From Myxococcales bacterium (GTDB lineage: Bacteria; Myxococcota; Myxococcia; Myxococcales; Myxococcaceae), in NCBI GenBank assembly GCA_020846875.1, contig JADLDB010000009.1, forward strand, positions 1 through 64,000: DNA of 64,000 bases. The letters are read 5' to 3'. This document shows, piece by piece, positions 1 through 64,000 of this stretch. Numbering within the stretch: position 1 is the first letter of the stretch; every line of letters starts with the position of its first letter. The position numbers were made by a program, and so were the translations under genes. The notes beneath the pieces are model-generated. The model saw only the letters and a program-made list of their open reading frames with translations, did not search any database and was not told where the DNA came from.

Positions 1-130
1 GCTGGTCTGCTACCGGGCTCTCCGGCGATTACCCGTGCGGGACTCTCACCCACAGGAACAGCGCAGCGTGACCCGGCTTCTCCGGTCGGTCGCCCTTCCG
101 TCAGTCCCGTGTCTTCACGACGCACCACGC
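1..130 (-). promoter_or_regulatory. possible structured leader RNA (cobalamin-riboswitch-like), cut by window edge
   Basis: Read on the minus strand, this gene-free stretch is rich in short GC stems. It contains GGGTGAGAGTCCCGCACGGG, followed by GAGCCCGGTAGCAGACC at about 27-11. These loosely resemble the GGTGaAAnTCC core and the B12 box (AGYCMGGAgACCkGCC) of cobalamin riboswitches. The match is imperfect: the stretch is compact and the box carries a 3-base insertion. If real, the controlled gene lies to the left of the window on the minus strand. It could equally be another structured leader or chance. Positions 131-201 hold nothing recognisable. Confidence 0.3.
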
Positions 131-201
131 AGCGAATTCTAGGGGCGACCACCGGGCCTGTACACCGCGTCCTGGCGGCGCCGCTGCACCTACACCTGGA
201 C

Positions 202-1047
202 TCAAAGCTGCAGCTTCAGCGTCAGGGCGATCAGCTTCCCCGGCCCGCCCCCCAGCTCGTGGCGGTAGGCGAGATCAATCCCGCTGCCCTCGACGAAGTA
301 GCCCACGCCCCCGCCGAAGTACTGCTTGTTGGTGATGCCGTCGTACTGGTACCCGAGGCGCAGGGGGAAGCTCTGGGCCGCCAGCCACTCCAGGCCCCCG
401 CGGAAGTCGAAGCGCGCCGTCGGCTGGTTGAAGTCCATCCACAAGTCGAAGGCCGGGGTGAGCTGCTCGAGGAACAGCCCCGACACGCTGAAGACGAAGT
501 ACCGAGGGAGATCGGAGTTGTAGACCGGGATCAGGTTGTGGCCGGAGAAGCCCACCGACAGGAAGCTGGCCGGCTTCACCACCAGCCCCGCGTTCATCGT
601 CACCGAGTTGGTGTTCGACGCGCCGACCAGCACGTTGTAGCGGGCCGTCACCCCCAGGTGGAGGAACTCCGCCAGCGCGTAGGCCAGCGCCAGCGAGGTG
701 GTGTGCGCCCAGCGGCGCTCCTCCCCGCCGAAGGTGCAGAACTGGTAGCTGATGCCCGCCGCCAGCGCGCTGGTGGAGTCGGCCACCGCGATGCTGCCGT
801 AGCCGTAGCCCTGCCCGGGATCCCACCCGCCGTTGCCTTCAATCTGGTACCGCTTGTACTGGCTGAGCGCGGCCGGGTTGCCGACGATCACCTCCGCGCC
901 GTAGCCCAGCGACTCGAAGGCCCCGCCCATGCCGTGGTTGCGCGCGCTCATCACGTCGCGCAAGTCGGGCGCCGTCGGGGCCGCCTGCGCGAAGGCCACC
1001 GCGGCCAGGAGCACCACCACCGCCGGCAGGATCCGCGCCACGCCCAC
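202..1047 (-). CDS. outer-membrane beta-barrel protein (PorV/FadL-like), secreted
   Basis: The protein has 281 residues. An N-terminal signal peptide (hydrophobic run LPAVVVLLAAVAFAQA, cleavage likely after AQA) precedes a mature part of alternating-residue beta strands ending in LTLKLQL, a terminal-strand pattern typical of outer-membrane barrels. The segment MSARNHGMGGAFESLGYGAE with a following NPAALSQY resembles the N-terminal plug of the OMPP1/FadL/PorV group (GNPAaLa motif). It is probably an outer-membrane channel or assembly protein, but substrate and partners cannot be deduced. The start is a GTG; a second GTG two codons in is also possible. It is transcribed away from the next gene, with about 80 bp between them for two divergent promoters. 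Confidence 0.7.
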   Translation of the reverse strand: MGVARILPAVVVLLAAVAFAQAAPTAPDLRDVMSARNHGMGGAFESLGYGAEVIVGNPAALSQYKRYQIEGNGGWDPGQGYGYGSIAVADSTSALAAGISYQFCTFGGEERRWAHTTSLALAYALAEFLHLGVTARYNVLVGASNTNSVTMNAGLVVKPASFLSVGFSGHNLIPVYNSDLPRYFVFSVSGLFLEQLTPAFDLWMDFNQPTARFDFRGGLEWLAAQSFPLRLGYQYDGITNKQYFGGGVGYFVEGSGIDLAYRHELGGGPGKLIALTLKLQL

Positions 1048-1126
1048 TCGTCTACTACGGGTTTCCGGGGCTCCTCAGAAATGTGCCGCGCGCCCGGCCC
1101 CGCGCTTTGGGTATAAGCCCCGCGTC

Positions 1127-1846
1127 ATGATGAAGCCCGTCGTCGCCCTGCTCGTGCTGGCCTACGTGATGCCGGCGTACAGCATCCTCCGCCGGCTGGC
1201 CAACCGCCGCGACGACCTCACCATCACCGCGCTCAAGGTAGACGGGCTGGCCGCCGTCGCCCCCGCCATCGCCCGCGACACCGCCGGCCTGCTGGGCATC
1301 GAGTGGACCAGCGGCGAGCTGTCGCTGACCGCGACCACCTCCGTCCGCTTCCCCGGGCGCTGCCGCGTCGAGCTCTCCAGCCCCGAGTCGACGAAGGTCA
1401 TCTCCTCCGTGTGGGCCCAGGGGAAGAAGCGCAGCGAAGGCGGCGAGGTGCCCGCGCTGGCCCAGGCGGTGGAAGCCCTGTGCGCCACCCTCGCCCTGCA
1501 CAGCGGCACCGACGGCGAGTCCCGCGCGCAGCTCGAGCGCTCCCTGTCCAGCCTCAAGGTGGAGACGAAGCACGTCTCTTTCGGCCGCTTCAACGGCAAC
1601 GTGGCCTTCGTGCTGGGCGACGCCGCCGAGGCCAAGCCCCAGTTCTGGGTGTACAAGGAGCGCTTCCTGCCCGCGCGGCTGCGCACCGCCGACGGCTGGG
1701 ACGTGCGCTTCATCGACTACTCCTCCCAGGCCACCGGCGACTGGTGGCCCCGCGTCGTCGAGGTGTACCAGGGCGCCGAGCTGCAGCTGCGCCTCACCGT
1801 CTTGTCGGCGGACAGCAAGCCCGACCTGGACGGCGTGAAGTTCTGA
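1127..1846 (+). CDS. exported protein of unknown function (LolA-like size and pattern)
   Basis: The 239-residue product begins with the hydrophobic segment MMKPVVALLVLAYVMPAYS, a signal peptide or anchor. A 'DDLTITALKVDGLAAVAPA' stretch and a series of beta strands follow, ending in short hydrophobic strands (LQLRLTVLSA). The layout (signal, about 200 residues of beta strands that read like 'calculate, compare, write back') is reminiscent of LolA/LolB-type outer-membrane lipoprotein-sorting folds, but no diagnostic motif is visible, so this is only a guess. The reading frame is open upstream. The ATG at 1127 is preferred because it gives an N-terminal export signal and leaves an intergenic gap to the divergent gene; the next codon pair also contains an ATG at 1130. 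Confidence 0.6.
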   Translation: MMKPVVALLVLAYVMPAYSILRRLANRRDDLTITALKVDGLAAVAPAIARDTAGLLGIEWTSGELSLTATTSVRFPGRCRVELSSPESTKVISSVWAQGKKRSEGGEVPALAQAVEALCATLALHSGTDGESRAQLERSLSSLKVETKHVSFGRFNGNVAFVLGDAAEAKPQFWVYKERFLPARLRTADGWDVRFIDYSSQATGDWWPRVVEVYQGAELQLRLTVLSADSKPDLDGVKF

Positions 1847-1987
1847 CGGCGATCGCCTCCGGCACCTCCTCAGGCGTGGCCGAGCCACAGGGGCGTGGTT
1901 ACCTTCCGCACAAGGCGCAATCCGCGCGGGGCTCCGCGAGCAGCCCGGGCACGCGCGGCCGTTTGAAGGGCTGCCAGGGAGAGCGTC

Positions 1988-2269
1988 ATGAAGAAGCACC
2001 TGATCTCTACGGAAGAGCTGCTCCACTTCGCTGGCCTCGAGCGCCGTCACTCCTTCTGGAGCAGAGCGCTGCCCATCGCCGCGGGCGTGAGCGCAGGGCT
2101 GGTGGCCGGCGCGCTGGTGACGGCGGCCCTGCTGACACCTCCGCGCCGGGAGCGGCTGACCCAGGGCATGAAGGGCCTCTTGCGGCGTGGCGCCCCCGCC
2201 CCGGCGGCCCCGATGCACCACGACGCCCCTGGCGCAGAGCTGCCGAAGTCGCCGGGCGCCCATGCGTGA
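1988..2269 (+). CDS. small single-pass membrane protein, unknown function
   Basis: This 93-residue protein has a clear start: AGGGAG lies six bases before the ATG. Residues 25-51 form one hydrophobic helix (LPIAAGVSAGLVAGALVTAALL), followed by a basic juxtamembrane patch (PPRRERLTQ) and a Pro/Ala-rich tail. Such proteins usually sit in the inner membrane with the basic side in the cytoplasm. No family was recognised. It lies 46 bp upstream of priA on the same strand, so the two may share a transcript, but nothing else links them. Confidence 0.6.
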   Translation: MKKHLISTEELLHFAGLERRHSFWSRALPIAAGVSAGLVAGALVTAALLTPPRRERLTQGMKGLLRRGAPAPAAPMHHDAPGAELPKSPGAHA

Positions 2270-2315
2270 GCGAGCGCGACACGGGTGAATCATCCGGGCT
2301 AGACAAATGAGGTAG

Positions 2316-4571
2316 GTGCCGCCCGCCGCCGACAGCCCCTTCGCGCTCGTGGCCGTGGGCCGGCCGGTGCGCGGGGAGTTTACCTACGCGGTGCCCGAGG
2401 CCCTGCGCGGAACGCTGGCGCCCGGCCTGAGGGTGCGCATCCCCTTCGGGAAGGCCACCGCGCTGGGCTTCTACCTGGCGCCGGCCGACGCGCCAGCCCC
2501 CGACGTCGTCAAGAAGTTGAAGCCCATCGAGCAGGCGCTGGACGACGCGCCCGCCCTGCCGGCCGAGGTGGTGGAGCTGGTCCGCTTCGCCGCCGCCCAC
2601 TACCGCTACCCCCTGGGAGAGGCCCTGCGCGCCGCCCTCCCCCCGGGCCTGTCGAAGGCTGACGAGGGAAGGGAAGCGAAAGCGGACGTGGTGCGCTTCG
2701 CCGCGGTGACACCTTCGGCCGAGCTGTCCGTCCTCACCCGCGCCCCTGCGCAGCACGCCGCCCTGTCCTACCTGCTCGCCGTCGGCGGCCGCGCCGACGT
2801 GGAAGAAGTGGCCCGCGCCATTCCCGGCGCCCGCGAGCTGCTGCGCAAGCTGGAGGAGCGCGGCTTCGTCGGCTTCGACGAGCAGGAGGTGCTGCCGGGC
2901 ATCGCCGAGGGCCTGGGCCAGGCGCGGCCCGAGACGCTGACGCCGGAGCAGGCTGACGCGGTGGCCGCGCTGTCGCAGGCGCTGGACGCGGGCGGCTTCT
3001 CCTCCTTCCTCCTCCACGGCGTCACCGGCAGCGGGAAGACGGAGGTGTACCTGCGCCTCGTCGAGCGCGCGCTGGAGCAGGGCAAGGGGGCGCTCATCCT
3101 GGTGCCGGAGATCGCCCTCACCCCGCAGTTGGTAGGCCGCTTCCGCAGCCGCTTCGGCCAGGCGGTGGCGGTGCTGCACTCCGCCCTGAAAGACAGAGAG
3201 CGCCTGCTGGCCTGGCAGCAGCTGCGCCGGGGCGAGGTGAAGATCGCGGTGGGCGTGCGCAGCGCCATCTTCGCGCCGGTGAAGGACCTGGGCGTGGTGG
3301 TGGTGGACGAGGAGCACGATCCGTCCTTCAAGCAGGAGGAGAAGCTGCGCTACCAGGCGCGCGACCTCGCGGTGGTGCGGGCACGGCAGGCTGGGGCCCT
3401 GGTGATCCTCGGCAGCGCCACCCCCAGCTTCGAGTCCTTCGAGAACGCCCGCCGCGGGCGCTACCGGCTGCTCACCCTCTCCCGGCGCGTGGACGATCGC
3501 CCCATGCCGGAATTGGGCCTGGTGGACCTGCGCGTGGAGCGGCCCCGCCAGCCGGAGGGCAAGACCGAGGAGCCGCCGGTGCTGTCCCCCACCCTGCGCG
3601 AGGCGATCGCCCAGACGCTGGAGAAGAAGCAGCAGGTGATCCTCTTCTTGAATCGCCGCGGGCACGCCACTTTCCTGGTGTGCGAGGTGTGCGGGCACCC
3701 GCTCAAGTGTCCGGACTGCGACGTGTGCCTGACGCACCACCTGTCCGCCCGGCGGCTGCAGTGCCACTACTGCGGGCGGGCGGACCCGGTGCCGGAGAGC
3801 TGCCCGGAGTGCCACGGCACGCTGCTGCGGCTGGGAGTGGGCACCGAGCGCATCGAGGCAGAGGTCGCGGCCGCCTTTCCCCACGCGCGCGTGGCCCGGC
3901 TCGATCGCGACGCGGCCACCAGCGCGGAGAAGCTGACCCAGCTGCTCGCCGGCTTCGCCCGCCGGGAAATCGACGTCCTGGTGGGCACGCAGATGGTGGC
4001 CAAGGGCCACGACTTCCCCGGGGTGACGCTGGTGTGCGTGGTGCTGGCCGACTCGGCCCTGGCCCTGCCGGACTTCCGCGCCGCGGAGCGCACCTTCCAC
4101 CTCCTCACCCAGGTGGCCGGCCGCGCAGGACGTGGCAAGGACGCCGGGCGCGTGCTGGTGCAGAGCTACAACCCGCAGGCGGCGCCGATCGCCTTCATGC
4201 TGGCCGGCGACTTTCAGGGCTTCAGCGAGGCGGAGCTCAAGCGCCGGCGCGCTCTCAACTGGCCGCCGTACTCCCGCATGGCGGTGCTGCGGATCGAAGG
4301 CAGCTCGCCGGAGCTGACCGCCCGCGCGGCCCAGCGGCTGGCCAACGTGATGGCCATCGCCCTGCCCCACGTCTCGCGCGGCGTCCGCCTGCTGGGGCCG
4401 GCGCCCGCGCCCATCACCCGCATCAAGGGCAAGACGCGCTGGCAGGTGGTGGTGAAGGGACCGACGCACACCGACTTGTGCGGCCCCCTCGACGCCGCGG
4501 AGAAGCTGCTGGCCTCTCTGCCGTCGTCGGTGAAGGTGGTGATCGACGTCGATCCCTCGGCGATGCTGTAG
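2316..4571 (+). CDS. priA: primosomal replication protein N' (replication restart helicase PriA)
   Basis: PriA recognises stalled or collapsed forks and reloads the replicative helicase. The 751 residues show the expected order: an N-terminal 3'-end-binding domain, a Walker A motif GVTGSGKTEVYLRL at about 235, a DEEH Walker B box at about 331, a zinc-binding insert with paired cysteines (CEVCGHPLKCPDC and CHYCGR...CPEC), and the C-terminal helicase half with QVAGRAGRG (motif VI). Its length is typical for the family. The start is GTG at 2316, with GAGG just upstream at a short distance. It is on the same strand as the small membrane gene before it and is followed by a 150-bp gap. Confidence 0.96.
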   Translation: MPPAADSPFALVAVGRPVRGEFTYAVPEALRGTLAPGLRVRIPFGKATALGFYLAPADAPAPDVVKKLKPIEQALDDAPALPAEVVELVRFAAAHYRYPLGEALRAALPPGLSKADEGREAKADVVRFAAVTPSAELSVLTRAPAQHAALSYLLAVGGRADVEEVARAIPGARELLRKLEERGFVGFDEQEVLPGIAEGLGQARPETLTPEQADAVAALSQALDAGGFSSFLLHGVTGSGKTEVYLRLVERALEQGKGALILVPEIALTPQLVGRFRSRFGQAVAVLHSALKDRERLLAWQQLRRGEVKIAVGVRSAIFAPVKDLGVVVVDEEHDPSFKQEEKLRYQARDLAVVRARQAGALVILGSATPSFESFENARRGRYRLLTLSRRVDDRPMPELGLVDLRVERPRQPEGKTEEPPVLSPTLREAIAQTLEKKQQVILFLNRRGHATFLVCEVCGHPLKCPDCDVCLTHHLSARRLQCHYCGRADPVPESCPECHGTLLRLGVGTERIEAEVAAAFPHARVARLDRDAATSAEKLTQLLAGFARREIDVLVGTQMVAKGHDFPGVTLVCVVLADSALALPDFRAAERTFHLLTQVAGRAGRGKDAGRVLVQSYNPQAAPIAFMLAGDFQGFSEAELKRRRALNWPPYSRMAVLRIEGSSPELTARAAQRLANVMAIALPHVSRGVRLLGPAPAPITRIKGKTRWQVVVKGPTHTDLCGPLDAAEKLLASLPSSVKVVIDVDPSAML

Positions 4572-4721
4572 CTCGAACGGGGCTCGCGCCAAGGCCACGG
4601 AATGACAGCCCTCCTTCATCCTGCGCCTATGTAACCCTTCGTGGTTTCTCAAGAAATCCGCAACCCCGACGGACTCTGGGCGATACTGACTGACATTCCT
4701 TCTCCCGCTCCGAGGTGCCCT

Positions 4722-5636
4722 GTGACTTCTCCCATCGGCCGCTCCAACTCCAACATCCGCGGCTTCGGCAAGGGCGTCACGACCGAGCGAGAGCGGACCA
4801 GGAACGCGAACAACAACCCCAACCGCACCGACGTCGTGAAGACGACGACGCGCGACAACGGCTCGAAGGTGACGCAGACGACGCAGCGCACCACGACGCG
4901 AACGGACGCGAAGGGCCGGGAGCACGTCGACGCGAAGAAGGCGAAGACGAAGGAGCCCGAGAAGAAGAAGATCGAGCGCGAGTGGAAGGAAGACGCCTAC
5001 CTGCAGAGCGACACCAAGACCTTCTTCGACACCAAGAAGCCCACCGACAAGGCGCTGGCCGAAGGGACCGGCAAGCTGTGGGGCGCGGACCTGAAGGGCT
5101 CCGTCGAAGGGCCCCGATTCTCGATGACCGGCGACGCGAGCCTCACTCGCAAGGATCTGGGCTTCGACATCGACGTGAAGGCAAAGATTGACGCCAACCT
5201 GATCAGCGCCAGCGGCTCGGCTGAGAAGGAGTTCAAGTTCAACGTCAACGGCGAAGAAGTGGTGGTGAAGCTGAAGCTGGGCGCCGAAGGCAACGTCGGC
5301 ATCAACGGTGAGCTCGACCTCAAGGTCCACGTCGGGAAGGACGGAATCTCCATCTCCGCCGGAGCCGACGGCTTCATCGGCGCGCGCGGCTCGCTGGCCG
5401 GCTCCATCGACATCGAGGTCAACGGCAAGCGCGCGGTCGGCGGCGAGCTGAAGCTGACCGTCGCGGCCGGGGCCATGGCCGGGGCTGACTTCGAGCTGTC
5501 CAAGGATCACTTCAAGGCCAAGACCTACCTGGCCGCCGGCGTCGGCGCGGGCCTGGAGATCACCGGCAACTACTCCCTGAAGAACATCGCCACCGGTGGC
5601 GCCGCCCTCGCGCTGCCCGGTCACCAGGGCTGGTGA
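4722..5636 (+). CDS. unknown protein: basic disordered N-terminus plus Gly/Asp-rich beta-repeat domain
   Basis: The 304-residue protein starts at GTG 4722, with GAGG six bases upstream; the frame is open further upstream but without a Shine-Dalgarno sequence. Residues 1-95 are hydrophilic and charged (Thr/Arg/Asn, then Lys/Glu-rich KKAKTKEPEKKK) and probably disordered. From about 115 on there are repeated short amphipathic strands (FDIDVKAKIDANLISASGSA, VVVKLKLGAEGNVGINGELD, LDLKVHVGKDGISISAGADG) ending in a Gly/Ala-rich segment (AAGVGAGLEITGNYSL). No signal peptide is present. The strand pattern could form a beta-solenoid, sandwich or membrane-inserting sheet. No function is assigned. Confidence 0.6.
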   Translation: MTSPIGRSNSNIRGFGKGVTTERERTRNANNNPNRTDVVKTTTRDNGSKVTQTTQRTTTRTDAKGREHVDAKKAKTKEPEKKKIEREWKEDAYLQSDTKTFFDTKKPTDKALAEGTGKLWGADLKGSVEGPRFSMTGDASLTRKDLGFDIDVKAKIDANLISASGSAEKEFKFNVNGEEVVVKLKLGAEGNVGINGELDLKVHVGKDGISISAGADGFIGARGSLAGSIDIEVNGKRAVGGELKLTVAAGAMAGADFELSKDHFKAKTYLAAGVGAGLEITGNYSLKNIATGGAALALPGHQGW

Positions 5637-5693
5637 GCCGCCGCTGAACCGAAACGGCGGGCCCCGTCGGCCCTGCGCAGCTAGAGTGCCGGC

Positions 5694-6866
5694 ATGGCCT
5701 CGAGAAGCAAGTACGCCAGCGACGGTGGCCGGCTGATGCAGACCGGCTTCGTCGACCGCGCCATCAAGACGTTTGAGCAGGGCGTCGCGGCCAACCCGAA
5801 GGACGTGGACTGCTGGCTGGGCCTCGGCCGCTGCCACCTGTCGGCGGGGCGCGCAGAACAGGCGATGACCGCCTTCCAGAGGCTGCTCGCCGCCGCCCCA
5901 GAACACCTCGAGGCCCAGAGCGCAGTCGCGATGATCCGCCTCGAGCAGGGTGACGCGAGCGCGCTCGAGGGGCTGCAGGCCTTGTCGTCCCAGAAGGGCG
6001 CGGGCCTCTTCGTGCACCTGAACCTGGCCAACGCGCTCCAGGCTCGCGGTGACAAGGCCGGCGCCGAGGCCGCCTTCGAGCGCGCGCTCGAGTCCTCACC
6101 CAACAACCCCTTTGTCCTCGTCGAGCTCGGCGAGCTGGCGCTAGGCCGGGGCGACCCCGCGAAGGCCGCGGCGCGCTTCAAGCCCGCGGCGGAGGCGATG
6201 CCGATGGAGGTCGTGCCCCAGCAGCTCTACGCGCGGGCCCTGGCTCGCTCGGGGCAGCCGGGCCAGGCGCTCGCCGTGCTGACGGGCGCCGTGCAGCGCA
6301 TCGTCGACGCGCCCACGCTGCACGACGAGCTGTTCCAACTGGCGATGCTGGCGGGCGCCTTCCCCACGGCCGTGGCCAGCGCGCGCGCGCTGCAGCGCCT
6401 GCGGCCGGGCACGCCGAACCCGCTGTACCTCGAGGGCCTCGCGCACCTCACCTCCGGGAACGTCGAGCAGGCGCGCTCGCTGTTCGAGCAGACGGCGCGC
6501 CTCGCCCCGAGCGCCTGGCCCGCGAAGCACGCCTGGGCGAAGTGCCTGATGCTCGAGAAGAAGCTCGCCGAGGCGCAGAAGCTGCTCGAGGAGGCGGTGG
6601 GGGCGGCTGGAAATGATCCCGGCCCGGCGAACGATCTGGCCACCGTGTACCTCGCGAGGAAGGACGGCGCGCGCGCCCAGGCGGTGCTGGCCCCGGTGGC
6701 CGCCGCCCACCCCGACGACGACGCGACCCAGCTGAACCTGGCGCTGGCCTACGTCCAGCAGGGCAAGCCCAGGCTGGCGCTGCCGCACGTAAAGAGCGCG
6801 CTCGCCAGCCGCGACCGGGACATCGCCGAGCAGGCCGGGCGCCTGAAGAAGCAGGTCGGCGCGTGA
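5694..6866 (+). CDS. tetratricopeptide-repeat protein
   Basis: The 390-residue protein is built almost wholly of TPR-like helix pairs. Consecutive units show the W-L-G-A-P pattern (WLGLGRCHLSAGRAEQAMTAF, NLANALQARGDKAGAEAAFE, AWAKCLMLEKKLAEAQKLLE, NLALAYVQQGKPRLALPHVK). There is no signal peptide, so it is probably a cytoplasmic scaffold. It overlaps the next gene by four bases (GTGA), and its C-terminal half is clearly related to that gene's product, which suggests tandem duplication. The ATG start lacks a strong Shine-Dalgarno sequence. The partner is unknown. Confidence 0.8.
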   Translation: MASRSKYASDGGRLMQTGFVDRAIKTFEQGVAANPKDVDCWLGLGRCHLSAGRAEQAMTAFQRLLAAAPEHLEAQSAVAMIRLEQGDASALEGLQALSSQKGAGLFVHLNLANALQARGDKAGAEAAFERALESSPNNPFVLVELGELALGRGDPAKAAARFKPAAEAMPMEVVPQQLYARALARSGQPGQALAVLTGAVQRIVDAPTLHDELFQLAMLAGAFPTAVASARALQRLRPGTPNPLYLEGLAHLTSGNVEQARSLFEQTARLAPSAWPAKHAWAKCLMLEKKLAEAQKLLEEAVGAAGNDPGPANDLATVYLARKDGARAQAVLAPVAAAHPDDDATQLNLALAYVQQGKPRLALPHVKSALASRDRDIAEQAGRLKKQVGA

Positions 6867-7537
6867 CGGCGCAGTCGTGGCAGGCGCTCGAGACCGAGGC
6901 CGCCGCGCTGCTGGCGCGAGGAGAGGTGGGCCGCGCGGCGCACCTGCTCATCGCGGCCATCGAGCTCGCTCCGGACGAAGCGCGCCTCTACCAGCAGCTG
7001 GTCCGCGTCGCGCTGCTGGCGGGCGGCACCCAGACAGCGGTGAGCGCGGCCCTCGAGCTGCGCCGCCTCGACGCAGGGAACCCCCAGTACGCGTACCTCC
7101 ACGCGGTGGCGTCGCTGGCCCACGGCGACGTCGATGGGGCGCAGGGCGTGCTCGAGCAGGCGCTCACCCTGGCGCCCCACTCGTGGGAAGTGCGCCAGGC
7201 CCTGGCCCAGACCTGCCGGATCAAGAAAGACGACGCCCGCGCGCTCGCGCTGCTCGGTGAAGCGGTGCGCCTGGCACCGACGAGCCCGGGGCCGGTCAAC
7301 GACTACGCGGTGTTGCTGCTCGAGGGCGGTCGCGCCGCAGAAGCGCGGGTTGCCCTCGAGCGCGCGGCGCACGAGCACCCGGCCGACGCAGGCGTGCAGC
7401 TCAACCTGGCGCTCGCGTGCGCCAAGCTGCGGGACGCGACCGCTGCGAGGCGTCACGCGCAACAGGCCCAGGCCTCGGAGGACGCCGGCGTCCGCGAGCA
7501 GGCCTCGCGGATCCTCGCGCAGCTCGACGTGCAGTGA
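6863..7537 (+). CDS. tetratricopeptide-repeat protein, paralog of the upstream gene
   Basis: The 224-residue protein has TPR units of the same style as its neighbour (YQQLVRVALLAGGTQTAVSA, ALAQTCRIKKDDARALALLG, NLALACAKLRDATAARRHAQ). The GTG start overlaps the upstream stop codon (GTGA), so its translation is likely coupled. Both genes end with the same design, a repeat with 'HP.D...QLNLALA' followed by a short basic helix and 'EQA.R...Q'. The coupling and resemblance suggest an interacting or redundant pair. The function is not deducible. It converges on atpG with a 34-bp gap that shows no obvious terminator. Confidence 0.8.
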   Translation: MTAQSWQALETEAAALLARGEVGRAAHLLIAAIELAPDEARLYQQLVRVALLAGGTQTAVSAALELRRLDAGNPQYAYLHAVASLAHGDVDGAQGVLEQALTLAPHSWEVRQALAQTCRIKKDDARALALLGEAVRLAPTSPGPVNDYAVLLLEGGRAAEARVALERAAHEHPADAGVQLNLALACAKLRDATAARRHAQQAQASEDAGVREQASRILAQLDVQ

Positions 7538-7571
7538 CCAGGCGGCCGGGTAACCCGCGCGCTGAGCCGGG

Positions 7572-8459
7572 TCAGCCCTTGAGCGCCTCGGCGCCGGACA
7601 CGATCTCCATCAGCTCCTTGGTGATCGCCGCCTGCCGACCGCGGTTGTAGGCCAGCGTCAGGGTGCCGATCATGTCGCCGGCCGCCTTGGTGGCGTTCTC
7701 CATCGCCGTCATCCGCGCGCCGTGCTCCGAGGCGATGCCCTCCAGCAGCAGCCGGAAGATGCCCACCGACACCGAGCGCGGGAGCAGCTCCTCGATGAGC
7801 GCCTGGCGGTCGGGCTCGAAGAGCATCGAGGCGGCGGCCGTCGTCTCCTCTTCCTCCACGTCGCCCCGGTAGCCCATGCCGGACTTGAGCGGCAGCAGCG
7901 GCAGCATCGCCGGCTCCTGGACCAGCGCCGACCTGAAGTAGGTGCCCGCCACGTACACCGCGTCCGTCTCGCCGTTGACGAAGCGCTCGGTCACCTCGGC
8001 GGCCACCTCCTGCGCGGCGGCGTACGACAGCCGGGAGTAGAGCCCCGGCCAGTCCTTGCGCACCTTGAAGCCGCGCGCCCGGAGGAACTCGCCGCCCTTC
8101 TTCCCGATGGTGACGATCTCCACCTTCGCGTCGGGGTTGGCGCGGATGAACTTGAGCACCTGGCGGCCGACGTTGACGTTGTAGGCGGCCGCCAGCCCGC
8201 GATCGCTGGTCACGACGATCACGTCGATGCGCTTCGCCGGACGGTCCACCATCAGCGGGTGTGGCGCGTCGGCCGCGTCCACGCCCAACAGCGCGGCGTT
8301 CACCAGCTTCCACAGGGTCTGCGCGTAGGCGCGGGTGTTGGTGGCGTTCTCCTGAGCCCTGCGCAGCTTGGCGGCGGCGACCATCTTCATCGCCTTGGTG
8401 ATCTGCCGGGTGCTCTTCACCGACTTGATGCGCTTGCGAATGTCCCGGAGCGAGCTCAT
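7572..8459 (-). CDS. atpG: F1Fo ATP synthase gamma subunit
   Basis: AtpG is the rotor shaft of the F1 sector that couples proton flow to ATP synthesis. The protein has 295 residues. It begins MSSLRDIRKRIKSVKSTRQI, the family's N-terminal helix, followed by TKAMKMVAAAKLRRAQ, and ends with ENATKAAGDMIGTLTLAYNR and ITKELMEIVSGAEAL, the C-terminal helix. The ATG at 8459 has AGGAG upstream; an upstream in-frame extension lacks homology to the family. No other atp gene is visible on either side: the flanks are a convergent TPR gene and a divergent scaffold gene. The gene therefore appears monocistronic, which is unusual because atpG usually sits between atpA and atpD. Confidence 0.96.
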   Translation of the reverse strand: MSSLRDIRKRIKSVKSTRQITKAMKMVAAAKLRRAQENATNTRAYAQTLWKLVNAALLGVDAADAPHPLMVDRPAKRIDVIVVTSDRGLAAAYNVNVGRQVLKFIRANPDAKVEIVTIGKKGGEFLRARGFKVRKDWPGLYSRLSYAAAQEVAAEVTERFVNGETDAVYVAGTYFRSALVQEPAMLPLLPLKSGMGYRGDVEEEETTAAASMLFEPDRQALIEELLPRSVSVGIFRLLLEGIASEHGARMTAMENATKAAGDMIGTLTLAYNRGRQAAITKELMEIVSGAEALKG

Positions 8460-8605
8460 GACGGGGGCGCTCCTAGGCCGGTGCCCCCGAGGGGTCAAGC
8501 GCGCTCTGGGTCCCTGGAATCAGGCCCGGTACTGGCCTCCAACCGTCCGCCACGCCGGAGGGAAAGTGGACCCGTCCCCGGCCCTGTAGGAACGTGTAGC
8601 CGCCC

Positions 8606-11600
8606 ATGGCCGCTCCGCCCGTCCTGCTCGTGGCCGATGACCTCGCCGTCATCGCTTCAGTCAAGCGCGTGCTCGCGCGCGAGGGCTACGAGTGCGTGCT
8701 GGCCACCAACGCCGCCGACGCGCTGATCGCCTGGGGCCACAGCCTGCCGGGCCTCATCCTGCTGCAGCCGGGCGTGGAGAGCGATCGCGGTGGCGTGGTG
8801 CTGGAAGAGCTGGCCGCGCACCCCGAGGCGCGGCTGTTGCGCGTGGTGCTCCTGGGCGAGTCCGTGCCGGGCTTCCCCTGGCCGGTGGAGCCGCTGCCAC
8901 TCGATCCCCAGGGCTTCGCCCAGACGGTGGCCGACAACTTCCGCAGCGCGAATCGCCTCGACGGCTGGAAGGTGCTGGAGACCACGCCGGCCCCGAAGGT
9001 GGCGCGGACCGAGGAGCAGCACGAGGAGCCGGATCCCTGGCGCGCCACCCGGCCCTCTCAGGCCTTCGCCTCCTCCGACACCCTCACCGAGGAGCCGGTC
9101 CCCCGGCTGGTGACGGTCCCGGCCTCCCTGTCGCAGGAGGACTCCGAGGCTCCCGCGGCGCCCCCGGCCTTCGCGCCCATCGAAGTGCCCCCCGGTCCGT
9201 CCGGTGCCCCGCCGGAGCAGGCCGCCGAGCCGCCTACTCCCCCCGAAGGGCTGCCGGCGATCTCCGCGCCCGTGCTGTCGCTGCCGGAGGAGCCGCCCAC
9301 CGCGTCAATGGCGCGGCCAGGCGGGCAGCCCGAAGAGGCCCACACCGAGCACGCAGTCACCGCCGTCGGTCCGGCCGCCGGTGCTGCTCGCGGCGACGAG
9401 GAGGCGCTCACGCCCCCGCCCGGGGACCTGCCCGCGCTGGAGGCCGCAGTCCCTCCTGACGCCGGCAGCGAGGCGCCCGGCCCCGGCGACGCAGCGGCCG
9501 ACGAGACGCAGCTCCCTCCCGACCTGGGCGAGGAGTCTCTTGCGTCAGAGACCGGCGCTGCGTCTTCCCCGGGCGAGGCCGCAACGGCCCTGACACCGCC
9601 CTCTCCCGAGGGCAGCGCGGAGTCGCTTCCGGGCGCGGCCGCAGGGGAGCAGCCCTCGCTCTCTCCCGAGGGCAGCGCGGAGCCTTTCCCGGACGCGGCC
9701 ACAGGGGACCAGCCCTCGCTCTCCCCCGAGGGCAGCGCGGACTCTTTCCCGGGCGCGGCCGCAGGGGAGCAGGCCTCGCTCTCCCCCGAGGGCGGCGCGA
9801 ACTCTTTCCCGGGCGAGGACGCAGCCGGCGCCCAGTCTCCGCCCCCCGACGCTGGTGGGGAGCCCCCGTCCCCCGGGCAGCCCGCCACCGACACCCAGTA
9901 CCCCGGCGTGGAGCCGCCAGCGCCTTCGCCGCCCGGGCTGGCCGATGCCCTCTTCGGCGATCTCCCCGGGCTCGAGGAATCGATCCACCGTGACGTGGAG
10001 GCGCAGGTGAGGGCCTCGGTGGAGTCCACGCTGGCCTCGCAGCCGGTAGACGACGAGCTGCAGCGCCTCGAGGACGAGGTGCGCGCCGAGGCGCAGCGCC
10101 GGCGCATCGCCCGTGAGGAGAAGAGCCGCGCGGTCCTGACGACGCAGCAGGCCGAGGCGGTCGAGCCAGCCCTTCCTCCACCCGCCCTGGGCGCTCCCTT
10201 CGAGAGCAGCGAGAGCGACTTCAGCGGCCTGGCGGAGGACGCGACGCCCGCCCAGCCCCCCGCCGTACCCACCCGGGCGGCCGAGCTGCTGGCCCGGGCC
10301 GAGCAGTTGATGCTGGAGGGCCGAGCGGTGGCCGAGGCGCGGCGCCGCGAAGCCGACGCCGACGCTCGGAAGCGGACCGCCGAGCTGGAGGCCGTGGAGC
10401 GCCGGGTGGAGACCGCGGAGGACCTGGTCCGCAAGGAGCGCGACGCGCGCGCCGAGGTGGAGGATGCGCACGAGCGCCTCTCGGAGGAGTTCGATCGCCT
10501 CACCGCCGAGCTGGAGCTGGCGAAGACCGAGGCCGCCGAGGTCGCCGAGACCAGGGACGCCCAGGAGTCGCAGCGGCGCGCCGAGCTGGAGGCGGAGCGG
10601 GACGAGGCGCGGCACGAGGCGGAGGTGCTGGGCGAGCAACTGGAGCGCCACGTGACCGAGGCGAAGGCGGCGCGCGAAGCAGCGGCCAGGGCCGTCGAGG
10701 CGCTCGAGCTGGAGCTCCAGGCGGCGAAGGACGCGGCGGACTCGACGGCGAAGGCGTCGGAGCACTCGCTGGCCGAGGCGGTGGAGCAGCGCGACGAGGC
10801 GCGGGAAGCGCTGGAGGCGCTCACGAAGCGAGCGGCCTCGCTGGAGGTGGACCTGGGCGCGGCCACCGACAAGCTGGACGAGACGATCAAGGAGCGCGAC
10901 GAGCTGAAGAGCACGTTGGGGGTGGCGCAGGGCGATCTCGAGCGCACCACCGGCGAGCTGGAGCGCTCGATGCAGGAGATCTCTGGCCTCACCCGCGCGG
11001 CCGAGGAGGCGCGCGCGCAGGCGGCGGGGGCGACGAAGGCCACCGAGGAGGCGCGCGAGCAGCTCAAGGGGCAACTGGATGAGCTGCGCACCCGCGCCGA
11101 GGCCGCCGAGGATCGCGCCGCCCTGGCCCAGGAGAAGGTGGACACGCTGGAGAAGCGGGCGCTGGCCCCGCTGGCCCTGCCCGGCGGCCGGGTGGTGGGC
11201 GTCCCGCGCACGGGCACCGTGGGGCTGGACCTGCTGGCGCGGCTGGTGGGCCAACTGGTGCTGGCGCAGGCGGACGGGCGCCTGGAGCTGGGCGTGCCGG
11301 GCGGCCTGCGCACGCTGTGGTTCAAGCGGGGCGCGGTGCTGGCGGCGGAGTCGACGCTGGAGCACGAGAGCCTCGTCGATCGCGCGCGGCGCGACGGTCT
11401 CATCGACGCCCGGCAGGAGGCCGAGCTGCGCATGCTGAAGACGGCCACGCCGCGGGAGCAGCTCGAGGCGCTCAAGACGCGCGGGGCGATCCGCGACGTG
11501 GAGGTGGTGCCGCTGGTGCAGCGCTACACCGAGCAGACGGCGCTGGAGGCCTTCACCGAGGCCTCCACCAACTACCGGCTCGTGGACGAGCCGCCCACCG

Positions 11601-12211
11601 ACTCGGTGCTGATCGCCGCGGTGCCGCGCGCCACCTTGCCCATGCTGGCCGAGTCGCTGCGCCGCGCGGTGCCTCCCGACGCGCTGCTCGAGCAACTGGG
11701 CGGCGGCGAGGCGGTGCCCCAGCCGACGGACGCCGAGCTGGATCTGCGGGCGCTGGGCTTCTCGGAGCGCGAGCGGAAGATGCTCACCTGGGCGGACGGC
11801 GAGGCGACGGTGGAGGATCTGTCGCTGGCCTCGGGCCTCAAGCCCGACCTGGCCTTCCGCGCGCTGCTGGTGGCGAAGCTGCTGGGGCTGCTCGAGGTGA
11901 CGGCGCCCAAAGAGGCCGCGCCGGTGGTGGACGCGGAGCTCGACGTGCGGCGGCTCGAGGCCAAGTACGACGAGGTGCAGGACGCGGACTACTTCACCAT
12001 CCTCGGGCTGCCCCGGACCGCCGGCGCGGAGGACGTGCAGCGCGCCTTCCACCGGCTGGGCGGCGAGTTCGATCCCCTGCGCTTCTCCGGCCACCCCGAT
12101 GCCTCGCTGCAGCAGCGGGCCCAGGTGGTGTACCGCCTGCTGGAAGAAGCCGCGCGCGCGCTGGAGGACGATCGCCGGCGCACCAAGTACGCGCGACACC
12201 TGCTCGATTAG
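8606..12211 (+). CDS. large scaffold: pseudo-receiver, 20-residue repeats, long coiled coil, PATAN/DUF4388-like and J-like domains
   Basis: The 1201-residue cytoplasmic protein has these parts in order. Residues 5-115 form a response-regulator-like fold; Asp11-Asp12 are kept, but the phospho-acceptor position reads LILLQPG (Gln54) and the usual Lys is absent. Residues 120-450 are Pro/Ala/Glu-rich, with four tandem 20-residue repeats at 332-411. Residues about 470-850 are a long charged coiled coil. Residues about 855-1110 match the PATAN/DUF4388 style (LDLLARLVGQLVLAQADGRL, LWFKRGAVLAAEST). At 1135-1201 is a DnaJ-like fold (DYFTILGLPRTAG) lacking the HPD tripeptide. The layout recalls myxobacterial polarity and motility regulators such as FrzS and AglZ, but identity is not claimed. 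Confidence 0.8.
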   Translation: MAAPPVLLVADDLAVIASVKRVLAREGYECVLATNAADALIAWGHSLPGLILLQPGVESDRGGVVLEELAAHPEARLLRVVLLGESVPGFPWPVEPLPLDPQGFAQTVADNFRSANRLDGWKVLETTPAPKVARTEEQHEEPDPWRATRPSQAFASSDTLTEEPVPRLVTVPASLSQEDSEAPAAPPAFAPIEVPPGPSGAPPEQAAEPPTPPEGLPAISAPVLSLPEEPPTASMARPGGQPEEAHTEHAVTAVGPAAGAARGDEEALTPPPGDLPALEAAVPPDAGSEAPGPGDAAADETQLPPDLGEESLASETGAASSPGEAATALTPPSPEGSAESLPGAAAGEQPSLSPEGSAEPFPDAATGDQPSLSPEGSADSFPGAAAGEQASLSPEGGANSFPGEDAAGAQSPPPDAGGEPPSPGQPATDTQYPGVEPPAPSPPGLADALFGDLPGLEESIHRDVEAQVRASVESTLASQPVDDELQRLEDEVRAEAQRRRIAREEKSRAVLTTQQAEAVEPALPPPALGAPFESSESDFSGLAEDATPAQPPAVPTRAAELLARAEQLMLEGRAVAEARRREADADARKRTAELEAVERRVETAEDLVRKERDARAEVEDAHERLSEEFDRLTAELELAKTEAAEVAETRDAQESQRRAELEAERDEARHEAEVLGEQLERHVTEAKAAREAAARAVEALELELQAAKDAADSTAKASEHSLAEAVEQRDEAREALEALTKRAASLEVDLGAATDKLDETIKERDELKSTLGVAQGDLERTTGELERSMQEISGLTRAAEEARAQAAGATKATEEAREQLKGQLDELRTRAEAAEDRAALAQEKVDTLEKRALAPLALPGGRVVGVPRTGTVGLDLLARLVGQLVLAQADGRLELGVPGGLRTLWFKRGAVLAAESTLEHESLVDRARRDGLIDARQEAELRMLKTATPREQLEALKTRGAIRDVEVVPLVQRYTEQTALEAFTEASTNYRLVDEPPTDSVLIAAVPRATLPMLAESLRRAVPPDALLEQLGGGEAVPQPTDAELDLRALGFSERERKMLTWADGEATVEDLSLASGLKPDLAFRALLVAKLLGLLEVTAPKEAAPVVDAELDVRRLEAKYDEVQDADYFTILGLPRTAGAEDVQRAFHRLGGEFDPLRFSGHPDASLQQRAQVVYRLLEEAARALEDDRRRTKYARHLLD
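9601..9840 (+). repeat. four 60-bp in-frame tandem repeats
   Basis: Four 60-bp units start at 9601, 9661, 9721 and 9781, each beginning CTCTCCCGAGGGCAGCGCGG or a close variant. The first three are nearly identical, the fourth is diverged, and a fifth degenerate unit precedes them at about 9541. They encode 20-residue repeats of the type SPEGSAE.LPGAA.GEQPSL inside the disordered linker of the scaffold protein. Perfect codon register and near-identity point to recent expansion by slippage or recombination, so copy number may vary between strains. Confidence 0.9.
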
Positions 12212-12260
12212 GGTCGCCTTCAACCCATCGGAAACAGGACCATTCAAGGGCTCTCCCGGT

Positions 12261-12289
12261 TTGCGCTCCACGGGGTGAGGCATTACAAA
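12261..12289 (+). promoter_or_regulatory. predicted promoter of def giving a leaderless mRNA
   Basis: TTGCGC at 12261-12266 and TACAAA at 12284-12289 are separated by 17 bases and resemble -35 and -10 elements (three of six and four of six consensus bases). The start codon of def is at 12297, only seven bases past the -10 hexamer, so transcription would begin at or next to the ATG. No Shine-Dalgarno sequence lies in the usual window. This is inferred from sequence only. Confidence 0.35.
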
Positions 12290-12296
12290 TGGGCCC

Positions 12297-12866
12297 ATGG
12301 TTCACGAGATTCTGGTGTGGCCGCACCCGCTGCTGAAGCAGAAGGCGCAGCCGGTGGCGAAGGTTGACGATGAGGTCCGCACCCTCATCAAGGATCTGTT
12401 CGAGTCGATGTACGCGGCGGACGGGGTGGGCCTGGCCGCGCCGCAGATCGGCGTCTTGAAGAACGTGATCGTCCTGGACACCACGCCGAGGCAGCCGGAG
12501 GCGAAGCCGGTGGCGATGGTGAACCCCGAGATCCTCTCGCTCGAAGGGAAGCAGACGTACAAGGAAGGCTGCCTGTCGGTGCCGGGCGAGGCGGAGGACG
12601 TGGACCGCGCGGCGGTGGTGACGGTGCGCTTCCTCGACGAGAACGGTGACGAGCAGACGCTCAAGTGCGAGGGGCTGCTCTCGGTGGCGGTGCAGCACGA
12701 GACGGATCACCTGAAGGGCGTGATGTTCGTGGACCACATCTCCACGCTCAAGCGCGAGCTGATCCGCAAGCGGATGAAGAAGCTCCAGGCCTCGATGGAA
12801 GAGGACCAGGAAGAGGGCGACGACGAGAAGCCGGCGAAGAGGTCCGCCCGCGCCGAGGCCCGCTAG
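12297..12866 (+). CDS. def: peptide deformylase
   Basis: This enzyme removes the formyl group from the initiator methionine of nascent proteins, using a bound metal ion. The 189 residues contain all three signature motifs: GVGLAAPQIG (43-52), EGCLSVP (90-96, metal ligand Cys92) and QHETDHL (133-139; ligands His134 and His138, catalytic Glu135). The C-terminus carries an extra acidic then basic tail (EEDQEEGDDEKPAKRSARAE), which is longer than usual and may be disordered. No fmt gene follows; the next gene, nth, converges with a 7-bp gap. Confidence 0.97.
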   Translation: MVHEILVWPHPLLKQKAQPVAKVDDEVRTLIKDLFESMYAADGVGLAAPQIGVLKNVIVLDTTPRQPEAKPVAMVNPEILSLEGKQTYKEGCLSVPGEAEDVDRAAVVTVRFLDENGDEQTLKCEGLLSVAVQHETDHLKGVMFVDHISTLKRELIRKRMKKLQASMEEDQEEGDDEKPAKRSARAEAR

Positions 12867-12873
12867 CAGGTTG

Positions 12874-13533
12874 CTAGCTCTTCTTCTTCGGCACGCCTTT
12901 CTTCGGGCACAGCTCCGCCACCACACAGCGGTGACACTCCGGCCTGCGCGCGTCGCAGCAGCGCCGCCCGTGCCAGATGAGCAGTTGGTGCCCCTTGAAC
13001 CACCACGGCTCCGGCACCAGGTTGCGCAGGTCCGCCTCCACCTCGTCGGGCTCGGCGTGCGTGGACAGCCCCAGCCGCTTCGACAGCCTCAGGATGTGGG
13101 TGTCCACCGGAAAGGCCTTGTCGGTGCCTAAGTGAATCGACACCACGCCGGCCGTCTTCTGTCCGGCGCCGGGCAGCTCGGCCAATTCCGCGCGCGTCTT
13201 CGGCACGAGGCCGCCGTGGCGGTCCAGCAACACCTGGCCCAGCTTCACCAGCGCCTTCGCCTTGTTCCGGAACAGCCCCACCGTCTTGATGTACACCTCC
13301 ACCTGCGCGGGCGTGGCCTGCGCGTAGTGCCGCGCAGTGGGGAAGGCCTTGAACAGGGCCGGCGTCACCAGGTTCACCCGCTTGTCCGTGGTCTGCGCCG
13401 ACAGCACCACCGCCACCAGCAGCTCCAGCGGCGACTGGTAGTCGAGCTCGATTTCTGCCTCGGGCATCGCCGCGTCCAGGCGCTCGAGGATCTGGAGCGC
13501 CCGGGCCCGCTTCTGCTCTCGCTTCGTCGCCAT
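12874..13533 (-). CDS. nth: endonuclease III (DNA glycosylase/AP lyase)
   Basis: Nth excises oxidised pyrimidines and nicks the abasic site. The 219-residue protein has the helix-hairpin-helix ELPGAGQKTAGVV with the catalytic Lys, the catalytic Asp in FPVDTHILRL, and a 4Fe-4S cluster with spacing C-x6-C-x2-C-x5-C (CDARRPECHRCVVAELC). The tail GVPKKKS is Lys-rich. The start MATKREQKRARAL at 13533 is chosen because it matches the family's N-terminus; the frame stays open upstream across the divergent M23 gene. It converges on def. Confidence 0.96.
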   Translation of the reverse strand: MATKREQKRARALQILERLDAAMPEAEIELDYQSPLELLVAVVLSAQTTDKRVNLVTPALFKAFPTARHYAQATPAQVEVYIKTVGLFRNKAKALVKLGQVLLDRHGGLVPKTRAELAELPGAGQKTAGVVSIHLGTDKAFPVDTHILRLSKRLGLSTHAEPDEVEADLRNLVPEPWWFKGHQLLIWHGRRCCDARRPECHRCVVAELCPKKGVPKKKS

Positions 13534-13605
13534 TGGGCGCCTTCTACCCCGGCTTCTCTTCGCGCGTTCGTCCTCTCCCGCAGGCTGGGGTAAACTCAAG
13601 CCTCC

Positions 13606-14496
13606 ATGTGGCGCGCAGGGCTCCTCGTCTGCCTGGCTGGCTGCGCCTCCGCGCCGGCCCCTAGGCTGAGCGCCGAAGAGGCCTTCGGCGTTTCTGGCCA
13701 GCGCCCGGTGGTGGATCCCCAGGCCTCGCCCCGCTTCGAGCCCGCCCTCGAGGCGTTCCAGGCCGAGGCCCGGGCGATTCGCCTCTCCACGCCCTCTGGC
13801 GCGCCCATGCCCGCAGGGCACGTCCGGGCGTGGACGGCGCTCCTCGACGAAGTCGACCTGCTCCTCGCGCGCCCTCCTGCGCAGACCTCGTCCCTCCAGC
13901 TCGCCCGGGCCCGCCTCGCCCTCGAAGCCGAGCTGAACAGCGATCGCGGCGCCTTCGGTGACGTCCCCCCGGGGCTCGCCGAGCGGATCCCCCACACGCT
14001 GCGGCGCGTCTGGGGCACCCTCACCCACCTCGTCCGCAAGCCCAACAAGCCCGCCAACCCGCGCACCTTCCTCTGGCCGGTCCAGCCGGTGGTGATGACG
14101 TCGCCCTGGGGTACGCGCTTCCACCCATTGCACGGGGACTACCGCTTCCACGCGGGCGTCGATCTCCTCGCCGAACTCTCCCAGCCGGTGCGCGCCGCCT
14201 CCTCGGGGACCGTCGTCTTCTCCGGCTGGAACGGCGCCCACGGCAAGCAGCTCGAGCTACAGCACGACGGCCACCTCTCCACCCGCTACAGCCACCTCCA
14301 GTCCCTGCTCGTCGAGCCCGGCGCGCAGGTGAAGCGGGGCGACATCATCGCGCTGGCCGGGGACACCGGTCAGACCACCGGGCCCCACCTGCACTTCGAG
14401 CTGCTCAAGGACGGCGAGGCGGTCGATCCCGAGGAGCTGCTGCCGGAGCCCGCCGCCGTGACGCCCCTCTACACCCAGGGCCCGGTGCCCAAATGA
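13606..14496 (+). CDS. M23 (LytM) family metallopeptidase lipoprotein
   Basis: This is a probable cell-wall hydrolase or an activator of one. The 296-residue product starts MWRAGLLVCLAGCAS, a short lipoprotein signal with lipobox LAGC. The C-terminal LytM domain (about 145-270) shows the zinc-site pattern: HPLHGDYRFHAGVD (first His and Asp), YSHLQ, and GPHLHFELLKDG (HxH). All metal ligands of an active LytM enzyme therefore seem present. The middle region is helical. The gene overlaps the next one by four bases (ATGA), so the small downstream protein is probably made together with it. Confidence 0.88.
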   Translation: MWRAGLLVCLAGCASAPAPRLSAEEAFGVSGQRPVVDPQASPRFEPALEAFQAEARAIRLSTPSGAPMPAGHVRAWTALLDEVDLLLARPPAQTSSLQLARARLALEAELNSDRGAFGDVPPGLAERIPHTLRRVWGTLTHLVRKPNKPANPRTFLWPVQPVVMTSPWGTRFHPLHGDYRFHAGVDLLAELSQPVRAASSGTVVFSGWNGAHGKQLELQHDGHLSTRYSHLQSLLVEPGAQVKRGDIIALAGDTGQTTGPHLHFELLKDGEAVDPEELLPEPAAVTPLYTQGPVPK

Positions 14497-14891
14497 GCCA
14501 GGGCACGCTGGTCGCCGCCGCCTGCGCGCTCTCCTTCCAGCGCGCCGACGTGGCCCAGGCCAACGAGGCCATCGCCTCTGCCCGCGAGCGCCTGGAGGTC
14601 GACGGCGCACCGGGCACCAGCTACGAGGTGGTGCTGCCCGCGCTCGATCCCGACGAGTTCCTCACCCACCGCGCGCTGCCGAAGCTGGTCAACTTCCTCT
14701 GGTGCCGCGGCGCGCGCCTGCCCGGATCGGCCGGCGTCTTCGTCTCGCTCTTCACACCCGAAGGGCTGTTCTTCATCGAGGCCGGGCCCCTGGCCGTGCT
14801 GCTGGGCGAGGCGCGGGGCCTCGACGCGGCGGAGCTGATGCGCCGCTACCAGCCCGACGGGCCTGGCGATCCGCTGCTCCTCGGGCGGTGA
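14493..14891 (+). CDS. unknown 132-residue protein coupled to the M23 lipoprotein gene
   Basis: The ATG overlaps the M23 gene's stop codon (ATGA), so translation is likely coupled. The protein has no signal peptide and looks globular and mixed alpha/beta: a helix (QANEAIASARERLEV), then strands around TSYEVVLPALDPDEF and GVFVSLFTPEGLFFIEAGPL. No known family was recognised. Because it lacks an export signal while its partner is exported, a regulatory or unrelated housekeeping role is as likely as a direct interaction. It is followed by a short gap and the convergent HU gene. Confidence 0.6.
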   Translation: MSQGTLVAAACALSFQRADVAQANEAIASARERLEVDGAPGTSYEVVLPALDPDEFLTHRALPKLVNFLWCRGARLPGSAGVFVSLFTPEGLFFIEAGPLAVLLGEARGLDAAELMRRYQPDGPGDPLLLGR

Positions 14892-14987
14892 GCGATGACG
14901 GCGCTGCCCGCTGGTGCCCACAAACACGAAGACCCCGGGCAGGTGCCCAAGGCCCCGTGGATGGAAAGACAGACACCCTTCAACGAC

Positions 14988-15257
14988 TCAGAGGGTCTCT
15001 TTGAGTTCCTTGGCCGGCCGAAAGCCGATGGTCTTGGTGGCCTTCAGCTTCATGATCTCGTTGGTCTGCGGGTTGCGGATCTTGCGCGCCTTGCGGGTGC
15101 GGATGCTCCACGTGCCGAAGCCCGGGTAGCTGAAGCGGCTGTCCGCCTTCACCGCCTTGCCCACGTTGTCGAACACCACGTCGATCAGCTCCGCGGCGGA
15201 CTTCTTGGTCAACCGCGTCTGCTGCGCAACGGCCTCAACCAGCTCTGCCTTCGTCAT
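14988..15257 (-). CDS. HU-family DNA-binding protein
   Basis: HU bends and compacts DNA as a dimer. The 89-residue protein has the canonical helical body (MTKAELVEAVAQQTRLTKKS) and the beta arm with GFGTWSIRTRKARKIRNPQT, which keeps the conserved GFG.F/W and RNP.T elements. The tail is GFRPAKELKETL. It could be HU or an IHF-like paralog; the conserved Pro of the arm tip is in RNPQT. A predicted promoter lies upstream. The flanking genes are unrelated, so it is probably a single-gene unit. Confidence 0.95.
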   Translation of the reverse strand: MTKAELVEAVAQQTRLTKKSAAELIDVVFDNVGKAVKADSRFSYPGFGTWSIRTRKARKIRNPQTNEIMKLKATKTIGFRPAKELKETL

Positions 15258-15328
15258 GTGTCGGATCCCCTCCGAGTGTGCTGCTGGAACGTCGAAATCC
15301 CGCAGCCCCTCCGCTGCGAGCGGCCGCG

Positions 15329-15358
15329 TGAGTACCAGAGCGCGATCGCGCGAGTCAA
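15329..15358 (-). promoter_or_regulatory. predicted promoter of the HU gene with internal palindrome
   Basis: On the minus strand TTGACT (15358-15353) and TACTCA (15334-15329) are 18 bases apart, matching -35 and -10 elements in order and near-ideal spacing. Between them lies the perfect 12-bp palindrome GCGCGATCGCGC (15340-15351), placed where a repressor would block RNA polymerase. AGGGG lies nine bases before the HU start. The promoter and operator are inferred only from sequence. Confidence 0.35.
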
Positions 15359-15389
15359 TGCATTACAGACATGATTTCACGGGGGTTTC

Positions 15390-16913
15390 GTGTCTGATCT
15401 GACCTCGACGGCCGCAGATCACGCATTGACCGCTTCGGCTCGCGATCCCGCGGGGTTGCCGGGGCGCCGTGATCGGCGGTCGATCTGCCGCGATCCGGCC
15501 TGGGGGCTGGTGGGGCTGGCGCTGGTGTGGGGGTGTGTGCGCGAGGCGCCGGAGCCGATCGGAAAGGCCCCTGCGCGGGTGGAGCTGTGGGTGGACGAGT
15601 ACGCGGCCGCGGGAGGTGACGGCACGAAGCAGCACCCCTTCAAGCGCCTGCCGGAGGAGCTGCCGGAGCGGGTGGACCTGCACCTGAAGAGCGGGCTGTA
15701 CGAAGGGCCCTTCGTCTTCCCCCGGGACGCGCGCGTCGAGGGCCACGGCCAGGTGGTGCTGCACGCGGAGGCGCCGGCGGTGGTGGTGACGGGTGGGGCG
15801 CTGGAGCTGGTGCACGTCTCGGTGCAGGGCGGCGCGGTGGGCGTCGCGGTGACGGGGCGCGCGCGGCTGGAGGCGGTGCACGTGAGCGGACACCGCGAGG
15901 CGGGCGTGCGGGTGGGCGACGGCGGGACGCTGGAGGTGGTGAAGCTGGAGGTGGAGGGCACCATTCCCGAGGCGCTGGGCGTGTGGGCCACGGGCGCCAC
16001 CGTCAGCGTGGAGGGCGCGCAGTTCCGCGGCGACCTGAAGCAGGCGATCCGCGTCGAGGGAGGGACGGCCCGGCTGGAGGACGTGCGCAGCGAGGGCGGG
16101 CGCACCCTGGTGCAGGCGATGAGCGCGGAGCTGACGCTGTCGAAGGCCCGCGCGGCGGCCGGACGCGGAGCGGCGGTGCTGGTGTCGGGGGGCGTGGCCC
16201 GCGTCACGGGCCTGGAGGTGGACGGCCACGAGGTGGCGCTCAACGCGCTGTCGCAGGCGAAGGTGGACGCGCAGGGCCTTCGCTCCCGCCGCCCGTACTA
16301 TGCCGGGGTGGTGTTCGTCGGGGCCAGCGGCACGCTGCGTGACGTGGAGGTGAGCGGCGCCGGACCGGGCGGCGGCGTGCAGGCGCTGGACTCGGACCTA
16401 CGGGTAGAGGACGCGCACGTCACCGACTCGATGGCGATGGGCGTCTTCGTGCGCAAGGGGCGCGCGCGCCTCGTGCGGGTGACGGTGGAGCGGCTGTCCG
16501 CCGAGGCCAACGCCGACGGGACCCGCGCGCTCGGCGACGCGCTCATGTTGCGGGACGCGGAGGTGGAGGTGGAGCAGCTCGCCGCGCGCGAAGTGGAAGG
16601 CAGCGCCCTGTACGCCTCCGCCTTCGCCACGGTGCGGGTGGGGACGTTGCTGGCCGAGCGGACGGGCGGTGGCGCGCTGCTGGTGGAGCGCGGCGCCAGC
16701 GTCACGGTGAAGGAGCTCACCTCCCGCGGCACCCTCGGGCCGGTGGTGACGGTGCCCGACAAGGCGAAGCTGTCCGTGGACCGCCTCGTCGTCAGCGGGG
16801 GCGCGGAGGTGCCGGTGTACGCGGCCTGTGAAGACGGCGCGGAGGTGCGGCTGGGACGGCTGGACTCCACCGTGCCGCAGCCGCCGGCGAAGTGCGTGCG
16901 CCTCGGTCCGTGA
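15390..16913 (+). CDS. beta-helix (pectate-lyase-fold) lipoprotein
   Basis: The protein has about 507 residues. After a segment RRDRRSICRDPAWGLVGLAL followed by VWGC, which reads as a lipoprotein signal, the mature part is a long ladder of short strands (VEGHGQVVLHAEAPAVVV, LELVHVSVQGGAVGVAVTG, ADGTRALGDALMLRDAEVEV) typical of right-handed parallel beta-helices. These folds bind or cleave polysaccharides, but no catalytic residues can be assigned. The start is uncertain: GTG 15390 is used, but a TTG at 15456 would give a shorter, more typical signal (MPGRRDRRS...). Another GTG at 15510 is too close to the lipobox. Confidence 0.7.
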   Translation: MSDLTSTAADHALTASARDPAGLPGRRDRRSICRDPAWGLVGLALVWGCVREAPEPIGKAPARVELWVDEYAAAGGDGTKQHPFKRLPEELPERVDLHLKSGLYEGPFVFPRDARVEGHGQVVLHAEAPAVVVTGGALELVHVSVQGGAVGVAVTGRARLEAVHVSGHREAGVRVGDGGTLEVVKLEVEGTIPEALGVWATGATVSVEGAQFRGDLKQAIRVEGGTARLEDVRSEGGRTLVQAMSAELTLSKARAAAGRGAAVLVSGGVARVTGLEVDGHEVALNALSQAKVDAQGLRSRRPYYAGVVFVGASGTLRDVEVSGAGPGGGVQALDSDLRVEDAHVTDSMAMGVFVRKGRARLVRVTVERLSAEANADGTRALGDALMLRDAEVEVEQLAAREVEGSALYASAFATVRVGTLLAERTGGGALLVERGASVTVKELTSRGTLGPVVTVPDKAKLSVDRLVVSGGAEVPVYAACEDGAEVRLGRLDSTVPQPPAKCVRLGP

Positions 16914-17083
16914 AGCGTCGGCCTCTTTCCTTCGCGCGCCTCGAAGAGCCAGGTGGCGAGGTTCCACAGGGTGGGGAGAGGCGCCGTGGGCGTGCCGGGC
17001 GTCGTCGCGTCCTGCGCCCAGGCCCACGTCGCCGGCACCACCACCAGGCACGAAGCGCGGCCTCCTCCCGCGGGGAAACCCGG

Positions 17084-18163
17084 TCATTCGACCTGCGCCG
17101 GCGTGGCCCTTTCCACCAGGAAGTCGCGCACCACCGGGTACACCTCGTCGGTGGCGTGCAGGCCCACCACCAGGTCGCCGTGGCCGTACTCCAGCGCGTG
17201 CCCGTAGCTGCGGCCGAAGAGCGCCAGCTGCTTGTCCTTCGTGGACAACAGCTCGAAGTAGTCGCGCGTCACGTCGGGCGGCGCCATCACGTCCACCGTG
17301 CCGCCCACCACCAGCACCGGCTTCTGCAGGCGCGCCACCGCTTGCCTGTAGTCCACCCGGGCGTCCACGCTGCGGAAGGCGTCGTGCAACAGCCAGTCGC
17401 CCATCTGCGCCATCACCCCACGCCACATGGGCGCGAAGACGTTCACCACCAGCCGCCGCTGCGCTTGCGCGCTCAGGTTGTGCAGGTTGGCGGTCAGGTG
17501 CGCCAGGCGCGGCGCCGGGACTCGTCCAGCGAAGGGGGCGATCAACGCCAGCGCGCCCGTGGCCAGTTGCCCCGAAGGCGACGCCAGCCACAGCCCCACC
17601 TTCACCAGCCTTCCCAGCGCAGGCCGGAAGCGGAAGTAGAGCGGCGAGCCGATGGTGACCACGCTGGCGATGCGCTCGCCCTCGGTGACCGCCGCGGCGG
17701 CCAGCCCCAGCAGCCCTCCCAGCGAGTGCCCCACCCAGTGCACCTTCTTCGCCCCCGACGCGCGCTGCGCCAGGTCCAGCAGCGCCGGCACGTCGAGGTG
17801 GAGATGATCATCGAAGGTGGCGTCGTGCGGCCCTTCGTGGGGCGCGCGAGACGCTCCGGCCCCCCGCAGATCCACGCTGAAGCAGTCGAAGCCGGCGCGA
17901 GCCAGAAACGCCGCCAGGTTCTGCGCGCCCTCGAAGTCCATGAAGCACGCGTTGTTGGCGAAGCCATGACAGAGCACCACCGCTTCCTCGAAGCGCCGGA
18001 CGGTGGCGGGGCGGTGCCAGACGGCCAGGGACCAGCCGTCGGCCGTGGTGGCGGTGAGCAGCTCCGGCCTGTCGCAAGCCAGGGCGTACCACCAGCGGAC
18101 CAGCGCCAGCCACAGCGCCACACCCGCCACCAGCAGCGCGCTGATCAGCAATACGCGGCTCAT
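17084..18163 (-). CDS. alpha/beta hydrolase, membrane-anchored
   Basis: The 359-residue protein starts with a hydrophobic helix (VLLISALLVAGVALWLALVRWW), probably an uncleaved anchor. The hydrolase fold follows: VVLCHGFANNACFMD (oxyanion region), the nucleophile elbow VGHSLGGLLG, and late acid/His candidates in VVGGTVDVMAPPDV and GHALEYGHGDLVVG. It resembles monoacylglycerol-lipase/PhaC-type enzymes, but the substrate is unknown. It starts only 24 bp from the divergent pssA, so both may share a regulatory region for membrane lipid metabolism. This is inference from position. Confidence 0.85.
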   Translation of the reverse strand: MSRVLLISALLVAGVALWLALVRWWYALACDRPELLTATTADGWSLAVWHRPATVRRFEEAVVLCHGFANNACFMDFEGAQNLAAFLARAGFDCFSVDLRGAGASRAPHEGPHDATFDDHLHLDVPALLDLAQRASGAKKVHWVGHSLGGLLGLAAAAVTEGERIASVVTIGSPLYFRFRPALGRLVKVGLWLASPSGQLATGALALIAPFAGRVPAPRLAHLTANLHNLSAQAQRRLVVNVFAPMWRGVMAQMGDWLLHDAFRSVDARVDYRQAVARLQKPVLVVGGTVDVMAPPDVTRDYFELLSTKDKQLALFGRSYGHALEYGHGDLVVGLHATDEVYPVVRDFLVERATPAQVE

Positions 18164-18187
18164 GCGACCGGGTATGGTGGGCGCGCC

Positions 18188-19021
18188 ATGAAGCTGCGCG
18201 ACCTGATGTTCGTGTTGCCCAACCTCTTCACGGTGTCGTCCATCTTCTGCGGCTTCTACGCGATGACGCTGTGCACCGGGGAAGCTACACCGACCCGGCT
18301 CTACCAGGCGGCCCTGGCGATCTTCTTCGGCATCTTCTTCGACGGCTTCGACGGCCGGGTGGCGCGCCTCACCCGGACGCAGAGCATGTTTGGCCAGGAG
18401 CTGGACTCGCTGGCGGACGTGATCACCTTCGGCGCGGCCCCGGCCCTGCTGGTGTGGAAGTGGGCGCTCGAGCCTTTGGGCCTCCTCGGCCTGGCGGTGG
18501 CCTTCCTCTTCGCGGCCTGCGGGGCCCTGCGGCTGGCGCGCTTCAACGTGCTGGCGATCCGCAACCCGGCCGGCGGGGGCGGAGGCTTCTTCGTGGGCAT
18601 GCCCATCCCCTTCGCGGCGGGCGGCGTCATCTCCATGGTGATCGCCTTCCAGAAGGCGCGGGGCGGCGCGCTGCCCGAGGACGCCCGCTGGCCGGTGCTG
18701 GGCGTCGTCACCTTCCTCGCGCTGCTGATGGTGTCCACCGTGCGGTACCGCACCTTCAAGGACGTGAAGCCTTCGCCGAAGACCGCCGCCCTGCTGGTGG
18801 GGATCCTCGCCGCCGGCGTCACCATCGCCGCCGTGTCCCACCCCGCGTGGGTGCTGGTGGCGTACTTCGGCCTCTACCTGCTGTCCGGCCTGGTGGAGTC
18901 GGCCTTCATGCTGCGCCGCTACTTCGCCGAGAAGAGGGCCACGGCTTCCCTCGCCGACGTCATCGACGAGGACGAGGAGGACGACGGGGAGCCTCCGGTG
19001 GACGAGCAGGAAGTACTCTGA
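18188..19021 (+). CDS. pssA: CDP-diacylglycerol--serine O-phosphatidyltransferase
   Basis: PssA makes phosphatidylserine, the precursor of phosphatidylethanolamine. The 277-residue polytopic protein shows the CDP-alcohol phosphotransferase signature DGxxAR-x8-G-x3-D-x3-D, here D55 G56 ... A59 R60 ... G69 ... D73 ... D77. It has several further hydrophobic helices and an acidic C-terminal tail (DEDEEDDGEPPVDEQ) that is not typical of the enzyme. No psd gene is adjacent. The alpha/beta hydrolase diverges 24 bp away, and the M16 pair converges eight bases after its stop. Confidence 0.95.
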   Translation: MKLRDLMFVLPNLFTVSSIFCGFYAMTLCTGEATPTRLYQAALAIFFGIFFDGFDGRVARLTRTQSMFGQELDSLADVITFGAAPALLVWKWALEPLGLLGLAVAFLFAACGALRLARFNVLAIRNPAGGGGGFFVGMPIPFAAGGVISMVIAFQKARGGALPEDARWPVLGVVTFLALLMVSTVRYRTFKDVKPSPKTAALLVGILAAGVTIAAVSHPAWVLVAYFGLYLLSGLVESAFMLRRYFAEKRATASLADVIDEDEEDDGEPPVDEQEVL

Positions 19022-19029
19022 CCGTCCAG

Positions 19030-20547
19030 TCAGTCCGCAGGCGCCCGGCTCAAGTGCGGCGTCACCAGCGTCCCCAACTGAAGCGCCTTCACCGCCGGGG
19101 CCACCAGGGCGCGCTCGCCGGACATCACCAACTGGAACTGCGCGGAGTTCGCCACCTTCTTCGCCAGCGGCTCGACCTCCACCAAGGACACCGCCCGCAG
19201 CGCCGCCGCGCGCTCGGCTACCGACGCCGTCTCGCCCAGCACCACCGCCTGACCGTACAGCGCCACCACGCCCGCCAGGTCGTCCACCGAGGCGTCGACG
19301 CCCGCCGCCAGGCAGGCGCGCGCCCGCGCCACCTCCGCCTCCACGAGTGGACTGGTGCTGACGCTGGCCAGGGCCGTCACAAAGGCGTCCAACCCTTCCT
19401 GCGTCCGCGTGGCGTCGAGCCGCGTGCACAGCAGCAGCGCGCGGGCCTGCTTGAGGCGCAGCAGCGAGCCGGCCACCGAGTAGGCAAAGCCGCCCCGCTC
19501 CCGCAGGCTCTGCTCGAGCCGCTCCGTCAGCACCGCCGCCAGCACCGAGAGCACCGGCGCCGGCCCCTTCACGTCGGACAGCGAGCGCGCCGCGCACACC
19601 AGCGTCGTCTTCGCCGGCCTCCTGGGGACGTAGGTGACCGTGCGGCGGGCCTGGACTCGCGGCGCGGCCAGCTTCAGCGCAGGCCGTCCCTTCCCCGGCC
19701 TCCAGGCGCCGAGGTGCCGGCGGACGGCCTCGATCATCTCCTGGGGATCGACGTCGCCGGCGATGAGCAGGGTGCTGCCCCGGGGTCGCAGGAGGGTGGA
19801 CTGCCGCTCGAGGAGGTCCTCCAGGCCCAGCTGAGCGACGCTGTCGGGACTGCCGTAGACCGGCCGCGCGTAGGGGTGGCCCGCGCCGAAGGACAGGCGC
19901 CCGAGGAACTGCTCCAGCGCGGCGCCGTCGGTCAGCTCCAGCTCCTCGAGTGAGTCCGCCACGCTGGTCGCGGCGGCCTCGAAGCTGTCCTCGCCGTGCC
20001 GGGCCTCTCGCAGCGCCCGGTTCAGCCAGTCGACGTAGCGGGTCGCGTCGCGGGAGAAGCCGTCGATGCCGAGCCACGCGCGGTCCTCCCCGACGTCGAA
20101 GCGAAGCGCGCCCCCCTGCTCCAGCACCAACCGCCGCATCGACTTCTCCGAAGGATCGACGCGATCGCCCAGGACGTCCTTCTCGTCATGCGTGGCGAGG
20201 AGGCCCGCCAGGGTGAACCAGGTGACGCCGGCCCGCTCGGGTGGATCGGCCGCCGCGCCGTCGGGGAAGAAGAGGCGCAGGCTGACGAGCGCCCGGGCGT
20301 GGTGCTCGACCACCACCACCTCGAGGCCGTTGGGCAGGACGGCGCGGGTGCTCCGGGGCTCGCTGCGAGGCGCGGCCGGCAGGGGCTCGGGCGGCTGGGT
20401 TCGAGTCCAACGGACCGGCGGTGGAGCCGCGGCGGCGGGTGGCTCGGCAGCGGCGGGTTGCTCGGCAACGTCTGTCCGCCGGTCGCCCTGGAAGAGCGCG
20501 CAGGCCGGGGCGAGGCCGAGGAGGAGCAGCAGGAGCGCGGCCCTCAC
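19030..20547 (-). CDS. M16-family lipoprotein lacking the zinc motif (inactive subunit)
   Basis: The 505-residue protein begins with a lipoprotein signal (LLLLLLGLAPAC, Cys at about 15), then a Pro/Ala linker, then an M16 fold (VLPNGLEVVVVEHHARALVS; TLLIAGDVDPQEMIEAVRRH). The HxxEH zinc motif is absent: the corresponding helix reads FTLAGLLATHDEKDVLGDRV. In the family, this is typical of the non-catalytic partner. The GTG start overlaps the stop of the upstream catalytic M16 gene (GTGA), so the two are likely made as a heterodimer. It probably acts in the periplasm or at the outer membrane. Confidence 0.88.
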   Translation of the reverse strand: MRAALLLLLLGLAPACALFQGDRRTDVAEQPAAAEPPAAAAPPPVRWTRTQPPEPLPAAPRSEPRSTRAVLPNGLEVVVVEHHARALVSLRLFFPDGAAADPPERAGVTWFTLAGLLATHDEKDVLGDRVDPSEKSMRRLVLEQGGALRFDVGEDRAWLGIDGFSRDATRYVDWLNRALREARHGEDSFEAAATSVADSLEELELTDGAALEQFLGRLSFGAGHPYARPVYGSPDSVAQLGLEDLLERQSTLLRPRGSTLLIAGDVDPQEMIEAVRRHLGAWRPGKGRPALKLAAPRVQARRTVTYVPRRPAKTTLVCAARSLSDVKGPAPVLSVLAAVLTERLEQSLRERGGFAYSVAGSLLRLKQARALLLCTRLDATRTQEGLDAFVTALASVSTSPLVEAEVARARACLAAGVDASVDDLAGVVALYGQAVVLGETASVAERAAALRAVSLVEVEPLAKKVANSAQFQLVMSGERALVAPAVKALQLGTLVTPHLSRAPAD

Positions 20548-21899
20548 CTCTTCACCTTCGGAGGCAGAGGCCGGCTGGGTCGAGCCTGCACGGTGAGCCG
20601 GGCGCCTTTGAGGGCGCGGGCTGCGCGCGTCTGGATGGCTTCGGCGGTGAGCTTCCAGTGGCGCTCGGTGGGCGGTACCCCGGGCATGGCGCGGGGCGGG
20701 AAGCGCTCGAGCCGGTTGAGCAGCCCGGCCCGGAGCGGAGGCGAGGACAGCGCCGTCATCAGCGCGCGATCGATGGCGTGCTGGGTCGCGACGACCAGAT
20801 CGACGGGCATCGGCGCGGCGGCGAGGAAGCGGAAGATGACCTCTGCGTTGGCCTCCGCCTCCTCCAGATCCACCGCGTGCGGCATGGTGACGTTCAAGAT
20901 GAAGATGGCGCTGTCGCGGAACTCCAGCAGCTCGGCGTCCACGCTCAGGCCGATCAGCTCGTCGGAGTAGATGGACAGGAGGGTCGCCCCCAGCGCCAGG
21001 GCCTCGGTGTACTCGTCGAGCGCCGCTTCCAGAGGCCAGGCCATGGTGACGCGCGGCCGGCGCGACACGCGCTCGTCGATCTTCACCTTGAGCATGCCGG
21101 GCAGGGCCGGCGTGGCGGGGGGGGCCTGGGCGGCCTGGCCGGGCGGCAACCGGCCCAGCGTCTTGTCGATCCACTCGCGCGCCACCTTCGGATCGAAGTT
21201 GCCGGTGATGGTGAGGACGCCGTTGGCCGGCACCAGGTAGCGGGCGGCGAAGGCGCGCACGTCCTCGACCCCGATCGCCTCCAGCGAGGAGGGCGTGCCG
21301 AAGACGCCCTGGTGCAGCGGGTGGGTCCGCGGGAAGAGCCGGGCCATCAGCACCTGCTCGCTGCGGCCGTAGGCGCTGTCTTCCAGGCGCAGCAGCCGCT
21401 CCTGCTGAACGATGCGGCGATGCCGGGCGAGGGCTTCCGGCGTGAGCAGCCCGGGCAGCGTGCCCAGGCGATCCGCGTTGGCCCACAGCGCCAGGGGCAG
21501 CTCCTCGGGAGGGACGATCAACCGCCAGGACAGCCAGTCCGCAGTGGTCAGCCCGTTGAAGTCCAGGGCGCCGCGGCCCTCCAGCATCGCGCGGTAGTCC
21601 GTGTCCGGCGTGTCCCCGGTGCTCAGCGCGTGCTCGGTGAGGTGCGCCAGCCCGTTCCGCTGCTGGGGCTCGTAGAGCGCCCCCGCAGCGAAGCCCAGGT
21701 CCACCACCACCTGGTTGACCGAAGGATCGGGGCTGAGCAGCACCACCAGGCCGTTGGCCGTGACGTAGCGCTCGTACTCCAGCGCCAGCGCTCCCGAGGT
21801 GCTCCGCCGGCCCACCACCTCCTGCCCCGGCTGTGTCAGAGGCTCCGCCGCGCTCGCCTGCGCCGCCACCAGCGCCACCATCGCTGCACCCCACGGCAT
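20544..21899 (-). CDS. M16-family zinc metallopeptidase, catalytic subunit
   Basis: The 451-residue protein starts MPWGAAMVALVAAQASAAEP, a signal peptide, so it is exported. It carries the M16 zinc motif HLTEH (86-90) and the distal Glu at 167 (QQERLLRLEDSA), 77 residues after the second His, as in active family members. The GTGA overlap couples it to the degenerate second subunit. M16 peptidases of this layout clip short peptides inside a chamber made by two halves. In the periplasm this could serve peptide turnover or precursor processing. The start ATG lies just inside a divergent gap to cinA. Confidence 0.92.
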   Translation of the reverse strand: MPWGAAMVALVAAQASAAEPLTQPGQEVVGRRSTSGALALEYERYVTANGLVVLLSPDPSVNQVVVDLGFAAGALYEPQQRNGLAHLTEHALSTGDTPDTDYRAMLEGRGALDFNGLTTADWLSWRLIVPPEELPLALWANADRLGTLPGLLTPEALARHRRIVQQERLLRLEDSAYGRSEQVLMARLFPRTHPLHQGVFGTPSSLEAIGVEDVRAFAARYLVPANGVLTITGNFDPKVAREWIDKTLGRLPPGQAAQAPPATPALPGMLKVKIDERVSRRPRVTMAWPLEAALDEYTEALALGATLLSIYSDELIGLSVDAELLEFRDSAIFILNVTMPHAVDLEEAEANAEVIFRFLAAAPMPVDLVVATQHAIDRALMTALSSPPLRAGLLNRLERFPPRAMPGVPPTERHWKLTAEAIQTRAARALKGARLTVQARPSRPLPPKVKR

Positions 21900-22011
21900 G
21901 AGGCCTCCCCGGGAAGGTGGGCAGTATGAGAACGCGCGCGAAGCTCCGCAACCGCCAGAAACACTCTGGCTCGCGCTGCCGGTCGCGAGCGTTGCTGCTA
22001 GAGCTTACGGC

Positions 22012-23253
22012 GTGCGCATCGAGACTCTCTGCACCGGCGACGAGCTGCTCACCGGCCTCATCAGCGACACCAACAGCCGGCACTTCCAGACGCGGTTGCT
22101 GGAGCGCTGCGGCCTCACCGTGGCGCGGGGCGTGGTGGTGGGTGACGTGCGCGAAGAGCTGGTGGAGGCGCTCGCCGCGGCGGCCGCGCGCTGCGACGTG
22201 GTGCTGGTGTCGGGCGGACTGGGCCCCACCTCGGACGATCTGACGGCGGAGTGCGCGGCGCGCGCAGCGGGCGTTCCCCTGGTGCAGAGCGCCGAGGCCC
22301 TGGCTCACCTCGAGGAGCGCTTCCGCCTGCGCGGCCTTACGCTGACCGACAACAACCGCCGCCAGGCGCTGGTGCCCGAGAGCGCGGAGGTGGTGCTCAA
22401 CCCCGAAGGCAGCGCGCCGATGTTCATCCAGCGGCGGGGGCGCTGCACCCTCTTCTTCGTGCCCGGCGTACCGGCCGAGTACCGGCACCTGGTGGACACC
22501 CAGGTGGTGCCGCGCGTCGCCGCGCTGGCCAAGCCGCCCTCGGTGCGGGTGCTCAAGGTGCTCAAGACGGTGGGCCTGCCCGAGTCGCACCTCGACGCGC
22601 GCGTCCGCCCGCTGGGAGAGAAGTACCCGGCGCTCACCCTGGGCTTCCGCACGCACCTCCCGGAGAACCACCTGAAGCTGCTGGTGGAGGCCCCGACGGC
22701 GGCGCAGGCGCGGGCGACGCTCCAGCAGGTAGAGACAGAGGCCCGGGCGCTCTTGGGCGCGCACGTCTTCGGCGCGGACGAGGAGACGCTGCCGGGCGTG
22801 GTGCTGGCGGCGCTCAAGGCGCGGCGTCAATGGCTGGCGGTGGCGGAGAGCTGCACCGGCGGGCTGGTGTGCGAGCTGCTCACCAGCGTGCCGGGAGCGA
22901 GCCAGGCCTTGTACGGCGGCGCGGTGACGTACGCCAACGCGGCGAAGACGACGTGGGCAGGCGTCCCCGAGGGCATGGTGGCGCAGTTCGGCGCGGTGTC
23001 GGAGGAGGTCGCGGCGGCGCTGGCCAGCGGCATCCGCGCGGCGGCGGGCGTCGCGTGGGGGCTGGCCGTCACCGGCATCGCCGGGCCGGGTGGCGGCTCG
23101 GAAGCCAAGCCGGTGGGCACCGTCTTCGTGGGCGTGGCGGGGCCTCCGGGCGTGGCCGTGCAGCAGCACCGCTTCCTCGGCGATCGCGAGCGGGTGCGGC
23201 GCTTCTCTGCGCACGCAGCCCTGGACGCCCTGCGGTTGGCGCTGCCGGGCTGA
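22012..23253 (+). CDS. cinA: CinA-family protein (nicotinamide-nucleotide amidohydrolase)
   Basis: The protein has 413 residues. The N-terminal MoaB/MoeA-like domain has LCTGDELLTGLISDTNS and the SGGLGPTSDD motif (COG1058). The C-terminal PncC domain has AESCTGGLVCELLTSVPGAS and AVTGIAGPGGGSEAKPVGTV, the signature of NMN deamidase. CinA salvages or destroys damaged NAD derivatives and is linked to competence genes in some bacteria; no competence gene is visible here. GTG 22012 is chosen because it matches the family N-terminus (VRIETLCTGDEL); upstream codons in frame have no better start. Confidence 0.95.
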   Translation: MRIETLCTGDELLTGLISDTNSRHFQTRLLERCGLTVARGVVVGDVREELVEALAAAAARCDVVLVSGGLGPTSDDLTAECAARAAGVPLVQSAEALAHLEERFRLRGLTLTDNNRRQALVPESAEVVLNPEGSAPMFIQRRGRCTLFFVPGVPAEYRHLVDTQVVPRVAALAKPPSVRVLKVLKTVGLPESHLDARVRPLGEKYPALTLGFRTHLPENHLKLLVEAPTAAQARATLQQVETEARALLGAHVFGADEETLPGVVLAALKARRQWLAVAESCTGGLVCELLTSVPGASQALYGGAVTYANAAKTTWAGVPEGMVAQFGAVSEEVAAALASGIRAAAGVAWGLAVTGIAGPGGGSEAKPVGTVFVGVAGPPGVAVQQHRFLGDRERVRRFSAHAALDALRLALPG

Positions 23254-23261
23254 GGGGCAGC

Positions 23262-23858
23262 TCAACCCCACTTGCAGGTGAACCGGGCCTGGGTCGCTTC
23301 CAGCGCGGCCAGCTCCACCGCGACCGCCTTGCCGCCTGCCGCCTCGACGGCGGCGTGAAAGGCAGTCGAGTAGGCCCGGGCGATGAGGTGGGGCAGCAGA
23401 CCCGGCGGGTATTCGAGCTGAAGTACGGCCTCGCCTTCGCCCCGAAAGCTGACCGAGAGCGTCATGCCCTGGTGAAACTGCGACCAGCGGCCCGCCGCGT
23501 TCTTGAGAAGAAAGCCGGGGGACACCACCATCATCAGCATTCGGTAGAGGGGACCGGTGAGCAGCCGGCGGTTGGCCCGCAGCGCCGCCGAGAGGAAGGC
23601 CTCGTCAGAGGAGTAGACGAGCCCACGCACGGCCAGCAGCAGCGCGGTCGCGTGGACCTCGGGAACCCAGCTCGAAGGGGAGAGCGTCTTCGAGAGCAGG
23701 CCCTCGAGGGGCGCCGGCACCTGGCCCTCGAGCCCGTACGTCGGCATCTCCTTCATGAACTGCTGCACCACCGACGCCTTCTGGAGCTGACCGGGGTAGC
23801 TGGCCAGGCCCGCGGGGATGCCCTGGAGGTACTGCTCCATCGCCGAGAGATCGCTCAC
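23262..23858 (-). CDS. unknown protein, possible DUF2378/TIGR02265 myxobacterial family
   Basis: The 198-residue protein has no signal peptide. The middle (FLSAALRANRRLLTGPLYRM followed by LMMVVSPGFLLKNAAGRWSQFHQG) has the feel of TIGR02265, a Myxococcales-restricted family of unknown function, with conserved R..FP/YP-like sites. The resemblance is by eye only. The end (GGKAVAVELAALEATQARFT) is amphipathic. It begins 55 bp from a large inverted repeat in the gap to the hydrolase gene upstream. Confidence 0.6.
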   Translation of the reverse strand: MSDLSAMEQYLQGIPAGLASYPGQLQKASVVQQFMKEMPTYGLEGQVPAPLEGLLSKTLSPSSWVPEVHATALLLAVRGLVYSSDEAFLSAALRANRRLLTGPLYRMLMMVVSPGFLLKNAAGRWSQFHQGMTLSVSFRGEGEAVLQLEYPPGLLPHLIARAYSTAFHAAVEAAGGKAVAVELAALEATQARFTCKWG

Positions 23859-23913
23859 CGTGGAACCCTCCTGGGCAGCGCGAGTGCGCCTGGTAGGCAG
23901 CGAGTATGGCAGA

Positions 23914-23997
23914 AGAGCTGCAGTGGCCGGCCCCGCACGAGCGCGCTGTTTCGTCTGGGGGGGTCCTGGTGATGGCGGAGCCGGCCGCTGCAGCTCT
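23914..23997. repeat. 18-bp inverted repeat around a 48-bp loop
   Basis: AGAGCTGCAGTGGCCGGC (23914-23931) is the reverse complement of GCCGGCCGCTGCAGCTCT (23980-23997), with a single mismatch that would be a G-U pair in RNA. On the minus strand the hairpin would start about 21 bases after the stop of the secreted hydrolase and end 56 bases before the next start. No U-tract follows the stem, so it is not a classical terminator. It could be an mRNA stabiliser or processing site, or a transposable-element relic. Confidence 0.7.
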
Positions 23998-24018
23998 CCT
24001 GGGGCTGCGCGCCTGAGA

Positions 24019-24942
24019 TCAGCGCACGTCGTGCACGAAGGCGTGCAGGAGCAACGCGAAGAACACCGGCCGCTCCCACTGGACCGCGTGTCCGGTCTCA
24101 GGCACGTAAAACACTTGGTGGTGCCACAGCGTGGGGAGCTGCGCCGCCAGTCCGCTCAAGAAGGCCGGGTTGACGAAGGCGTCGCGCTGCCCGGCGATCA
24201 ACGCCACCGGCACCGTCAGGGCTTTGATGGCCGCCACCTCGTCGCGAAAGGTGGGATCGAGTCCGGCCGCAGCGGTGGCGACCGCAAGTCGGATGCCTGG
24301 ATCGGCGCGGTACCCGGCCTGGAAGAACTCAGCCGGGATGCCGGGGTAGCCAGGGCGGAAGAAGGCCCGCACGTAGTCGTCGATCATCGGCTGGGTCAGG
24401 TTCGGCACGAAGCCGTACTGCACCGCGGCGCCGGCGGGGCTCTGCGCGGGTGACAGGAGCGGCGGCGGCAGCTCCGGCGCGAACCCCAGGGGGGCCGTGC
24501 CGATCAACAGGTAGCCCTTCACGTTGGGCAGCAGGTGGGAGGCCTGCAACACCAGATCGCCGCCCAGGCTCCAGCCGACCAGCACCCCTTCCTCCGCGTG
24601 GACCTCGTGCGCCGCGAAGGCGATCGCCTGCGCGAGGTAGCCCGCGCTGTAGGCCGGCGCGTCCTCCGAGTTCCCACAGCCGGGGAGCTCGACCGCGGCG
24701 ATGCGCAGCGGACCTGCGAGCAGCGGCGCCAGGGTGCGCGCGAAGTAGTCGGCCGAGGCGGTGTTTCCGTGCACCAGGAGGACTCCCGGCCCCTGCGTCC
24801 CCTGGCCCTCGTAGACGGCGAGGTGCACGCCTCCGAAGTCGAGGTACCTCGTCGGCTGAAGCGGAACGCCGCCGCCATGCGCCCAGGCCGCCGAGGCGAA
24901 CAGGCACGCCACCGCCAGCGTGGTCATCAAGCTCCGTCTCAC
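24019..24942 (-). CDS. secreted alpha/beta hydrolase downstream of the LuxR solo
   Basis: The 307-residue product has a clear signal peptide (MRRSLMTTLAVACLFASAAWA, cleaved before HGGG). The fold has the oxyanion region LLVHGNTASAD, nucleophile elbow VGWSLGGD (Ser125), acid GQRDAFV (Asp254) and His ETGHAVQWE (His285), so all three catalytic residues are present. GTG 24942 is preferred, with AGGGAGG five bases upstream; an earlier GTG at 24957 is less well placed. It lies 87 bp after the LuxR gene on the same strand, so it may be co-transcribed or controlled by it. The substrate is not known. Confidence 0.88.
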   Translation of the reverse strand: MRRSLMTTLAVACLFASAAWAHGGGVPLQPTRYLDFGGVHLAVYEGQGTQGPGVLLVHGNTASADYFARTLAPLLAGPLRIAAVELPGCGNSEDAPAYSAGYLAQAIAFAAHEVHAEEGVLVGWSLGGDLVLQASHLLPNVKGYLLIGTAPLGFAPELPPPLLSPAQSPAGAAVQYGFVPNLTQPMIDDYVRAFFRPGYPGIPAEFFQAGYRADPGIRLAVATAAAGLDPTFRDEVAAIKALTVPVALIAGQRDAFVNPAFLSGLAAQLPTLWHHQVFYVPETGHAVQWERPVFFALLLHAFVHDVR

Positions 24943-25009
24943 GGCAGCCTCCCTCACGGCGTGGAAATCACGCGCGAAGAGACGATGCCGCAGAGGCCTG
25001 CCCGCTCGA

Positions 25010-25035
25010 CAGTACGGAAACGCGTACCGTCACTG
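25010..25035. repeat. imperfect inverted repeat at the luxR 3' end
   Basis: CAGTACGG (25010-25017) pairs with CCGTCACTG (25027-25035), with one bulged base and a nine-base loop. It overlaps the LuxR gene's stop codon and precedes the hydrolase gene by about 67 bases. It lacks the T-run of a terminator, and its core (CAGT...ACTG) is not the CTG-N10-CAG pattern of classic lux boxes, so its role (pause site, attenuator or protein-binding site) is open. Confidence 0.35.
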
Positions 25036-25767
25036 GATCAAGCGCCGGCGCAGCGCTTCGGCCACGGCGTGCGCGCGGGTCGAAACGCCCAGCTTCCGGC
25101 GCACCGCGCGCAGGTGCTTGTCGACGCCGTGCTCAGAGATGCGCATCAGCACGCCGATCTCCCAGTCCGACTTCCCTTCCGAGGCCCAGCGCAGCGCCTC
25201 CAGCTCCCGGCCGCTGAGCCTCACGCCCGCCGGCCCCGGCTGAATCCCCTTGAGCGCGGCGGCGCGGGCGATCGCCGCCATCCCGAGCAGCGGGAGCAAC
25301 CCGCACACCCGCGCAGACAGCTCGAGGTCGCGACCCGCGAGGGAGTAGACGACCGCCCTGCCCCCGAGCGTCGACATCGCGCCGGTGAAGCCCTGCTTGA
25401 GGCCGAACTCGCACGCCTCTCCGAGTACCCGGCGCCCGGCCCGGGAAGCCACCGGGAGGTCGCTCCAGAGAAAGCCCTCCGGGCGGCGCTGCACCTGCGC
25501 CATCGCCGGATCCTGTCCCACGTACTTGTGCGCGGCGTACCGCGCCAGCCACTCGACGGGGTAGTCGTGGAAGAGGACGTGGCCCAACTGCTCCTCGGAG
25601 GAGAGCTCCCGCGCGGGCACCAGCGTCGCGATCACCCGCTCGACGCCGTGCGCCGACGTGGCCCGCACCAGCTCGCGGGTGATGTCCTCCGGCCCCTGCG
25701 CGAACTCGAGCCGTTGCAGGAATTGCTGCGCGCCCCGAAGCACCCCCACCAGCTCGGCGTCGGCCAT
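25030..25767 (-). CDS. LuxR-type regulator with intact acyl-homoserine-lactone-binding domain (solo)
   Basis: The 245-residue protein has an N-terminal autoinducer-binding domain (about 20-165) and a C-terminal LuxR helix-turn-helix (184-238; LSGRELEALRWASEGKSDWE). All six invariant ligand-pocket residues of LuxR/TraR proteins are present with TraR spacing: Trp73, Tyr77, Asp86, Pro87, Trp101, Gly129. The helix-turn-helix invariants Glu188, Leu192 and Gly198 are there too. No luxI-type synthase lies in the window, so this is a solo that probably reads signals from other bacteria. The promoter side has a TTGACT (25803-25798) and palindrome GCCGCCAGGCGGC (25778-25790). The secreted hydrolase follows on the same strand. 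Confidence 0.92.
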   Translation of the reverse strand: MADAELVGVLRGAQQFLQRLEFAQGPEDITRELVRATSAHGVERVIATLVPARELSSEEQLGHVLFHDYPVEWLARYAAHKYVGQDPAMAQVQRRPEGFLWSDLPVASRAGRRVLGEACEFGLKQGFTGAMSTLGGRAVVYSLAGRDLELSARVCGLLPLLGMAAIARAAALKGIQPGPAGVRLSGRELEALRWASEGKSDWEIGVLMRISEHGVDKHLRAVRRKLGVSTRAHAVAEALRRRLIQ

Positions 25768-25889
25768 GCGCCATCATGCCGCCAGGCGGCGCGACGCAGT
25801 CAATGAATTCCCAAAGCCTGGCCTGGCCGGCCGCGCCTGTCGTACGCCGCGCTTGAGCTTGCCCGGCTCAGAGTGGAGGCTTCGCCGCC

Positions 25890-27455
25890 ATGAGCGACAC
25901 CGAGGCGACGGCGACTGCTCCCACCAACGCGCCGGGGGCGAAGAACGTGGTGCACGCGGGGCTGGGCATGTTCGGCTGGGCGTACCGCGTCGAGCTCCTC
26001 CTCTTCCTCTGCGCCTTCTGCCTCTTCGCCGCCTTCTCTTCCCAGCGCTTCCTGCGCCAGAGCGCGGCGCCCCACTTCGTGTACCAGGCGAAGGCGTGGC
26101 TGGACGGGCGCGCGGACATCGATCCCCAGGTGCTGCCCAACATCGAGGACTGGGCCTGCGTGCGCGAGGTGAACGGGGTGAAGTCGCGGTGCGAAGGCGC
26201 GCTCCGGCCGGGCGATCGCTGGTACTCCTCGTTCCCCTGGTTCCCCGCGGTGGTGATGCTGCCCTTCGTGCTGGTGAACGGCTACCAACTCAACGACACC
26301 AGCTTCGGGGTGATCATCGCCGCGCTGGCCCTGGCGCTCTTCTACGCCCTGTTGCGGCTCCTCTCGGAGCTCGAGTCCAGCCGCCGGTCCCCCCGAGAGA
26401 ACGCGGCGCTGGCGGCGCTCCTGGGCTTCGGCACGCTCTTCTTCTACGCGGCCATCCGCGGGGAGGTGTGGTTCTCGGCCGAGGTGATGGGCGTGGCGCT
26501 GACGGCGCTGTACCTGCGCAACGCGGTGGGCGCGCGGCGGCCGGAGCTGGCGGGCCTGTTCTGGTCGATGGCGGTGCTGACCCGCACGCCGCTCTTCTTC
26601 ACCGGCATCTTCTTCGCCCTGGAGGTGCTGGTGCCCACGCGGGGCAAGCGGGCGGAGGAGTGGAGCGCCTTCCTCAAGGCCCCGAAGGAGAAGCTGCGGG
26701 TGCTGGGCCGCTTCGCGCTTGGCGCCGCGCCGCTGGGGCTGCTGGCCGTCGCGTACAACCAGGCGCGCTTCGGCAGCCTCACCGAGTTCGGCCACCGCTT
26801 CCTCTACAACAACCGCGTCAACGTCGACATCGACACCTGGGGGCTGTTCCACCCGCACTACCTGACGCGCAACCTCGACGCGGCCTTCCTGAAGCTGCCG
26901 CTCTTCCACGGCGAGCCGCTCACGCTGTCCTACGACGCCTGGGGCCTGTCGCTGTTCCTCACCCTGCCCCTGCTCGCGCTGGCGGTGGTGCCCGCCGCCA
27001 CGCCCCGGCGCGCGTGGACGGCGCTGGCCGCGATGGGGGGCGTCTTGCTGGTGTCGGCGCTCTTCCCTGCGCTGCCTCCGCCTGCCGGAGAGCCGCCCAT
27101 CGGCTGGCGGGCCCCCGCGGCCTGGCTGGTGCTGGCCCTGGCCCTCGGCACGCTCGTCCACTTCGCGCGCGAGTGGGTGAAGGCGCCGGACGCGCCGCGG
27201 CTCGCCTTCCCCCTGCTGATCACCCTCGCCTGCTGCATGGTGCCCGGGCTGCTGTACCAGAACACCGGCTACGCCCAGTTCGGCTTCCGCTTCAGCATCG
27301 ACTACACGCCGTACGTGGTGCTGCTGGTGGCGCTGTCCGGCTGGGGGCTGAAGAAGCCGGTGCCGCTGGCGCTCGCCGCCCTGTCGCTGGTGGTGAACTT
27401 CTGGGGCGCGGTCGCCTTCCGCGGTTATACGGAGCTGGTGCGGCGCTGGAATTGA
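25890..27455 (+). CDS. polytopic membrane protein, GT-C glycosyltransferase-like
   Basis: The 521-residue protein has about ten hydrophobic helices. A conserved-looking loop after helix 1 (SSQRFLRQSAAPHFVYQAKA, then LDGRADIDP) and a second loop (GDRWYSSFPWFPAVVMLPF) match the type of acidic/aromatic loops in GT-C family membrane transferases that use polyprenyl-linked sugars. The link is by layout only; no family signature was proven. It diverges from the LuxR gene across 122 bp and is followed at 18 bp by a DUF1285-like gene. Confidence 0.65.
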   Translation: MSDTEATATAPTNAPGAKNVVHAGLGMFGWAYRVELLLFLCAFCLFAAFSSQRFLRQSAAPHFVYQAKAWLDGRADIDPQVLPNIEDWACVREVNGVKSRCEGALRPGDRWYSSFPWFPAVVMLPFVLVNGYQLNDTSFGVIIAALALALFYALLRLLSELESSRRSPRENAALAALLGFGTLFFYAAIRGEVWFSAEVMGVALTALYLRNAVGARRPELAGLFWSMAVLTRTPLFFTGIFFALEVLVPTRGKRAEEWSAFLKAPKEKLRVLGRFALGAAPLGLLAVAYNQARFGSLTEFGHRFLYNNRVNVDIDTWGLFHPHYLTRNLDAAFLKLPLFHGEPLTLSYDAWGLSLFLTLPLLALAVVPAATPRRAWTALAAMGGVLLVSALFPALPPPAGEPPIGWRAPAAWLVLALALGTLVHFAREWVKAPDAPRLAFPLLITLACCMVPGLLYQNTGYAQFGFRFSIDYTPYVVLLVALSGWGLKKPVPLALAALSLVVNFWGAVAFRGYTELVRRWN

Positions 27456-27472
27456 CGCGCGGGGAAGTGTCG

Positions 27473-28000
27473 ATGGACTCACCCACCCCGAAGAAGTGGC
27501 ACACGCGGGAAGACTCCGGCATCGCGCTGGACAGGCGCCTCACCTGGCTGCACGACGGCGAGGTCATCGACCACCCCAACATCATCGAGGCCTTCAACCG
27601 CGGCGTGCGGGTGATGGAGGACGGGCGCTACCAACTGCACTTCGGCAGCGACTGGTGCTTCATCGAGGTGGCGGACTGCGCCTTCGGGGTGGTGGCGGTG
27701 GACGTGTCCGAGGGCGACCGCCTCTCGGTGCGCCTGTCCGATCGCACCGCGGAGTGGCTGGACGCGACCTCGCTCGAGCTCGACAACGAGGGCGTGGTGA
27801 CGGTACGGGTGAAGGAGGGGAAGGCGAAGGCGCGCTTCTCGCGGACCGCTCAGTCGCAGTTGGCGGAGTTCTTCGTCCCCGCAGGGGAGCGGCTGGCGCT
27901 GGACGTGCGCGGGCGCAGGTGGATGACGCCCCTCACCGCCGCACCGACAGGCACCGCACCGGCTGGGCCGCGGCCGTCTTCGCCATCTCCTCCGAGATGA
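27473..28000 (+). CDS. DUF1285-like cytoplasmic protein
   Basis: The 175-residue protein resembles DUF1285: an N-terminal LTWLHDGEVIDHPNIIEAF, then EDGRYQLHFGSDWCFIEVAD (family pattern: Gly-Tyr then V/I-ED), then short strands. ATG 27473 has GGGGA seven bases upstream. The last 68 bp overlap the convergent transglycosylase-like gene, and the final residues (TAAPTGTAPAGPRPSSPSPP) look like a by-product of that overlap. DUF1285 proteins are of unknown role. It follows the membrane gene by 17 bases and may be in its operon. Confidence 0.7.
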   Translation: MDSPTPKKWHTREDSGIALDRRLTWLHDGEVIDHPNIIEAFNRGVRVMEDGRYQLHFGSDWCFIEVADCAFGVVAVDVSEGDRLSVRLSDRTAEWLDATSLELDNEGVVTVRVKEGKAKARFSRTAQSQLAEFFVPAGERLALDVRGRRWMTPLTAAPTGTAPAGPRPSSPSPPR

Positions 28001-28724
28001 GCCCCACCATCGCCAGGCGCGAGAGCAGCGTGTCCCGCGACTCGCGCACCAGCGAGGCGTTCTTGCAGCGCTTGACCTCCTCCCAGTAGTCCCAGGGCGG
28101 AATGGCCAGCTGCAGCTCGGCCAGCTCGGCGACCGACAGCTCGGCCAGCGGCTTCTGCATCAAGAAGCGCGCTGCCGCCTCCACGCCGATCATCCCGTGC
28201 TCGAACTGCATGGCGTGGAGATCGAAGGCCACCAGCTGATCCTTCTCGAGGAAGCGGTGGATCCGGTCCGCCGCCACCGCCAGCTGCATGGGCGTCTGCG
28301 CCCCCAGCCGCCGCGCCAGCCGCCGCGCGAAGATCAGCTCGCACGCGCCGTCCCCGTCCAGCACCCGGTTCTGCGCCAGCATGATGAAGACGCGCTTGTT
28401 CCAGGCCCAGCCGTCCTCGCGCGGCGTCTGGAAGTACGTCGGGCAGCCCGTCTCGGTGATGTAGAAGGCGATCAGGTTCTTCGGCAGCTTCCCGAAGTCC
28501 GGCTTCTCCCACTTCACGCTCTCGCGCTCCGACGGGCGTCTGGAGAGCTGCACCGACTGGCGCTCGCTCTCGATGGACTGGCGCAGGTGCGTCTCGACGT
28601 CCAGCTCGCTGTCGAGGGCGTTGGGCAGGTTGCCCAGGGTGTACAGCCACGCCCCCGGGACGATCACCGCCACGGCCATCACCGCCAGCACTCCCATCAC
28701 CACGAAGGCCTTCAGTCCCTTCAC
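27933..28724 (-). CDS. GT51 transglycosylase-like protein with degenerate catalytic region
   Basis: The 263-residue protein has an N-terminal membrane anchor (FVVMGVLAVMAVAVIVPGAWL), then a region that aligns by eye with the family-51 peptidoglycan glycosyltransferase domain: GMIGVEAAARFLMQKPLAEL, then SVAELAELQLAIPPWDYWEE. However, the active-site segment (usually ExxxFxxHxG with catalytic Glu) reads IAFYITETGCPTYFQTPRED, with no recognisable EDxxFxxH. The enzyme may be inactive or use other residues. A GTG start is used, with AGGAG about ten bases upstream. It overlaps the end of the DUF1285-like gene on the opposite strand. Confidence 0.75.
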   Translation of the reverse strand: MKGLKAFVVMGVLAVMAVAVIVPGAWLYTLGNLPNALDSELDVETHLRQSIESERQSVQLSRRPSERESVKWEKPDFGKLPKNLIAFYITETGCPTYFQTPREDGWAWNKRVFIMLAQNRVLDGDGACELIFARRLARRLGAQTPMQLAVAADRIHRFLEKDQLVAFDLHAMQFEHGMIGVEAAARFLMQKPLAELSVAELAELQLAIPPWDYWEEVKRCKNASLVRESRDTLLSRLAMVGLISEEMAKTAAAQPVRCLSVRR

Positions 28725-28863
28725 CTGGTCCGTCTCCTCGTCGCCGCCCCATCATCGCCCTCGAAGCCGCGCGCGCCCAGCCGAAAGGGGGCCGCGGGAA
28801 TCCGGCAGGCGTGACGCGCTTTCACTTTGCATGGCGATCCCGGCCCCGTAGGATCTTCCATAC

Positions 28864-29418
28864 ATGACGACCGTGACCTGCTTCACCACGATGAAGAGTC
28901 CAGTCGGCAACCTGCTCCTCACCAGCGACGGCGTGTCCCTGACCGGGCTGTTCCCCGAGTCCCACCAGGACGTGCCGCCCCGCACCCCAGCCTGGAAGCG
29001 CGACGACCGCTGGTTCTGCGGCGTGCGCGATCAGCTCGTCGCCTACTTCCAGGGGAAGTTGACCCGCTTCGAGGTGCCGCTGCTCCCCGAGGGCACGCTC
29101 TTCCAGCAGAAGGTGTGGACCGCGCTGCGGGGCATCTCCTGCGGCACCACCTGGACGTACGGCGAGCTGGCGAAGCGGCTGGGCAGCCCGCAGTCCTCCC
29201 GCGCGGTGGGGCTGGCCACCGGCCGCAACCCGATCTCCGTCATCATCCCCTGTCACCGCCTGATCGGCGCCGACGGCTCGCTCACCGGGTACGCCGGGGG
29301 ACTGGCGATGAAGCGCTGGCTGCTCGAGCACGAGCTGACGCGCTTCGGCGTGCGCGCGGTGCCCGGGCTGTTCGCCGTGCCGCCCACGCCGTCGAACGGG
29401 CGCGTGGCCCTGGCCTGA
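28864..29418 (+). CDS. ogt: methylated-DNA--protein-cysteine methyltransferase
   Basis: This enzyme removes alkyl groups from O6-methylguanine by transferring them to its own cysteine, and is used up in doing so. The 184-residue protein has the active-site motif IPCHRL with acceptor Cys130, the DNA-binding helix region TWTYGELAKRLGSPQSSRAV, and GLATGRNPISVIIP. It lacks an Ada domain, so it is the Ogt type. It is first in a close-packed same-strand run: next start 16 bp after its stop, then a 4-nt overlap, then a one-base gap before the diguanylate cyclase gene. Confidence 0.96.
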   Translation: MTTVTCFTTMKSPVGNLLLTSDGVSLTGLFPESHQDVPPRTPAWKRDDRWFCGVRDQLVAYFQGKLTRFEVPLLPEGTLFQQKVWTALRGISCGTTWTYGELAKRLGSPQSSRAVGLATGRNPISVIIPCHRLIGADGSLTGYAGGLAMKRWLLEHELTRFGVRAVPGLFAVPPTPSNGRVALA

Positions 29419-29434
29419 CGGACCGGAGGACTCG

Positions 29435-29866
29435 ATGCCTGGACGGCCGGCTGACGCGAAGTCCCTCGGGAAGACGATCAACACCGACTACTCCGAGCTG
29501 GACGACGACATCCTGCTGGTGGCGCCCTTCCCGGGCACGAAGGACGACGGTCCCTCGGCGCGCGAAAACCTGTCCTTCCAGACGGACTGGGCGGTGAAAG
29601 CGGGCCGCCGCTGCGGCGTGGTGGTGATGATCAGCTCGCTCACCTCGCAGGACGGCGACGCGCGCCGCATCTACGCCGAAGGCATGAGCCCCGACCTCTT
29701 CTTTGGAGCAGCCCTCGTGGTGGGCAACCCGCTGGCCCGCGCGATCGCCAGCTTCTTCATGGGCCTGTCCCGTCCGCGGATCGACACGAAGCTCTTCGAC
29801 ACCATCGACGGCGCGACGGCGTGGCTCAGGTCGATTCGCCCCGGCCCGAAGGCGTCCGCGCCGTGA
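29435..29866 (+). CDS. STAS-like (SpoIIAA-like) protein, first paralog
   Basis: The 143-residue protein starts at ATG 29435 with GGAGG five bases upstream. It looks like a STAS/SpoIIAA-like alpha/beta domain: LDDDILLVAPFPG, GRRCGVVVMISSLTS, then LVVGNPLARAIASFFMGL, PRIDTKLFDTIDGATAWL. The last pattern (acidic/basic loop, Phe, Ala-x-x-Trp-Leu) is common to SpoIIAA-like proteins. The assignment is by eye. It is clearly related to the next gene in the operon. Function unknown; STAS domains often serve as phosphorylatable switches or partner-binding modules. Confidence 0.65.
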   Translation: MPGRPADAKSLGKTINTDYSELDDDILLVAPFPGTKDDGPSARENLSFQTDWAVKAGRRCGVVVMISSLTSQDGDARRIYAEGMSPDLFFGAALVVGNPLARAIASFFMGLSRPRIDTKLFDTIDGATAWLRSIRPGPKASAP

Positions 29867-30276
29867 AGGTCGACGCTTCGGCGTGGAGATCGCTGGGCCG
29901 CACCGGCAACGCGGCCTTCTACGAGCTCGAGCCCCGGGTGCTGGTGGTGATCCCCGACGAGGGCACCGCCGACGACGAAGCCACGGCAAAGGCCAGCGTC
30001 AGGCTACAGCTCGAGCACCTGCGCCAGCACGGGCGGCGGGCCGGAGTGGTGGTGCTGATGGACCGCGTCGTCGAGCAGACCGCAGCCGCGCGCGCCGTCT
30101 ACCGCGACCAGCCGGACCCCTCCTTCCAGGCCTGCTTCGCGCTGGTGGGCGGCACGATGTTCGGCCGGGCGATCGCCTCCATCTTCATCGGCCTTCACCC
30201 GCCTCGCGTCCCGACGAAGCTCTTCGCCACCTTCGAGGAAGCCGTGGCCTGGTGTCGCACCATGGCCGGAGCCTGA
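29863..30276 (+). CDS. STAS-like (SpoIIAA-like) protein, second paralog
   Basis: The 137-residue protein is a tandem paralog of the previous gene: GRRAGVVVLMDRVVEQTAAA, LVGGTMFGRAIASIFIGLHP and PRVPTKLFATFEEAVAWCRT match segment for segment. The GTG at 29863 overlaps the stop of the previous gene (GTGA), which gives coupled translation and defines the start; the frame is open further upstream. Only one base separates its stop from the cyclase start. Two coupled STAS-like proteins next to a diguanylate cyclase suggest a partner-switching input to c-di-GMP signalling, which is inference. Confidence 0.65.
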   Translation: MKVDASAWRSLGRTGNAAFYELEPRVLVVIPDEGTADDEATAKASVRLQLEHLRQHGRRAGVVVLMDRVVEQTAAARAVYRDQPDPSFQACFALVGGTMFGRAIASIFIGLHPPRVPTKLFATFEEAVAWCRTMAGA

Positions 30277-30277
30277 G

Positions 30278-31552
30278 GTGAGCGACGGCGACCTCCCCCC
30301 GGCGCTCCTCGAGGCCTTCTTGAGGCTGTGTCAGGGGGACTTCTCGTTCCGCCTGCCGCGCAGCAGGTCCCGCGACGCCGAGGACACCGGCGCCTTCCTC
30401 TTCAACACCATCGCCGAGGAGCTGGAGCGCATGCTGCGCACCTCGCGCGACCAGGAGGAGCGCCTGGCCAGGGCGGTGGAGACCTTGACCACCTCGTTGC
30501 AGCGCGCGGCCGCGGGCGACCTGGGGGTGCAGGTCGAGCGCGACTACCGGGGCGACGCCGTGGACGTGCTGGCCTTCCTGGTCAACAACACCGTCGACGA
30601 GCTGCGGCGGCTGGTGGAAGAAAACGCCCGCCGCGCCGCCGAGGAGCGGCGCCGCCTGGAGCACCTGGTCGAGGAGCGGACCCGCCAACTGCGCGAGAGC
30701 GAAGAGAACTTCCGCCGGCTCTTCGCCGCGGCCCCGGTCCCAATGCTGCTGGTGGGGACCGCAGAGGCGAAGGTGCGGTACTGCAACGAGCGCGCGGCCG
30801 CGCTGCTGCAGCGCCGGGTGGGGGAAGTGGTCGGCGGTCCGGCCCCGTCCCTCTTCGAGCGCGACGAGGATCGCGCCGTCTTCCTCGATCGCCTTCGCCG
30901 CGGCGAGGCGATCGACGGGCTCGCAGTTCCGCTGCGGGTCGACGGGCCGGCCACCTGGGCCCTGGTGAGCGCCCGCGCGCTGGTGGTGGGCGATCAACCG
31001 TCGGTGATGATCAGCCTCACCGATCTCACCGAGCAGAAGCGGGTGGAGGAGCGCCTGCGCGAGCTGGCCACCACCGACGCGCTGACCGGCGCCCACAACC
31101 GGCGCCACTTCTTCGAGCTCGCCGAGGCCGAGCTGGCGCGCGCCGGGCGCTACCGACACTCCCTGTGCGTGGGGATGCTCGACCTGGACCACTTCAAGGC
31201 GGTCAACGATCGCTTCGGCCACCAGGTGGGAGACGAGGCGCTGCAGTTGGTGGTCGCGGCGGCGCGAGCCCAGCTCCGGAAGCCGGACGTCGTGGGCCGC
31301 TACGGCGGCGAGGAGTTCGCGCTGATGCTCCCTGAGACCAGCCTGGACGACGCCGCCGAGGTGCTCGAGCGAACGCGGCAGGCGGTGGAGGCGATCGTCC
31401 TCGTCAGCGCGGGCGAGCAGGTCCACCTCACGGTGAGCGCCGGCGTCGTCGCGTGGAAGGTGGGCGAGCGCATCGACGAGACCCTGCACCGAGCCGACGA
31501 CGCGCTCTACCAGGCCAAGCAGGGGCGCAACCGCGTGGTGCGGGCAGGGTAG
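30278..31552 (+). CDS. diguanylate cyclase with HAMP-like, PAS and GGDEF domains
   Basis: This enzyme makes cyclic di-GMP from two GTP. The 424-residue protein has no membrane helices. Residues 18-115 contain two HAMP-like units (CQGDFSFRLPRS; AAGDLGVQVERDYRGD), residues 120-145 a coiled coil, about 145-255 a PAS domain, and from about 262 the GGDEF domain (TTDALTGAHNRRHFFE). The active-site motif is GGEEF (343-347) with the allosteric I-site R334-K-P-D337 exactly five residues upstream, so it should be catalytically active and product-inhibited. GTG start, GGAG six bases upstream. Likely co-transcribed with ogt and the STAS-like pair. Confidence 0.93.
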   Translation: MSDGDLPPALLEAFLRLCQGDFSFRLPRSRSRDAEDTGAFLFNTIAEELERMLRTSRDQEERLARAVETLTTSLQRAAAGDLGVQVERDYRGDAVDVLAFLVNNTVDELRRLVEENARRAAEERRRLEHLVEERTRQLRESEENFRRLFAAAPVPMLLVGTAEAKVRYCNERAAALLQRRVGEVVGGPAPSLFERDEDRAVFLDRLRRGEAIDGLAVPLRVDGPATWALVSARALVVGDQPSVMISLTDLTEQKRVEERLRELATTDALTGAHNRRHFFELAEAELARAGRYRHSLCVGMLDLDHFKAVNDRFGHQVGDEALQLVVAAARAQLRKPDVVGRYGGEEFALMLPETSLDDAAEVLERTRQAVEAIVLVSAGEQVHLTVSAGVVAWKVGERIDETLHRADDALYQAKQGRNRVVRAG

Positions 31553-31617
31553 CGCCGCCGGCGCCTTCCGAAGCCCTCTCCTCCGCCGCAGTCCGTGGGG
31601 CGCCTCGCCCGCGCGGG

Positions 31618-33198
31618 CTACTTCGCCGCCACGTCCGCCGAGGAGTAGCGGACCTCGTAGACGACCGCGGAAGGATCCGACTGGTGGTCGCCCAGCGGGT
31701 TGAGCGGCGTCCACGCCGCGGTGACGAGCCACCGCCCGTCCCGCGAGAAGCGCACCCGGCGCACCGCCCAGCCGTAGTCGTCGTCCACCCAGGCCTCTTG
31801 CCCCACGGGGAGGTGTAACCGCACCGTCTTGTCCCAGCCGCCGGTGGCCAGCGTCTTCCCGTCGGGGCTGATGGCCGCGGTCGCCACCACGCCGTGGTGC
31901 CCAGAGCGCTTCTCCAGCACCTCCCCGGTGGCCAGCGCGACGCGTGCGCCGCAGTCCCATTCGCGCTCGGGCTCCGTCTCCTTGCGCTTCTCCCGCTCGT
32001 ACACCTCGCGGGTGCGCTCGGCCTTCGTCTCGGAGAAGGCCACGCCCAGCACCTCGCCGGCCGCGTCGATGGACAAGTCGTTGAGCGCCGCCGGGAAGGT
32101 GTAGTCGCGCTCGACGCGCAGCTCCCGCGCCTCCACCTGGCTCACCGGCACGCCGTCCTTCGCGCTCACCAGCGCCGCCTTCGCCGCCTCGTCGAAGGCG
32201 ATGTCCACCGCCGCGAGGAGCGAGGCGCCCAGCACGCCTTGCGCCTCGGGAGGGACGCACGCGTCGCACACCGCCACGTCCACCCCGTCCAGCACCAGCG
32301 TCTTGAAGGCCAGCCGCCGCCCCTTCGCCACCCGCGCCACCTGCGTCCCCAGCCCGGTGCTGATCTGCGTCGTGTCGGTGAGCTGGCTGACGGAGATGCC
32401 CGCGGCCTCGGCCAGCGCGGCGCGCACCACCACGCCGGGGAGCCGGTTGTCCACCGTCACCTGTCCGGACGCGCGCCCGTCGAGGAGGAGGCGGAAGAGC
32501 ACCACCCCGTTGCGCTTCCCGGTGGCCAGCCGCGCGGCGCGGGGAGGAGCCGCCGGCGCGTCCACCCGGAGCACCACCAGGCGCTTGTCCCAACCGGCAG
32601 AGACGAGGACTCCGCCGGCGCCCCACGCCAGGCCGCGCACCTCGTCCTGGTGCGCGCGGACCTCGCCCAGGAAGGCCAGCGCGGGCCAGGACAGCAGCGT
32701 GACGAGGCCCTTGGCGCTCCCCACCGCGACGGTGTCACCGGCGGGGCTCCACGCCAGCGAGACCAGCGGCTCTTCCGTGAGCCAGGCGCCCTCGAGCGCT
32801 CCGTCCGCGGAGGCGTAGACGCGCAGGGCCCCGTCCCGGCACACGGCGGCCACGTGAGCGCCGTCGGGGGAAAAGTCCAGCGCGTCCACGTCCCACTCCA
32901 GCGGCGTCACCGCGGGATCGCCGCGCCGCTGCGGCTCCTGCCCGCCCAGGGTGTACAGCGCGAGGTGAAATGACTTGGGCCCCAGGCGCGACACCGCGGC
33001 CGTCTTCGCGTCGGGCGACAGCTTCGCGTCGTAGACGAAGTCCTCCGCGTTGAGCACCACCGGCGGCCCCAGGCCGGACACCGCGCCGCCAAGGTGCCCG
33101 CCAGGCGAGGCCGCCAGCGCCTCCAGCGCCGACTGCGGAGTGGGCGCCGCAGTGCGGCACCCGAGGAGGGCCAGCGCCGCGAAGAGGAGCGAGCGCAT
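31618..33198 (-). CDS. lipoprotein with WD40 repeats and an embedded retropepsin-like domain
   Basis: The 526-residue product starts MRSLLFAALALLGC, a lipoprotein signal (Cys14). Two sets of WD40-like units (DALDFSPDGAHVAAVCRDGA; TAAISPDGKTLATGGWDKTV) flank a central segment (about 240-350) that resembles an aspartic-protease-like fold (VTVDNRLPGVVVRAALAEAA; LDGVDVAVCDACVPPEAQGV and LGASLLAAVDIAF). In retropepsins the first triad would be DTG; here it is VDNRLPG, so it is probably catalytically dead. The start overlaps the stop of the upstream LpoA-like gene (TGATG), so the two are translationally coupled. Its role is likely envelope scaffolding, but this is unproven. Confidence 0.75.
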   Translation of the reverse strand: MRSLLFAALALLGCRTAAPTPQSALEALAASPGGHLGGAVSGLGPPVVLNAEDFVYDAKLSPDAKTAAVSRLGPKSFHLALYTLGGQEPQRRGDPAVTPLEWDVDALDFSPDGAHVAAVCRDGALRVYASADGALEGAWLTEEPLVSLAWSPAGDTVAVGSAKGLVTLLSWPALAFLGEVRAHQDEVRGLAWGAGGVLVSAGWDKRLVVLRVDAPAAPPRAARLATGKRNGVVLFRLLLDGRASGQVTVDNRLPGVVVRAALAEAAGISVSQLTDTTQISTGLGTQVARVAKGRRLAFKTLVLDGVDVAVCDACVPPEAQGVLGASLLAAVDIAFDEAAKAALVSAKDGVPVSQVEARELRVERDYTFPAALNDLSIDAAGEVLGVAFSETKAERTREVYEREKRKETEPEREWDCGARVALATGEVLEKRSGHHGVVATAAISPDGKTLATGGWDKTVRLHLPVGQEAWVDDDYGWAVRRVRFSRDGRWLVTAAWTPLNPLGDHQSDPSAVVYEVRYSSADVAAK

Positions 33199-35276
33199 CA
33201 CCCCTCCGGCTTCGGAGGCGCCAGCGGCACCTCCTTGATGCCCCGGGGCGTGATGTTGAGGAAGAAGAGGTCGCGCCTGGCCTCGCGGTGATCGTCGAAG
33301 GAGATGGTGGTGGTGGCGCCCTCGAAGCCCTTGAGCAGCGACAGCTTCTCGCGGAACACCGGCCGGGACGACGGCTGGGCCTTCTCCACCACGTTGCGGA
33401 CGATGGCGCCGGTGTCGTAGCCCACCACGTCCAACAGGGTGATGGTGGCGTCGCGGTGCGCCTCGCGGAAGGCCTTCACGAAGCTCTTCGTGCCCTGGCG
33501 ATCGCTGCCCTCGAAGAAGGTGTCCACGAAGACGCTGCACAGCACGTACTTCCCGCCGCGCTCGATGAGCATGGGTTCGCCGGAGCTGCCCCTGGGCGAA
33601 GACCAGGTGGACGGCCCGAGCAGCGTCACCGTCTTCAACTTCGTCTTGCCGGTGGTCTTCTGGATCCGCTCCAGGTCCTTCTTGTCGCAGGCGTTGGTGA
33701 TGATGTCCTCCACCGCCAGCGCGGGCGACACCAGGGACACCTGCTGCCACGAGTCGGGGATGAGCAGCGCCTCGAAGTCGATCACCGGCTCCAGCCTCGC
33801 CCTCATCTTGTCGATCGCCTTGCGGCGACGGAACTCGTCGGTCTCCTTCTCGCGGATCTCGCGCAACTGCTCGATGTAGTCGTAGCGATCCTCGAGGTAG
33901 TAGCGGCCGACCAGCTTCTGGGCTTCCTCGGTGAAGGTCTTCTGGTCGTGGTCGTAGCTCTCCACGCCGCGGATCTCTCCGCCGCGCTTCTGGATCGCGT
34001 CCCAGAACTCGTTGGTCAGCTCCACGCCGAAGGGGGTGTTCGGGTAGAGCACCGCGAAGGACTTGAAGCCCAGGGTGCCCACCGCGTACTCGGCCAGGGC
34101 CTGGGCCTGCTGGGAGTTGGTGACCATGGTGCGGAAGACGTACGGGCCGATGTCCGTCACCTGCGGGGCGCGGGACATGGTGAGGAGCGGCACCTGCAGC
34201 TCTTCGGCGACCAGCGCGGCGCGGCGGGCGTCGTCGGTGAGCAGGGGGCCGACGATGGCGATCACCCCTTCGTCCAGCGCCAGCTCCTCCACCAGCTTGC
34301 CGGTGAGCGCCGGGTCGCCCTGGCTGTCCTTCACCACCAGCTCCACCTCGCTGCCCTTCATGGCCAACTGCAGCCCGCGCAGCGCCGCCTTGCCGAAGTT
34401 CTCGTACTTGCCGCTTAAGGGGAGCAGCGCGCCGATGGCCCTGGGGCGAACCGCGGCGCGCCGGGACACGCGGGCCTTGAGCGCCTGCGCCTCCTTCGTC
34501 CAGGGGGAGGCGGGCGCCTTCTCGATCAGCGCGTCGAGGCGCTCCTCGAGGCGGGGGAGGTCGCGCAGGTGGTAGTACACGCGAGCCAGCTTGAAGGTGA
34601 GCAGCGGCCAGGCGGGGTTCGACGCCGACAGCCCCTCCCAGGCCTCGGCGATGGAGCGGAAGTCGGTCCGCGTCTCCACCACCACCTCGAGCTCGTCGAG
34701 GGCCGTCTTCGTTTCCTCCGGCGTGGCGGCGGCGTCCACCTTCTTGAGCGCCAGGCGCAGGGCTTCGCTGAACTGCTGGGTGGCGGCGGAGGCGCGCGCG
34801 AGGCCCTCTTCGGCGAGGCGGCGATCTTCCCCCTGCAGGCGCTCCACCAGGCTGGAGAGCGTCTGGTACGCGTCGCGCCAGGCTTTCAGCTCCACCGCGG
34901 CGAGCCCCGCCTTGAGGCGCGCGTCGTCGGCCTTCGCGTGCAGCGGGTTCTCGAAGACCAGCTCGTTGAGGCTCTTGCGGGCCTGCACGTAGTCGCCTTC
35001 CTCGAAGGCCAGCACGCCGGCACGGTACAGCGCGTCCTGTCCGGCGGTGGACTCGGGGTACGTCTTGCGCACCAGCAGCAGGGCCTCGATGCCCGCCTTG
35101 CGGCCCTTCGTGTCGGCGACGTTGATGGCGGCGGCCAGCGCCTTGTCGGCGTCGGGGTTCACCTTCGCCTCGATGCGCGGGACGTTTCCGGGGCCGGTCC
35201 CGGTGGAGGGGCGCGGGCAGGCGCTCAGGGCCAGGGCGAGGACGGCGAGCAGCGGGCGCGACATGGCGGGCGACAT
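33198..35276 (-). CDS. LpoA-like lipoprotein: TPR region plus periplasmic-binding-protein fold
   Basis: The 692-residue lipoprotein (signal with Cys in LALALSACPRPS) starts at ATG 35276, with AGGAGG six bases upstream. Residues 40-300 are TPR-like (AALLLVRKTYPESTAGQDAL type units, LYRAGVLAFEEGDYVQARKS); residues about 310-690 are a type I periplasmic-binding fold (IGALLPLSGKYENFGKAALR; VIAIVGPLLTDDARRAALVA; VPLLTMSRAPQVTDIGPYVF). This TPR plus LppC-like order is that of the penicillin-binding-protein activator LpoA. It probably activates a peptidoglycan synthase at the outer membrane. The downstream coupled WD40 lipoprotein may be part of the same complex. Confidence 0.85.
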   Translation of the reverse strand: MSPAMSRPLLAVLALALSACPRPSTGTGPGNVPRIEAKVNPDADKALAAAINVADTKGRKAGIEALLLVRKTYPESTAGQDALYRAGVLAFEEGDYVQARKSLNELVFENPLHAKADDARLKAGLAAVELKAWRDAYQTLSSLVERLQGEDRRLAEEGLARASAATQQFSEALRLALKKVDAAATPEETKTALDELEVVVETRTDFRSIAEAWEGLSASNPAWPLLTFKLARVYYHLRDLPRLEERLDALIEKAPASPWTKEAQALKARVSRRAAVRPRAIGALLPLSGKYENFGKAALRGLQLAMKGSEVELVVKDSQGDPALTGKLVEELALDEGVIAIVGPLLTDDARRAALVAEELQVPLLTMSRAPQVTDIGPYVFRTMVTNSQQAQALAEYAVGTLGFKSFAVLYPNTPFGVELTNEFWDAIQKRGGEIRGVESYDHDQKTFTEEAQKLVGRYYLEDRYDYIEQLREIREKETDEFRRRKAIDKMRARLEPVIDFEALLIPDSWQQVSLVSPALAVEDIITNACDKKDLERIQKTTGKTKLKTVTLLGPSTWSSPRGSSGEPMLIERGGKYVLCSVFVDTFFEGSDRQGTKSFVKAFREAHRDATITLLDVVGYDTGAIVRNVVEKAQPSSRPVFREKLSLLKGFEGATTTISFDDHREARRDLFFLNITPRGIKEVPLAPPKPEG

Positions 35277-35406
35277 AGCAGACCTCCTGAGGGGCCAAGG
35301 CCTGTTTCCTTCAGGCCACGGCGGCGCGGCGGCAGAGCCTCGGCGCGCGGTCCGCGGGCCGCGCAGGGGGCTGGCTGGGGAAGGGAAATGCTGGGCTCGT
35401 GCCAGG

Positions 35407-36543
35407 TCAGCCCAGCCGCTCCAGCACCGCGTCCACGTCGGCTTCGTCCTGATAAGGCCCGAAGCCAAACCGCAGGCGATCGTCGCGCGCGTCGGTGATG
35501 GCGCGCTTCTTCATCAGCGCCTCGGACAAGGCCTTCGCTTCGGGTGTGCGGAAGGTGAGGAACTGGCCGCGGCGATCCTCCTCGGGGACGACGAGCTGCT
35601 CCGGGGAGATGGGGCCGCGCTCGAGTCCACCCAGGAAGCGCCGCTGCAGCGCGTGGGCGTGCGCGCGTGTCTTCGCGGTGCTGAGGCCCTGCGCCTGTCT
35701 CCAGCGCAGCGCGGCCTTCAGCCGGTAGAGGCCAGAGGGATCGAACGTGGCTCCGAAGAAGCGCGCGCCGCCCTCGGCATAGGGCACCCGCCCGGCCTGC
35801 TCCTCCTGCAGCGCGCCGAAGGCGGCGAACCACCCGGTGTTGCGCGGGCGCAGCGCTCCAGCGGAGCCGGGCACGTGAAGGAAGCAGGCACCTTCCCCCG
35901 CCATCGCGTACTTGTAGCCACCGGCCAGGTAGAAGGCGCGGCCGGCGAGCCCCGAGAGGTCCGTCGGCACAGCGCAGAAGCCGTGGTACCCGTCGAGGCA
36001 TACCAGCGCGTCTGAAGGCAGCGCCTGGGCGAGCGCCGTCACCTCCGGCACGATGAAGCCAGAGTTGAAGAAGACGTGGCTGAAGAAGACGAGGTGCGGC
36101 TTTCCCTTCGCGGCCGCGGCGAGGAGGCGCTCGGGGAACGTCGGGAACGGCTCGACCGCTACCCGCTCGATGGAGACGAGCCCCTCCTCCTCCAGCCGGC
36201 GCGTCTGGCGCTCGAAGGAGTGGAACTCCGAGTCGGTGGTGAGGAGGCGCGGGCGGTCCGGAAGACAGGACAACAGCCGCACCACCAGCTCGTGGGTGTT
36301 GGGCGCGAAGACGAGCGAGCCGGGGGAAGGCAGCCGCAGCTCCGCGGCCACCTGGCGCTGCACCTCGGGGATGAGCGCGCCGAAGAGGTGTTCCCACTTC
36401 TCGTCCGCCCACCTCGCCGCGTCCAGCCACGCCTGCTGCTGCGCCTCGAACGTCACGTCCGGCCACGGGTGGTGGCTGTGGGCTGCGAAGTGCAGGCGGC
36501 CTTTCTCCGCGTCGAGGAAGCGGCGGAAGTGGGACTTCAGCAT
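35407..36543 (-). CDS. class V aminotransferase / kynureninase-like PLP enzyme
   Basis: The 378-residue protein has a class V PLP fold. The N-terminal part keeps the YFAAHSHHPWP-type start seen in kynureninase-like enzymes (GRLHFAAHSHHPWPDVTFEA). The cofactor Lys is in FYLAGGYKYAMAGEG, and substrate/PLP contacts are probably in FFSHVFFNSGFIVPE and VCLDGYHGFCAVP. The exact substrate is not deducible. It stands alone: the gap to the LpoA-like gene is 130 bp, and the upstream side is a gap with a possible broken small gene. Confidence 0.85.
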   Translation of the reverse strand: MLKSHFRRFLDAEKGRLHFAAHSHHPWPDVTFEAQQQAWLDAARWADEKWEHLFGALIPEVQRQVAAELRLPSPGSLVFAPNTHELVVRLLSCLPDRPRLLTTDSEFHSFERQTRRLEEEGLVSIERVAVEPFPTFPERLLAAAAKGKPHLVFFSHVFFNSGFIVPEVTALAQALPSDALVCLDGYHGFCAVPTDLSGLAGRAFYLAGGYKYAMAGEGACFLHVPGSAGALRPRNTGWFAAFGALQEEQAGRVPYAEGGARFFGATFDPSGLYRLKAALRWRQAQGLSTAKTRAHAHALQRRFLGGLERGPISPEQLVVPEEDRRGQFLTFRTPEAKALSEALMKKRAITDARDDRLRFGFGPYQDEADVDAVLERLG

Positions 36544-36563
36544 GGCGCGTGCGTAGCACGTCG

Positions 36564-36803
36564 TTGCGCCGCATTCCCGCGCGTGCCACGAAGCGGTGGG
36601 TGCTCGCCCTCCCGCTCGCGCTCGCCGTCGCCGCGGCCCCCTGCTCTTCCTGCTGGAGACGGTAGCCGCGAAGAGCGCCACCTTCGTCCGCCCCGGCGCC
36701 GACGAAAGTCATCCAGTACACGCTGGAAGGCGACACGCTGACCGGCACCTTCACCGCGAAGGGCCAGGCGCGCGCGAGGTGCGTGCTGCAGCGGGTCCGG
36801 TAG
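36564..36803 (+). pseudogene. possible broken small secreted-protein gene
   Basis: One frame starting at TTG 36564 reads a signal-like segment (RRIPARATKRWVLALPLALA, then VAAAPCSSC), then a TAG stop at 36663-36665. The same frame goes on, without another stop, through SAPAPTKVIQYTLEGDTLTG and then TFTAKGQARARCVLQRVR to a TAG at 36801. The downstream part looks like real protein and the upstream part like a signal peptide, so an in-frame stop may have split one small gene. The evidence is thin: short length, no Shine-Dalgarno sequence, and it could be chance. Confidence 0.3.
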
Positions 36804-36840
36804 TCTGCTCCCAGGCCGGTTCTGCTACGCTCTTTTTGCG

Positions 36841-37071
36841 ATGGAACCGGAGAACCTCACCGTCCGCCTGCTTCAGGAGATTCGGGACGAGATCCGTCGC
36901 TCGTCGGAGCGGAGCGACGAGCGCTTCGCCAAGATGGACGAGCGCTTCGAGAAGATGGACCGGCGCTTCGAGGTCATCGAAACCACGCTGCGAGACCTCG
37001 CCCAGCAGATGGTCATGCTCGAGGATCACGAGCGCCGGCTCTCAGACCTCGAGAAGCGCGGGCCGCACTGA
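36841..37071 (+). CDS. small coiled-coil protein
   Basis: The 76-residue protein is a charged helical coiled coil. The heptads MDERFEKMDRRFEV repeat the preceding RFAKMDERFE, so an internal duplication of about seven residues is visible. No signal peptide and no family. Such proteins are common in myxobacteria as small oligomeric adaptors. It converges on hypF with a 26-bp gap. Confidence 0.55.
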   Translation: MEPENLTVRLLQEIRDEIRRSSERSDERFAKMDERFEKMDRRFEVIETTLRDLAQQMVMLEDHERRLSDLEKRGPH

Positions 37072-37097
37072 CACTGGTTAAGCTCCCCTGGCGCGGC

Positions 37098-39341
37098 TCA
37101 GCCGCCCACGGTGCGGGCCGCGATCCACGCCTGGCCCAGGCTCAGGCCGCCGTCGTTGGCCGGCACCGCGCGGGGCCAAAGCACCTCGACGCCGTGACGC
37201 GAGAAGCCCGCCACCAGCGCCTGCGTCAGCACCCGGTTCATCACGCAGCCGCCGCCCAGCGCCACCACCCCGCTGGACCGCGCCTTCACCGCCGGCAGCG
37301 CCCACTCCACCAGCGCCGCGGCGAGGGTGCCGTGGAAGACGCCGGCGCCGTCCGGCGGGGGCCGGCCCAGCAGCGCGTCCAGCAGCGGCAGCACGTCCAG
37401 CACGCCGTCGTTGAGCCGCCACGCGCCCTCCAGCACCTTCGGCTCGCGCACCAGCGACTCCAGCACCATCGGCGCCTCGCCCTCGTAGCTGGCGGACAGC
37501 CGCACGCCCAAAAGCCCGCAGGCCGCGTCGAAGAGCCGCCCGCAGGAACTCGTCCACGGGCTGCGCACGCCGCGCTTCACCATCTCCACGAAGGCGGGCG
37601 TCACCCCCAGCGCGCCGAAGCGCCGCATCACCTCGTCGCCGCGCCCCAGCTCCACAAGCGCCGCCACCGCCATCCGCCACGGCTGCCGCGCCGCCACGTC
37701 TCCGCCCGGCTGCCTCAGGGGCCGCAGGTGCCCCAGCCGCTCGAAGCGCGCGCCGTCCACCGCCAACAGCTCTCCGCCCCACGCCTCGCCTCCCGGGCCC
37801 AGCCCGAAGCCGTCCAGCGCCAGCCCCACCACCGGCGTGTCCACCCGGTGTTCGGCCAGCACCGCGGCGAGGTGCGCGTGGTGGTGCTGCACGGGGATGA
37901 GCGGCAGCCCCAGCGACTCGGCCAGGCGCGTGGAGTGGAAGTCGGGGTGGAGATCGTGCGCCACCGCCACCGGCGTCACCTCCAGCGTCTTCGTCAGGTG
38001 CCGCACCGTGTCCCCGAGGAAGCGCACGGTGGGGGCGTTGTCCAGGTCCCCCACGTGCTGGCTGACGAAGGCCTCGCGGCCCCGCGTCAGGCAGACGGTG
38101 TTCTTGAGGAAGGCCCCCACCGCCAGCACCGGCGGCGCCTCCCGTGAGAGCCTCACCGGCTCCGGCACGTAGCCGCGCGCCCGGCGGATGAAGGTGGGCA
38201 CGCCGCCCACCACCCGCGTCACCGAGTCGTCCGCGCGGACCAGGATGTCGCGATCGTGCGTCACCACCTCGTCGGCGATGCCCGAGAGGCGCTGGTGGGC
38301 TTCCTCGTTGCCGATCACCAGCGGCTCGCCGCCCGGGTTGGCCGAGGTCATCACCAGCGCCACCTCGCACGGCGCGTCCAGCCAGGCGGTGCCAGGAGGT
38401 CGCCCCAGCCACTCGTGGAACAGCAGCACCTGCAGCGGCGTGTACGGCAGCATCACCCCCAGGGACGAGAGCTCCGGCGCGAGGTCCCGCGCGAGGTTGT
38501 CCGTGCGCTCCAGCAGCACGATGGGCCTCTTCACCCCCTCGAGCAGCTTCGCCTCGGCCTCTCCCACCTTCCCCAGCGTTCGCGCGCTCGCCACGTTCAG
38601 CGCCATCACCGCGAAGGGCTTGGTGTCCCGGTGCTTTCGGCGGCGCAGCTCGGTCACCGCGCGCGCGTCGTGCGCGTCGCAGGCCAGGTGGAAGCCGCCC
38701 AGCCCTTTGAGCGCGACGATCTTCCCCGCCTTGAGCAGCGCCACCACCTCTTCGAGCGGGTGCGACAGCCGTGGCCCGCACACCGGGCAGGCGATGGGCT
38801 GGGCGTGGAAGCGGCGATCGAGCGGATCGCGGTACTCCCGCTCGCAGTCCGCGCACATCGGGAAGTCGGCCATCGACGTCTGGGGCCGGTCGTAGGGCAG
38901 CGAGTGGGTAATGGTGAAGCGCGGGCCGCAGTGGGTGCAGGACAGGAACGGGTACCGGTAGCGGCGGCCGTGGGGATCGAGCAGCTCCTCCACGCAGGCC
39001 CGGCAGACCGCCGCGTCCGGGCCGATGGCCACCGTGGCCCTGCCGGCGCGCGCGCTGGAGTCGATGGAGAAGCCGTCCTCCTCCGACACCACCTCGCAGC
39101 GCTGCTCCTCCACTGCGTCGATGCGGGCCAGGGGCGGCGCCTCGCGCGAGAGAAGGCTGACGAAGGCCTCGGTGGCGGCCCCCTGCACCTCGAGGATCAC
39201 CCCCTGCTCGTCGTTGCGCACCCAGCCGGTGAGCCCGAAGCGCTGGGCCAGCCCGTACACGTGGGGACGAAAGCCGACTCCCTGCACCAGGCCCCGCACG
39301 CGCACCCGCACCCGGGAGACGCCGGCGCCTTCCGCCTTCAC
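37098..39341 (-). CDS. hypF: [NiFe] hydrogenase maturation carbamoyltransferase HypF
   Basis: HypF makes the thiocarbamate that HypE converts to the cyanide ligands of [NiFe] hydrogenase. The 747-residue protein shows all parts: an N-terminal acylphosphatase domain ([20 protein letters not shown]), two Cys4 zinc-finger units ([20 protein letters not shown] then CTHCG, and [20 protein letters not shown] then ACPVCG), a YrdC-like domain, and a Kae1-like C-terminal domain ([18 protein letters not shown]). The GTG start overlaps the hypB stop (GTGA). It is the second gene of a hypB-hypF pair; hydrogenase structural and other hyp genes are not in the window. Confidence 0.96.
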
Positions 39342-40150
39342 GCCCGGACCTCTCCCGCCGCCTTCGGCCGGTGCGCCTCGAGCCACCCCAGCCAGGCCGC
39401 GAAGCCCTCCCCGGTGCGCGCCGAGACGATCAACACCTGCACGTCGTGGTTCACCCGCCGCAGGTTCCGCTCCAGCGCTCCCACCTCGAAGTCGAGGTGC
39501 GGCAGGAGGTCGGCCTTGTTCACCAGCACCAGGTCCGCCGCCGCGAACATGTCGGGGTACTTGAGCGGCTTGTCCTCGCCCTCCGTCACGCTGATCACCA
39601 CCACCTTCTGCGCCTCGCCCAGGTCGAAGCCCGCGGGGCAGACCAGGTTGCCCACGTTCTCCACGAAGAGGACGCCGCCCTTCGGCGCCGGCAGCGTGGT
39701 GAGCGCACGGTCGATCATCGTCGCGTCCAGGTGGCAACCCTTGCCGGTGTTCACCTGCAGCGCGGGCACGCCGGTGTCGCGGATTCGATCCGCGTCGATG
39801 GTGGTCTGCTGATCGCCCTCGATGACCGCGAGCGGCAAGCGTCGCCCCAGCTCCTTCAGCGTGCGCACCAGCAGCGTCGTCTTCCCCGAGCCGGGGCCAG
39901 ACATCAGGTTCACCACGAAGGTGCCGCTCTGCTCGAAGCGTCGCCGGTTCCTCGCCGCCTGCTCGTCGTTGCGGGACAGAATGTCGCGCTCCACCTTCAC
40001 CCGGCGCGCGGCCTCGTCCTCATGGGCGTGGCCGTGGACGTGCGCGTGCTCCGCGCCCTCGCCGTGGGAATGGCGCACCACCGCCCCGTCCGCGAGCGCG
40101 TGTTCATGCTCGGCACCGTCAGGCTTTCCGCATCCGCAGACACCGCACAT
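39338..40150 (-). CDS. hypB: hydrogenase nickel incorporation GTPase HypB
   Basis: HypB is a GTPase that helps insert nickel into the hydrogenase large subunit. The 270-residue protein starts [12 protein letters not shown], the high-affinity nickel-site CxxCGCG motif, followed by a His-rich stretch with nine His between 15 and 43 (nickel storage). The G domain has Walker A GPGSGKTT (85-92) and later [20 protein letters not shown] 40150 has AGGAGGT four bases upstream; an upstream in-frame extension lacks support. It is translationally coupled to hypF. dnaJ lies upstream with a 146-bp gap. Confidence 0.96.
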
Positions 40151-40296
40151 GGCACACCTCCTGGGTACGGCCACGGCCACGCGTCCGCCCTTGCAGGCCC
40201 GATGCCGCAGCTCTCGCGGAGGAAGCCCGGCCAGGCCGGCGTCGTCAGGTGGCCCTGGCGCAGGCTTTGCGCGCGGACCTCGCAGCTTCTGCCGGC

Positions 40297-41400
40297 CTAC
40301 TTCTGGGAGAACAGCTCTTTGACCTTGTCGAAGAAGCTCTTGGCGTGGGGGTTGATGTCGGCTCCGGACGACTCGGCGAACTGGCTGAGCAGCTCGCGCT
40401 GCTTGCTGGTGAGGTTCTGCGGGGTCTCCACCACCACGCGCACGTGTTGATCGCCGCGCCCGCTGCCGTGGAGGTGGGGAATGCCCTTGCCCTTCAGGCG
40501 GAAGATCTTCCCCGACTGGGTGCCCTCGGGGACCTTCATCTTCACCATGCCGTCCAGGGTGGGCACCTCGAGCTGCGCGCCCAGCGCCGCCTGCGCGAAG
40601 GAGATCGGCACCTCGCAGAAGACCTCGTACTCCTCTCGGTGGAAGAGCGGGTGCTCCTTCACGTGCACCACCACGTACAGGTCGCCCGACGGCCCGCCGT
40701 TCTCCCCCGGCTCGCCCTCACCCGCCAGCCGCACCCGCGTGCCCGAGTCCACCCCGGGAGGGATCTTCACCGACAGCTCGCTCACCGCGTCCACCGTGCC
40801 GTTGCCCCTGCACGCCTTGCAGGGATCCGACACCACGTGCCCGGAGCCGTTGCACTGGCCGCAGGCGCGCGACACGGCGAAGAAGCCCTGGGTGTAGCGG
40901 ACCTCACCGGCGCCCCCGCAGGTGGGGCAGGTGCGCATCTGCCTGGACTTCGAGCCGGTGCCCTCGCACTCGCCGCAGCGCTTCGGGCGGGGGATCTTCA
41001 CCTGCACCTCGGTACCGAAGGCGGCCTCCTCGAAGGTGAGCTCCAGGTTGTAGCGGAGATCCGCGCCGCGGTTGCGCGCCTGGCGCCGCCGCCCGCCGCC
41101 GAAGATGTCGCCGAAGATCTCTCCGAAGATGTCGTTGATGTTGACGGTGTTGAAGCCGCCGGAGAAGCCTTCGACGCCCTGGTGACCGAAGCGATCATAC
41201 CGGGCGCGCTTGTCCGGATCGGACAGCACCTCGTAGGCCTCGCTGGCCTCCTTGAAGCTCTCTTCGGCCTGCTTGTCGCCGGGGTTGCGATCCGGGTGGT
41301 GCTGCATGGCCAGCTTGCGGAAGGCCTTCTTCAGCCCGTCCGCGTCGGCGTTGCGCTCGACACCCAGCACCTCGTAGTAGTCCCGCTTGGAAGCCGCCAT
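40297..41400 (-). CDS. dnaJ: molecular chaperone DnaJ
   Basis: DnaJ activates DnaK ATPase and delivers substrates. The 367-residue protein has the J domain ([23 protein letters not shown] in [11 protein letters not shown]), a short Gly/Phe segment, four CxxCxGxG zinc motifs ([32 protein letters not shown]) and the C-terminal substrate-binding domain. The G/F linker ([28 protein letters not shown] region) is short and unusual in sequence. The gene is single here, without dnaK or grpE adjacent. ATG 41400 is chosen because it matches the family start. Confidence 0.97.
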
Positions 41401-41463
41401 GGAGCGGCAGCCTCTATAACGCGCGCGGACATGGGGCAATGCACCGCGCAGAAACGCAGCGCT

Positions 41464-41943
41464 TCAGGACGCCCACAGCGCGGGCTTCGCCACCATCGCG
41501 TAGATGATGAACAGCGAGGCGCCGAAGGCCGGGACGCCCAGCGCCAGCCAGACGCGGTTCAACCGGTGGAAGCGCGGGGGCAGCCCAGTGCCGTCCTCCA
41601 GGCACCGGCGGGTGATGCGGCGCAGCTCGAGCTGGATCCACGCCGCGGGCAGCCAGAGCACCAGCGCCGCGACGTACCCGCCGACGCTCCCCAACACCCA
41701 CGGCGTCGTCCACGGCAGCCCGTAGGCCGACACCAGGTAGAGGCCCGTCGCCGGTGAGACGACGCCCGCGGGCACCGTGAAGACCCAGTCGGCCAGCACC
41801 ACCTGGCGCTGCGCCCAGGCCACCACGCGCAGCTCGCCGCTCACGTCGCCGCGGAACTTCCAGAACGCGCTCATCAGCCCGGCGCCGAAGAAGATCGTGG
41901 CGGACACCACGTGCAGCGCCTTCACCACCAAGATCATCGGCAT
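41464..41943 (-). CDS. DUF2269-like integral membrane protein
   Basis: The 159-residue protein has four hydrophobic helices. The first (MILVVKALHVVSATIFFGAG) with a His-Val-x-x-A/S-x-I-x-F pattern and later WLPAAWIQLELRRITRRC match the DUF2269 family of small predicted membrane proteins. Its start overlaps the end of the DoxX-like gene by ten bases, so they form an operon. DUF2269 and DoxX genes are often found together with electron-transfer or redox proteins, but no direct function is known. Confidence 0.75.
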   Translation of the reverse strand: MPMILVVKALHVVSATIFFGAGLMSAFWKFRGDVSGELRVVAWAQRQVVLADWVFTVPAGVVSPATGLYLVSAYGLPWTTPWVLGSVGGYVAALVLWLPAAWIQLELRRITRRCLEDGTGLPPRFHRLNRVWLALGVPAFGASLFIIYAMVAKPALWAS

Positions 41944-42680
41944 CGGCGGAAGACTGCCACGGTGCCGGCGATCACCGGCAGGTTCTTGGTCAGCGGGCCG
42001 AACGGGTGGAACCAGAGCAGCGGATCCTGCCAGCTCACCAGCGCGGGCAGCACGACGAGCGCGGCCACCTGCGCTGCCAGCAGCACGCGCAGCGGCGCGC
42101 CCTCGAGCACCAGCGCCAGCACGCCCGAGACGGCCTGCGCCACCCCCAGCAGCATCAGGAAGAGCGACGCCGACATCGGCACCAGCCCGCTGCCCTCCAC
42201 CACCGCGAGCTCCAGCGGCTGCGGGAAGAGGATCTTCGGGAAGATCCCCTCGGTGATCCACACCAGCGCCATCCCTCCCCGCAGCGTCCAGAGGGCGCGC
42301 GCCGAGAAGCCTTCGCGGCCCAGAAGCCAGGTGGCCACCACCAGCGCGAGGAAGGGGTAGTTCTTGCTCAACACCCCGAAGGGGTGCACCAGCAGCATCG
42401 GCTCCAGGGCCGCGAGGATCACCGTGAAGATCGCGACTGCGCCCACCTGCGCCGCCATCAGCCACCACCGGGGTGGCAGCACCAGGATGATCACCCCCAG
42501 CGCCAGCTCGCCGGCGCAGGTGAGCCACATCAGCCAGTCCGGCAAGCCCAGGCGCGAGAGCCACTCGTGGCCCACGGCGCGGTAGTGCGGGTGAAGGACG
42601 CCCAGCGCGGTGGTGAGCCAGAGGGACGCCGCGCCGCCCTTGAGCCACGCCAGCTCGCCTCGACTGGGGCCAGTCGCCAC
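41934..42680 (-). CDS. DoxX-like membrane protein, internally duplicated
   Basis: The protein of about 248 residues has two DoxX-like halves. The ends of the halves are clearly repeated: LLVHPFGVLSKNYPFLALVV and LWFHPFGPLTKNLPVIAGTV. Each half has about four hydrophobic helices. The start is uncertain: GTG 42680 is used because the frame's earlier GTG at 42764 would overlap the first codons of the divergent ABC transporter gene. The DoxX family has roles in redox or surfactant-related membrane complexes, but the function here is unknown. Coupled to the DUF2269-like gene. Confidence 0.7.
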   Translation of the reverse strand: MATGPSRGELAWLKGGAASLWLTTALGVLHPHYRAVGHEWLSRLGLPDWLMWLTCAGELALGVIILVLPPRWWLMAAQVGAVAIFTVILAALEPMLLVHPFGVLSKNYPFLALVVATWLLGREGFSARALWTLRGGMALVWITEGIFPKILFPQPLELAVVEGSGLVPMSASLFLMLLGVAQAVSGVLALVLEGAPLRVLLAAQVAALVVLPALVSWQDPLLWFHPFGPLTKNLPVIAGTVAVFRRCR

Positions 42681-42745
42681 GGGCAAAGTGAAACACGGCG
42701 TGGTGATCCACGCGAGCGCCCCTATAAGGCCCCGCGGACCTGACG

Positions 42746-44530
42746 ATGACCTCTCCTCCCTCACAGCCCCGGACCGATCGGCGCGTGTGGTTGCGGCTGG
42801 TGGCGCGCGTCCGTCCCCACCGGGGCACCCTGGCGCTGGCGGTGCTGGCGTCGCTGGTGGCGGCGGGCGCGGCCAGCGTGTGGGCGTCGCTGGTGGGCCC
42901 GCTGGCGCAGGGGGTGGTGAAGGGCGGCGAGGTGACGTGGGGGCCGTTCGTCCTCGCCCGGGAGGATCTCGTCTTCCGCCTGCCCCTGGCCATCGTGGGC
43001 GTCGCGCTGGTGAAGGGCCTGGGCGGCTGGCTGCACGCCGGGTGGATGGCCAGGGTGGCGCAGGGCGTGCTGGGCACCCTGCGAAGAGATCTCTACGGCC
43101 GGCTGCTCTCGCTGCCTCCGGGCTGGTTCGAGCAGCGGCACTCGGGCGAGCTGCTGTCGCGCTTCACCAGCGACGTGGCGCAGGTGGAGTTCTCGGTGAG
43201 CCAGGCGCTGTCCACGCTGGCGAAGGACACCCTGCAGATCCTCGGGCTGCTGACGGTGTGCCTCGTCATCGACTGGCGGCTCTTCCTGGTGGTCTTCGTG
43301 GTGTTGCCGGGCACCATCCTCCCGGTGTCGCGCTTCTCGAAGGCCGCCAAGCGCACCGCGACGAAGGGGCAGGCGTCGTTGGGCGCGCTGTCGATGCTCA
43401 CCGCGGAGCAGCTCCACAACCTGCCGGTGGTGCAGGGCTACCGGCTGGAAGGCGCGGCGCTCGAGCAGTTCGACGCCGAGCAGGATCGCTACCTGGGCGT
43501 GATGAAGCGCTCCCTCTTCATCCGCGGCGCCTTCTCACCGACGACGGAGTTCCTCGGCCTCATCGGCGTGGCGGCGGCGGTGGTGCTGGGCGCGCGGGCG
43601 GTGCTGGCCGAGCCGGCGCTGGCGGGCAGACTCGTCTCCTTCCTCGCGGCGGCGCTGCTCCTCTACCAGCCGCTCAAGGCGCTCTCCCACACGGCCCAGC
43701 AGGTGAGCCAGGGGGCCGGCGCGGCGGCGCGCCTGTTCGAGGTGCTGGACGCGGTGCCAGAGCCGGACGCGGGCGCGGAGGCCAGGCCGCTCTCCTCCTG
43801 CCTGAAATTGGAGGGCGTGCGCCTCACCTGGCCCGACGGGCGCGAGGCGCTCCAGGGCGTCGACTTCGAGGTGGGGGCGGGGGAGATGGTGGCGCTGGTC
43901 GGCCCGTCGGGCGCGGGGAAGTCCTCGGTGCTGGCGGTGCTGCTGGGCTTCGTGCGGCCGTCGCAGGGCGAGGTGAAGTGGGACGGCGCTTCCCTCTCCT
44001 CGCTCTCCCGGCGCAGCGTGCGCGCGCACCTGGCCTGGGTGCCGCAGGAGCCGGTGCTGCTCTCGGGCACGGTGCGGGACAACCTCAAGCTGGGGAAGGC
44101 CGGGGCGGACGACGCGGCGCTCTGGCAGGCGCTCACCCGCGCCCACGCGGCGGACTTCGTGAAGGCGCTGCCGAAGGGCCTCGACGAAGAAGTCGGTGAG
44201 CGCGGCGCGCGGCTGTCGGGCGGGCAGCGGCAGCGGCTGGCCATCGCGCGGGCCTTCCTGGTGGAGCCGTCGCTGCTCCTCCTCGACGAGCCGACCAGCG
44301 CGCTCGACGCGGCGACGGAGGCAGAGGTGCAGGCGGGCCTCGCGGAGCTGATGGTCGGCCGCACCACGCTGGTGGTGGCCCACCGGCTGTCCACCGTGCG
44401 GCGGGCGCAGCGGATCGTCGTGCTGAAAGACGGGGTGGTGGCCGAGTCCGGTACGCACGAGGCGCTGGTGGCGAAGGGCGGCGTGTACGCGCGGCTGCTC
44501 CAGGCGGCCCACGGGGACGCGCTGGCGTGA
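42746..44530 (+). CDS. ABC-type exporter with fused membrane and ATPase domains (MsbA-like)
   Basis: The 594-residue protein is a half-transporter: six hydrophobic helices (about 20-310) followed by an ATPase domain with Walker A GPSGAGKSS, signature RLSGGQRQR, Walker B LLLLDEPTSALD and H-loop AHRLSTV. The layout and similarity in style match lipid A flippase MsbA and other lipid or drug exporters. Without a neighbour of known function the substrate is open. It diverges from the DoxX-like gene with overlapping upstream regions, so the two promoters may be linked. Confidence 0.9.
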   Translation: MTSPPSQPRTDRRVWLRLVARVRPHRGTLALAVLASLVAAGAASVWASLVGPLAQGVVKGGEVTWGPFVLAREDLVFRLPLAIVGVALVKGLGGWLHAGWMARVAQGVLGTLRRDLYGRLLSLPPGWFEQRHSGELLSRFTSDVAQVEFSVSQALSTLAKDTLQILGLLTVCLVIDWRLFLVVFVVLPGTILPVSRFSKAAKRTATKGQASLGALSMLTAEQLHNLPVVQGYRLEGAALEQFDAEQDRYLGVMKRSLFIRGAFSPTTEFLGLIGVAAAVVLGARAVLAEPALAGRLVSFLAAALLLYQPLKALSHTAQQVSQGAGAAARLFEVLDAVPEPDAGAEARPLSSCLKLEGVRLTWPDGREALQGVDFEVGAGEMVALVGPSGAGKSSVLAVLLGFVRPSQGEVKWDGASLSSLSRRSVRAHLAWVPQEPVLLSGTVRDNLKLGKAGADDAALWQALTRAHAADFVKALPKGLDEEVGERGARLSGGQRQRLAIARAFLVEPSLLLLDEPTSALDAATEAEVQAGLAELMVGRTTLVVAHRLSTVRRAQRIVVLKDGVVAESGTHEALVAKGGVYARLLQAAHGDALA

Positions 44531-44562
44531 CCTGAGGGCCGCTCCAGGAGCCTCCGGCTCCC

Positions 44563-46665
44563 TCAGGCCGCGGGGCGTCTCCGGCGGCGGAGCGCACCAC
44601 CCAGGAAGGCCAGCGCCACCCACCCCTCGCCTCCGCCCGTGCAGCCGCACCCCGACTTCAACGGCGGCTCGTCCGGCTCGAGTGAAGTGCCGGGCAGCGT
44701 CAGCTCCACCCTCGCGGGAGGCGGGGCGCCCTTCCCGTCCGAAACTTCCAGCTCGAGGGCGATCACCTGATCGACCTCGCCCGCGGCCGGCGCGACGAAG
44801 GAGACCTCGGGGCTGGAGGTGCCGGTGAGCTCCACCGCGGGGCCTCCAGTCTGTCTCCAGCTGAACAGCAACGTGTCGCCGTCGCTGTCGGTGGCCGTTG
44901 CCTTGAGCACCACCTTCTCGCCGGGTTGAATTCGCCGCGCGCCGGGAGCGGCCACCACTGGCAGCCGGTTCACGTTCCGCACTTGCATGTTCAGCACCGC
45001 TGGAGCACCGGCGACTCGCCCGTCATGAGGCGTCAGCTCGAGGACCACCGTCGTGTCTTCCGCCACGGGCGGCGCGATGAAGACGGCTCCGGACAACACG
45101 CCGGATGGCCCGGCTGTCTGTGCCCAGGTCAAGGTCACGACGTCCCCGTCCGGGTCGCTGCCCGTTCCCTGGAGCACCACCCGCTCGCCTTCGTCGACGG
45201 AAAGCGAGCCGCCCGCGCTCGCCCCAGGAGGCTGGTTGGTGCATCGGTTTGGATCCGCCACCAGCGTGGGGAAGGGCGCGCTGGACAAGCCCGTGACGCG
45301 CACGTCGTCGACTTCCCACCCGCGGGAGGCGAACCGGAGCACGTCGTCAGATCCGAAGCGGAAGCGAACCCGCACCGTCTTCCCGGCAAAGGTGCTCCCC
45401 AGGCTGACGGTCTCGGTCCGGAACTCGGGAAACCGTTCGCTGCGCCCGGTGAAGGCGCGCCTGCCAGCCAGCGGGTTCGCGCTCTGGTTGGTCGCGGAGA
45501 CGGTGTCGGTGTAGCCGGGGAAGGCGAAGCCGCCGATGTCGCTCCAGGTGGCTCCGTCGTCGGTGGAGAGCTCCAGCACCGCGCCGTCCCAGGCCTCCAT
45601 ACTGTCGCGCTCGAGCTCATGGCGGTGGCGAAAGGTGATCGTCAGCGGCCCGGGCCCGACGTGCAGCGGCGGCGACAGGAGCCACACGTCGGCAGCGGAG
45701 GCAGCGGGCTGCGCCGACCAGTAGTGCTGTGTAGCCGTCAACTCCACCAGGCGGAACTTCCCGATGGTGTTGAGCTGCGGGTCGGCGTCGGCCGTCCACA
45801 CCTGGGTGGGCGCTTCGAAGGAATCCTCCGCCCCCGAGTCCAACTGCTGGTCGATGTTGAGCCGCCAGCTGGCGCTCGCCGAGGTGGTCGGCGGGAAGAG
45901 CGAGGCCCCAGCAACCGTCGCGGTGAACTCGATGTCCTGCGGGCCCAGCAGGTGATCGAGAGCGACCCGCACCCGGAGCACCCGCTCCTCGGATGGGGCG
46001 AGCGTTGGCACGGGAAGGGTCGCGCCCGCCGGGAACCGGACACCCGGGTGGCTCGCGCTCAGCGTAAGCGTCGCCTGCGCCGAGCCGAGCGCCTGCAGGC
46101 CGAGGTTCCGCACGGGGATCAACAGCTCCCCTTCTTCGTCGGCGTCCAGTCTCCCGTCGCCGTCGCAGCCCCCGGCACTCTCCACCAACTCGAACCCTGC
46201 GAGCCGGACCGAGCTGGAGACCTGGTAGCTCTCGGTGACGTACTGATTCGCGGTGTTGTAGCGGTCTGGTCCCAGAGCGCCGCCGCCGATCCCACGCCGG
46301 GCCAGCGCGCTCCACAAGGCGAGGTAGTCCTGCGGATCCTCCGCCGCGGCCACCGCCAGCAGCGCATCGCGGGCCTCGATGAAGGTAGGGATCACCGGGG
46401 TGGCCTTGAGGCCGGCGATCAGGTACCGCTTCATCCGTTCTTGTGCCGCAGAGAAGGTGTACCGGGGGTCCTTGAGCAGCGCCACGTAGCACTCCCAGAG
46501 CATCACCGCCCACACCTCGCCGGCGTTGTGCACTTCGTCCATCCAGCCCCCCTGGAGCCGAACCGCCGCGCCGGTTGGAAGCACGGCGTGCCTCTGGATG
46601 TGGGTGAAGGTCAGCGGGTTCTTCGCGAAGTCGATGGAGACGGGGTACCTGCGAAGCCCAAAGTA
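44563..46665 (-). pseudogene. C-terminal part of frameshifted M36 protease with PKD-like domains and MYXO-CTERM tail
   Basis: This frame (about 700 residues) continues the fungalysin protease after the frameshift at about 46665-46670. It starts YFGLRRYPVSIDFAKNPLTF, a conserved M36 segment, then the rest of the catalytic domain (MDEVHNAGEVWAVMLWECYV). Next come a CARDB-like beta domain, a MAM-like domain (about 270-430 of this part) and two PKD/K319-like domains (VDEGERVVLQGTGSDPDGD). It ends with Gly-Cys-rich SGCGCTGGGEGWVALAFLGG then ALRRRRRPAA, a MYXO-CTERM sorting tail. Without the frameshift it would be anchored and released at the cell surface. Confidence 0.8.
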
Positions 46666-48296
46666 GACGAGTTGGGGCTCCCGTCGGCGTACCCTCCCAG
46701 AGGGAACGCGCCCCCCCAGGTGGCGTTGTTCACCACCTGCGTGTCATCGGCGGTGGCGAGGAGCAAACAGGCCAGGAAGTCGCTCCAGCCTTCCCCCAGC
46801 GCATCCCCCTGGTGGTTGGCGATCCCGGTGCCGTTGCCAATGAGGCGGTCGGAGACGAGGTGCCCGAATTCATGCGCCACGATGGTGGTGTCCAGCCCGC
46901 TGTCCCGTGAAGGGATCTGATCCAACCAGCGGTACATCTGCATGCGGGGGCTGCGCCCGTCGGCGGGCGTCATCATGTTGGCGTTGCAGCAGCCCGACCA
47001 GTCCAGCCCCTCGGCCAGCAGCTCGTCCCGCTCCTGGCCGCCGCGTTGGAAGTTGTCGAGCTGTGCATTTCCGGCGCGCTCATCGAAGCCCGCGTCGTAG
47101 AGCCAGTCATGGAGGAAGTTGTTGACGTAAAAGAGGTGCACCAGGGACGCCTGCCGCTGAGTGTCGTCGGCTGAGGCGTCGCGGGCGTGGTCGTAGGTGT
47201 ACTGGAAGACGCCCGGCGCGCTGGCCTGCCCCGCGAGATCGCGGCTGGGTGAGTAGCCGTCCGGGTAGTAGAGGTCGGCGTAGGCTCGGACGTTGTTCCC
47301 GGTCAGGGTGGCCGCGCCTGGCGGAAGCCAGGGATCGCCGGTGGACAGCCCCGCGTGGTCGAGCGTGATCAACTGCTGCGAGACCCGGCCGTGGATCGTC
47401 CCGTCGACCCAGCCGGTGGGGTGCGGAAGGGCCGCGGGTCCCTCGGGGCTGGGGTGAGGCAGCTTCGTCGCCGGATCTGCCCAGACGAAGTAGCTGTGAG
47501 ACGCGGTGAGGTTCTTCCGGAACAGGGGCCGGCCGTCGGCGGCGGAGATGACCCAGGCATGGCTGCCGGCGCTCGACTCCAACTCGATGGAGTACGCGGG
47601 CACGAGGCCGTCGCCGAGCGCAAACCAGACCGGGCGAGCACGCGCGAATCGGCCGGGTTCTTCCCAGCGCAGATACCCGCCGTCATCAGGAACCGAGCGG
47701 CTGGGCTCACGAGGCTCGGCCAGCTGGCGGGTCTCGAGCTGCCAGGCGGTAGCCACGGCCGAGGTCGCGGTCAGGGCAAAGGCGCCCAGCGCCTTCAGCT
47801 CGGGCGTGAGGTAGCCGGAGAGCGCCACGAGGTTCAACTCACGGTCCATCACCACCTTGAGCTCGTCCCGGAAGATCCGTACGCCGTCGACCCGCTGCTG
47901 GAAGGCGACGATGACGGCGCCCTGCCCGGTGTCATGGACGTGGGCCACCTCGGCCGCAGCCCACTGCGGCGGCGAACCCCGGTACAGGGCCACGTGTGCC
48001 AGGAGGTGCTGCCGGGCCGCTTCGGTGGCCGACAGCCCCACCGCCCTCGGGGTGCGAGAGGCGTGGTGGGGTGAGGCCCAGAAGAACGTGGGGACGCCGA
48101 GCCTCCGCTCCGTGGCCGTCACCTGGCCCGAAGGCCAGGCCACGACCGGGCGCTCGGCGGGCACCGAGCCAAAGGCATCCAACGAGTCCTGCGCGAGGGC
48201 CTGTACCCCGGCCAGGCAACTGAGCGCCATCAACCCACGCCAACGTCCGCTGCGCGACGCCGGAACCATTCGTTCAAATCGACCATTCGTCGCCAT
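46611..48296 (-). pseudogene. N-terminal part of frameshifted M36 (fungalysin-type) metalloprotease
   Basis: The first part of a secreted protease: signal peptide (RWRGLMALSCLAGVQALAQ), a fungalysin propeptide-like region (about 25-250), and the catalytic core with HEFGH (46874-46860, about residue 475) and the third zinc ligand in GEGWSDF. The frame goes wrong after PNSSTLGFAG and stops at 46611; the true continuation is in the -1 frame from 46665. One missing base around 46665-46670 (AACTCG-TCTAC, where the family expects a residue before Tyr-Phe-Gly) explains it. ATG 48296 is used; ATG 48269 or 48308 are alternatives. Either pseudogene or sequencing error. Confidence 0.82.
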
Positions 48297-48417
48297 CCCG
48301 CTGACCATAGCCTGAGATGCGGCCCGGCGAGTGCAAACAATGGGCACCTCCTGCGCGGCGCGCCCGCTGGCTGGCGCTGGGGTTGGCTGCGAAGAGTCAC
48401 TCCCGCCGACTGACCTG

Positions 48418-49764
48418 TCAGTCTCCGGAGAAGTTCCAGCTCACCGTCTCCGTGCCGAGGACCGTGCCGTTGTCGGAGCAGGTCTCCGTCCAGTTCCCGC
48501 TGAGCGCGCCGGGCTCGGTGAAGCCGTTCTGCGTCGAGCCCTCGCAGGTGATCGAGGTGAGTGACCAACTGACGCCCCAGGGGCGCTCGGTCTGGCACGT
48601 CACTCCGGGTATCACCGTGGTGCAGGACACCGGGACCGTGCCACTCGCGCTGAAGCCGAAGCGGATCGTCTTCTTCGTCACGTCGAAGCGCAGCGAGTTG
48701 TCCTGGTCCATCAGGTTGCCGGTGGCGCCGCTGCCGGTGCAGATGCAGTCGCCGAGATCCGCATAGTCCTCGGTCAGCATGAAGCTGCCCGACATGCGGT
48801 AGGTGTACGGACCCTGCTCCGGCCAGGGCACGAACTCGACGGTGCCGGTGCCGGTGGTGCGCGTCTCGGAGATCTGCGGCGCGGGGCCGCTGCGCCGGCT
48901 GTAGGTGAACGTGCCGTGGAGGCGCGCCGGCAGCACCACGTCGTCCTTCGTCACCGTGATGTTCGACACCAGCTGCACCTTCCCCTTCTTCGGAGTGTCT
49001 AGCGTCACGCTCACCGCCACTGTCTCCGGCGAAGGCACCTCGCCCGGCGCGGTGTAGGTGGCCGACGGGCTACCAGGGGACACGGTGCCCGCGCTGGAGC
49101 TCCCGCCCACCGTCCCGTTCACCGACCACTCCTTGAGCAGCGGCGCCAGCTCGTCCATCGAGTCCTGGCAAGCGGCCGCGAGGGTCACCAGCCCGTCGGC
49201 GCTCTCCACCGTGTTGCAGAAGCGCGCCGTCAGCGACACCGTGCCGCCCGTCTTCACCCGGGCCTTCGGGGGCCGCAGCTGCCAGCCCAGCAACATCGAC
49301 CAGTCGGACAGGTGCGTCGTGGTGCCGCTCACGGTGTGGGCCGCCTCGTCGACGGTGACGCCGTCGAGCAGCGCCCAGCGCTTCTGCGCGTCCTGGAAGG
49401 CGATCCGCAGCGCGTCCTTCGTGGAGCCGGCCAGCTCCCCTTCCGCGAAGCTGAAGCGCACGGTGGCCGGCGAAGAGAAGGTGGTGCCTTCCGGCTCGAG
49501 CCGGTAGCTGCGCAGGCCGCCCGGCGCGGTGCTGCCCAGCGGCGTGAGGGTGAAGCTGGTGTCGGCGGTCACCGCGCCGGCGGGGACGATCAGCGTGAAG
49601 AGGCCGTCGGACGAGGTGAGCTGCCCTCCTGCGCTGCCGATGCTGGCCGTGGCCGGCGCACCGGAAGCGGTGCCGACCGCGGTGACGGCGGGCTCCTGGT
49701 TCAGCTTCGCGGAGGGGCCACAGCCGGCGAGCACGACGAGGACGGGGACGAGGGCGCGTTTCAT
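48418..49764 (-). CDS. lipoprotein with ZU5-like domain, unknown function
   Basis: The 448-residue protein starts MKRALVPVLVVLAGCGPSAK, a lipoprotein signal. Residues about 45-160 (ASIGSAGGQLTSSDGLFTLI, then VPAGAVTADTSFTLTP) have the ZU5-like pattern of a beta-domain with conserved 'GG.l....g..l.iP.GAl'. Further beta-rich regions follow, with Thr/Ser/Gly-rich surface, and the end holds a Cys-pair region (CICTGSG, CTTVIPGVTCQTERP). Function unknown, probably a surface or periplasmic adhesin-like protein. An upstream ATG at 49773 is an alternative start. It diverges from the phospholipase D-family gene with a 103-bp gap. Confidence 0.65.
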   Translation of the reverse strand: MKRALVPVLVVLAGCGPSAKLNQEPAVTAVGTASGAPATASIGSAGGQLTSSDGLFTLIVPAGAVTADTSFTLTPLGSTAPGGLRSYRLEPEGTTFSSPATVRFSFAEGELAGSTKDALRIAFQDAQKRWALLDGVTVDEAAHTVSGTTTHLSDWSMLLGWQLRPPKARVKTGGTVSLTARFCNTVESADGLVTLAAACQDSMDELAPLLKEWSVNGTVGGSSSAGTVSPGSPSATYTAPGEVPSPETVAVSVTLDTPKKGKVQLVSNITVTKDDVVLPARLHGTFTYSRRSGPAPQISETRTTGTGTVEFVPWPEQGPYTYRMSGSFMLTEDYADLGDCICTGSGATGNLMDQDNSLRFDVTKKTIRFGFSASGTVPVSCTTVIPGVTCQTERPWGVSWSLTSITCEGSTQNGFTEPGALSGNWTETCSDNGTVLGTETVSWNFSGD

Positions 49765-49867
49765 GGCGCGCATGGTAGGGCCAAGGCACGCAGGCCGCCA
49801 CCGGTCGGAAAATGACACTCCTCCAGAGTGCGCCCCTCCCACCACCTTTCGGGTAGGCTGCTCCGTC

Positions 49868-51757
49868 ATGCGCATCCGTCCTGGGAACTCCGTCGAGCAG
49901 CCGAAGCCCACCACCACCGCCGAGAAGGCCGCCACGCCCGCCCCGGCGAAGGACGCGAAGCCCGCCTCGAAGCCCTACGCGCCGCCGACGGGCAACGTGG
50001 TGGTGAAAGACACCGGCATGGACGCCCCGGTGAAGACGGCCCGCCCCACCAACCTGACCGGCGCCGCGCCTCCTCCGCCCGCCGCGCCCGCCGCGCCCCT
50101 GTCCGGAGTCGACGGCGGCTCGAAGGCCAACGCGTCCGTCGCCGTCGCCTTCGAGAACATCAAGGCGCCCGGCGGCCCCGCCCAATCCCGCCTGTTGTCC
50201 GACGGCCTCGACGCGTGGAACGCGCGCATGCAGATGATCGAAGGCGCGAAGACCAGCATCGACGCGTCCTACTTCATCATGGAGAAGGATCCGTACGGCT
50301 TCGCCTTCCTCGGCGGGCTGCTCAAGAAACAGATGCAGGGCGTGGACGTGCGCGTCTCCACCGACGCCATGGCCGACACCTTCGGCAAGCACGGCTTCAA
50401 GATGCCGCTCAAGGGGAAGGACTACCTGCAGGAGCTCGTCAACCACGGCGCCGAGGCGTACATCTACCACCCCGTGTCCTCGCGGGCGTCCGACCTGATC
50501 CGCGGCGACTACGGGGTGCTGGCCTCCAACCACGACAAGATCCTCGTCGTCGACGGGCAGCGCGGCATCACCGGGGGCCGCAACATCGCGCAGGACTACT
50601 TCGCCAGCCCGAAGGACGTGAAGGGCTCGTGGCGCGACATGGACGTGCAGGTGGAAGGCAAGGAGGTGGCCAAGGGCCTGGTGGAGGCCTTCGACGCGGA
50701 GCTCAAGAACGGCGACGCCTCCCACGCGGTGCGGGGCGACCTCCTCGGCAACTGGGACAAGAAGGACATTCAGCTGCTCGGCGCCTACGAGATGATGAAC
50801 CTCTGGGTGGCCGCGCCCCCCCTGTCCGAGGCCGAGAAGGCGGCGGTGCGCGCGGATCCGGCCAAGCGCGAGGCCCTGGCCACCGCGCTCGTCGAGCAGG
50901 CGCTGGGGAAGGTGCAGGCCGACCTGCCCGAAAAGCTCAAGCGCGCCCCCTCCGGCGACGACAGGGAGTTCCTCAAAGAGCAGGCGCTGGCCCTCGTCGG
51001 CCATGTGGAGACGCGCGGCAGCAAGGCCACCTACGACGCCGGCACCGGCACCACCCGCCAGACCGAGGTGAAGATCATCGACCAGACGTCCGCCGCCTCG
51101 GGCCAGCGGACCAACAACATGGCCGGGGCGCTGACCGCCCTGGTGGACTCGGCGAAGAACCGCATCGTCATTCAGAACCCGTACGTGGTGCTCACCCGCG
51201 ACATGCTCGACGCGATGAAGCGCGCCGATCAACGCGGCGTGAAGATCGAGATCATCACCAACAGCCCGCTGTCCACCGACAGCGACGTGACCCAGGCCTT
51301 CTTCCTCGAGGACTGGCCGCAGATCCTCGCCGAGTGCCCCAACGCGAAGATCTTCGTGGCCACCGGCGACCGGAAGTTCCACGGAAAGAGCGCCGTCATC
51401 GACGACGACCAGGCGGTGGTCAGCACCTACAACCTCGACCTGTTGTCCGGCTTCGTGAACGGCGAGGTGGGCGCGGTGGTGAAGTCGAAGGAGCTGGCGA
51501 GTGACCTGCTGGGCGCCTTCGACGACGACAAGAAGACCCAGTCCAACGGCTTCATCGAGTACACCATCGAGAAGGACGCCAACGGCAAGGCGGTGCTGAA
51601 GGACGGCCAGCCGGTGGTGAAGTTCGGCCCTGAGAACCACCTGCCCAAGGAGCTGCTCGAGACCTACGCCAAGAAGCGCCACCTGTGGGGCGAGGTCCTT
51701 CGCAACAACCTCGGGTACTTCGAGCCGCTGCGGCACGGTCCGGTGACACCGCCGTGA
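49868..51757 (+). CDS. phospholipase D-family protein with disordered N-terminus
   Basis: The 629-residue protein has two complete HKD motifs: His222-x-Lys224-x4-Asp229 (ASNHDKILVVDG) and His505-x-Lys507-x4-Asp512 (KFHGKSAVIDDD), so it should be catalytically competent. The N-terminal 85 residues are Pro/Ala/Lys-rich and disordered (TTTAEKAATPAPAKDAKPAS) with no signal peptide. A helical insert (about 290-430) sits between the two HKD halves, larger than usual. It could be a phospholipase, cardiolipin synthase or nuclease; the lack of a signal peptide points to a cytoplasmic or non-classically exported enzyme. Confidence 0.85.
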   Translation: MRIRPGNSVEQPKPTTTAEKAATPAPAKDAKPASKPYAPPTGNVVVKDTGMDAPVKTARPTNLTGAAPPPPAAPAAPLSGVDGGSKANASVAVAFENIKAPGGPAQSRLLSDGLDAWNARMQMIEGAKTSIDASYFIMEKDPYGFAFLGGLLKKQMQGVDVRVSTDAMADTFGKHGFKMPLKGKDYLQELVNHGAEAYIYHPVSSRASDLIRGDYGVLASNHDKILVVDGQRGITGGRNIAQDYFASPKDVKGSWRDMDVQVEGKEVAKGLVEAFDAELKNGDASHAVRGDLLGNWDKKDIQLLGAYEMMNLWVAAPPLSEAEKAAVRADPAKREALATALVEQALGKVQADLPEKLKRAPSGDDREFLKEQALALVGHVETRGSKATYDAGTGTTRQTEVKIIDQTSAASGQRTNNMAGALTALVDSAKNRIVIQNPYVVLTRDMLDAMKRADQRGVKIEIITNSPLSTDSDVTQAFFLEDWPQILAECPNAKIFVATGDRKFHGKSAVIDDDQAVVSTYNLDLLSGFVNGEVGAVVKSKELASDLLGAFDDDKKTQSNGFIEYTIEKDANGKAVLKDGQPVVKFGPENHLPKELLETYAKKRHLWGEVLRNNLGYFEPLRHGPVTPP

Positions 51758-51820
51758 GACAGCGCGCCCGCCCCGGGGGCTTGCCGCCGCGGACCGCGGG
51801 CGACTAACCGACCCGTCCCC

Positions 51821-52849
51821 ATGCGCCATCTCCTCGTCCTCGTCCCCTTCGTTGTCCTCACCGCCGCCTGCGGCAACCGCGTCTACTGCCAGGGCAGCCA
51901 GTGCACCGGCGACGCGGGCCAGCAGCAGGACAGCGGGGCGGCGCCCTGCAACAACGCCTGCTCCGGCTTCCTGCCGGTGTGCGACGCCACCCGGAACGTG
52001 TGCGTTGCGTGCGGCGGGGGCTTGGGCTGCTCGGGCCTTTCGCCGGTGTGCGACGAAGGCGCCGCCAACGGCAACGGCGCCTGCGTGGTGTGCACCTCCA
52101 CGGAGGGCTGCAGCGGCGCCACGCCCCACTGCCTCGTCGACGGCTCCGGCCGGCGCTGTGTGGCTTGCCGCAGCAACGCGGACTGCCCCGCCACCGAGCG
52201 CTGCGACAGCGCCACGCACGCCTGCGTCCCCCGTGTCACCGACGGCGGCATGACGGAGCAGGACGCGGGGCCTGGCGACGCGGGCAGCACCGAGGACGGC
52301 GGCGTAGACGGCGGCAACTCCTGGGACGGCGGCGCCTGCATCGTGCGGCCCACGCCTACCCCGTGCACCATGGAGTGCGACCCCGGCTTCAACTGCCAGA
52401 GCGGCCAGTGCGTGCTCAACGGCGGCAACGGGCCGGTGCAGGTGACGCTGCGCTGGAACACCGCCGAGGACGTCGACCTCCACGTCATCGAGCCGGTGCC
52501 CGGCGGCGCCGCCTGCGACGTGTACTACGGCAACGCCGACGGCACGCTGTGCGGCGCGGTGGGCGTCCTCGACCTCGACTCCAACGCGGGCTGCAACATC
52601 GACAATGTGGACATCGAGAACGTCATCTACGCCACCGACGCGGGCGCGCCGTCCGGCACCTGGGCGGTGCTGGTGGACCACTACAGCAACTGCGATCCGA
52701 TGACGACGTACGTGCCGTACGAGGTGGAGGTGCGGGTGGGCACCACCATCATGGGCTACTGCGGCGCCTTCACCGCCAACGGGCCCGGCTGGGACAACGG
52801 CGGGGGCGCCAACGCCGGCACCCAGGTGATGACCTTCATCGTCCCGTGA
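51821..52849 (+). CDS. Cys-rich lipoprotein with DUF2135/YfaP-like domain
   Basis: The 342-residue lipoprotein (LVLVPFVVLTAACGNRV, Cys17) has a Cys-rich front (about 20-140) with many paired cysteines, an Asp/Gly-rich linker (DAGPGDAGSTEDGG) and a C-terminal domain (PVQVTLRWNTAEDVDLHVIE; NAGCNIDNVDIENVIYATDA; YEVEVRVG) that fits DUF2135, a family of beta-sandwich surface proteins. Likely a surface-exposed adhesin or envelope component. It lies 63 bp after the phospholipase D-family gene and 50 bp before the next lipoprotein gene, all on the same strand. Confidence 0.75.
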   Translation: MRHLLVLVPFVVLTAACGNRVYCQGSQCTGDAGQQQDSGAAPCNNACSGFLPVCDATRNVCVACGGGLGCSGLSPVCDEGAANGNGACVVCTSTEGCSGATPHCLVDGSGRRCVACRSNADCPATERCDSATHACVPRVTDGGMTEQDAGPGDAGSTEDGGVDGGNSWDGGACIVRPTPTPCTMECDPGFNCQSGQCVLNGGNGPVQVTLRWNTAEDVDLHVIEPVPGGAACDVYYGNADGTLCGAVGVLDLDSNAGCNIDNVDIENVIYATDAGAPSGTWAVLVDHYSNCDPMTTYVPYEVEVRVGTTIMGYCGAFTANGPGWDNGGGANAGTQVMTFIVP

Positions 52850-52899
52850 CGCGTCAGGCTGGTGTGGAAGGCGGGCGCGGGGGATAACTCCCCCAGCGC

Positions 52900-54462
52900 A
52901 TGCCTTCCCGCCTCCCGCTGCTCGTCACCGCAGTCCTCACCTCCCTCGTCGTGGGCGCGCTCTTCGGCGCCTGCGGCCCCACGCGCTCGAAGTGCGCCAC
53001 CGTCACCTGCGACGGCAACCGGGTGTGCGACGAGGCCACCGGGGCGTGCGTGCGGGGGGACGGTGGCGTCACCGACGGGGGCGTGGACGCCGGCACCGAC
53101 GCGGGCAGCACCTGCGTGCCCGACTGCGTGGCGCCGCAGGTCTGCGACACCGCCACCGGCCGCTGCGTGGAGTGCTTCACCGACAACGACTGCGCCTGCC
53201 CCGCCACCGTGTGCCGCGCGTCCGGCGCGTGCGAATTGCCCGGGCCCGACGCGGGGCTGCCCGCGGGCGGCGAGTCCTGCACCACCGCGCTGGCCATCAA
53301 CTCCTGCGGGCAGAACTTCTCCTTCACCGCCAACCTCTCCGCGGCGCGCGACGACGTGGTGGGCAGCTGCGGCCAGGCCGCCGGCGGAGGCAAGGACCTC
53401 TTGTGGGTGCTGCGCCTCGACGCCACCCTCGACGTGACCATCACCGCCCGGCGCTCCTCCGGCTCCCTGGCCGAGCCCGTCGTCTCCCTGCGGCGCGACT
53501 GCGACGACGAGCGCGAGCTGGCCTGCAGCGACAGCTTGAGCGGCCAGGCCAGCTTTCGCCTGCGCAGCCTGACGCCCGGCCTCTACACCCTGGTGGTGGA
53601 CAGCTTCGACGCGTCCTCGGCGGGCCGGGTGGATGTCACGGTGCAGTTCTCCGCGCCCACCACGCCGGCCAACGAGAGCTGCGGCACCGCCGAGCTGCTC
53701 CCCCCGGACACCGACGTGACGGTGAACCTCTCCCTCGCGGACGACGACCTCCAGGTGTCGTGCAACCGGCTGCCCAGCAGCGCCGAGGCCGTGTACCGGC
53801 TCGAGCTCACCTCGCCGTCCGACGTCTTCCTCACCGCCACCGGGACGACCAACGTGAACCCGGTGCTGGCGCTGCGCCGCTCCCCCTGCGCCGCGGCCGA
53901 CCAGGTGCGCTGCGTCAACGCCTTCACCGGCACCACCGAGTCGCTCATCGCCCGCGACCTGCCCGCCGGTAGCTACTACGTGGTGCTGGAACGCGGCGGG
54001 CCCGCGGTCGGCTCCATCACCCTGCGCGCCTCCGTCACCCCGCCTACGCCCCCGCCGGTCAACGACACCTGCTCGGGCGCGCGCGCCATCACCTTCCCGG
54101 TGGGGATGAACACCGTCACCTTCTCCGTGGACACCTCCCTGGCGCGGGACGACGAGGCAGGAAGCTGCAACGCCGAGCTCGACAGCCCCGAGACGGTGTA
54201 CGCGCTGACGCTGGCCACCCGGAGGAGCGTCACCATCGTCTCGCGCGCCAGCGCGGGGGCGACCAGCGACCCGGTCATCTACCTGCGCGGGGGCGCGTGC
54301 GACGCGCTCGCCGGCCAGGAGCTCGGCTGCAGCGACGCCAAGCTGCCCAACTTCGACACGCTCACCTCCACGCTCGACCCCGGCACCTACTTCCTCTTCG
54401 TCGAGGGCTTCGGGCCCGCGGGCGCCGGACCCACCGACGTGACGGTGACGCTGGGGCCGTGA
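52900..54462 (+). CDS. lipoprotein with Cys-rich front and PPC-like beta domains
   Basis: The 520-residue lipoprotein (TAVLTSLVVGALFGACGP) has a short Cys-rich, Asp/Gly-rich front (DGGVTDGGVDAGTDAGS) and then three copies of a PPC (bacterial pre-peptidase C-terminal)-like beta-domain. Each has the pattern 'C.....I......F...L....D......C......D..Y.l.l' and ends with '.pGtY.l.v...' (LTPGLYTLVVDSF; LPAGSYYVVLERG; LDPGTYFLFVEGF). PPC domains are often found in secreted proteases and adhesins. Its stop overlaps the next gene's start (GTGA), so it is coupled to a phospholipase D-family protein. Confidence 0.8.
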   Translation: MPSRLPLLVTAVLTSLVVGALFGACGPTRSKCATVTCDGNRVCDEATGACVRGDGGVTDGGVDAGTDAGSTCVPDCVAPQVCDTATGRCVECFTDNDCACPATVCRASGACELPGPDAGLPAGGESCTTALAINSCGQNFSFTANLSAARDDVVGSCGQAAGGGKDLLWVLRLDATLDVTITARRSSGSLAEPVVSLRRDCDDERELACSDSLSGQASFRLRSLTPGLYTLVVDSFDASSAGRVDVTVQFSAPTTPANESCGTAELLPPDTDVTVNLSLADDDLQVSCNRLPSSAEAVYRLELTSPSDVFLTATGTTNVNPVLALRRSPCAAADQVRCVNAFTGTTESLIARDLPAGSYYVVLERGGPAVGSITLRASVTPPTPPPVNDTCSGARAITFPVGMNTVTFSVDTSLARDDEAGSCNAELDSPETVYALTLATRRSVTIVSRASAGATSDPVIYLRGGACDALAGQELGCSDAKLPNFDTLTSTLDPGTYFLFVEGFGPAGAGPTDVTVTLGP

Positions 54463-55637
54463 ACGGCGGGCCACGGGCGCCGGCGCGGTTACCTGCCACC
54501 CCGGAGGGACGCGAGCCGTACGCCCAGGTGAACGCTGGCCCCACGCGCGTCTCCCTGCTCAAGGACGGGCTGCAGGCCTTCCCGGCGATGCTGGCCGCCA
54601 TCGCCCACGCCGAGCGCACCCTCTGCCTGGAGACGTACATCCTCCGCGACGACGTGAGCGGCACCCGCTTCATCAACGCCCTCATCGAGCGCGCGCAGGC
54701 GGGCGTCGAGGTGCTGTTGATGTACGACGACTGGGGTTCCGACGTGCAAGACGCCACGGTGGCGCGGCTCAAGGAGGCCGGCGTGAAGGTGCTGGTCTTC
54801 CGCCCGGTGCGCTTCACCGCTTCGCTGGCGCGGCTCGTCAACGTCTTCCGCCGGCGCGATCACCGCAAGGCGCTGGTGGTGGACGGGCGGCTCGGCTTCA
54901 CCGGCGGCCTCAACCTGTCGGACGACTACGCGGCGGTGCAGGACGGTGGCCAGGGCTGGCGCGACACGCACCTCGGGCTGGCCGGCCCCGCAGCGCAGGA
55001 GCTGGAGCGGCTCTTCCTGCAGACGTGGAGATCGCAGAAGGGCCCGGCCTTCGACGAAGCGCGCTTCGTGCGGCCTCGCGCGGCCGGCTCGCCCAGGCTC
55101 AAGATCATCGGCAACGACTTCGCCGTCGATCGCAAGGGCGTGCGTCGCGCCTACCTGGAGGCCTTCCACAAGGCGAAGACGCGGATCTACCTGACGCACG
55201 CGTACTTCATTCCGCCCCGGAAGGTGCTCAAGGCGCTCCTCCACGCGGCCGGGCGGGGCGTGCGGGTGGCGCTGGTGCTGGCGGCGTCGACGGACGTGAA
55301 GCTGGTGCTGTACGCGGCGCGCGGCCTGTACCCGAAGCTGCTCAAGCACGGCGTCGAGGTGTTCGAGTGGGAAGGGAGGGTGCTGCACGCCAAGACGGCG
55401 GTGGTGGACGGCACCTGGTCCACCGTCGGCAGCGCCAACCTGGACGCGCTGAGCCTGCGGCACACCCTCGAGGTGAACGCGGTGGTGACGGAGCCGGCCT
55501 TCTGCCAGGCGGTGGAGCGGTTGTTCCTCGAGGATCTCACCCACTGCCGGCGGGTGACGCGCGACACGGTGAAGGGCTACGGCTTCCTGGCGCGAGCGCT
55601 GTCCTGGCTGGCGTACCGGCTGCGCCACTGGCTGTGA
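54459..55637 (+). CDS. cardiolipin synthase-like phospholipase D-family protein (ClsB-like)
   Basis: The 392-residue protein has two HKD motifs: His135-x-Lys137-x4-Asp142 (RDHRKALVVDGR) and His310-x-Lys312-x4-Asp317 (VLHAKTAVVDGT). It lacks the N-terminal membrane helices of ClsA and resembles ClsB in size and layout, which makes cardiolipin from phosphatidylglycerol (and in ClsC/B variants other donors). GTG 54459 overlaps the lipoprotein stop (GTGA) and defines the start; the frame is open further upstream. A membrane-associated helix near the C-terminus (YGFLARALSWLAYRLRHWL) would hold it on the membrane. Confidence 0.88.
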   Translation: MNGGPRAPARLPATPEGREPYAQVNAGPTRVSLLKDGLQAFPAMLAAIAHAERTLCLETYILRDDVSGTRFINALIERAQAGVEVLLMYDDWGSDVQDATVARLKEAGVKVLVFRPVRFTASLARLVNVFRRRDHRKALVVDGRLGFTGGLNLSDDYAAVQDGGQGWRDTHLGLAGPAAQELERLFLQTWRSQKGPAFDEARFVRPRAAGSPRLKIIGNDFAVDRKGVRRAYLEAFHKAKTRIYLTHAYFIPPRKVLKALLHAAGRGVRVALVLAASTDVKLVLYAARGLYPKLLKHGVEVFEWEGRVLHAKTAVVDGTWSTVGSANLDALSLRHTLEVNAVVTEPAFCQAVERLFLEDLTHCRRVTRDTVKGYGFLARALSWLAYRLRHWL

Positions 55638-55645
55638 CTCACGGC

Positions 55646-57145
55646 TCAAGGCTCCGTGGTGACCACCAGGCCCGAGTCGCCCACCGCCCACAGGCTGCAC
55701 GCCCCGCCGCCGCGCACGCGCGCCAGAAAGCTGCCCGACATCGGCCGCAGGGGAGACGAGAAGGACGTGCCGTTCCAGCGGGCGAAGCCGACGTTGCTAC
55801 TCACGGCAGGGCCCACCACGTACACCTCGGTGGAGGACAGCGCGCGCACCCCGTACACGTCGAAGCCGGGTGACCCCTCTCCGCTCCAGCCGACGCCGTT
55901 CCACCGGTACAGGCCGCCGGCCCCGCCCGCGAAGGCCAGCACGTTGGACACCACGTCCACGGCGTAAATGGGGGTGTTGGCGGGAGACAGCGTCGCCGGA
56001 GAGTCCCAGCTCTGCGTGGTGACGTTCCACCGCCAGAAGGCGCCCTTGCCATTCGACGTGTTGCCCACCGCGAAGAGCGTGTCTTCATCCACGCCGTCCA
56101 CGTCGTAGACCGCGCCGGCGCTGGGCGGCGTGCGGGTGATGGCCGCCGGCTGCCCCACGTCGAGCTCCACCACCGTGGCGGGGCTGACGGTGGGGACGTA
56201 CAGACGGGTGGTGCCCCCGATGCGAATGCCAGCGAGCGCCTGCGGGGTGCCCGCGGACGGCGAAGGCAGCGGGGTGCACTGGCGGGGACCGTCCACGCGG
56301 GCGAGGCCCGTGCTACTGACGACGAAGGGCTGGAAGTCGGTGGGGCGGACCCAGACGCCGGCGAAGTTCCCGGTGCAGGTGCCGCCGCTCCAGTCGGCGA
56401 AGGTCCCACCTGTGGTGAAGAGGCCGATCGAATCGCCATCCCCGACGGCGATGACTCCCTGCGAGCTGAAGACAGCCAGGTCGGTCCATTTCGGGCCGGT
56501 GGTGCGGACCGCGCGGACCGCGCCCGTGCAGAGGCCGCCGTCGGGCGTCCCGGCGTCCACTCCTCCGGCGTCGGGGGAGCCGGCGTCCGGCACGCCCGCG
56601 TCGGGGACACCTGCGTCCATGGCTCCAGCGTCAACTGCTCCGGCGTCGAGAGACCCGGCGTCGCCTCCGCCTGCGTCCACGTCCCCCGCGTCCAGCGTGC
56701 CCGCGTCCAGCGTGCCCGCGTCCGGCGTGCCCGCGTCCGAGGTGCCCGCGTCGCTGCCCGCGTCTGTCCCCGCGCCCGGCTGACGGAGGAGCAAGTCCAC
56801 CCGGACGACGGGCACGCCCACCTGGAACGTCTGCGCGGCCTGGTCCGCCGCAGGCGCGCCACAGCCGCCGAGGTGCAGGCTGGCCGACGCCTTGAGCAGC
56901 GCGCCCCACCCCTCGGGCTGGACGACGCCCACCACCGCCTCCGTCCTCGCCGGCCGGTCGGAGAGCGACACCTGGCGCACCTCGCGTCGCGTGGAGTCGC
57001 TGGCGTCCGACACCTCGAGCACCACGCAGTCGTCGCCCATCGACAGGCGCTCCACCGCCACGTGGATGGACGCGCCCGGCTGAGTGGCCGCACTCCCGCA
57101 GCCCGTCAGGGCGGCCACGCTGAGGAAGAGGAATGTCCGACGCAT
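55646..57145 (-). CDS. DAG-repeat lipoprotein with propeller-like domain
   Basis: The 499-residue lipoprotein (MRRTFLFLSVAALTGCGSAA) has a globular start, then a low-complexity Asp-Ala-Gly segment (15 DAG units), then about 290 residues of propeller-like strands (TDLAVFSSQGVIAVGDGDSI; FWRWNVTTQSWDSPATLSPA; LYRWNGVGWSGEGSPGFDVY). The end is CSLWAVGDSGLVVTTEP. The DAG part is probably a flexible spacer that lifts the propeller away from the membrane. Function unknown. It converges on the phospholipase D-family gene with an eight-base gap; ATG 57145 is supported by GGAAGA upstream. Confidence 0.7.
   Translation of the reverse strand: MRRTFLFLSVAALTGCGSAATQPGASIHVAVERLSMGDDCVVLEVSDASDSTRREVRQVSLSDRPARTEAVVGVVQPEGWGALLKASASLHLGGCGAPAADQAAQTFQVGVPVVRVDLLLRQPGAGTDAGSDAGTSDAGTPDAGTLDAGTLDAGDVDAGGGDAGSLDAGAVDAGAMDAGVPDAGVPDAGSPDAGGVDAGTPDGGLCTGAVRAVRTTGPKWTDLAVFSSQGVIAVGDGDSIGLFTTGGTFADWSGGTCTGNFAGVWVRPTDFQPFVVSSTGLARVDGPRQCTPLPSPSAGTPQALAGIRIGGTTRLYVPTVSPATVVELDVGQPAAITRTPPSAGAVYDVDGVDEDTLFAVGNTSNGKGAFWRWNVTTQSWDSPATLSPANTPIYAVDVVSNVLAFAGGAGGLYRWNGVGWSGEGSPGFDVYGVRALSSTEVYVVGPAVSSNVGFARWNGTSFSSPLRPMSGSFLARVRGGGACSLWAVGDSGLVVTTEP
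56549..56764 (-). repeat. Asp-Ala-Gly (15-bp) repeat tract
   Basis: Fifteen DAG triplets occur in about 72 residues, most spaced five residues apart (TPDAG, TLDAG, SLDAG, VPDAG and so on), giving a 15-bp period with GCGTC as the most constant part on the plus strand. Such tracts are typical of myxobacterial lipoproteins, where they link the lipid anchor to a folded domain, and they can change length by slippage. Confidence 0.85.
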
Positions 57146-57171
57146 CGTCTTCCGACCGTACCAGAGGCGGG

Positions 57172-58056
57172 TCAAACGAGCGGCCGCTCCTGGGCGTATT
57201 CGAAGAGCAGGTCCCTCAAGGCGGTCAGCTTGCGCGGCGGGTGCGCCAGCGGCGGATGGACGAAGTAGAGCGTTCCCGTGCGCTGTTTCACGCGCGGCAG
57301 CACCCGCACCAACGCCCCCGACGCCGTGTCCCCGCGCGCCAGGAAGACCGGCAGGAGGCCGAGGCCCGCCCCTTCGCGGATCAGCTCGCGGCAGAACAGC
57401 ACGTCGTCCCCCACCACGCGGAACTTCGGGTGCCTCGGAAACGGCGGCGGCAGGGTGAGCCCCACCATCTCCACCAGGTCGTGTCTGGACAGGTCCTCCG
57501 CCCGGCGCGGTGTCCCCCGGCGCGCCAGGTAGGCCGGCGACGCGTACACGTCGAAGCCCACCCCCGACACGCGCCGCGCCACCAGCGACGAGTCCGGCAG
57601 CCGCCCGGGCGCCAGCCGCAGCGCCGCGTCCAGCCCCTCACCCACCAGGTTGAGGCGGGTGTTGGTCAGCCGCATCACCACGTCCAGCTTCGGGTAGCGC
57701 GCCAGCAGCCGCGCGACGAGGCCCGGAAGCCAGGTGAGCCCGATGTCCACCGGCGCCGTCAGGCGCAGCTCGCCCGAAGGCTCCTCCTCCTGCTCCGGCA
57801 GCGACGCCCCCGCGCCCGCCAGCGAGCCCAGCAGCGGAGACACCTTCTCGTAATAGGCCGCGCCCGCCGTGGTGAGAGACAGCCGGCGCGTCGAGCGCAG
57901 GAAGAGCTGCACCCCCAGCGCCGCCTCCAGCCGCGCCACGCCCCGGCTCACCGACGACTTGGGCTGCCCCAGCACCCGCGCCGCCTCCGACATGCTGCCC
58001 GCGTCCGCCACCGCCTTGAAGAGCGGCAGCAGGTTGAGATCGAGCGTTCCAGCCAT
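57172..58056 (-). CDS. LysR-family transcriptional regulator
   Basis: The 294-residue protein has the LysR N-terminal helix-turn-helix (LNLLPLFKAVADAGSMSEAA and RVLGQPKSSVSRGVARLEAA) and the C-terminal effector-binding domain (APVDIGLTWLPGLVARLLAR; LFCRELIREGAGLGLLPVF). ATG 58056 is the family's standard start. The gene diverges from the Tat-exported dioxygenase, with 63 bp between the starts, the normal arrangement for a LysR protein that controls the divergent gene. The effector is unknown. Its stop lies 26 bp from the start of the DAG-repeat lipoprotein gene on the same strand. Confidence 0.94.
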   Translation of the reverse strand: MAGTLDLNLLPLFKAVADAGSMSEAARVLGQPKSSVSRGVARLEAALGVQLFLRSTRRLSLTTAGAAYYEKVSPLLGSLAGAGASLPEQEEEPSGELRLTAPVDIGLTWLPGLVARLLARYPKLDVVMRLTNTRLNLVGEGLDAALRLAPGRLPDSSLVARRVSGVGFDVYASPAYLARRGTPRRAEDLSRHDLVEMVGLTLPPPFPRHPKFRVVGDDVLFCRELIREGAGLGLLPVFLARGDTASGALVRVLPRVKQRTGTLYFVHPPLAHPPRKLTALRDLLFEYAQERPLV

Positions 58057-58119
58057 GGAACGGAGTATTGCTGGCTGATTTACTTGTGCACCAGCCGCAA
58101 CAACCACACATCCAGGTGG

Positions 58120-59019
58120 ATGGACGGATCGAAGCGACAGGGCTTGAGCCGCCGGCAGGGCCTCTCGTACGCGCTCACAGGCGCGGCTGCGGTCGCCACC
58201 GGCGTGGGGCTCACCCGGTCGCCCGAGGCGTCGCAGAAGGACACCCCGATGACGAAGCGCCTCCCCTCCCTCTTCCTCGCGCACGGCGCGCCGATACTCC
58301 TCGACATGCCGGGCTGGGTGTCGGAGCTGAAGGCGTGGGCGGACGCGCTCCCGAAGCCGAAGGCCATCCTCATACTGTCCGCGCACTGGGAGGAGCGGCC
58401 GTTGACGCTGGGGGCCACCGCCACCGTGCCGCTCGTCTACGACTTCTACGGCTTCCCCGAGAAGTACTACCGGCAGCAGTACCCTGCTCCGGGGGCGCCG
58501 GCGCTGGCCGCGCGCGTGAAGGAGCTCCTCTCGGCCTCACAGCCGGTGGTGGAGGAGCCGGGCCGAGGCCTCGATCACGGCGCGTACGTCCCGCTGGTGG
58601 CGATGTACCCGCTGGCCGACGTGCCAGTGCTGCAGGTGTCGTTGCCCACGCTGGAGCCACGGCCCCTGCTGGAGCTCGGGAAGGCGCTGGCCCCGCTGCG
58701 GGACGAGGGCGTGCTGATCATCGGCAGCGGCTTCATCACCCACAACCTGCGGGCGATGATGCTCTCGGGTGACGCGCCGGCGCCGGGCTGGGCGCTGGAC
58801 TTCGACGGCTACGTGGCCGACGCCTTGTCCCGCAAGGACGTGGACGCGCTGCTCGACTATCGCGCGAAGGCGCCGGGCGTGCGGCTGGCGCTGCCGACAC
58901 ACGAGCACTTCGTGCCGCTGCTGGTCGCGCAGGGAGCGGCGGCCGAGGCGACCCCTTCGTTCCCCATCAGCGGCTTCGTCTTTGGCTCGGGAAGCCGGCG
59001 CTCCGTGCAGTTTGGCTGA
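58120..59019 (+). CDS. Tat-exported DODA-type (LigB/YgiD-like) ring-cleaving dioxygenase
   Basis: The 299-residue protein has a 43-residue leader with twin Arg (SRRQGLS) followed by a hydrophobic run (YALTGAAAVATGVGLT), a Tat signal. The mature part starts MTKRLPSLFLAHGAP, where E. coli YgiD starts. Candidate metal ligands are His55 (LFLAHGAP), His89 (SAHWEE), His208 (GSGFITHNL) and His261/His263 (PTHEHFVP), with the conserved RGLDHGAY at His153. YgiD cleaves catechols such as L-DOPA; the physiological substrate here is unknown. ATG 58120, with GGTGG just upstream. A divergent LysR regulator probably controls it. Confidence 0.85.
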   Translation: MDGSKRQGLSRRQGLSYALTGAAAVATGVGLTRSPEASQKDTPMTKRLPSLFLAHGAPILLDMPGWVSELKAWADALPKPKAILILSAHWEERPLTLGATATVPLVYDFYGFPEKYYRQQYPAPGAPALAARVKELLSASQPVVEEPGRGLDHGAYVPLVAMYPLADVPVLQVSLPTLEPRPLLELGKALAPLRDEGVLIIGSGFITHNLRAMMLSGDAPAPGWALDFDGYVADALSRKDVDALLDYRAKAPGVRLALPTHEHFVPLLVAQGAAAEATPSFPISGFVFGSGSRRSVQFG

Positions 59020-59256
59020 GCCACCCTCCAGGAGACACCCTGGCGACGACGACGGCTGACTTCTGCGCCCGGCAAGGGCCTTCCCATCGGCCTTCGTCGC
59101 GTGGGGCCGCTTCGAGAAGGCGCCCATCGCTGCGCGAGGGTGAGCGATTTCACACATCTCGGCTGATGGACCCCGGGCGATCGGGTGGCCCGACGCGCAG
59201 AGCTCTTCCTGTAGGGTGCGCCGCGCGCCGAAACACCGTGGTCGTGAGGAGTCTCA

Positions 59257-60651
59257 ATGCTGAACGTCGTGAAGTCGTCTGTCCGTGCCGCCCTGCTCTC
59301 TTCGATCCTCGTCCTCGCCAGTTGCTCCGGAACTGCCTCCGAGATGGACGACGCGGGCGCTGGAGGGGGAGGTGGTGACGTCGACGCGGGCCTCGGAGGT
59401 GGTGCTGGCGGTGGGACCGGAGGAGGCGGAGGCGTCGGCGGCGGAAGTGGCGGTGGCGGAAGCGTCGGCGGTGGGAGTGGAGGTGGCGGCAACGTCGGCG
59501 GTGGTGCGGGAGGTGGCGGCGACGTTGGCGGCGGTGCGGGCGGAGGCGCGGGCGGTGGCGCGCAGGGTGGCGGCGCGGGCGGTGGAGGCGCGGCGGACGC
59601 GGGTGTCGGCGGAGGCGCGGGCGGCGGCGGCGGCGCGGGCGGCGGCGGCGGCGCGGGCGGCGGCGGCGGCGCTGGGACGACGACTCCCCCTCTGCGCACC
59701 ATGGGCAATCACCTGGTGCTGCCCAACAACACCGTGTGGCACGGGCGCGGCGCGAACCTGGCAGATCAGCGCGGCTGCAACGCCTGCACGTCTCAGCCTC
59801 CCAACGTGAACGAGGTGAAGCGCCGCATCGACGAGCTGGTGGCGTGGGGTGCGAACTTCATCCGCCTGGACCTCGAGGCCTATGCGTCGGACGACGGCTA
59901 CCGCCACGTGAACAACTACCGCTCGGTCCTGCTGGACGCGGCGTACGGGCAGCAGATCCGCGATCTCGTCCAGTACATCGGCACCAAGCCCGGCGTGTAC
60001 GTTCTGGTTTCTGCGTGGATCGATCCCTCCATCGGCACCCTCGGCTGGCCCACGCTGGCTCCGGGCACCGGCACCGACGCGACCTGGACCCGGCTGGTGG
60101 AGCTGCTGCACGACCAGCCGCACGCGATGTTCGGGGTGATCAACGAGCCGGAGTCCAACTTCAACGGCGCGCAGGATCAGGACGTCTGGACGCGGATGAA
60201 CGGGGTGGTGAAGGCCATTCGCGACGCGGAGGATCTGGCGGGCGCGCCGTACCACATCGTCACCGTGCAGGGGACCGGCGGCTGGGCGCGGAGGCTGGGC
60301 TACTACGTCACCCACCCCATCACCGAGCGCGGCGGGCAGAACGTCGCCTACGAGGTGCACGTGTACGATCCGCAGTCCGAGTTCGCGACGCTCTTCGAGG
60401 GCCCGTCGCAGACGCTGCCGGTGATCATCGGCGAGTTCGGCCCCGGCGGCGGGATGACGCTGGACGACTGCGACGCGCTGATGACCAGCGCGATGACGCG
60501 AGAAATCCCCCACCTCGCCTGGACCTTCCACATGCGCTGCCCGCCGAACCTGCTGGTGGACAACTCCAACGGCGGCTGCGGGGTGAACATGACGCTGACG
60601 CCGAGCACCTGGGGCCTGCGCTTCAAGAACCGGCTGGCGACGCCCTGGTAG
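59257..60651 (+). CDS. glycoside hydrolase family 5-like lipoprotein with long Gly linker
   Basis: The 464-residue lipoprotein (AALLSSILVLASCSG, Cys in LASC) has a Gly-rich linker (about 30-140) and a C-terminal (beta/alpha)8 domain of cellulase type: GRGANLADQRG at the start, WGANFIRLDLEAY, the acid/base Glu in GVINEPESNF, and the nucleophile Glu in VIIGEFGPGGG, the two signature Glu of clan A. It ends near a Cys pair (MRCPPNLLVD... GGCGVN). It probably hydrolyses a beta-glycan such as cellulose, mannan or a prey or matrix polysaccharide. Convergent with the Omp85-like gene, which follows immediately. Confidence 0.85.
   Translation: MLNVVKSSVRAALLSSILVLASCSGTASEMDDAGAGGGGGDVDAGLGGGAGGGTGGGGGVGGGSGGGGSVGGGSGGGGNVGGGAGGGGDVGGGAGGGAGGGAQGGGAGGGGAADAGVGGGAGGGGGAGGGGGAGGGGGAGTTTPPLRTMGNHLVLPNNTVWHGRGANLADQRGCNACTSQPPNVNEVKRRIDELVAWGANFIRLDLEAYASDDGYRHVNNYRSVLLDAAYGQQIRDLVQYIGTKPGVYVLVSAWIDPSIGTLGWPTLAPGTGTDATWTRLVELLHDQPHAMFGVINEPESNFNGAQDQDVWTRMNGVVKAIRDAEDLAGAPYHIVTVQGTGGWARRLGYYVTHPITERGGQNVAYEVHVYDPQSEFATLFEGPSQTLPVIIGEFGPGGGMTLDDCDALMTSAMTREIPHLAWTFHMRCPPNLLVDNSNGGCGVNMTLTPSTWGLRFKNRLATPW
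59353..59676 (+). repeat. Gly-rich low-complexity linker
   Basis: A run of GGC/GGA/GGT-rich codons encodes about 110 residues that are mostly Gly with some Ala, Ser, Val and Asp. It links the lipid anchor of the glycoside hydrolase-like protein to its catalytic domain. The tract is internally repetitive (GGGAGGG and GGGSVGGG units), so length changes between strains are likely. Confidence 0.85.
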
Positions 60652-62367
60652 TCACAGCGGCTGATCGAGGAACGTGTCGGGGCGCAGGTCCGTCACCTGC
60701 CCCCACGATGAGACGATCCGATCCGGCCCGGGAATCGGCCCGTTGATCACGAAGCCGAAGTCGATCCGCAGCACCTCGCGGTTGAGCTGCGGCAAGAGCA
60801 GCCGGAAGCCGATGCCGGTGGTGTGGACGAAGGTCGGGCGCACGTCGAAGGCCGAGCCTACGTCGTAGAACAAGACGATGCCGAGCCAGTTGGAGAGGAT
60901 CTCGAACGGCCGCGCGCGGTACTCGAAGTTGCCCAGCACCAGGTGCCGGCCGGACACCTGATCCGGGAACGCGCCGCGCAGGCCGGTGCTGCCGCCGAGC
61001 AGCAGCTGCCGGTTGTCGAGGTCGTTGAACTTGAAGTCCACCAGCACGCGCTGCACGAAGCGTCCGCCGAAGAAGAGCGGCGAGTAGTTGAGCACCTCGG
61101 CGGAGAAGCGCTGGTTGGCGCTGGTCTGCCCGGGCCGCAGGCGCACGCCGGCGCCCACCTGCACGGTGAAGAGGTCATCCGCTTTGTAGAAGCGGTAGCG
61201 CACGCTGGTGGCCAGCTCGATGAAGTGATTCGGCGCGAAGGGCAGCGGCAGGGCCCAGCGGAGGCCGGCCTGCGCGAGCCAGCCCAGCTGGAAGTCCTCG
61301 GACAGCTCGTAGGTGTCGATGTTGCGCAGCACCTTGAAGTCCGACGGGAAGGCGCGGAAGAAGCCGGAGAGGTACGTCACGTTCTCGGAGCGCGGCAGGT
61401 AGTTGGCGCGGAGCCAGTCCACCTGCTCCTCGCGCAGGCTGTCCGGCGGAGGCGCGTACTGGTGCACGTAGCCGCCCACCGCGCCGGTGAGGTCGACCTT
61501 GAGCGCGCGTCCCCAACTGCGGGTGTAGGAGGCCTCTCCGGCGAACTCGCGCACGTCGTACACGTACGGCACCGTCTCGGTCCCGCCCTCGTCCGGGTAG
61601 GGCAGTTGCCAGATGTTGGCCCCGCGGAAGATGCGCCGCCGCCGCGCGTTCCATGAGCCGTTGAGCACCACGCCCCAGGTCTGATCGAGGTTGATGATTG
61701 GCCGGCCGAAGGACACGGCACCCGACGTGCCCTCTGGCGCGCCGGTCTGCCGGTTGAAGATGATGTTCGCCGTCTCCGCGAAGGCCCAGTACGAGCCGAA
61801 CAGGCGCCGCTCGGTGAAGGACTGGCCGACGGTCAGCGTGTCGAGGCGCAGGATCATGTTGAGCGCCAGTTGCTGACCCCAGCCGTTGAAGTTGGTCTCG
61901 ATGAGCTGGAGCTGCAGGTACTGGAGCAGGCTGCCGATGAGGGTGAAGCTGTTGGACAGGCGCAGGCTCCAGCGGTCCTTGGTCACCACCATCAGCGCGA
62001 CGCCGCCGTCCTTGCCCTTCACCGGCACCACCTTCACCACCGCGAGGATGAAGAGGCGGCGCAGGTTGCGCTCGGTCTCCAGCACGTGCGACGGCTCCCA
62101 GGCCTCGCCTTCCTGCACCAGCACCTCGCGGCGGATGACGGACTCGCGGGTCTTCTTGTGGAAGATGTTGAGGAAGAGCGGGTACGGATCGCTCGGCGCG
62201 AAGATCTCCTCGGAGGCGATGAGGATCTCCTCGACGCGCTTGCCCACCGGCTCCGGCTCGAGTTCGCGCTGGTGCAGCTCGAGCGCCCAGCCGATCAGCC
62301 GATCCTCGTACCCTGTCTCGGCGGACGGCGTCGCCCCAGCCAGGAGGGCCACGAGCAGCGCGTGCAC
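60652..62367 (-). CDS. Omp85/BamA-type outer-membrane protein
   Basis: The 571-residue protein (GTG start; hydrophobic MHALLVALLAGATPSAETG as signal) has one POTRA-like unit (about 60-120; VIRREVLVQEGEAWEPSHVL, LFILAVVKVVPVKGK) and an outer-membrane barrel (from about 150) with the conserved lid motif near GGSTGLRGAFPDQVSG, corresponding to the VRGF/Y motif, and an end in LRPDTFLDQPL. Most Omp85 proteins have two to five POTRA units, so one is short. It may insert or translocate a specific substrate. It is separated from the methyltransferase-like gene upstream by ten bases, so the two may be in one operon. Confidence 0.8.
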   Translation of the reverse strand: MHALLVALLAGATPSAETGYEDRLIGWALELHQRELEPEPVGKRVEEILIASEEIFAPSDPYPLFLNIFHKKTRESVIRREVLVQEGEAWEPSHVLETERNLRRLFILAVVKVVPVKGKDGGVALMVVTKDRWSLRLSNSFTLIGSLLQYLQLQLIETNFNGWGQQLALNMILRLDTLTVGQSFTERRLFGSYWAFAETANIIFNRQTGAPEGTSGAVSFGRPIINLDQTWGVVLNGSWNARRRRIFRGANIWQLPYPDEGGTETVPYVYDVREFAGEASYTRSWGRALKVDLTGAVGGYVHQYAPPPDSLREEQVDWLRANYLPRSENVTYLSGFFRAFPSDFKVLRNIDTYELSEDFQLGWLAQAGLRWALPLPFAPNHFIELATSVRYRFYKADDLFTVQVGAGVRLRPGQTSANQRFSAEVLNYSPLFFGGRFVQRVLVDFKFNDLDNRQLLLGGSTGLRGAFPDQVSGRHLVLGNFEYRARPFEILSNWLGIVLFYDVGSAFDVRPTFVHTTGIGFRLLLPQLNREVLRIDFGFVINGPIPGPDRIVSSWGQVTDLRPDTFLDQPL

Positions 62368-62377
62368 GACGGCGACT

Positions 62378-63055
62378 CTAGCTCAGGGCCGGCGGCACCC
62401 AACGAACGAAGCCCTGCTCCCGCTCCCACTCGGTCGCCTGGAGCCCCGTCACCGCCCCGAGGCTCTGCGCGAACCGCTCCTGCGGCGATCGCCCCGGCCC
62501 CAGCGCCTCCACCGCGACGTTCCACTCGGTGAACAGCGCGTGCACGGCCGTCCCTGGTTTCACCTGCCGCCGCAAGTCCCTCGGCAGCCAGTCGCGGAAC
62601 AGCCACGGGGAGAACCCATGCGAGAAGTCAGTCCACAACAGCAAGGCCTCCTTCACCAACTCCTCCCCGCGCCGGCCCACCACCCACACCGTCAACACAT
62701 GCCCTTCCGTGTCGGTGCTGCCCTCGAGGAACAGCCCGCCGTCCTCGATGGCCTGGCCGAGCAGCGCGTGGATCTCGGCCGCCTCGTCCTCCCGGTAGCC
62801 GCGCAGGACGTTCATCACCCGCACCAGCACCGCCGGCCCCAGCGCCGCCAGCACGTCGAAGTGGCTGGCCCGCACCTCGACGCCGGGAAGCGGCGTCACC
62901 CGGGAAAGGTCCCGCTCCACCCCGAGGACGCGCAGCGACGGCTCCACCGCCCACAGCGCCTCCTGCAGCGCCTTCGTGGTGACAGGCTTGTCCCCGAAGC
63001 CCACGTCCAGCACCAGGCCACCCGGCCTCAGCGCACGCGCACGCTCGTGACACAC
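62378..63055 (-). CDS. class I methyltransferase-like protein (start uncertain)
   Basis: The protein has a Rossmann-type start with motif I LVLDVGFGDKPVTTKALQEA, then LRVLGVERDLSRVTPLPGVE and VRVMNVLRGYREDEAAEIHA, the pattern of SAM-dependent methyltransferases. The remaining 100 residues (LFLEGSTDTEGHVLTVWVVG) are not diagnostic. No canonical start lies at the natural start of homology: the protein-like sequence reaches about 20 residues further up, to the BsuPI gene's stop, but no ATG, GTG or TTG is in frame there. GTG 63055 is used for the coordinates; a CTG at 63121 would include the missing part. Confidence 0.65.
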   Translation of the reverse strand: MCHERARALRPGGLVLDVGFGDKPVTTKALQEALWAVEPSLRVLGVERDLSRVTPLPGVEVRASHFDVLAALGPAVLVRVMNVLRGYREDEAAEIHALLGQAIEDGGLFLEGSTDTEGHVLTVWVVGRRGEELVKEALLLWTDFSHGFSPWLFRDWLPRDLRRQVKPGTAVHALFTEWNVAVEALGPGRSPQERFAQSLGAVTGLQATEWEREQGFVRWVPPALS

Positions 63056-63117
63056 CCACGCGTCCAGCGCGGCCAGGCGGCCGGGGCGCGTCCGGGCGCG
63101 GACTGGACGATCGACGC

Positions 63118-64000
63118 TCAGAGCGAGACGACCCGCACCGACACCGGCGCCGACGCCGACGGCGGCGTGCCCATCGCGCCCGAGCTGCTGGTGAGGAAGG
63201 CCCGCAGGGTGAACTCCCCGTCCAGCTGCAGGCCCTGCGAGTCCTCCAGCGCGAAGTCCGCGTCGTACCCCACGCTCTTCCCCGGCTCGAGGCGCAGCGT
63301 CGTCATCGCGAAGGTGCACGCGCGGCGCTCGGACAGGCGGCCCACCACGCGCCCACCGGCGGTGAGGGCCTCCACGTCGAACTGGCAGCCGGAGGTGAAG
63401 CGGAACACCTGCGCCTGGCTGGAGGTGTTGGTCACCTCGAAGCGCACCTTCGCCACCGCCGTCTCCGCGTTGCCCGGGCAGGGCGTGGTGATGCACGCGA
63501 TGGTGTTGGGCTTCGAGGTGTACCGCGCCTGGTCCAGCGTGACGCGCGCCGCGACGGCGACGGAGGGCAGCGCGTTGCCGTTCACGCTCGCGCTGGCCAG
63601 GGTGAAGCGCTCGCCGCGGCCCGTCTTGAAGCCCACCAGCCCCACCCGCGGCGCGAAGGACAGCTCGGTGAAGGCGGGCGGCGTGCAGAAGGCCACCGGA
63701 TCCGGCTTCTGCTCGAAGGAGATGACGCGCGTGTCCGCGAAGTCCTGCGCCGGAGTGGACACCAGCACCCCCGTGCCGCTGCGCCGCGCGGTGTACGTGG
63801 TGCACCTGCCCTCACCCAGAATCCACGCCGTGCGTGCGTACCCGAAGCGCACGAAGGGCACCCACTTCGCGCCGTTCCACATCAGCAGCGTGGTGGAGTT
63901 CTCGCTCGCCGTGCCCACCCACACCGGGTGCGCGAACAGCCCCGACAGCAGCGCCATGCCGTCGCCCACGTCCGTCAGCGTCACCGTCCGCGCGCTGGTG
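63118..64000 (-). CDS. exported protein with BsuPI-like domain, partial (start outside the window)
   Basis: The frame is open to the right edge of the window, so the true N-terminus is outside. The visible 294 residues hold beta-rich sequence (FTLASASVNGNALPSVAVAA) and then a BsuPI-like (intracellular proteinase inhibitor) domain near the end: KVRFEVTNTSSQAQVFRFTS, GCQFDVEALTAGGRVVGRLS and PGKSVGYDADFALEDSQGLQ. Two Cys pairs (CITTPC and GC...AC) suggest an exported, oxidised protein. Its stop lies close to the start region of the methyltransferase-like gene, so they are probably one operon with the Omp85-like gene. Confidence 0.7.
   Translation of the reverse strand, partial: TSARTVTLTDVGDGMALLSGLFAHPVWVGTASENSTTLLMWNGAKWVPFVRFGYARTAWILGEGRCTTYTARRSGTGVLVSTPAQDFADTRVISFEQKPDPVAFCTPPAFTELSFAPRVGLVGFKTGRGERFTLASASVNGNALPSVAVAARVTLDQARYTSKPNTIACITTPCPGNAETAVAKVRFEVTNTSSQAQVFRFTSGCQFDVEALTAGGRVVGRLSERRACTFAMTTLRLEPGKSVGYDADFALEDSQGLQLDGEFTLRAFLTSSSGAMGTPPSASAPVSVRVVSL

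Follow-up and report, generated by a model that had tools for sequence, protein, structure and literature searches.

A myxobacterial AHL-type LuxR with a lux-box-like candidate operator ahead of an AidH-like hydrolase gene: a possible sense-and-quench module

Signal-induced quorum quenching is known from Rhodococcus, in which the lactonase QsdA is induced by the signal that it destroys, via the TetR-like repressor QsdR (PMC6262395). Among myxobacteria, Vitiosangium has a described AHL-type LuxR (WP_108076247.1) and Haliangium a putative one; AHL synthases occur in Archangium and Vitiosangium (PMC7862692). LuxR homologues, not necessarily with the AHL domain, were found in most Myxococcaceae by a survey (PMC7694542). 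No receptor bearing an AHL-binding domain is known in M. xanthus or Cystobacter ferrugineus, yet both respond to AHLs (PMC7862692, PMC9257966), and the perception of prey signals by myxobacteria is therefore a standing question. The locus described here offers three elements in a myxobacterium: a receptor whose pocket is complete, a named candidate operator and one predicted output gene.

The DNA analyzed (the window, 64,000 nucleotides) comprises bases 1 to 64000 of contig 9 in a genome assembly of 200 contigs that totals 7.06 Mb and has an estimated completeness of 100%. In the window, cinA ends at position 23253 and a membrane-protein gene starts at 25890, while in five relatives, whose cinA and membrane-protein products are 56 to 70% identical to those of the window, the second gene follows cinA within about 260 bp. 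The cinA side was not recovered in a sixth relative, so it is outside this count of intact junctions. The insertion is filled by three minus-strand genes, encoding LuxR, an alpha/beta-hydrolase and a 198-aa protein (Table 1), and the first two lie on one strand within this one insertion, 72 bp apart. Contamination was rejected because the gene order of the family is conserved on both flanks and the GC content is genome-like; the insert sits in a 204-kb contig.

Table 1. Features of the inserted locus, in window coordinates
Feature	Position	Strand	Basis or remark
Insertion of 2.6 kb between cinA and membrane-protein gene	23254..25889		Junction intact in five relatives
198-aa protein, third gene of insertion	23262..23858	minus	Weak, sub-threshold resemblance to DUF2378/TIGR02265 (myxobacterial family)
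AidH-like alpha/beta-hydrolase, putative exported AHL lactonase	24019..24957	minus	Sequence, fold, catalytic residues
Lux-box-like dyad CGGTACG-CGTTTC-CGTACTG, candidate binding site	25010..25029	minus	Comparison with kin dyads
luxR, AHL-type LuxR receptor/regulator, 245 aa	25030..25767	minus	Pfam, solved-structure alignment, kin alignment

The luxR gene called in the preliminary description is real, with an intact open frame, and both domains of its product scored above the curated Pfam cut-offs and far beyond chance: an autoinducer-binding domain (Autoind_bind, residues 27 to 165, 4e-20) and a LuxR-type helix-turn-helix (GerE, residues 184 to 236, 1e-11). The solved structures of CviR, LasR, RhlR, TraR and SdiA align over most of its length, with CviR as the best solved AHL receptor (2.3e-19). 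The equivalents of TraR W57, Y61, D70, P71, W85 and G113 are W73, Y77, D86, P87, W101 and G126, and all are present. The preliminary description had placed six such pocket residues at exactly the TraR spacing; Trp73, Tyr77, Asp86, Pro87 and Trp101 stand where it put them and are mostly kept in kin, but the glycine is Gly126, not Gly129. Gly126, in KQGFT, occupies an invariant column among kin and corresponds to the LasR glycine in GLT, while kin carry V, F, I or M in the column of Gly129, which was rejected as the invariant residue. The exact spacing was thus a coincidence, apparent because the segment from W to G is shorter in the window LuxR. The CviR alignment adds two residues that had been overlooked, Tyr69 (CviR Tyr80) and Ser142 (CviR Ser155), which we take to be hydrogen-bonding pocket residues with the roles that they have in CviR and TraR. 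Glu188, Leu192 and Gly198, put forward earlier as DNA-binding invariants, are in their expected positions and mostly kept in kin. Judged from its domains and pocket, the window LuxR is very likely an AHL receptor. In LuxR solos that respond to plant signals (OryR/PsoR type), the equivalents of TraR W57 and Y61 are replaced and a pip gene lies beside luxR; this type was rejected here, since W73 and Y77 are kept and the neighboring hydrolase is closest to AidH.

The luxR gene is the sole PF03472 match of its genome. The observation that the window holds no synthase can be extended to the whole genome for LuxI, as a search with PF00765 gave no match at E <= 0.001. This absence is credible because the same search rang above the cut-off in two genomes of the same family, as it did in one other genome of the phylum. 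The LuxM/AinS profile (PF17327) also had no match in this genome, in a search that gave no positive-control match anywhere. Synthases of the HdtS type belong to PlsC, a family that is present universally. Domains, pocket, the single PF03472 match and the lack of LuxI together support the original view that this myxobacterium has a LuxR solo whose pocket is of the AHL type, and its suggested role as a receptor for reading prey signals is plausible. Across the phylum, 20 of 195 genomes matched PF03472 at E <= 0.001, and only six of these (G000, G116, G117, G156, G164 and G041) matched strongly across the greater part of the domain. Matches to the window LuxR among the 60 closest relatives mostly covered the helix-turn-helix alone, the single longer one being 27% identical, and a search of an 85k-genome collection by short peptide patterns returned no close relatives. 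Two genomes of the same family (G116 and G117; loci L002 and L003) encode a different AHL-type LuxR (PF03472, 1e-32) that keeps the pocket residues W, Y, D, P and W; it forms its own branch in the tree, and the 16 kb around it contain neither luxI nor an AidH-like gene. Another genome of the order (G041; loci L006, L021, L023 and L024) has several PF03472-type LuxRs with a changed pocket, Phe replacing Trp73 and Cys or Ser replacing Trp101, and these may therefore bind another ligand. In a further family of the phylum, a 3.3-Mb genome (G166, locus L027) gave a LuxI-like match at 2.3e-10, which possibly represents an additional AHL synthase.

The nearest kin of the window LuxR were found in Hyphomicrobiales: 42 of the 397 genomes searched in this order matched it at E <= 1e-28, and identity reached 42% along almost its entire length. 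A luxI gene lies within about 1.5 kb in 19 of 24 kin luxR loci. In a maximum-likelihood tree, the window LuxR fell inside the Hyphomicrobiales clade (support 97/96), apart from the other myxobacterial AHL-LuxRs; its exact placement is to be taken loosely, given a long branch and a choice of Hyphomicrobiales sequences made by similarity to it. The natural reading of these comparisons is that luxR would have been captured from Hyphomicrobiales by horizontal transfer. A phage origin was rejected: the phage LuxRs among the matches listed are at most 30% identical, and viral contigs gave only DNA-binding domains. The locus of Rhizobium sp. CCGE532 itself has two related luxR genes flanking luxI, in the order luxR-luxI-luxR (L042, 8001-8714 and 9761-10447).

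The dyad between luxR and the hydrolase gene, GGTACGCGTTTCCGTAC, has 7-bp arms on either side of a 6-bp spacer, which is the layout of a lux box. It follows the luxR stop codon without a gap and ends 67 bp ahead of the likely hydrolase start. Taken by itself, without the kin comparison, the dyad is not significant, and its weight comes from being matched in kin rather than from its symmetry alone. The LuxR of Rhizobium sp. CCGE532 shares 35% identity with that of the window, and in this strain GGTACGCTTTTCCGTACC comes directly after the luxR stop codon, with luxI beginning 57 bp further on. The two dyads agree at 16 of 20 positions, a score that none of 20,000 gap shuffles reached, for a match spotted after some 30 kin dyads had been inspected. 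All 16 fixed positions are identical while the LuxR proteins share only about 35% identity, and the location straight after the luxR stop codon in both species is a second coincidence beside the sequence match. The shared 17-mer, GGTACGCNTTTCCGTAC, has one perfect site in the 7-Mb genome, the dyad itself, where base composition predicts 0.0016; the closest other site differs at two positions, and weaker sites turned up no more often than in a reversed control. Among 207 loci, the 17-mer was limited to those overlapping the window stretch and to two Rhizobium loci whose LuxRs are near-identical. The 64 kb contain the core TACG-N6-CGTA a single time, at the dyad; in kin, core sites with no more than one mismatch are about 17-fold denser over the 220 bp that follow luxR than within the luxR genes themselves. 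The preliminary description had suggested testing DNA binding upstream of luxR, near 25768-25889, but the best dyad there scores 6/8, a value reached in 97% of shuffles, and the candidate site is instead the one after luxR. A promoter and terminator scan yielded no recognizable -10/-35 promoter or terminator. The dyad is thus a site of about 20 bp with the lux box layout, upstream of the hydrolase gene and common to kin receptors; LuxR is predicted to bind it and probably controls the hydrolase gene through it.

The likely start of the hydrolase is the GTG at 24942, five bases past GGGAGG, and the N terminus read from it, (M)RRSLMTTLAVACLFASAAWA, resembles a signal sequence by inspection, so that the enzyme is putatively exported. 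When its sequence was compared with solved structures, the Ochrobactrum AHL lactonase AidH came first at 2.2e-17, ahead of the next entry at 2.8e-8. A structure model built on 36 sequences (pLDDT 89.6) gave AidH at Foldseek ranks 1 to 8, and AidH also aligned best by structure, with a Z of about 36 and 1.9-2.1 A for some 264 residues, compared with a Z of 31 for the runner-up. The protein has a Ser-His-acid triad, an HGN oxyanion motif and a GWSLGG elbow, with Asp as the triad acid where AidH has Glu219, and it keeps the nucleophile, the histidine, Asn33, Trp101, Leu103, Phe221 and Tyr160 of AidH. The Tyr160 equivalent lies in IDDYVRAFF; in AidH, this cap-domain residue contacts the lactone oxygen (PMC3532132). 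None of the eleven myxobacterial control hydrolases has Asn33, and Tyr160 is found in one of them or in none, according to the alignment used, although Tyr160 is common to only part of the wider AidH-like family, which often has Phe there. Overall identity to AidH is only 26%, and the equivalent of the tunnel residue His106 is Asp. On balance, fold and catalytic residues moderately favor an AHL lactonase, at an identity that leaves the substrate unsettled. Within the phylum, an ortholog was present in one of 195 genomes (G098, 49% identity, no LuxR beside it) and a more distant relative in another (G069, 36%). None of 80 AidH-like loci had an AHL-domain LuxR beside the AidH-like gene. A few of these genes adjoin LuxR-type DNA-binding proteins lacking the AHL domain, not clearly more often than expected for such common genes; in L096 (a Geobacter MAG) and in L115 and L144 (Flavobacteriales), the two are directly adjacent on the same strand, and the LuxR-type neighbors in L115 and L144 have a PAS domain in place of the AHL domain.

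The AidH-like neighbor and the operator between the two genes, both missed in the preliminary description, indicate a specific output for this LuxR. A foreign AHL, made by other bacteria, would enter the cell and be bound by LuxR, and the AHL-bound receptor would act at the dyad and switch on the hydrolase gene; activation is likelier than repression because of the spacing between the dyad and the start codon. The exported hydrolase would then open the AHL lactone ring, amounting to signal-induced quenching. We regard such a receptor-regulated quorum-quenching module, in which LuxR changes transcription of the lactonase gene in response to foreign AHL, as an evenly balanced proposal. The ancestor of receptor and operator would be a Hyphomicrobiales luxR-lux box-luxI unit whose luxI position came to be held by the hydrolase gene. 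Tentatively, and a little short of evenly balanced, we suggest that a predator captured this rhizobial switch and put an exported AHL lactonase where luxI had stood, turning a positive feedback into the signal-induced destruction of a signal made by others.

Part of this proposal would hold even if the enzyme had another role. An AHL-responsive LuxR could regulate a hydrolase that cuts some other ester or lactone, such as a prey lipid, and so serves predation and not quenching; alpha/beta-hydrolases vary widely in substrate, and the low identity to AidH, the altered tunnel residue and the signal-sequence-like start all fit such an enzyme. We consider this unlikely, as AidH clearly leads the matches in both sequence and fold and the equivalents of Asn33 and Tyr160 are retained, unlike in nearly all of the myxobacterial controls.

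The two remaining explanations separate the receptor from its neighbor or deny it a function. Eavesdropping LuxR solos are common, SdiA being an example, and AHL-LuxR and AidH-like genes were adjacent in no other locus examined, so that LuxR might simply read foreign AHLs and control genes elsewhere, with the hydrolase an unrelated neighbor from the same or a separate event. The kin operator is, however, kept exactly between these two genes, and the genome has no other close copy of the dyad, so no other LuxR target is apparent; such a solo seems improbable. That the receptor is a captured, no longer functional fragment of a luxR-luxI unit would agree with the absence of luxI, the long LuxR branch and the occurrence of the pair in one genome only, which leaves the pair itself without conservation. 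This relic is very improbable, given an intact frame with its functional residues kept, a GC content at the genome level and an operator that has stayed the same at every fixed position despite the divergence of the proteins. The sense-and-quench module remains the reading that we prefer. The open-access papers searched, whose silence is no proof of absence, contained no LuxR-lux box-lactonase unit in a myxobacterium.

Each part of the locus resembles a described system and departs from it. The LuxR-LuxI pairs of Hyphomicrobiales (Rhizobium sp. CCGE532, Ciceribacter thiooxidans and Mesorhizobium ciceri plasmids) have LuxRs 33 to 42% identical to that of the window over the whole protein, with the same pocket residues, and CCGE532 shares the dyad straight after the luxR stop codon; there, however, luxI follows the dyad, whereas in the window the AidH-like hydrolase follows it in a genome without LuxI. 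The other myxobacterial AHL-type LuxRs (Vitiosangium, PMC7862692; L002-L006 and L021) are similar to the window LuxR in not being clustered with a synthase, but those of L002-L006 and L021 fall outside its clade, and the DNA examined around them holds no AidH-like gene. AidH of Ochrobactrum (PMC3532132) shares with the window hydrolase its fold, triad and the Asn33 and Tyr160 equivalents; the window enzyme differs in overall sequence, in having Asp for both Glu219 and His106, in its signal-sequence-like N terminus and in the luxR gene upstream. In its proposed logic, the locus is closest to QsdR/QsdA of Rhodococcus erythropolis (PMC6262395), where an AHL-detecting regulator switches on an AHL-destroying lactonase. 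Signal-induced quenching is thus already known, and the comparison suggests that what would be new is the set of parts: QsdR is a TetR-like repressor, while the window combines a LuxR-type receptor, a lux-box-like site and an AidH-like enzyme. If the proposal is true, this locus would be a LuxR-type counterpart of the QsdR sense-and-quench switch of Rhodococcus, and a regulatory circuit would have been inverted by the exchange of one gene behind a retained operator.
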